IMG/VR virus record: IMGVR_UViG_3300037088_000314
Coordinates: 1-22,091 of that record
DNA: 22,091 nt
From: a virus
Reading direction: 5' to 3' (one strand)
In this document: positions 1 to 22,091 of the stretch, one piece after another
How positions within the stretch are numbered: the first letter of the stretch is position 1
Layout of the letters: each line of letters begins with the position of its first letter
Notes under the pieces: generated by a model
What the model saw: the letters and a program-made list of their open reading frames with translations, nothing else
Told to the model about the DNA's origin: nothing
Database searches by the model: none
Position numbers and translations under genes: made by a program

Positions 1-150
1 GCGACTCTCGTGGTTCTTCTCCTCGTAGCCGATGCCGTAGGGTGGGTCGGTGATGAGTACGTCAGCCGTGACCAGCGGCAGAAGCTCGCGGCAATCGCCG
101 AGATATAGCTGGACCAACTCGTCCTCATAGAACGGCTCGGGCAGGATCAC
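1..150 (-). CDS. DNA methyltransferase, N-terminal fragment (runs off the window)
   Basis: The minus strand encodes 50 residues from a GTG at 150 to the window edge with no stop. The reading contains [13 protein letters not shown] followed by [14 protein letters not shown], which is the start of the N6-adenine / N4-cytosine DNA methyltransferase fold. DPPY is catalytic motif IV, which positions the target base amino group, and the LGDCRE segment is the usual strand and helix before it. The GTG overlaps the TGA of the preceding gene (GTGA), and GAGGAA lies about 7 bases upstream, so the start is well supported. The early DPPY position fits the beta class of phage methyltransferases, in which motif IV precedes the SAM-binding FxGxG motif. 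That second motif is outside the window, so completeness and target specificity are unknown. Confidence 0.85.
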
Positions 151-413
151 GACCGTTCCTCGAACTTGGCGCAAGCAGGCCAGCGCACGCGGTGATCCGT
201 GCGAGCCGAAGCGCTGTACTCGCGCTCGTTGCATTTGTAATAGTGCTTGGCATAGTGGTAGTCGCGGAGGTGGTCGCAGTCGCCACAGCGCTTGCCCTCG
301 GGACCGGGGCCGTAGACCAGCATCGGGTTCGTCTTGGCGGAACCGTCCTTGTTCCGGCCGTCGGCTCTCGGACCGAGCGGCATGACATCGACTCCGAAGA
401 TCGGCCGCGTCAT
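147..413 (-). CDS. Small zinc-binding phage protein (88 aa)
   Basis: The protein starts at the ATG at 413, preceded by CAGGGG at a normal distance. An in-frame TTG at 446 would add 11 residues but has no better ribosome site. The C-terminal half carries [10 protein letters not shown], then HYYKCNE, then [14 protein letters not shown]: four Cys with flanking His, arranged as a compact zinc finger. This Cys pattern, ending in a W-P-A-C-A-K-F motif, is familiar to me from small phage proteins encoded near replication and DNA-modification genes; I know of no established function. The stop codon overlaps the start of the methyltransferase gene, which suggests the two are translated together and may act on the same DNA. 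A DNA-binding or accessory role is inference only. Confidence 0.75.
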
Positions 414-508
414 AGTGCCCCTGCCCGACGGAGGAAACGATGCCAATCGGTATCCGCTAGCCAGACCTTGGCTGACGGCCGAATCTCGTTCAATTCTCCT
501 CCTCCTTC

Positions 509-609
509 TTACCCTTTACCCATACCCACGCTTAGCAAATACCCTATGGGTAATTTGCAAGCTTACCCGTGTGGGTAAGTTGGGTTGGGTAAACTGGGTA
601 AATGGGTAA
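509..609. repeat. Cluster of GGGTAA / TTACCC hexamers, inverted array with G-quadruplex motif
   Basis: The 197-base gap at 414-610 between the helicase stop and the 88-residue gene holds this cluster and no gene. TTACCC occurs at 509, 516 and 563, shorter TACCC at 523 and 540, and GGGTAA at 548, 573, 587, 596 and 604, with GGGTT at 582. The left part is mostly in one orientation and the right part in the other, so the arms could pair as a long imperfect stem. Two local palindromes are visible: CTTACCC-GTGT-GGGTAAG (562-579), and GCAAAT-ACCC-TAT-GGGT-A-ATTTGC (535-558). From 573 to 606 the plus strand has five GGG runs separated by 6, 2, 6 and 5 bases. It could be origin iterons, an operator array or a structured terminator. 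Confidence 0.7.
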
Positions 610-610
610 A

Positions 611-2416
611 TCACGCTAGTCCGTACTTCCCCTCGGAGGTAGTAATCGCTATGTTCTTACCCCGAGCCTTCTGAACGAGCCTTCCAACGTAGGTCGGCTT
701 GATACTCAGCCAGTCGGCGATCTGCTGGGTCGTGAGTGGTCCTTCTCGGCGTAGAAGCGCCCTCAGGCGGTCGGTCTCCGTCTCATGTGAACGGTTCGTG
801 GCGGTCGCCTCAACCTCGTCTAGCTCGAACCTGATGGAGTCGTAGTTGCCTGGCTCATCGGGTTCTGGTGGGTCGAACTCGATGCGGATCGCCTGGGGGT
901 CCATCCTCGGAGCCAGCGCGTCGGGCTTGGTGTTCTTGAGCACCACCACCCGCGTGCCCGGCTCCTCGGACTGTGCATAGCAGGAATACGAGCCACGAGC
1001 GTCGTTCATCTGCGCCACCGAGCCGTACTCGCGGTCGGCCTCACGACCCGTCGAAATAGCGTCGCCACGGACATGAGCGATCAGCATGTTCGAGGTGCGA
1101 AACTCCCGCAGCACCTCGTATAACTCGTGGATCGGCATCGCAGGATCGCCCGGAGCCGTGCGCGCGGCACGGCTGACCGGACTAACGATCAGGAACTCGA
1201 TTTGGTTGTCCACGATCCAGCGGCCCACGTCGTCCGCGCAGTCCGCCAGCGGACGCCTCATCGGGCGCAGGTAGAAGTTGGAAATCTCAACGCCGTAGGC
1301 AGAGCACATGGCACGCATCCGAACCTTGTGCTCCGTCTCGCCCTCGTCCCAGTCCAACAGCCCAACGGAGAACCGTCCGGTCGGTATCCAGTGCGGCACG
1401 ATCTCTGCGCCCGTACAGGCCGACAGAGCCAGCCCGTCCGAGATCGTAGTCTTACCGGCGGAGCCGGGGCCAAAGAGCGAGACCGTCCGTCCTAGCCGCA
1501 TGCGACCCCGGAACAACCACGGCGTGGTGCCGAGCTTCTCGGGCGTCGTCTGCATTTCCGCTGTCTCCGCCGACGCTTGCGCCTCTCGGATCGTTCTCTG
1601 TGAGAGATAGTCCAGCCGTTTCTGCCATGTCTCGGGCTTCTCGCCGACGCGCTCGGATAGCTCCTTGGCCAGAGCCTTCAGGTTGGTGCCGCCGAACAAT
1701 CCGACGGTACGGCTGAAGACGTAGCCGTCCAGATCGGCCTGAGCCTGAGGGTGGCCAGGCGCGTAGAGCGTCACCAGCCCCTTGGGCTCGCGGTCGTTTA
1801 CGTCTACCCGTGACAGAACGATCTTCCACGACTCACGCGGCGCTGCCAGCGAGTAGGCTCGGAAGCCCGCCTTCTCGAAATGCGCCCGGCCGGTGTTGAC
1901 CAGTGCGGCAGCCTCTCGCAGTTCAAGGAGGGCTCGGTCGAGCGCCTCGGCGACGTCGCGGCCATCCTCGTGGCCGATGGCAGCGATCCTGCCTCCCGCG
2001 CCGATGAGCGCCCGAGAGGCAGCCTTTTGGATGACGATCTGGGCGTACTGTCCGACATAGATCGAGGTCGGGGTGCCGTTGAGCATCGTTGAGAGGTAGG
2101 CAGAGCCGCCCACCTCATCTAGATGAGAGTTGAGTTCATTCGACACGGTGAGAATGTCTACGGGTTCGCCCCGGCCGTAGAGCGCCAGCATTGCTCCGTA
2201 AACGGTGCCGTGCCTCTGCCGGTAGAAGTGCTCAGGCTTGAGGGTGTCCATGACGGCGGAGCCACCGCAATCGTCGCACCGCTTGCCGTCGTAGATGCCG
2301 GTGGACTTGCAGGTAGCACATGGCATTCCAGCGGCCAGCGATGACCCGTCCATGAGGATACTGCCAAGGACCCCAACCTCAGAGTCGAGGTTGCTGGGTG
2401 GTAGCCTGTCGATCAT
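611..2416 (-). CDS. Replicative helicase-like protein: DnaB N-terminal domain fused to RepA-type ATPase
   Basis: A 601-residue protein with several domains. Residues 7-135 match the DnaB helicase N-terminal domain (SNLDSEVGVLGSILMD, then LKPEHFYRQRHGTVYGAM). It is interrupted by a knuckle with Cys at 33, 36, 47 and 50. Residues about 300-530 are a RecA-fold ATPase of the RepA/AAA_25 kind: Walker A GPGSAGKT (316-323), the LLDWDEGE strand (353-360) and IAHVRGD (446-452). The expected Walker B strand reads IEFLIVSP, with Ser where Asp is usual. The last 55 residues look like a winged helix (TTQQIADWLSIKPTYVGRLV). The likely role is loading or driving DNA unwinding at the phage origin. The start is the ATG at 2416; a weak GGACGGAT lies just upstream. 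It sits between recT and the GGGTAA cluster. A primase domain is not evident. Confidence 0.85.
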   Translation of the reverse strand: MIDRLPPSNLDSEVGVLGSILMDGSSLAAGMPCATCKSTGIYDGKRCDDCGGSAVMDTLKPEHFYRQRHGTVYGAMLALYGRGEPVDILTVSNELNSHLDEVGGSAYLSTMLNGTPTSIYVGQYAQIVIQKAASRALIGAGGRIAAIGHEDGRDVAEALDRALLELREAAALVNTGRAHFEKAGFRAYSLAAPRESWKIVLSRVDVNDREPKGLVTLYAPGHPQAQADLDGYVFSRTVGLFGGTNLKALAKELSERVGEKPETWQKRLDYLSQRTIREAQASAETAEMQTTPEKLGTTPWLFRGRMRLGRTVSLFGPGSAGKTTISDGLALSACTGAEIVPHWIPTGRFSVGLLDWDEGETEHKVRMRAMCSAYGVEISNFYLRPMRRPLADCADDVGRWIVDNQIEFLIVSPVSRAARTAPGDPAMPIHELYEVLREFRTSNMLIAHVRGDAISTGREADREYGSVAQMNDARGSYSCYAQSEEPGTRVVVLKNTKPDALAPRMDPQAIRIEFDPPEPDEPGNYDSIRFELDEVEATATNRSHETETDRLRALLRREGPLTTQQIADWLSIKPTYVGRLVQKARGKNIAITTSEGKYGLA

Positions 2417-2440
2417 ATCCGTCCGGCAGTCACATTCAGA

Positions 2441-2514
2441 GCCTCCGTCAGGTGGCGGAGGCAGCCCCGATCCGGGGGCTGCCTTCTACGCCGGACCGCC
2501 GCTCGTCAGCGGCG
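2441..2514 (-). promoter_or_regulatory. Three tandem hairpins in the recT-helicase gap
   Basis: The 108-base gap between recT and the helicase gene contains three inverted repeats. The first, at 2497-2514, has a 7-bp stem (CGCCGCT/AGCGGCG type) and a 4-base loop. The second, at 2460-2483, has a perfect 9-bp stem GGCAGCCCC/GGGGCTGCC and a 6-base loop. The third, at 2441-2462, has a 7-bp stem GCCTCCG/CGGAGGC and an 8-base loop. The second and third share bases 2460-2462 and so cannot both form fully. No T-tract follows on the minus strand, so a simple intrinsic terminator is not supported. An attenuator, processing site or protein-binding element is possible. Confidence 0.5.
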
Positions 2515-2524
2515 AACCACTAGT

Positions 2525-3520
2525 CTACCTCTCCCGCCAGCCCTCTGGAAGATCGGAAAGATCGCTCTCGGGGCGGACGTCGTCCTCCGTGACGGCCTCA
2601 GTGCCAGCCACCGCCTCCGTGGCGGCCTCAGGGGCCTCGTCGGATGGCACTTCGGTCACCGTTACCTTCACGGCTCCTGTCGCCCGTAGGGCAGCCTGAC
2701 GCGCCGCCGTGGGGGCAAAGCGAACGGCCTGCTCATCAGCTTCCTCGCGTGCGTCGTCGGCTGCGGCGTCGAGGGCCAAAAGTGCGTCCGTGCCAGCCTG
2801 CGGCAGGCGCTTACACAGCTTGCGCAGCACGGTCTTGCGTGCCATTTCGCCCCATGCGGTATCCCACGGAGTCGGCTTGCCGTCCTTATTCGGCTTGGAG
2901 TACTTGCGCCGGACGTCATCGATATCCACCCAGGGCATGACTTCGAGGTTCTCGAAGCCCGAGGGCTCGATGGCATAGGCATAAGCTCCCCAATAGGAGC
3001 CCCGGTCGGTCCAGTTGCCCTCCGGGTCCTTGATGGGCTTATAGGGATGGTGATCGTGCCAGCCACCGCCATCACTCCGATAGCCATAGTCGAACGTGTC
3101 GTTCTCGTGGATGAGTTGAACGTCTACGCCAGCCATCTTGCCGCTGTTGCGAACGCGCTTGAGGTAGCCGCGCCAGCCCGGCATGAGCTTGGCCTGGTCG
3201 CCGTAGACGACGATCCACGCCTCGCCCGTCAGCCCGGTGGGCTCCAACCCGAGGGTCGCTGAGTCACGGACGGCCTGAATGATCGACAGCGGCGTCGCGT
3301 CGCGCAGCAGCCTGCTGTCGCTGGAGATGGCGTGGAGCGCCACGGACAGGAAGCGCTTGACGGCGTCCTCGGAGCCGAGCATCGAGCGCAGGTCATCGAG
3401 ACGGTCGGACCGCTCGAAGGCCGCAGCGATGCTGTTGTACTTCTCGATGCTGGTCTGCCGGTTGGCCGGGGCCAGAGCGGACTGCTTGACAGGTGGTGTT
3501 TCAGGCTGTGGGCGTGCCAC
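2525..3520 (-). CDS. recT: RecT-family single-strand annealing protein
   Basis: The protein has 331 residues from the GTG at 3520, which has AAGGAG about 8 bases upstream. The open frame extends to an ATG at 3598, but that stretch overlaps the preceding gene and is low-complexity, so I reject it. The RecT core is clear: AVRDSATLGLEPTGLTGEAW (84-103), VYGDQAKLMPGWRGYLK (105-121), then a beta-rich segment with WGAYAYA and MPWVDIDDVRRKY. The last 50 residues are acidic and low-complexity, a common RecT tail. RecT anneals complementary single strands and would use the 3' overhangs made by the exonuclease encoded two genes upstream. The gene overlaps the preceding gene by 20 bases, which suggests coupled translation. 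Confidence 0.92.
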   Translation of the reverse strand: MARPQPETPPVKQSALAPANRQTSIEKYNSIAAAFERSDRLDDLRSMLGSEDAVKRFLSVALHAISSDSRLLRDATPLSIIQAVRDSATLGLEPTGLTGEAWIVVYGDQAKLMPGWRGYLKRVRNSGKMAGVDVQLIHENDTFDYGYRSDGGGWHDHHPYKPIKDPEGNWTDRGSYWGAYAYAIEPSGFENLEVMPWVDIDDVRRKYSKPNKDGKPTPWDTAWGEMARKTVLRKLCKRLPQAGTDALLALDAAADDAREEADEQAVRFAPTAARQAALRATGAVKVTVTEVPSDEAPEAATEAVAGTEAVTEDDVRPESDLSDLPEGWRER

Positions 3521-3782
3521 TGGACTTCTCCTTGGTTGCGAAGAACGCTGGCCCCTCCGGGCGCTTGCAGACGATCCCGTGCCCCATGGCGGTAGCACGA
3601 GGCCCAGCCTCCTGCGGTGGGTACTTGGCGAACAGCTCCTTGACCTCTTCGAAGGACCAGTCGGCGCCGAGCATCATGCCGCCGGATGGGTTGAGAAAGC
3701 AATGAACGGAAGGCCCGTCGTCGTTCTCGTCCACGTCCAACATGGCCAGCGCCGTCTCGACCGGCACGTCAAACTCACTCAT
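3501..3782 (-). CDS. Unrecognised 93-aa protein between exonuclease and RecT
   Basis: The start is the ATG at 3782, which lies inside the end of the exonuclease gene (8-base overlap). A longer in-frame extension to 3878 would be antisense-like low-complexity sequence buried in the exonuclease and is rejected. The protein begins MSEFDVPVETALAMLDVDEN, is acidic in its first third, and has a central HCFLNPSGGMMLGADWSFEE segment that looks like a compact alpha/beta domain; the Lys- and Thr-rich C-terminus is probably flexible. I recognise no family. Its overlap with both neighbours places it in the recombination operon, so a helper, regulator or inhibitor of host recombination nucleases is conceivable, but nothing in the sequence shows this. 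Confidence 0.75.
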   Translation of the reverse strand: MSEFDVPVETALAMLDVDENDDGPSVHCFLNPSGGMMLGADWSFEEVKELFAKYPPQEAGPRATAMGHGIVCKRPEGPAFFATKEKSSGTPTA

Positions 3783-4827
3783 CGTTATCGCTCTCCTGTT
3801 CCTTGAAGCGACAGTCCATGCGCCGCCCCCCCGGGGTGACGGCCGTGTAGAGCCCCGGCGCGGCGTCGAGTGTGGCATCGATCAAGCGCACCTTGTCAAG
3901 ATAGACGTAAGCCTCGCTGGCGTCGATCAGCCCGAGGAGTTCCCGCGCGGCCTTCTCGTAGGTCCCGGCCAGCAGCTTCCAATCGGTCTTGTTGATGTCG
4001 GCGGTGCGCTTCCAATTGACGGCCCCGAAGCCACCGGTGATGCCGTCGTAGTCCTCGCCGATTAGCTTCTTGACAACGTTCTCGGCCTCGGTCTTGCGCA
4101 GGTCCGCTGCTGCCGCGTTGAGCCGTGCCACCCGCAGCTTCTCGACCACTTGCTCCTGCTCCGGGGTGGCAGGGAGTAGGTGGCCGCTTGCGCCACCGGG
4201 GGTGCCGTTGACGATGAAGGTGTCCACGTCGCTCCCCGATGGAGCCGGTGGTACGCCAGCCAACACGTAGTTGAACCAGAAGTCCGAGAGTGTCGGGATC
4301 AGGTTGGCCTCGAACTCCGGGTCCGGCAGCAGGCGGTAGACCCGAAACTCGCGGTTGCTAAACAGAGCCGCGACGTGGCACTCGCGGGCGCGGGTAATGA
4401 TCAGTTGACTTTGACACTGTGCCCAGACATCGACTGGCACCTTGTCGCTGCCGTCCTCGCCCCAGCCGGTCATGCGGTCGCGTGTCTTGAGTTCTACGAT
4501 CAGGTCAGGGTCGCCGACAACGCGGCGATCCAAGTGGCAGCCAAACCACTGGTACTCGTGGTGCCGGAGGAACCGATTGTCGGCCCGCACGCGCAGCCCG
4601 GTGGCGGCGGTGTAGAGCTGGGAAACTATGCCTTCGAGGCTGTTTCCGAGCCACATGGGGAGTGTGGTGGGGCGCTCCGGGCTCTCGCCGCGCTTGTCTC
4701 TATAGCAAGAGAGCGCTGTCGAATATCTGGACAGGCCCAGGATACCCGGCACGTCCGTGCTCGTAATCGCCGAACGGCGCTCGGCGTGGAATAAAGCCCT
4801 CTGGTCGAGGGCATCAGGATCGTCCAT
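3775..4827 (-). CDS. YqaJ-type viral recombinase / lambda-exonuclease-like nuclease
   Basis: A 350-residue protein with a PD-(D/E)XK nuclease core. RRSAITSTDVPGILGLSRYS (17-36) is the typical entry motif of the YqaJ family. LGNSLEGIVSQLY follows, with the conserved Glu65. The catalytic set is Asp100 in CHLDRRV and Glu112-x-Lys114 in LIVELKT, and VWAQCQSQLIITRA (134-147) supplies the conserved Gln positions. The C-terminal half (about 220-350) is helical with a DNA-binding character. The enzyme would resect double-stranded ends 5' to 3' to give the single strand bound by RecT. ATG at 4827 is preceded by AAGGGA, only 3 bases after the stop of the 63-residue gene. Length and motif order are normal for the family. 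Confidence 0.9.
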   Translation of the reverse strand: MDDPDALDQRALFHAERRSAITSTDVPGILGLSRYSTALSCYRDKRGESPERPTTLPMWLGNSLEGIVSQLYTAATGLRVRADNRFLRHHEYQWFGCHLDRRVVGDPDLIVELKTRDRMTGWGEDGSDKVPVDVWAQCQSQLIITRARECHVAALFSNREFRVYRLLPDPEFEANLIPTLSDFWFNYVLAGVPPAPSGSDVDTFIVNGTPGGASGHLLPATPEQEQVVEKLRVARLNAAAADLRKTEAENVVKKLIGEDYDGITGGFGAVNWKRTADINKTDWKLLAGTYEKAARELLGLIDASEAYVYLDKVRLIDATLDAAPGLYTAVTPGGRRMDCRFKEQESDNDE

Positions 4828-4830
4828 GAT

Positions 4831-5022
4831 TCATCCCTTACAGGCATGGTAGGCGTCGGGCCCGAACCGGTGCGTAAAAGCTAGCTGAGAAACCAGCGGA
4901 TCGCCTACCCGGATCGTCCGGCAGACAGGGCATACGCTTCGCCCCATTCTGCTCCACAGCAGGAGACTGTCAAGCAGTTCCTTGTCGGTGTACTTGGGCA
5001 CCTGAGTCTGTTTGCTTACCAT
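4831..5022 (-). CDS. Small Cys-containing protein, function unknown (63 aa)
   Basis: The gene starts at the ATG at 5022, with a very strong ribosome site (TAGGAGGAGG) directly upstream, and ends 3 bases before the exonuclease start. The protein has a VCPVCRTIRVGD motif (CxxC) in the middle and a HACKG end with one more Cys and His, so a single metal site CxxC...HxC is possible. The first 25 residues are polar and helical (TDKELLDSLLLWSRMG). I do not recognise a family. It is the first gene after a 53-base gap that separates the virion block from the recombination block, so it may be the first gene of an early operon. Confidence 0.75.
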   Translation of the reverse strand: MVSKQTQVPKYTDKELLDSLLLWSRMGRSVCPVCRTIRVGDPLVSQLAFTHRFGPDAYHACKG

Positions 5023-5075
5023 GGCCTCCTCCTAAGTAGAGGCCAACCGTAGCACGGTCGCGTGCCATCAGTCTG

Positions 5076-5744
5076 TCACTCGTTTGGAGCCATGATCATC
5101 GCTACGGCCTCGGTCACGCCGCTCGGGCGACGCCCCAGAGGAACCATGCCGCGAACTCGCGAGACGGCCTCCTCGAAGCCCTCGGTCATGGTCACGACTG
5201 CCTCCCCGGCACGCGTGGCGTGGATGAGTCGCACTTTCTCCTCGTCTGACTGCGGTACGCAGACGACGCGGCAGCCAGCCCATAACGCCTCATAGAGCGT
5301 GACTCCACCTGCGCAGACGACGACATTGGCCCGAGGCATGAGTCCCCAGCCCCCCCGCTTGCCAGGCATCCCGCGCCACCACTCGCCGTGAGTCGAGGTG
5401 GCGCAAAGAAGCAAGTCGATGTCCCGGCTTACCTCAGGTGCCTGTCGAATCAGCGGACCGACCGACCCGAGGAGCCCCTCGTACGGTCCAATCGGAATCA
5501 TCAGGTCGCAGGACAGCGGGAAGGACAATGCCTTGGCGAGGTGTATGGCTCGACCGTTAGCCGGGGCATGAGCACCGGACTCCACAAGGGCGATATCCCA
5601 ATCCTCGTCCTCCGGCTGTCGGCCACGCACGTCGCACCAGCGCAGCTCCAGATCGGGGATTTGCTCTTTGAGAGCCGCGTGGCGAGAGTTGTGGCCCTCG
5701 AACGCATCGACTGGTGGGTGCGGCAGAATATGAACGATTCTCAT
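5076..5744 (-). CDS. GT-B-fold glycosyltransferase-like protein (222 aa)
   Basis: The C-terminal half carries a nucleotide-sugar-binding motif of GT-B enzymes: ANVVVCAGGVTLYEALWAG (139-157), then CRVVCVPQSDEEKVRL (158-173). This pattern is shared by MurG-like enzymes and the PseG/SpsG nucleotide-sugar hydrolases. The N-terminal half is a short Rossmann-like domain opening with MRIVHILPHPP. At 222 residues it is much shorter than standard GT-B enzymes (350-400), so the acceptor domain is reduced. It overlaps the stop of the beta-propeller gene by 4 bases (ATGA), so it is co-translated with a presumed receptor-binding or fibre gene. Modification of a tail protein or of a host surface sugar is a reasonable guess; the substrate cannot be read from the sequence. 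Confidence 0.65.
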   Translation of the reverse strand: MRIVHILPHPPVDAFEGHNSRHAALKEQIPDLELRWCDVRGRQPEDEDWDIALVESGAHAPANGRAIHLAKALSFPLSCDLMIPIGPYEGLLGSVGPLIRQAPEVSRDIDLLLCATSTHGEWWRGMPGKRGGWGLMPRANVVVCAGGVTLYEALWAGCRVVCVPQSDEEKVRLIHATRAGEAVVTMTEGFEEAVSRVRGMVPLGRRPSGVTEAVAMIMAPNE

Positions 5745-6874
5745 AAGGCAACCAGTGGTGAGATCAACTCGTAGCTCATTTCACCGTACATCATGATATC
5801 CGGCGAGCCGGAACTTATCTTGTAATCGTAGGTCTCGTTCTGCGAGAAGTTGACCCCGTATAGGTCGCCGGTGGATACGTTGATCTCACCACCAAGGAGA
5901 GTCGTGCCGGTAGTAGAGAGTGTGGACAGAACCACGGTGGGGGACGATGTATTTACCACGAACACCCGCCCCCCGTACTCGAAGAACAAGTATCCAGTCG
6001 TGCCGTTTATGGCAATGCCGGTGGGATAGGGGTACGACCCGCTTACGGCGCCCGAGTAAGTGGGGCCATAGGCGGCGATAGCAGAGCCGTCCGACTTGCT
6101 TCGGGTATGGAACTGCCCCGTTGTCAGGTTGGCCAGCCAGATCACCGAGCTATCGACCTTCATGTCGCTCCAGTGATTTGTGTTCAGGGTGAAGGTCGAG
6201 ATGACCGCATTGGTAGAGGCGTTCATTTTGAGGATACGGCTGTTGGCACCGCTCCCGGCCGCCCACGGAGAATCCAATACCCAGTAAACAGAGGCGTCTG
6301 ATGGGTCGCCCGACAAGCCGCCCGGATACGTCACGGAGAGTGGACCGGTTTTGGCCGTCACCTGCTTGGTCGATAGGTTCAGCGTGTAAATCTCCTTGTT
6401 GGCAGCGGAGACCACCCGCAGGTTCCCTGAGTCGCTCGGGTTATACCAAACTCCAGTCGGCTTGGGGATGTTGTTCGTAGACCATTGCTGGGTGAATCCA
6501 CCCGCGCCGGAAGAGCTGAACTGGGTTCTGAAGCCCACGCAGCCACCCACGTCCAGAAAGCCCACCCATTCTGCATCCAGAGTCGCATTGGACGAAAGAA
6601 TGGTCAGATAGGACCAGGCGTAGCTGACCTTACTGCCGCTGGCATCCTGCTCAGCCACGATTACGAGCGCGGGCGTGCTGTTGACACTGCCGGAGCGGTT
6701 CAACTCTACGTGGACCTGGAATCTGTAGTGGCCAGCGGTATTGACCATCACGACAGTGGCTGCCGGGTCCAGATGTTGACCGGGGCGCGAGCCATAAGCC
6801 TGGAAGAAAGAGTCGTCGTCCCAGTTCGAGTCGTTGCCAGACTGTATCTGGAAGTGTGTCAGGTACTCGCCCAT
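5741..6874 (-). CDS. Tail-tip or fibre protein with jelly-roll-like N-terminus and beta-propeller
   Basis: A 377-residue all-beta protein. Residues 1-125 read like a C1q/TNF-type jelly roll (YRFQVHVELNRSG, then SYLTILSSNATLDAEWVGF), a fold common at phage fibre tips. Residues about 140-360 have repeated blade-like units of about 40-45 residues (GNLRVVSAANKEIYTLNLST, SRILKMNASTNAVISTF, GGRVFVVNTSSPTVVLSTL), which resemble YVTN/NHL-type beta-propellers. I see no enzymatic motif. The ATG at 6874 directly abuts the TAA of the upstream tail gene, so it belongs to the baseplate operon. It is the last virion gene before the glycosyltransferase and is a good candidate for host-receptor contact. Its start and end are certain; the fold assignment is by pattern only. 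Confidence 0.7.
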   Translation of the reverse strand: MGEYLTHFQIQSGNDSNWDDDSFFQAYGSRPGQHLDPAATVVMVNTAGHYRFQVHVELNRSGSVNSTPALVIVAEQDASGSKVSYAWSYLTILSSNATLDAEWVGFLDVGGCVGFRTQFSSSGAGGFTQQWSTNNIPKPTGVWYNPSDSGNLRVVSAANKEIYTLNLSTKQVTAKTGPLSVTYPGGLSGDPSDASVYWVLDSPWAAGSGANSRILKMNASTNAVISTFTLNTNHWSDMKVDSSVIWLANLTTGQFHTRSKSDGSAIAAYGPTYSGAVSGSYPYPTGIAINGTTGYLFFEYGGRVFVVNTSSPTVVLSTLSTTGTTLLGGEINVSTGDLYGVNFSQNETYDYKISSGSPDIMMYGEMSYELISPLVAL

Positions 6875-8632
6875 TTAGTCCGCCGTCAGATAGACGCTGG
6901 TGCTGTTCGGGGCCCAGCTAGACGCCGTGAGTTGCCAGTCTGGTTCGGTTCCCCCCGCCTCCCACGTCTTGGCCTCTGCGCTACCATCACCGGACCACTC
7001 CAGCCGTACCTCGTAGTCGTCCGTGGACCATGTAACCGGGATGTCCACTTCGGCGCCACCTATGAACTTGAATTGAATATTCAGGGTACCCCCGATGGTT
7101 TCAAAGCCCCAATACAACCCGCCAGAGTAGTCGGAGAGGAACCGCAGGCCGTAGTTGGTAGCCATGTCTGCGCGGTCAAAGTGGAAGGATGCCTGGAGCG
7201 ATCCAGCAGTGGGGACGGTGTAGCCGGACACCGACCCCACCGTCCCGATCAGGTAACCCCTGCCGCCTGTTATGGGGGCGCTGCCCGTGAGGTTCGTGGT
7301 CCACATCTGCCCCGAGGTTGCCGTACCCCAATCGTCCTGGTCTGGTCGGCTGAACGTATCATTTATTCCGCCGACAGGATCGAAGGGGTAGCCCCCTCCG
7401 GGCAACTGGTACAGATAGATGAAGGAGCACCCGCCATAGACACTCTCAGCAGTGTCGCGGCCGGACGATCCCGCTGCGGCACTGAAGCCGCCGCCGCTCT
7501 CCGTACTGGGGGGCGAAGGAACCGGCCCGGTACTTGCGCCCGGGAAGATGAGCCGAGAGTAGCGCGGCAGACTGGAGTTGAGCGTAAGGGTGTACTCGCG
7601 GATGCCCGTGCCGGACAACGCCACCATGGATACGCCCGCAATCCAGAACAGCGTATACGAGAACCCATTCGCGGCGCTGGTGAGATAGACGCTCTGCCCC
7701 TTGGCCCAGCCGTCGTAGCCAGTAACGACCAGAGTTACCCGTGTAACGTTCTGCCGAACCGCCAGTTCCGACAGTCCTGTGGTATTGAGCGTATCGGCGG
7801 TGGTGGATTCGGAGTTGGTGACCGTCGCAATGTGCAGGGGTTGACGTTGCGCGCCTGCCGACACGAGCCCGGAACCTTCCGGTGTACCACCGTAAACGTA
7901 GATCGCATCCACGTCCTGAGTGGAGTCCTGCGTTGCAACCAGTCCACTGTAGCCCACTGACGTGATTCCGTCCGGGGCAGTGTCCGTCAGCGAATACGGG
8001 GCAGGGGTGTCGCCCTGACCAAAGAAGACATGGGTCTGCCAGTGCTGGTCCATGTAATAGCCCGGGAGCGGGCTAACCGGCTCCAACGCGAGGGCCTTCT
8101 CAATCGCGGAGCGCAGGGTCTCATTGGCCAGAGTGGAGGATGGCTGGACGGTTCCAGATAGCGACTGAACATAGCCCCCGGATGCCGCGCCGCTGTAGGT
8201 CGCGTACTTCCCCAGCAGATACAGGATGCGGGCCTGAGTTGTCTCAGCCGGACGAGTGTCAGAGACGACAGGATAACTGTAGTCGTACATCTCGCTGATG
8301 TCGGCGCAGGTAATGGTCCATACGGCGTAGTTGGCAACGGGGTTGTTGTCGATCTGACGCACGAAGCCGTGGTAGAGGATCGCGTTGAGGTAGTAATCCT
8401 GCCAAACGACCTCATCCAGACGGTTAATATAAGGACCGACTACGCCGAGCCAATCGGTGATGTCGAATGTGAACACACCCGGCTGAGTCAGAGCCGAGTC
8501 GTCCAGTCGGTAGCTGGACTTATCCACCCAAGGCACCACGTCTCTCCCGCCGACCCATAGGGCACTGAGCCGCTGTGCCGCAGGTATCGGAACGGACACC
8601 CCTAGTGTTTCGGCGAGAAAGAGGAGCGGCAT
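6875..8632 (-). CDS. Tail baseplate hub-like protein with C-terminal lectin-like domain
   Basis: A 585-residue protein. Residues 1-130 (FTFDITDWLGVVGPYINRLD, then LYHGFVRQIDNNPV and VWTITCADISEMYDYSYP) follow the pattern of siphovirus hub or distal tail proteins, where a GxV strand is followed by a tCaD strand. Residues 130-370 continue as a beta-rich hub region. A Gly/Ser/Pro-rich linker (about 371-400) leads to a C-terminal domain from about 418 (INDTFSRPDQDDWGTATSGQ), which I know as a recurrent concanavalin/LamG-like module at the end of phage tail proteins. It may bind host glycans. The gene begins 4 bases after the upstream stop, with AGGAAG immediately before the ATG. No peptidase or hydrolase motif is seen. 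Confidence 0.72.
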   Translation of the reverse strand: MPLLFLAETLGVSVPIPAAQRLSALWVGGRDVVPWVDKSSYRLDDSALTQPGVFTFDITDWLGVVGPYINRLDEVVWQDYYLNAILYHGFVRQIDNNPVANYAVWTITCADISEMYDYSYPVVSDTRPAETTQARILYLLGKYATYSGAASGGYVQSLSGTVQPSSTLANETLRSAIEKALALEPVSPLPGYYMDQHWQTHVFFGQGDTPAPYSLTDTAPDGITSVGYSGLVATQDSTQDVDAIYVYGGTPEGSGLVSAGAQRQPLHIATVTNSESTTADTLNTTGLSELAVRQNVTRVTLVVTGYDGWAKGQSVYLTSAANGFSYTLFWIAGVSMVALSGTGIREYTLTLNSSLPRYSRLIFPGASTGPVPSPPSTESGGGFSAAAGSSGRDTAESVYGGCSFIYLYQLPGGGYPFDPVGGINDTFSRPDQDDWGTATSGQMWTTNLTGSAPITGGRGYLIGTVGSVSGYTVPTAGSLQASFHFDRADMATNYGLRFLSDYSGGLYWGFETIGGTLNIQFKFIGGAEVDIPVTWSTDDYEVRLEWSGDGSAEAKTWEAGGTEPDWQLTASSWAPNSTSVYLTAD

Positions 8633-8636
8633 CTTC

Positions 8637-9254
8637 CTAGAAGCTGAGTTCGGTGAACGTGAGCGCGATGTTTACGGTAGCGGTGGCAACACCGGTCACG
8701 ATCTGGATGGCAATACCGCTGGATGTTCCGGCGCTGATGATCGGAGGCTTGCTGCGCAAGCCGTCCCAGTCATGTTCGAACAGGAGCGGCAACGTGTTTG
8801 GCCCGCTAAGAGGCACCGTTTGACTGAAGCACACGGTCGGCTGAAGGATGACCACGCCCAGAGAGCCCTTAGAGGAGGGCAGCGACATAGCGGTAGCGGT
8901 GGCAGTGTCGGCAGGATCGTGGGGCGCGGGTGTTATGACAGTGCCCCCGCTTCCGGCGCTCGTCAAACGGACGATGGACAGGTCCGCGAAGGCAGAGGCA
9001 GTAGCCAGAACCGACTGCCAGACGGCGATGTGCCTGAGTCTGATGTTCAGGCCCGTACCGGCCATTACCTGAAGGAGGTGCGCGCCGGTCGTAGTCGTGA
9101 GTATCCCCAGCGCGTTCACGGTGTACGTCGAAAGATACTGCTCTCCAACCAGTATCTTCTGGTCCAGCACCGTCTGGCCCGCCTCGGTGTAGGACGCGGC
9201 AGCTACCTTCTTCCCGGCGCCCTCCGTGATGGAAAGATAAGTCGGCGTTGACAT
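8637..9254 (-). CDS. Beta-rich virion protein following the tape measure (distal tail candidate)
   Basis: A 205-residue protein beginning MSTPTYLSITEG, with AAGGAG about 7 bases before the ATG; the tape measure stop is 9 bases upstream. Its composition is typical of a beta-sandwich: many Thr, Ala, Val and Ser, with strands such as GLNIRLRHIAVWQSVL and TATVNIALTFTELSF. Its place, directly after the tape measure and before the hub-like protein, is where the distal tail protein of siphoviruses is normally encoded. I cannot match its sequence to a named Dit family, and the N-terminal half also resembles small surface or decoration proteins. Call it a virion structural protein, with Dit as a position-based guess. 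Confidence 0.65.
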   Translation of the reverse strand: MSTPTYLSITEGAGKKVAAASYTEAGQTVLDQKILVGEQYLSTYTVNALGILTTTTGAHLLQVMAGTGLNIRLRHIAVWQSVLATASAFADLSIVRLTSAGSGGTVITPAPHDPADTATATAMSLPSSKGSLGVVILQPTVCFSQTVPLSGPNTLPLLFEHDWDGLRSKPPIISAGTSSGIAIQIVTGVATATVNIALTFTELSF

Positions 9255-9263
9255 TGCGACTCC

Positions 9264-12200
9264 TTAGTTTCCTGTGGCGCGGTAGCGCGACGATCCGTGT
9301 AGGAGGTAGCGCACACCCTGATGGCGGTCCACTACCTCGGCGATTTGTCGTCCGTCAAGCATAACGTGGATATGGTGGGTCTGAGTGCTATCTGAGGAGG
9401 CGCCACCGTAGCTTGGCGGCGACCAAGCCATGCCGCTCGGGGTCGATACCGGCAATGATCCCGACATGGTTCCTATGCTGCTAAGGACCGCGCGCAAATT
9501 CTCGGCCATCTTTGCGGGGACGATCATCTCGCCCGCGTGGACCACTCCGGGCATGGTGTTCGGAATGTTCCACGCTCCTTCTGCGAACAACTTCGGGAGA
9601 CTGACAGAGGGGATACTGATACTTGGCAGACTGACAGAGATTCCGCTGCCGGTGATATGGAACGGTCCGACGGTTATATTTATGCTTCTAAACGCATCGC
9701 CGATTGCCTTGGCAATTGCGCCGGGCAGACCAATTATGCCGTTGATGATGGCTTCCACGATGTTCTTGCCTAGTTGGAGCATGGCACCGATCAACTGCAG
9801 TCCGATCTGACCAGACTTACCCAGCATGGGGATCAGCGTCTTCGTAAAGAAGTCCAGCAATTGCCCCGGTAGCTTCTCGGCCTCGGTGACAAGGGAATCC
9901 CACATTCCCTTAACGGCCGTCGCAATCTTGCCCGGAAGCTTCCCCGCGTCCGCCACTATCGTTCCTATGCCATTGGTGATCGTAGTGGTGACTGTCCCGA
10001 TGGTATTCCAAAGACCATCCCATATCCCCTTTAGTGCCTTCAGGATGTTACCGGGAATAGGGGTGACGATATTCATGATCTGACCGACAAAGCCCCGAAG
10101 GGAGTCTGTGAGTAGACCTGCCGTCGAGGAAAAGCCGGACTGGAAGCCGTCGAAGAGCTGGCTCGACCAACCCCGGAGCCACGTAAGCAGTCCACCGAAG
10201 GCGGACTGCACAACTCCACCCAGGCCGCTGAGCCCCGTGCCTATTGCCCCTACAAGCTGTCTGCCGATGGATTGCATGTCTGCTATCAAGGACCCAATGG
10301 CTGTGCCTATTGCGCCGGGCAAGGACATGACCCAGCCCACAAACTGCTGTCTCACCATCAATAGGCCGCTAATTAGGTTCGCGCCGATGGACAATGGCAG
10401 TGATCCAAAGAAAGTGCCAAGAGCGCCTATCGCGCTCTTAATGGCGCCCCCCCAGTCTCCCTTGAGGAGTGATTGGATAGTGTTGGCCAATTGGCTGATG
10501 CCCTTGGAGAACTGCGTTTTGAAGCCGGTCCAGAGAGGCGCAAACGCGGTACTCAACCCACCGACGACGCTGCCTATCCAGTTGCCTATCCCCCCGAGCA
10601 GAGCCGATGCATCATCGCCTATCTGTCCAGCCGCGTCGTTAAGCAGATTGCCGATGGCGGCCCCTATCGCGCTAGCCGTGGTGGGGATTTTGCCTATAGC
10701 ATCCTGTATCGACTGGAATAGGTTGGTGGCAATCTGGTAGCCAAGCTCTACTAGCCCGGACACGAGGAATAGTGGCACTATCACGAACGCGTTGAGCAGG
10801 AGGCCGACCAACCCACCGACGAGCTTGCCGAAGTCCTTGGGGTCCAGGAACGCGGCTGTGAGATACGCGATGATGGCCGCGACGAGCAACACTATCGGGG
10901 ACGCCAAGAGCGCCCCTACGCCCGCCAGAGCGCTCCCCAATGCCTCGGCTATTGTAGCCCCCAGGCCCGATGCCATAAGTGCGGCGGATAGGGCGCCCGC
11001 GATGGCGCCCGCGATGGCCGAGGCAATCGTACTGCCAATCTGAGTCACGTTAATAGACGGCATGGACGTCGAGATCGCGACCTGCACCTTGGCGCTGATG
11101 TCCTTCAGGCCCTGTTTTATGTCGGCTAGTTTGCCCTTGATCGTGTCGAGGTTTGTTGACACGATGGCTTTGATCTTGTCGCCAATCGTGCCGATAGCGT
11201 CTCGCGCATCCCACGCCTTGATCTTGAGCGTATCCAGCTTGTCTTTGAGCGTATCCAGCATCCCCGAGGGGATGGACTTCAGTTTATCGCCGACATCCTG
11301 TATCGCCTGTTTCAGATCGTTGAAGACGTTGGAGGGGATGGACGTGAGCTTGCTGATGAAGTTGCCAATGGCGTCCTGCGCATACATGGCCTTTAGGCGC
11401 AGTGTATCGAAGCCGTCACTGATGGCTCCCGGGATACCGGGGATGGCCCGGAGGGCGTCGGCAAGCTTGGCAATGGGGGTCATGAAGTCCTGCGCGGTGG
11501 TGATGACGCCCTTCACGGCCGTAGACAAGAGCTGGAAGAACTGGATGCCCTTATTGGCAACCCATAGGGCCGACAGAACGCCCGCCACGGCAAGCAGCGC
11601 CCTGCGTGCGTTCTCAGACCTTTCGCTGGTTCCTCCCAAGAACGTAAGCAGTTCGGCGAGCCAATCTATGAGGTGGTTGACGGAATCGCCCACCCAGTTT
11701 ATGACCGTTATGAAGGAGTTCGCGTTGCCGGTGTTGCCGAAAGAACTGCTGACAGAATCGAGTGCGCCCTTTAGACCCACGGTCATTATCGTGACGAGAG
11801 GCATGATGGATGTGTAAAGTCGGCGCAGCGACAGGTCCCATTGCATCAGCCAGTACTGCACTCGAATTAGCGCATCTTGGACGCGCGGCGGGAGTAGGTT
11901 CATCAGCGCGGCGCCAAGCAGGGCGAAGCTCTTGCTCAGCGAGGCCATCGTCATGGTTGCCTGGTTTCTCAGGCTGGTGAAGAACCAGGAGTAGCTTCCG
12001 GCGTCCTCGGTATCGCTCGGCCCCTGAAAAAGCTCGGACAGCGCCCCCTTAACCAAACTAACGGTGTTAAACACAGTCGAGTAAAGGTCCTGGAAGATAG
12101 CCTTGACTGGAGCCGCGACGGTCGGTATCTGCATCAGGTAGCGGATCAATACCCCGACGGCAGCCCCGATCAGGACCACGGGGCTCAGGATGATCGCGAC

Positions 12201-13280
12201 CGCTGTCCCGAGGGCCGCCACGGCCGGTCCGACGAAAGCAAGTGTCCCCACTAGCAATCCGCCAGCCGCCACGACCGCGAGGATCGTAGTGGCGAGTTCA
12301 GGGTTCGCTGTGACCCAATCGCCAATGCCCAATATTACCGGCAGGATGGCCGAGAGGAGTCGGTTGAGCCCGGGGAGCAACACCATCCCAATGGCGGTGC
12401 TGATGTCGCTCAATGTCTTGGGCAACAGCGCCATCTGCTCCTGCGCGTCCTGCATCTTCAGTGCTGCCTTCTCCGCGGCCGTGCCGTTGGCCTCCATTTC
12501 CGCCGTGGCCTTGTTGATCCCCGCTGCGCCACCCGCGATTAGCGTGGCAGCTATCCCCGCTTGTGCTCCAAAGAGTGACTGGAGGAGGGCGGTCTTTTGT
12601 GCCTGCGTACCAAGCTTGTTGTATGCCACACTGATCTTCTGGATGGCGGCCTCGGCGCCGATATAGTTGCCCTTTGCGTCATACAAAGAGACGCCGATGT
12701 CCTTCAGCGCAGCGGCAGCAGCCTTAGACGGCACGATCAGTGCGTGGATAAGGGTGCCAACCTGCATTAGTGCGCGCGAGCCGGTCCCTACCGCGGGCCC
12801 CATTTCTACGACGATCCCGAGGAATTGTTGCATGTCCAACCCGGACCCGGCTATTTTCGGTTGTAGCCGCGTAAAGGAGGATGCCACCTGATCCACACCT
12901 ATGCCAAGCAGGTCGGAGCCCTGGATCAGAGCATCGGACACGGTGGCAGCGTCTGAGACGCCCAGCTTGTAGGTACGAAGCAGGTCCACGATTTCTTTGG
13001 TCGCCGTGGTCAGCGGGATGCTCTTGACGACGTAGAGGTTCTGTGCCGCTGTCAGAAGCGACGTGGCATCCGCTGCGTCAACGGCGTGTCCAGTTAGGAG
13101 TTGCAACTCACCCACTATGGGCGAGAGCGCGTTGGCCATGTTGGTAGCGGTTGAGGTCGTACCGATGGCGAGACGAACAAGTGTCTTGCCCAGTGCGTCG
13201 GTCTGAGCACTGGTTAGATTGGCCGTATTTCCTACGTTGGTCAGGGCGCTCTGCAACGCCACCGCTGCCTTTTCGCTCAT
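9264..13280 (-). CDS. Tail tape measure protein
   Basis: A 1338-residue reading from the first normal start codon, the ATG at 13280. It is rich in Ala, Gly, Leu and Ile with long helical stretches. Hydrophobic segments lie at about 330-390 (ILAVVAAGGLLVGTLAFVGP, then AVAIILSPVVLIGAAVGVLI) and 760-830 (LASPIVLLVAAIIAYLTAAF). The middle has helical repeats (KLDTLKIKAWDARDAIGTIG). The C-terminus has the standard tape-measure end GVVHAGEMIVPAKMAENLRA. Position after the two-frame chaperone and before the baseplate genes is diagnostic. At about 1.5 angstrom per residue it predicts a tail of roughly 200 nm. ATG 13280 has no ribosome site, and convincing coding sequence continues upstream in frame to 13490 (see the separate entry), so the real N-terminus is probably about 60-70 residues longer. 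Confidence 0.93.
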   Translation of the reverse strand: MSEKAAVALQSALTNVGNTANLTSAQTDALGKTLVRLAIGTTSTATNMANALSPIVGELQLLTGHAVDAADATSLLTAAQNLYVVKSIPLTTATKEIVDLLRTYKLGVSDAATVSDALIQGSDLLGIGVDQVASSFTRLQPKIAGSGLDMQQFLGIVVEMGPAVGTGSRALMQVGTLIHALIVPSKAAAAALKDIGVSLYDAKGNYIGAEAAIQKISVAYNKLGTQAQKTALLQSLFGAQAGIAATLIAGGAAGINKATAEMEANGTAAEKAALKMQDAQEQMALLPKTLSDISTAIGMVLLPGLNRLLSAILPVILGIGDWVTANPELATTILAVVAAGGLLVGTLAFVGPAVAALGTAVAIILSPVVLIGAAVGVLIRYLMQIPTVAAPVKAIFQDLYSTVFNTVSLVKGALSELFQGPSDTEDAGSYSWFFTSLRNQATMTMASLSKSFALLGAALMNLLPPRVQDALIRVQYWLMQWDLSLRRLYTSIMPLVTIMTVGLKGALDSVSSSFGNTGNANSFITVINWVGDSVNHLIDWLAELLTFLGGTSERSENARRALLAVAGVLSALWVANKGIQFFQLLSTAVKGVITTAQDFMTPIAKLADALRAIPGIPGAISDGFDTLRLKAMYAQDAIGNFISKLTSIPSNVFNDLKQAIQDVGDKLKSIPSGMLDTLKDKLDTLKIKAWDARDAIGTIGDKIKAIVSTNLDTIKGKLADIKQGLKDISAKVQVAISTSMPSINVTQIGSTIASAIAGAIAGALSAALMASGLGATIAEALGSALAGVGALLASPIVLLVAAIIAYLTAAFLDPKDFGKLVGGLVGLLLNAFVIVPLFLVSGLVELGYQIATNLFQSIQDAIGKIPTTASAIGAAIGNLLNDAAGQIGDDASALLGGIGNWIGSVVGGLSTAFAPLWTGFKTQFSKGISQLANTIQSLLKGDWGGAIKSAIGALGTFFGSLPLSIGANLISGLLMVRQQFVGWVMSLPGAIGTAIGSLIADMQSIGRQLVGAIGTGLSGLGGVVQSAFGGLLTWLRGWSSQLFDGFQSGFSSTAGLLTDSLRGFVGQIMNIVTPIPGNILKALKGIWDGLWNTIGTVTTTITNGIGTIVADAGKLPGKIATAVKGMWDSLVTEAEKLPGQLLDFFTKTLIPMLGKSGQIGLQLIGAMLQLGKNIVEAIINGIIGLPGAIAKAIGDAFRSINITVGPFHITGSGISVSLPSISIPSVSLPKLFAEGAWNIPNTMPGVVHAGEMIVPAKMAENLRAVLSSIGTMSGSLPVSTPSGMAWSPPSYGGASSDSTQTHHIHVMLDGRQIAEVVDRHQGVRYLLHGSSRYRATGN

Positions 13281-13490
13281 GGCAAAGAGGCCCGCGATAA
13301 CGCCAAAGACAGCCAGCCCGACTACGCCGATCTCGGAGATGGTGGAGGAGAAGCCGCTGAGTGCATTTTGAGCACTAGACAGCGAGCCCTGAATCTTCTG
13401 TAGGACCCCATCTACAGAACTCAGGGCTGCGGACGCTTCGTCGCGAGCCTTGAGTGCTAGCAGAACGACATATTCGTCTTCTACTAAGAC
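13281..13490 (-). other. In-frame N-terminal part of the tape measure without a normal start codon
   Basis: These 70 codons are open and in frame with the tape measure. They read VVLLALKARDEASAALSSVD, then VLQKIQGSLSSAQNALSGF and GLAVFGVIAGLFA, which is what a tape measure N-terminus normally looks like. There is no ATG, GTG or TTG in frame; a TAG stands at 13491-13493. Candidate starts are a CTG at 13463 or a very unusual GTC at 13490, which has AAGGGA 5 bases upstream. An ATG at 13471 lies one base out of frame and meets a stop after four codons. One extra G directly after that ATG would give ATG GTC GTT CTG in frame, so a single-base deletion, natural or an assembly error, is possible. Confidence 0.6.
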
Positions 13491-13511
13491 CTACGTCCCT
13501 TCTTCCGCTAA

Positions 13512-13748
13512 CTAACCTCTGGGTTCTCGCTGTGCCTTTGCTCTCTCAGCCTCTGCCTGTGATCGTTCGTGCTTGGCGACCACGTCCATGACGATCAGCC
13601 ACCGCAACACTCGGTCCTCATCCCATTCGTCTAGGTCGGGTTCCGACCTGATCCCGTGTCCCTCCCAGAAGGCCCTTGACGTGTAGAAATCCGCAAGGTC
13701 GGATGGCGCTGGACCTCGACCTTGGAGTGCCCGCCAGACGCTAGCGCG
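13512..13748 (-). CDS. Tail assembly chaperone, frameshift-encoded C-terminal extension (T part)
   Basis: This 78-codon stretch follows the first chaperone frame and contains no ATG, GTG or TTG near its start; the first Met is late (RWLIVMDVV). It reads RASVWRALQGRGPAPSDLAD at its start and ends in a charged helix (KHERSQAEAERAKAQREPRG). It lies directly before the tape measure, the standard place of the lambda-GT-type extension. The frame is open upstream to 13994, all overlapping the G part, so the shift can be anywhere in that overlap. The needed change is +1 (equivalently -2). A good candidate is TTT C at 13749-13752, where the Phe tRNA could slip from TTT to TTC, giving a 210-residue fusion. 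The exact site is inference. Confidence 0.72.
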   Translation of the reverse strand, partial: RASVWRALQGRGPAPSDLADFYTSRAFWEGHGIRSEPDLDEWDEDRVLRWLIVMDVVAKHERSQAEAERAKAQREPRG

Positions 13749-14145
13749 GAAACTTCCTCTCCGTTTCGCCGCCCTTCTTGGCTTCCTTCTTAGCGACACC
13801 CTCGATGGCGACCATGACAAGGTCGAAATCGTCGTCATCCATCTGGTCGATGCTGGCGAGCTTGGCGTAATCGGGAGCCAGGGGAAGTTGGTTGCCGTTA
13901 TCGTCGGTGAGATTCCAGGCGACGATGGCCGCGAACGCCTTAGCCTGCTGGTACTCGACCATGTCGATCTCAGCGGTGGTCTCGGACTTGTCATCGACCA
14001 TGGTCAGGTGGGCCTTCATCAACGCGCGCTTGGCGGCCTTGGTCTCACCGTGCGAAAGATGGGTTTTGACCTCAACCCAGAAATCGCCACCGAGGTCCAC
14101 GCGCTTGATTTCGTTGTGTCTGGACAGATAGCCTGCCAATGCCAT
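13741..14145 (-). CDS. Tail assembly chaperone (G part, 134 aa)
   Basis: A 134-residue protein from the ATG at 14145, which shares one base with the stop of the upstream gene (TAATG) and has AGAGGAG in front. Its size, mixed alpha/beta sequence (GGDFWVEVKTHLSHGETKAA, a common chaperone opening that describes the target residue field) and charged Lys/Glu-rich end (GVAKKEAKKGGETERKF) fit the G-type chaperones that bind the tape measure before tail assembly. It is directly followed by an overlapping frame without a start codon and then by the tape measure, the hallmark arrangement of the G/GT pair. In the common pattern most protein made is this short form, with a few percent shifted into the longer one. 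Confidence 0.82.
   Translation of the reverse strand: MALAGYLSRHNEIKRVDLGGDFWVEVKTHLSHGETKAAKRALMKAHLTMVDDKSETTAEIDMVEYQQAKAFAAIVAWNLTDDNGNQLPLAPDYAKLASIDQMDDDDFDLVMVAIEGVAKKEAKKGGETERKFPR
13749..13752 (-). promoter_or_regulatory. Candidate +1 ribosomal frameshift site (TTT C)
   Basis: On the minus strand the G-part frame ends AAG TTT CCG CGC TAG. Skipping the C after TTT gives TTT C CGC GCT AGC, entering the extension frame. A Phe tRNA on TTT would re-pair with TTC without mismatch. No X-XXY-YYZ heptamer suited to a -1 shift is present, and a -1 shift would not reach the extension frame. A resemblance to the Mu -2 site exists at GGGCGGCGA (ending about 13767) but differs at one base and re-pairs poorly. 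Confidence 0.35.
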
Positions 14146-14597
14146 TACTCCTCTCCGAGAGTTCGATTTTGCCAGGGGTTGAGGAAGCTCAGTGCCACCC
14201 CACCCCCTACCGTATCTCGGAACTCTTGGTGTATGGCGTCGCGCTGGGCCTCCCAGGCGGCGACGTGAAATGGATTTGCGATAGTGCCAGGATGCTCGAC
14301 GTGCTTGGCGAAGACCTCATCTCCGCCCACAAAGAAGTGGAGGTAGGTCGCGTAGACCGGATCGATAGGATGCGCCGAGGTTCCGCGAGTCACATAGGCC
14401 GCGATGGGGCCGCGAGGATCGCGGGAGCCAACGGTCAGAGTGCCTTCCTGGTCCTCCCACACCATGCTCCCAGCGAGAGTGCCGGGAGCCGGGTCGTTGT
14501 CGGGATCGCCGACAGGTGCCTGGTTGGACAGCTCGTCCGCAAGGGCTGGTCCGGCTGATTGCTCGAATTCAGCCCAAGCGCTCTCGAAGGCGTCCAT
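14145..14597 (-). CDS. HK97 gp10-like neck or tail-completion protein (150 aa)
   Basis: The 150 residues begin MDAFESAWAEFEQSAGPALA and contain APGTLAGSMVW, then GSRDPRGPIAAYVTRGTSAH and VFAKHVEHPGTIANPFHVAA. This combination (thiol-free helix, a sandwich strand pair, then a glycine-rich loop with HPGT and a final Trp-containing helix) is the pattern of HK97 gp10-type proteins, which complete the head-tail or tail-tube interface. Usually such a gene comes before the major tail protein; here it follows it. The ATG at 14597 is 3 bases after the major tail protein stop, with AAGG in between. It overlaps the chaperone gene by one base. Confidence 0.7.
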   Translation of the reverse strand: MDAFESAWAEFEQSAGPALADELSNQAPVGDPDNDPAPGTLAGSMVWEDQEGTLTVGSRDPRGPIAAYVTRGTSAHPIDPVYATYLHFFVGGDEVFAKHVEHPGTIANPFHVAAWEAQRDAIHQEFRDTVGGGVALSFLNPWQNRTLGEE

Positions 14598-14600
14598 CCT

Positions 14601-15824
14601 TCAGGGGATCGAATTTAGCGAGTTTGTCAAAGCCATGCTCCAACTGTTCCCGGCGGAGGTGTCATAGACCGACCGACCCGTGTAGGTGATGTTCCAGACT
14701 TCCTTGTCCACCTTGAACGGCACCTTGTCCCAGTAACAGTAGGAGTCGATGCTCAGAGAGTTAGCCAAGGTAGACGATGCGATTGTTGGGCCGGTAGACG
14801 TAAAGCGAATCTTGCGTTCGGTCCCGGCGTTATTGGCGTTCATGGCGTTGGCTAGCTCTGTGGCGCTGTCGAACCACTGGACCATTTCCATGTCGAGGTT
14901 GCGCGTAGGGCGAACGGCGCCGGTCGGATAGAGGACGCCATTGAGGAAGAACAACTGCTGGAAGGCGTTCTTGATCGTGACCTTGGCGCTGGCGATGTCG
15001 TTGACGAGGGTCGTCCCGATGACCGTCGAGTCGAGGTACGTCGCGGTGTTGGCCGGGTTGATCATGTTGAGCCCGGTCCGCGTCAGGCCAGGTGTCTTGG
15101 CGGTCATGGAGATGGCCTGCTGGCCGAGGAAGTCGGCGGTCATCTGGACCGAAGTGCCAGCCCGGTTGAACTCCATAACCAACTGGTCGCCGTACATGGC
15201 TGGCATGTGGTAGGTGGCCGTGTCGTTGCCCATCTCGGCGCCCAGCCCGGCGAGGTCGTCCGATGAGATCGTCGGAGAGAAGTTCCAGGAGTAGGCATGG
15301 GAGTCGGTGGTCGTGGCGACCACGCTGCCCTTAACGAAGTAGGAGAGGAAGTTCGTCAGCGTCTCGAACGTCGCCGGGGCTTTTACGCCCTTGAGTTCGG
15401 CGTGCATGTCCACGATCTGTGTCTCGTAGAACTTCTCGAAGCTATTCCGCATCAGCGCCGGGTTGTACCGGGTGAACATCGGCTCGAAGAAGACCGGCTC
15501 GATGGGGATGAGCGATGTCGCGCACTGAAAGATCGGAGCGGCATTCAGGTGCGTAGCCGCCGACGTGCCGTTAGTGCCACGGGTGACGGTCCACGTCGTG
15601 GTTCCCTGTCCGGCGGTGATCTGCAACTGCTCTGAGTCGATCATGACGTAATAGTTGCCGGAGCCGGGGAACCCGGCTGCCGAGGTGGCCGCGATGCTCA
15701 CGGCTGCAGCCGAGGTGACTGCGGCGGCTAGCGTCGTGTATCCGGGCGTCAGGTTCGATGCCGACACCCGGGCCGACTCTGTAAGGGTCTGTAGATAGGT
15801 CAGTGGGACGAGACCTTGGCCCAA
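14601..15824 (-). CDS. Major tail protein (tail tube)
   Basis: A 407-residue protein starting at a TTG at 15824, chosen because AAAGGAG lies 4-5 bases upstream and no better start exists nearby. Residues about 31-100 form a compact beta module (TLAAAVTSAAAVSIAATSAA, GFPGSGNYYVMIDSEQLQIT, TTTWTVTRGTNGTSAATHLN) that I recognise as a mobile domain found in various phage structural proteins. The remaining core, with PIEPVFFEPMFTRYNPALMR, VTIKNAFQQLFFLNGVLYP and DKEVWNITYTGRSVYD, fits a tail tube subunit of siphoviruses. Position upstream of gp10-like, chaperone and tape measure genes agrees. Molecular role: stacks in rings around the tape measure. The inserted module probably decorates the tube surface. 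Confidence 0.85.
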   Translation of the reverse strand: MGQGLVPLTYLQTLTESARVSASNLTPGYTTLAAAVTSAAAVSIAATSAAGFPGSGNYYVMIDSEQLQITAGQGTTTWTVTRGTNGTSAATHLNAAPIFQCATSLIPIEPVFFEPMFTRYNPALMRNSFEKFYETQIVDMHAELKGVKAPATFETLTNFLSYFVKGSVVATTTDSHAYSWNFSPTISSDDLAGLGAEMGNDTATYHMPAMYGDQLVMEFNRAGTSVQMTADFLGQQAISMTAKTPGLTRTGLNMINPANTATYLDSTVIGTTLVNDIASAKVTIKNAFQQLFFLNGVLYPTGAVRPTRNLDMEMVQWFDSATELANAMNANNAGTERKIRFTSTGPTIASSTLANSLSIDSYCYWDKVPFKVDKEVWNITYTGRSVYDTSAGNSWSMALTNSLNSIP

Positions 15825-15856
15825 AAAGCTCCTTTACGTGAGAGTGGCTTCCGAGA

Positions 15857-16690
15857 CTATAGCGGGCTCTCGGATTTCCCAATTGGGCCGGGCTCGCTAT
15901 TGGGCTGCGGCGATTCTTTGCTGAGTATAGCCGTTCCGGGTTCCGAAACGAATGGCACGAACTTCACGATCTCTGGTGTGTGGACCCTTTCGCCGCTATG
16001 AAGCACGGCGTCGTCGGGCTTGCGTACCTTTCTGATCGGGGAGACGTCTTCGTAGAGATTGGACTCTAGGCAGGTAGCGACAACCTGGGGGTCGTCGGTC
16101 TGAAAGTCGGAGGCCGGTACGCCATTGATGTACCGTCCTTTGCCAACGTAATGCAGCTTAGTCAAGATGCGCCTCCGTTGCTCCGGCGGCGGTGCCGGTT
16201 CGTGTAGGTGCCGCACAGGCGGCTGGTGGACGTGTTCCTTGTCCCCGCGTCGATGAAGCTCCGCGATCACCATGCTGTCTAGGCCGGACCAGACACGGTG
16301 CTGACTCAGGATACTACTCAGGACCACCCCGAGGACCCCAAGTATCTGGGCGTCGAACTTCACGAAGCCAAACGCGGCAGCGACGATGTCGTCCATTTGA
16401 TACTCAGCAGAGCACCAAGGCTCAGGGCACGCACAGATAGCATCGATCTGGGCACGGGTCGGCGCCATGTCGTGCTCCACGATCAGGAAGGTCTCGCACT
16501 CCTCGCACAGGTCGGACAGCAGACGCCAGTAGGCGTAGTTGTCTGAACTGACATCCACGAACCGCGCATCAGGAACCGCCGCCACCGTCTCTGCTCGCAG
16601 ATACCTCAGGACGAATGGCACCACGATATTGGGAGCGCCTGTGGGGCGCGGAGACGCGTCGTTTACTGCGCTTGGAGCGTTTGGCCGCAT
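15857..16690 (-). CDS. Glycosyltransferase-like phage protein (VEHD type, 277 aa)
   Basis: The core of the protein has SSDNYAYWRLLSDLCEECET (48-67), then FLIVEHDMAPTRAQIDAICA (68-87) and CPEPWCSAEYQMDD (88-101), GFVKFDAQIL, GLDSMVIAEL (136-145) and a His-rich HVHQPPVRHLHE (153-164). I know this order from phage proteins annotated as glycosyltransferases: the EHD stands where GT-A enzymes have the DxD metal-binding motif, and the His/Asp set could complete a metal site. The C-terminal 100 residues are polar and poorly conserved-looking. The ATG at 16690 overlaps the upstream gene by 28 bases and has no clear ribosome site; a GTG start near residue 23 is an alternative. Genomic place, between tail terminator and tail tube, points to virion protein glycosylation. 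Activity is inferred. Confidence 0.62.
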   Translation of the reverse strand: MRPNAPSAVNDASPRPTGAPNIVVPFVLRYLRAETVAAVPDARFVDVSSDNYAYWRLLSDLCEECETFLIVEHDMAPTRAQIDAICACPEPWCSAEYQMDDIVAAAFGFVKFDAQILGVLGVVLSSILSQHRVWSGLDSMVIAELHRRGDKEHVHQPPVRHLHEPAPPPEQRRRILTKLHYVGKGRYINGVPASDFQTDDPQVVATCLESNLYEDVSPIRKVRKPDDAVLHSGERVHTPEIVKFVPFVSEPGTAILSKESPQPNSEPGPIGKSESPL

Positions 16691-16947
16691 CTAGGACACT
16701 CGCGCTGCCAGCGCCAGCAGACGTGCCCACAGGGGCAGTCACGGTGGTTATCGCCGAAGAAACCAGGCGCGCTGGAGAAGTAATCCTTATTACCGCGTTC
16801 CATTTCGGCGATGTGCCTGGCATCGGTAATGACCACGTGGCCGTTGACTCCGACGGGATATCGGGTCTTGTCCTTCATCACGACCTCGCGCGCCTGTTTA
16901 GGATCGGTAACGAACCTCACGCCGCAGGCTCTCTTTGGGCACGCCAT
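16663..16947 (-). CDS. Small zinc-ribbon protein (94 aa)
   Basis: The likely start is the ATG at 16947, 22 bases after the tail-terminator stop; the open frame extends further upstream into that gene but without a better start. GAGGGG lies 17 bases upstream, too far to be ideal. The protein begins MACPKRACGVRF (Cys 3 and 8) and ends DCPCGHVCWRWQRECPRCGQ, with Cys at 71, 73, 77, 84 and 87: a rubredoxin/ribbon-type zinc site. Between them is a small basic segment (PKQAREVVMKDKTRYPVG). It is an odd find among neck and tail genes. A structural zinc protein of the virion or a small regulator is possible; no family is recognised. Confidence 0.68.
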   Translation of the reverse strand: MACPKRACGVRFVTDPKQAREVVMKDKTRYPVGVNGHVVITDARHIAEMERGNKDYFSSAPGFFGDNHRDCPCGHVCWRWQRECPRCGQTLQAQ

Positions 16948-16969
16948 TCGCGCATCTGATGATATCCCC

Positions 16970-17458
16970 TCACCCGGTGAATTCTTCAGTGACGGTCGCC
17001 TTGACGGTGGCGGTATGCCAGAGGAAGCGTTGATCGGCATCGGCAATGGGCGTCGGATGTGTTACCTGCATCTTCTCGCCGATGGTCTGGATGGTGGTCT
17101 CCGCACCAGTCACGGGATCGGTTATCCAAATCGGAATGGTGACGGTACGGAGGATGTCGAGCAGCGTCTCAATGAGGATCGGGAATGCCGCAGGCCCGTA
17201 TTCGTCCGAGGGATCGTTGGTAGTGGCCGACTGTATCCAGATGGACAGGGCGTAGGTCGCACGCTTCTCTCCCTTCCCTCGCGGAATCGTGTGCCGCTCC
17301 TCGTTCCATGTTCCGCCCCAGACGAACACCTGCGGGTTGGGTGTCAGTTGAAGGACGGGAGGCGGCATGACCCATGCCTGCGTAGGCGCGGGCATGTTCG
17401 GGCTCTGGATGCCGTCCAACAGAGACACCACATAGGACTCGACCGCGTTCACAGTCAT
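16970..17458 (-). CDS. Tail-terminator-like protein (162 aa)
   Basis: The start is the ATG at 17458, two bases after the stop of the connector gene (TAG-CC-ATG), so translation is probably coupled. The frame continues upstream to 18295 but that part is a shadow of the connector gene with Arg-rich composition. The protein has MTVNAVESYVVSLLDGIQ, a strand with VFVWGGTWNEERHTIPRG, YALSIWIQSATTND, and the helix FPILIETLLDILRTVTI, ending in beta strands (FLWHTATVKATVTEEFTG). This is the fold order of phage tail terminators and minor tail U-type proteins: an N-terminal helix, a four-strand sheet and a second long helix. Its place before the major tail protein agrees. Confidence 0.7.
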   Translation of the reverse strand: MTVNAVESYVVSLLDGIQSPNMPAPTQAWVMPPPVLQLTPNPQVFVWGGTWNEERHTIPRGKGEKRATYALSIWIQSATTNDPSDEYGPAAFPILIETLLDILRTVTIPIWITDPVTGAETTIQTIGEKMQVTHPTPIADADQRFLWHTATVKATVTEEFTG

Positions 17459-17460
17459 GG

Positions 17461-18363
17461 CTAGAACACTCTCGCAAAGCGACTCACTGTCGCCTTCCCC
17501 AATTCGTACCAATCTGCAGCAGCCTTGGCGGAGCTTGGCGCTGCACCCCCGCGACCGGACTGCATCACGGCGGCCGTGGCGCCGCGCATCAATCCGTAGA
17601 AGGTCGCGAAGTAGTACCCAGCCTGGATTAGCGCCGGAGGCATCGCGGACAGAAGGATGCGCTGATCGGCCTGCGACGTTGACCCCACCAGTGGTGCGTG
17701 CGCAAATTGAAGGGGCGTCGTAAGTGAAAGAGTGCCAGAGCCTGAGATCGCGCCTGCCGTGTCGGGAGTCGCTCCGATCACGGTGACGGACTCGCGGAAA
17801 GGTGGATCGTAGATGACGCCGACCGACGCGGATTGGTCGATTCCGCAGACCGGGAAGCCGTTGATGGACGTTACTTGGACCAGATAGCCGTCGCGACCGT
17901 TGGCCCAGTCCACGTAGCCGGGTGCTATAAGGGCGGCGGTAGGTCCTGGGCCGGATGCCGAAGGAACGGAGGAGCCAGTCAAGGGCAGCATCGAGTGCTC
18001 GGTGATCATGGCCGTGGCCGGAATGGTACTCCACGCGGGTGGATTGGCTGAAGATGGGCTGACCTGGCCACCCACAAGCTGCAAGATTGGCCATGCGGAA
18101 AGCCTGAATCTGGCCCAGCCGTTTCTGCGGATGGTGATGATGAGGTCCGGCCCGAACTCCTGCTCGACATCTTGCGTGGCCCGCAAATGCATGTTTGCCA
18201 ACGTATCCATCTCGGCGGTGAGGGTGGAACAGATGTCGAGTTGGGCGGCCACCTGCTCGGCGATGCTCGCGCCGGGCTTGGGGAAGGTACTCCATGAAAT
18301 CCCGAAGTTGCTGGACAGGAGCATCGCAGGCGAGATATATGGCGAGAGGCCCTCGGTGGACAT
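17461..18363 (-). CDS. Head-tail connector-like protein (300 aa)
   Basis: The start is the ATG at 18363, with AAAGGAGGT five bases upstream, the best ribosome site in the window. The longer frame to 18492 is rejected because it runs into the Ig-like gene and has Arg-rich nonsense composition. The N-terminus, LSPYISPAMLLSSNFGISWS then AQLDICSTLTAEMDTLANMH, has the helix-loop-helix look of head-tail adaptor proteins. The centre (VEQEFGPDLIITIRRNGWAR, then GYLVQVTSINGFPV) is beta-rich, as in a large insertion. The C-terminal part (MPPALIQAGYYFATFYGLMR) is helical. It lies between the putative head genes and the tail terminator. The family assignment rests on position and pattern, not on a single diagnostic motif. 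Confidence 0.6.
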   Translation of the reverse strand: MSTEGLSPYISPAMLLSSNFGISWSTFPKPGASIAEQVAAQLDICSTLTAEMDTLANMHLRATQDVEQEFGPDLIITIRRNGWARFRLSAWPILQLVGGQVSPSSANPPAWSTIPATAMITEHSMLPLTGSSVPSASGPGPTAALIAPGYVDWANGRDGYLVQVTSINGFPVCGIDQSASVGVIYDPPFRESVTVIGATPDTAGAISGSGTLSLTTPLQFAHAPLVGSTSQADQRILLSAMPPALIQAGYYFATFYGLMRGATAAVMQSGRGGAAPSSAKAAADWYELGKATVSRFARVF

Positions 18364-18401
18364 TAGACCTCCTTTGATTCGGAAGGTGTCGTCATACAGC
18401 C

Positions 18402-18710
18402 TCAGATTGTTCCTGGCGGGAAGGGATCGACTATGAAGTCGGAGGCGTTGGCTGCACCTATAGGCGTGGGGGACCACCAGCGATAGCTCCATCGTCCGGC
18501 CTTCGCTGTCGTGTCCACCGTGTAGGTGTAGACGCCAGTGGAAACCTTGGACACCTGGCCCAGGCCGTAGGTGTAGGTCATTGAGATACCACTGGGGCTC
18601 ACCACGTCCACCCGAGCATCCGTGGGGTCGAGCGCCGCACCAGATGACGGATCGGTGAATGCGCTCTTTACGATTACCTGAGCGCCGATGGTGTATCTGT
18701 TGGTCATCAC
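18402..18710 (-). CDS. Small Ig-like structural protein (102 aa)
   Basis: The reading begins GTG-ATG at 18710, one base after the stop of the fibre gene; the ATG at 18707 may be the true start, shortening it by one residue. The sequence (YTIGAQVIVKSAFTDPSSGA, DARVDVVSPSGISMTYTYG, STGVYTYTVDTTAKAGRWSY) is a single immunoglobulin-like beta sandwich, a kind of small protein that I know next to head-tail connector genes in many siphoviruses. Its role is probably decoration or stabilising the head or neck. No ribosome site is obvious, so translation is likely coupled to the fibre gene. Confidence 0.7.
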   Translation of the reverse strand: MMTNRYTIGAQVIVKSAFTDPSSGAALDPTDARVDVVSPSGISMTYTYGLGQVSKVSTGVYTYTVDTTAKAGRWSYRWWSPTPIGAANASDFIVDPFPPGTI

Positions 18711-18711
18711 G

Positions 18712-21700
18712 CTAGCCCAAACTATCTGATGCGTCTGTGGTCAAGGCGTAATCGGACGTAGACACTGCTGCTAATGGTGATGTTACCACCGAGACGCTGT
18801 ACGCCGGAGCGTCGGCCGCTTTAACTCGGAGAGGCTTCTTAAAGAGATGAACAAACCCGACCACCACTTCGGCAATTGCACCGATGGTATCGGAGATGGC
18901 TCTTTGGAAGGCTATCGCCGAGCGCGACACGGACTCAGAGAGCGACGGCAGTGAGTCTGTGGCCGTGCGGACTGCCCCCGTTATCCTCGACACCGTCTCG
19001 CTCAGGCTGGCCACAGAATCGGCAGCCGTGCGGAAGTAGTGGACGCTGATGTGAACGACCACGCCGATAACGGATTCGACAATGGACCCGATGGAGTCGG
19101 CGGCCGTGCGGACCAACGTCAGCGCAGATCGGGTCGCCGATTCGGTGACGGACGAGATTGAGTCTGCGGCAGCACGAGCGAACGTGATGGCCGACCGCGC
19201 CACCGACTCGGATATGGCGACCACGGAATCCGCCGTCGTGCGGACGAAGGAGATAGTTGACCGCGCAACTGATTCGGTCAGTGTCGAGATGCTGTCTGCC
19301 GCCGTTCGTAGCCGTCCTATCGACTTGACCGCAGTCTCCGACAGGCTTGAGATGCTCTCCGCTAGTGTCCGGGCAAAGGTGATGGCCGAGCGCACGACGG
19401 TCTCCGAGAGTGACGAGATCGAATCGGCCACCGTGCGCGCCAACGCCAGCGCTGACCGTGCGACCGTCTCCGAGAGAGACAAGATGCTATCGGCGGCAGT
19501 GCGGGTCAACGTCAGTGCGCTCCTACTTACAGCCTCCGACAGACTGGAGATGCTATCTGCCACCGTGCGGCCAAAGGCGATGGTGGACCGGACGACCGCA
19601 TCGCTTATTGAGGAGATCGAGTCTGAGACAGTCCGGGTCAGCGTCAGGGCTGAACGTACAACAGCATCGGTCAGTGACCCCACGCTATCGGATGCCGTTC
19701 GTGCTAATGCCAGCGCCGACCGGACTACCGACTCGGTAACGGTGGACACGCTATCGACTACCGTTCGGAACTGTCCCCTGAATTGCGTTGCCGTTTCGCT
19801 CAGGCTGGACACAGAGTCGGTCAATGCCCGAGTCCATGCACCCGAGGCGCGACTGACAGACTCGGATAGGGAGTCGATGGTGTCGGCCGCCGCGCGGTAG
19901 AAATTATGGGCGAAGGGAACGACGACCCCGACGACGGCCTCTGCGATAGCGCCGATGCCATCAGAGGCTGTTCGAGCAAAGGTAAGCGCGGATCGACTAA
20001 CCGATTCCGACAGTGACGAGAGGGAATCGCTCATCGTCCGGGCGAGGGCCAGTGCCGACCGAGAAACTGACTCTGCCACAGACGAGACGCTATCGCCAAT
20101 TGCCCGCGTAAACAGGGTGGCAGGCCGCGCCACTGACTCTGTGAGCGACCCGATGGCATCGGCGGCGGTGCGGACCAAATACTCTGCGCCGTGGATCACC
20201 ACTTCTGTTATCGGCGTGGCGAAGTCAGCAGCGGTGCGGGCAAAGGCCATGGCGCTACGAGACACCGATTCTGATAGGCTGCCCAGACTATCGGTGACGG
20301 TCCGCGCCAGAGCCCGAACTTGAGACACGGACTCAGAAATAGACGCCAGAGAGTCGCCTAGCGTGCGGGAGAACACGCCCGCACGGCTGATTACTTCAGA
20401 CCAACCCGACGAGATGTCATCCGCTACCGTTCGAGTCAGAGTGAGGAACGAGCGGGCGACACTCTCGGATAGAGAGCCAACGCTATCTGATGCCGTGCGG
20501 ACTAGTGCGAGAGCCGAACGAACCACGGTCTCGGTCAGGCTCGATACTGAGTCGCTCGTGGTGCGGGCAAAGGCAATCGCTGATCGCGTGATGGATTCCG
20601 TCATCGTGCTTACGGAATCCCCGACCGCTCGCGTGAACAGGGTCGCAGGACGAACGACGGCCTCGGCAAGAGTGCTAATGCTGTCGGCCACTGTTCGTGC
20701 CAGAGTAAGCGCGGCGCGAGCGACGGACTCTGAGATGGACGATACGCTGTCCGATACCGTGCGTGACAGCGACAGTGATGCCCTGACGACAGCCTCGGCA
20801 AGTGTGGGAAGCGAGTCGGCAGCCGTGCGAGCCCATGCGGAGTAGCGGGTAACGGCCTCGCTCAGTGTACCGACTGAGTCCGAGATAGAGCGAGACCACG
20901 CACCTGCGGCTCGGCTTACGGACTCAGACAGGGAGCCCAATGTGTCGCTTACGGTTCGAGCAAACGAGATGGCGCTTCGTGCCACCGTGTCGCTGAGTGA
21001 GGACACGCTGTCGCCTACGGTTCGAGCGAAGGCTATAGCGGCTCGGGTAGGTGACTCGGTCAGCGTCGAGATGCTGTCTGCGACGGCACGAGTAAACAAC
21101 GTCGCAGGGCGCGCTACCGATTCTGCGAGCGATCCGACACTATCAGCGGTAGATCGAGCGAAGGAGATTATCGACCGGGACGCGGAGTCGGAGAGAGTGC
21201 CGATGCTATCGGCCGTACCCCGAACAAAGGAGATTGCAGATCGGACCGCTGCCTCTGATAAGGACGCGACCGAATCTGCCACGGCCCTGGTGAACAGAGT
21301 GGCGGGGCGAACCACCGCTTCTGAAATAGAGGCGATACTTTCGGCAATGGTTCGGACGACACCTCTGCTCCCCGTGGTCGTCTCTGACAGAGAGGAAACG
21401 GAGTCTGAATCGGTACGAATGAACGCGATGGCCGAGCGAACGAGACCGTCCGAGAGCGAACTGAGTGAATCGGCAGCAGTTGCGTAGTGGGGTGTGCCCG
21501 CCGCCGCGTGGACGATGGTGAGGTAGGGGTCGTAGGTCGTCCCGGTGTAGTGCGCACCGCGTATGCGGACGAACTCGAAGCCGGTGGGCACGGCACCCGA
21601 GAGGTGTCTGTCGCTGTTCAGCAGCATGTATGTGTTGCCCGACCCGTTGATGTTGGCGGCCATCGCGTCGTCGGTCGTGTTGTGATAGCCTGCTGCGAGT

Positions 21701-22065
21701 CCGACTGTAGAACTGTGCGCCAGCAGCGTTTTACCGCCTAAGCTGGCGCCCGGCACCCAACATGCCGCCAGCGAGGCATAGGCCGAGATTGCTCGCACCT
21801 GTATCGTGAAGTCGCTGCCGGTCGTGACAACCGCATCAATGTAGACGGACAGGATCGCCGACGAGATGGCATCGGAGCCGACCACCGACGTGTTGATCGT
21901 CAGCGGAGCCTCGTAGCATTGATAGCCAGTGGTCTGTCCGACGTTAGGCGTTGTGGCATTGGCATCAGTGCCTGACAGAGTTGAGCGGGCCGTTAGGTAG
22001 GTGGCGTTGTATCCGAACACATCGCCGGAGTACACGTCCGTCGCGTAAATGACGTCGGTACTCAT
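18712..22065 (-). CDS. Giant hendecad-repeat fibre protein (1117 aa)
   Basis: The first 190 residues form a beta domain (QCYEAPLTINTSVVGSDAIS, SSAILSVYIDAVVTTGSDFT, IQVRAISAYASLAACWVPGA) similar to DNRLRE/carbohydrate-binding-type jelly rolls. From about 195 to 1076 there are about 40 tandem copies of a 22-residue unit with consensus RTVADSISSLSESVARSALT plus two residues. Non-polar residues fall at unit positions 3, 7, 10, 14, 18 and 21, which is two hendecads, so a long right-handed coiled coil is predicted. The last 40 residues are a Ser/Ala-rich tail. ATG 22065 overlaps the upstream stop by 4 bases. It lies on the head side of the connector genes, so it may be a head or neck fibre rather than a tail fibre. 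Function is inferred. Confidence 0.85.
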   Translation of the reverse strand: MSTDVIYATDVYSGDVFGYNATYLTARSTLSGTDANATTPNVGQTTGYQCYEAPLTINTSVVGSDAISSAILSVYIDAVVTTGSDFTIQVRAISAYASLAACWVPGASLGGKTLLAHSSTVGLAAGYHNTTDDAMAANINGSGNTYMLLNSDRHLSGAVPTGFEFVRIRGAHYTGTTYDPYLTIVHAAAGTPHYATAADSLSSLSDGLVRSAIAFIRTDSDSVSSLSETTTGSRGVVRTIAESIASISEAVVRPATLFTRAVADSVASLSEAAVRSAISFVRGTADSIGTLSDSASRSIISFARSTADSVGSLAESVARPATLFTRAVADSISTLTESPTRAAIAFARTVGDSVSSLSDTVARSAISFARTVSDTLGSLSESVSRAAGAWSRSISDSVGTLSEAVTRYSAWARTAADSLPTLAEAVVRASLSLSRTVSDSVSSISESVARAALTLARTVADSISTLAEAVVRPATLFTRAVGDSVSTMTESITRSAIAFARTTSDSVSSLTETVVRSALALVRTASDSVGSLSESVARSFLTLTRTVADDISSGWSEVISRAGVFSRTLGDSLASISESVSQVRALARTVTDSLGSLSESVSRSAMAFARTAADFATPITEVVIHGAEYLVRTAADAIGSLTESVARPATLFTRAIGDSVSSVAESVSRSALALARTMSDSLSSLSESVSRSALTFARTASDGIGAIAEAVVGVVVPFAHNFYRAAADTIDSLSESVSRASGAWTRALTDSVSSLSETATQFRGQFRTVVDSVSTVTESVVRSALALARTASDSVGSLTDAVVRSALTLTRTVSDSISSISDAVVRSTIAFGRTVADSISSLSEAVSRSALTLTRTAADSILSLSETVARSALALARTVADSISSLSETVVRSAITFARTLAESISSLSETAVKSIGRLRTAADSISTLTESVARSTISFVRTTADSVVAISESVARSAITFARAAADSISSVTESATRSALTLVRTAADSIGSIVESVIGVVVHISVHYFRTAADSVASLSETVSRITGAVRTATDSLPSLSESVSRSAIAFQRAISDTIGAIAEVVVGFVHLFKKPLRVKAADAPAYSVSVVTSPLAAVSTSDYALTTDASDSLG
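18838..21483 (-). repeat. Tandem 66-bp degenerate coding repeats (about 40 units)
   Basis: The DNA of the fibre gene is organised in 66-base units, with six units of 63 bases and two of 78. Neighbouring units keep the protein pattern but use varied Ser, Arg, Leu and Ala codons, so DNA identity between units is moderate. Because 66 is divisible by three, the antisense frames also stay open and give long false ORFs with the same periodicity. The units start with Arg and mostly read R-T-x-x-D-S-h-x-S-h-x-E-x-h-x-R-S-A. Confidence 0.9.
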
Positions 22066-22091
22066 AGCAGCGCCACGAGGTTCCCGGCGAT
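22062..22091 (-). CDS. C-terminal end of an upstream gene (partial)
   Basis: The last nine codons before a TGA at 22062-22064 read IAGNLVALL. The TGA overlaps the fibre start as ATGA, the same junction type as the propeller-glycosyltransferase pair, so this is probably the end of a real gene in the same operon. Too little is present to name it; from position a head protein is likely. Confidence 0.45.
   Translation of the reverse strand: MAGNLVALL

Follow-up and report, generated by a model that had tools for sequence, protein, structure and literature searches.

A mixed-orientation GGGTAA array directly behind the replication ATPase gene of a tailed phage and its reading as a putative replication origin

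What is the role of a dense cluster of short repeats, in both orientations, that takes up the whole non-coding interval after the replication ATPase gene of a phage? The locus belongs to virus record IMGVR_UViG_3300037088_000314, analysed here over its whole length of 22,091 bp (the window), with an overall G+C content of 0.61. The record carries phage tail genes (one tail-protein match and a 1,338-aa tape-measure-like protein) and is therefore not a phage satellite island (PICI). Another protein, of 1,117 aa (18712-22065, minus strand), consists for the most part of degenerate repeats, each about 20-30 residues long, with a pattern like VRSAxxxxRTxxDSxSSLSE, and is a candidate phage fibre or surface protein.

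A contig from an Armatimonadetes bin of a fen, PMZA01000536.1, is 99.9% identical to the window and carries the same ATPase gene and array; judged by this binning, Armatimonadetes are a possible host of the phage. No further array of a GGGTAA-type word was found in the host bin. The two sequences differ elsewhere by single-base changes, a small indel near position 5300 and 64 bp that are missing from the window at 17819/17820. Because the gene and the array are the same in spite of these differences, an assembly chimera is unlikely as the source of the ATPase gene described below; the two assemblies may come from related samples. The 64 bp are not a multiple of three, and ORFs 16970-18295 and 17461-18492 overlap at this place, so that ORFs here and near 5300 may be frame-disrupted in one of the assemblies.

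Composition and surroundings of the array

Direct counting on both strands identified ten GGGTA in the array, on the minus strand at 510, 517, 523, 540 and 564 and on the plus strand at 548, 573, 587, 596 and 604. Eight of them extend to GGGTAA, and one extra partial GGGT is present at 582, which agrees with the approximately eleven copies in 101 bases given by an earlier, sequence-only reading of this DNA. Its description of the layout was also confirmed: along the plus strand there are three minus copies, two minus-plus pairs, which are the two palindromes, and four plus copies, so that TTACCC prevails in the left arm and GGGTAA in the right. The copies are irregularly spaced and their core is only 6-7 bp long. 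The coordinates are collected in Table 1.

Table 1. Features of the window at and around the repeat array
Feature	Position	Strand	Basis
88-aa cysteine-containing (zinc-type) protein	147-413	-	ORF
Possible 27-aa TTG-started ORF, ATGA overlap with the next gene	410-493	-	sequence, translation
Shine-Dalgarno-like GAAGGAGGAGGAG, abuts the array	496-508	-	sequence
Array of GGGTA(A)/TACCC in mixed orientation, eleven copies, putative origin iterons	509-609	.	counts, null models, GC
Left set, four copies TTACCC/TACCC (509, 516, 523, 540)	509-544	-	counts
Inner palindrome GCAAAT-ACCC-TAT-GGGTA-ATTTGC, one-base bulge	535-558	.	sequence, GC, folding
Right set, GGGTAA at 548, 573, 582 (partial), 587, 596, 604; one inverted copy at 563	548-609	+	counts
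Second palindrome CTTACCC-GTGT-GGGTAAG	562-579	.	sequence, folding
G-quadruplex-type motif with five tracts of GGG; the record has two such loci	573-606	+	motif scan of the record
Replication ATPase, 601 aa: DnaB_N (PF00772, CxxC...CxxC insert), AAA_25 (PF13481, residues 297-448), probable C-terminal winged helix	611-2416	-	Pfam, profile searches
ATPase C-terminal domain, residues ~540-601, probable winged helix, proposed reader of the repeats	611-800	-	weak HTH/winged-helix matches
Outlying GGGTAA copy inside the 3' end of the ATPase gene	657-662	-	counts

The density of the repeats is exceptional within the record. Both GGGTA (10 copies against 6 for the runner-up) and GGGTAA (8 against 4) are the densest words of their length in any 101-bp window, and none of 5,000 Markov sequences with the dinucleotides of the cluster itself matched either count. 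Six of the seven TGGGTAA of the record fall inside the array, and GGGTAA is found 13 times in the whole record, against 5.1 expected from whole-record shuffles. As a general measure, some 7-mer occurs at least six times in 98 of 19,527 random 150-bp stretches of viral DNA. With a G+C content of 0.46, the array is among the lowest 0.1% of 101-bp windows; its centre (528-562, G+C 0.43) is its most AT-rich part, contains two repeat copies and is flanked by the two opposed copy sets. A strong AT-rich melting element was not present in the array. The G-quadruplex-type motif is probably a by-product of the repeated GGG.

Some familiar identities do not fit. The term telomere-like, used in the sequence-only reading, had to be abandoned, as TTAGGG occurs 0 times in the record, no rotation of it gives GGGTAA or TTACCC, and the array is internal and irregularly spaced. 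A DnaA-box origin of the host oriC type, with a cluster of TTATNCACA, was also rejected: the array has a single box with one mismatch, and the record total is not above chance. GC skew within this fragment was uninformative, and a literature search on the motif TTTACCC returned nothing relevant.

The cluster does adjoin the replication ATPase gene, as had been described, beginning 1 bp beyond its stop codon (611-613). Genes for RecT and a YqaJ/RecE-type exonuclease lie upstream, in a module with the ATPase; no primase was recognised in the fragment. On the other side, the possible 27-aa ORF has a very strong ribosome-binding site and is translationally coupled to the gene of the 88-aa protein, which has no match in Pfam or PHROG and is followed by a DNA methyltransferase fragment.

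The hybrid ATPase and its relatives

Pfam identifies just two domains in the ATPase, DnaB_N and AAA_25, the latter with 38.4 bits against a curated cut-off of 27. The DnaB_C motor domain is absent, and the protein does not belong to the DUF927/Cch or D5/Primase_Cterm helicase families. The last 60 residues give weak but consistent matches to HTH and winged-helix families (AbiEi_4, E 0.0015; HTH_23; MarR_2). A profile built from five AAA_25 proteins, the ATPase of the window and four from Armatimonadota, reaches RSF1010 RepA (1g8y, E 0.014), and in the PDB several winged-helix proteins match it at the C-terminus; the C-terminal domain is thus probably a winged helix. A single-sequence AlphaFold model had a pLDDT of 34 and was not used for fold search. 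The protein is a hybrid, in which a DnaB N-terminal domain precedes a RepA-like AAA_25 motor and the C-terminus is probably a winged helix. Its DnaB_N also contains a four-cysteine CxxC...CxxC insert (2260-2332, minus strand; residues ~29-52).

The likeness to RSF1010 RepA, found by profile search, concerns the AAA_25-family hexameric helicase fold. The oriV of RSF1010 combines iterons and inverted repeats, and a separate protein, RepC, binds its 20-bp iterons. In the window, by contrast, the repeats measure 6-7 bp and the helicase itself is proposed to bind them.

Searches of viral contigs with the ATPase, RecT, the tape measure and alignment A1 found no relatives, and the exonuclease gave only a 28% match. 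The one syntenic relative found, IMGVR_UViG_3300037087_000232 (G292; loci L312-L314), was reached via a tail gene. Its tail genes are 37-69% identical to those of the window and in the same order, followed likewise by a YqaJ exonuclease, RecT and DnaB. The N-terminal domain of its DnaB is 48-56% identical to that of the window ATPase, lacks the cysteine insert and, unlike it, continues as a canonical DnaB_C. Behind this dnaB (L314), where approximately 320 bp are visible, there is no intergenic gap and no GGGTAA array, and the following gene, cut off by the contig end, has a weak match to a replication initiation family (E 0.0034). As the array is missing where DnaB is canonical, it seems tied to the altered ATPase and not to the phage lineage, on this one comparison. 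The sequence-only reading had counted absence of the repeats from close relatives against its proposal; they are indeed absent from this one, but the C-terminus of the helicase differs there, so the absence fits a module swap. Tentatively, and with less confidence than in the origin itself, we suggest that in one phage lineage a RepA-like motor with a DNA-reading domain replaced the motor half of a loader-dependent DnaB, and that the matching iterons were gained in the same step. A DnaB-plus-initiator replicon could in this way have become a self-recognising helicase-iteron replicon, the RecA-fold counterpart of the SaPI rep-ori.

Outside the near-identical contigs, we found no homologue that combines the hybrid ATPase with these repeats, so that the repeats have no demonstrable conservation across species. 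Microcystis phage Mae-Yong1326-1 is the only known phage that matches the C-terminal half of the ATPase, and the similarity is marginal (E 0.005). In both phages a non-coding stretch lies behind the AAA_25 ATPase gene; that of the Microcystis phage has five mixed-orientation 9-bp GACTGGCGC sites (0.18 expected), including a long hairpin. The repeat word, the N-terminal domain and the host are different. In phages of Microbacterium, Gordonia and Lactococcus, several AAA_25 genes lack an array on their 3' side. Two AAA_25/winged-helix genes of Armatimonadota with repeats behind them (G237, L162:2504-2694; G106, L166) were discarded as independent cases, because these are dispersed intergenic repeats, a GTGCAC-rich 65-mer and TGACGGGAATGACGGGA, found at about 27 places in each genome.

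Arrays at helicase and primase genes of other elements

Viral contigs were scanned for three TGGGTAA within short distances, which identified at least 120 stretches, and a control scan with the scrambled word TAGGTGA in the same layout identified 119. Coding cases and redundancy were removed, and Pfam was then used to classify those genes that encode 200 aa or more and lie no further than 350 bp away. Helicase/primase families account for 6 of the 17 genes whose 3' end faces a TGGGTAA array and for 5 of the 16 facing an array of the scrambled word. With both words pooled, they make up 11 of 33 3'-adjacent genes and none of 14 5'-adjacent genes (Fisher p 0.011). Among random genes from the same loci, 1 of 75 was a helicase/primase among the 25 listed families (p 5e-6; 0.002 if the true number were six). 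The Pfam families at array-facing 3' ends include VapE-like, DUF927 with HTH_56 (Cch-type), Prim-Pol/DUF3987 with C-terminal HTH, D5_N/DUF5906, and AAA_25 with Toprim.

The proposal that the same hexamer should be sought beside the helicase gene of related phages brought no support for the word itself: the GGGTAA array is absent from G292, and TGGGTAA was rejected as a conserved phage-wide motif. Because the scrambled word shows an equal helicase association, what recurs is the array architecture at the 3' ends of helicase/primase genes and not the word TGGGTAA.

The scan also returned arrays of other kinds. In L006, L010, L014 and about 20 more prophage-like loci (G+C approximately 0.6-0.67), a strictly conserved CAACTGGGTAAGCAAGTGGGTAATCAACTGGGTAACG block with sites 12-13 bp apart lies shortly before a gene for some 128 aa and is a candidate three-site operator. 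In L066, L084 and L105, a tyrosine-recombinase gene is separated from a putative repressor gene by mixed TGGGTAAAC/GTTTACCCA arrays, which could be operators or recombinase arm sites. In L002, L028, L036, L060, L091 and L117, TGGGTAAAAGT repeats overlap the 3' end of the integrase gene, and are candidate arm-type sites next to att.

Self-recognising helicases provide the known systems closest in layout. The C-terminal domain of SaPI Rep recognises iterons directly downstream of its own gene, and that of SCCmec Cch2 binds 5-nt iterons placed in the same way (PMC7581432). In PICIs the origin follows rep immediately on its 3' side and has two iteron sets around an AT-rich stretch, and the authors state that an initiator helicase with its origin directly behind the gene is present in no other known bacterial replicon (PMC6092414). 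Similar to SaPI/PICI and SCCmec Cch/Cch2, the window has short repeats in the non-coding DNA that adjoins the 3' end of the helicase gene. Its two opposed sets may correspond to the iteron sets of these systems, with a centre that is more AT-rich than the record but also holds two copies, and the ATPase C-terminus is the proposed equivalent of their DNA-binding domain. In contrast to them, the motor combines DnaB_N with the RecA-fold AAA_25 and is not a DUF927 or D5/Primase_Cterm helicase, the putative iterons are interspersed with inner palindromes, and the element is a tailed phage with no recognised primase in the fragment.

Origin and rival readings

The sequence-only reading had offered an origin with iterons, a repressor or initiator array, or a fold-back structure. 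The origin is the best supported of the three, since the array sits at the helicase 3' end, the helicase probably ends in a winged helix, and other mobile elements share the layout. We give a probability of about 0.6 to the reading that the array is the replication origin of the phage, with iterons that would be read by its own hybrid helicase through the C-terminal domain. Against this reading count the irregular spacing and short core of the copies, the lack of a strong melting element, the missing conservation across species and the AAA_25 genes of other phages that have no array behind them. Given the layout shared with SaPI/PICI and SCCmec, we propose that the putative winged helix of this helicase-initiator would recognise the short GGGTAA sites, and that oligomers of the protein would be placed on the two oppositely oriented site sets. 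The AT-richer stretch between the sets would then open and the RecA-fold motor unwind outwards, the ATPase loading its own helicase at the array.

The main rival is an operator function. Here a repressor or activator of the host, or one from a phage gene beyond this fragment, would bind the GGGTAA sites, control the promoter of the small-gene/methyltransferase operon and perhaps block read-through from the ATPase gene. The array lies directly 5' of the strong ribosome-binding site and the small-gene operon, its dyads have typical operator size, and TGGGTAA arrays of other elements are located between integrase and putative repressor genes (L066, L084 and L105) or shortly before a small gene (the widespread L006/L014 prophage family). 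However, a scan for promoters of the sigma-70 type found none, the record has no recognisable repressor gene, and its other promoters lack the motif. The helicase association elsewhere is with the 3' and not the 5' end. Altogether, a repressor or initiator array is possible and, as an operator, rather unlikely.

A role at the RNA level, in which the intercistronic transcript would fold into a three-way junction beside the ribosome-binding site and control translation or processing, is very unlikely. The array DNA does fold strongly (z -7.2), as does the minus-strand RNA (z -4.5), which abuts the Shine-Dalgarno sequence. However, equally good folds were obtained in 77 of 500 random copy flips (15%) and 42 of 500 spacer shuffles (8%), so that the mere presence of repeats in both orientations accounts for the fold, which is not evidence in itself. 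The fold-back structure, as a selected feature, is likewise left without independent support, being no better than the repeats alone predict. Rfam has no match for the array, an intrinsic terminator was rejected since no T-run follows the stem-loop, and there are no homologues for covariation. Also very unlikely is a function in partition or packaging, or as a set of arm-type recombinase sites. Sites of these kinds typically have short mixed repeats, and the scan found arrays overlapping or near integrase genes (the L060/L002 family, L066 and L106), but genes for partition, an integrase or a terminase were not recognised close to the array, whose neighbour is a replication ATPase grouped with RecT and the YqaJ/RecE-type exonuclease.

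If the origin reading is true, the design of an initiator helicase with its origin directly behind the gene would extend to tailed phages and to RecA-fold helicases, and the locus would show how replication modules swap within one gene. As a suggested rule, arrays of short mixed repeats that follow helicase/primase genes on the 3' side may serve as a motif-free predictor of origins in the genomes of uncultured phages.
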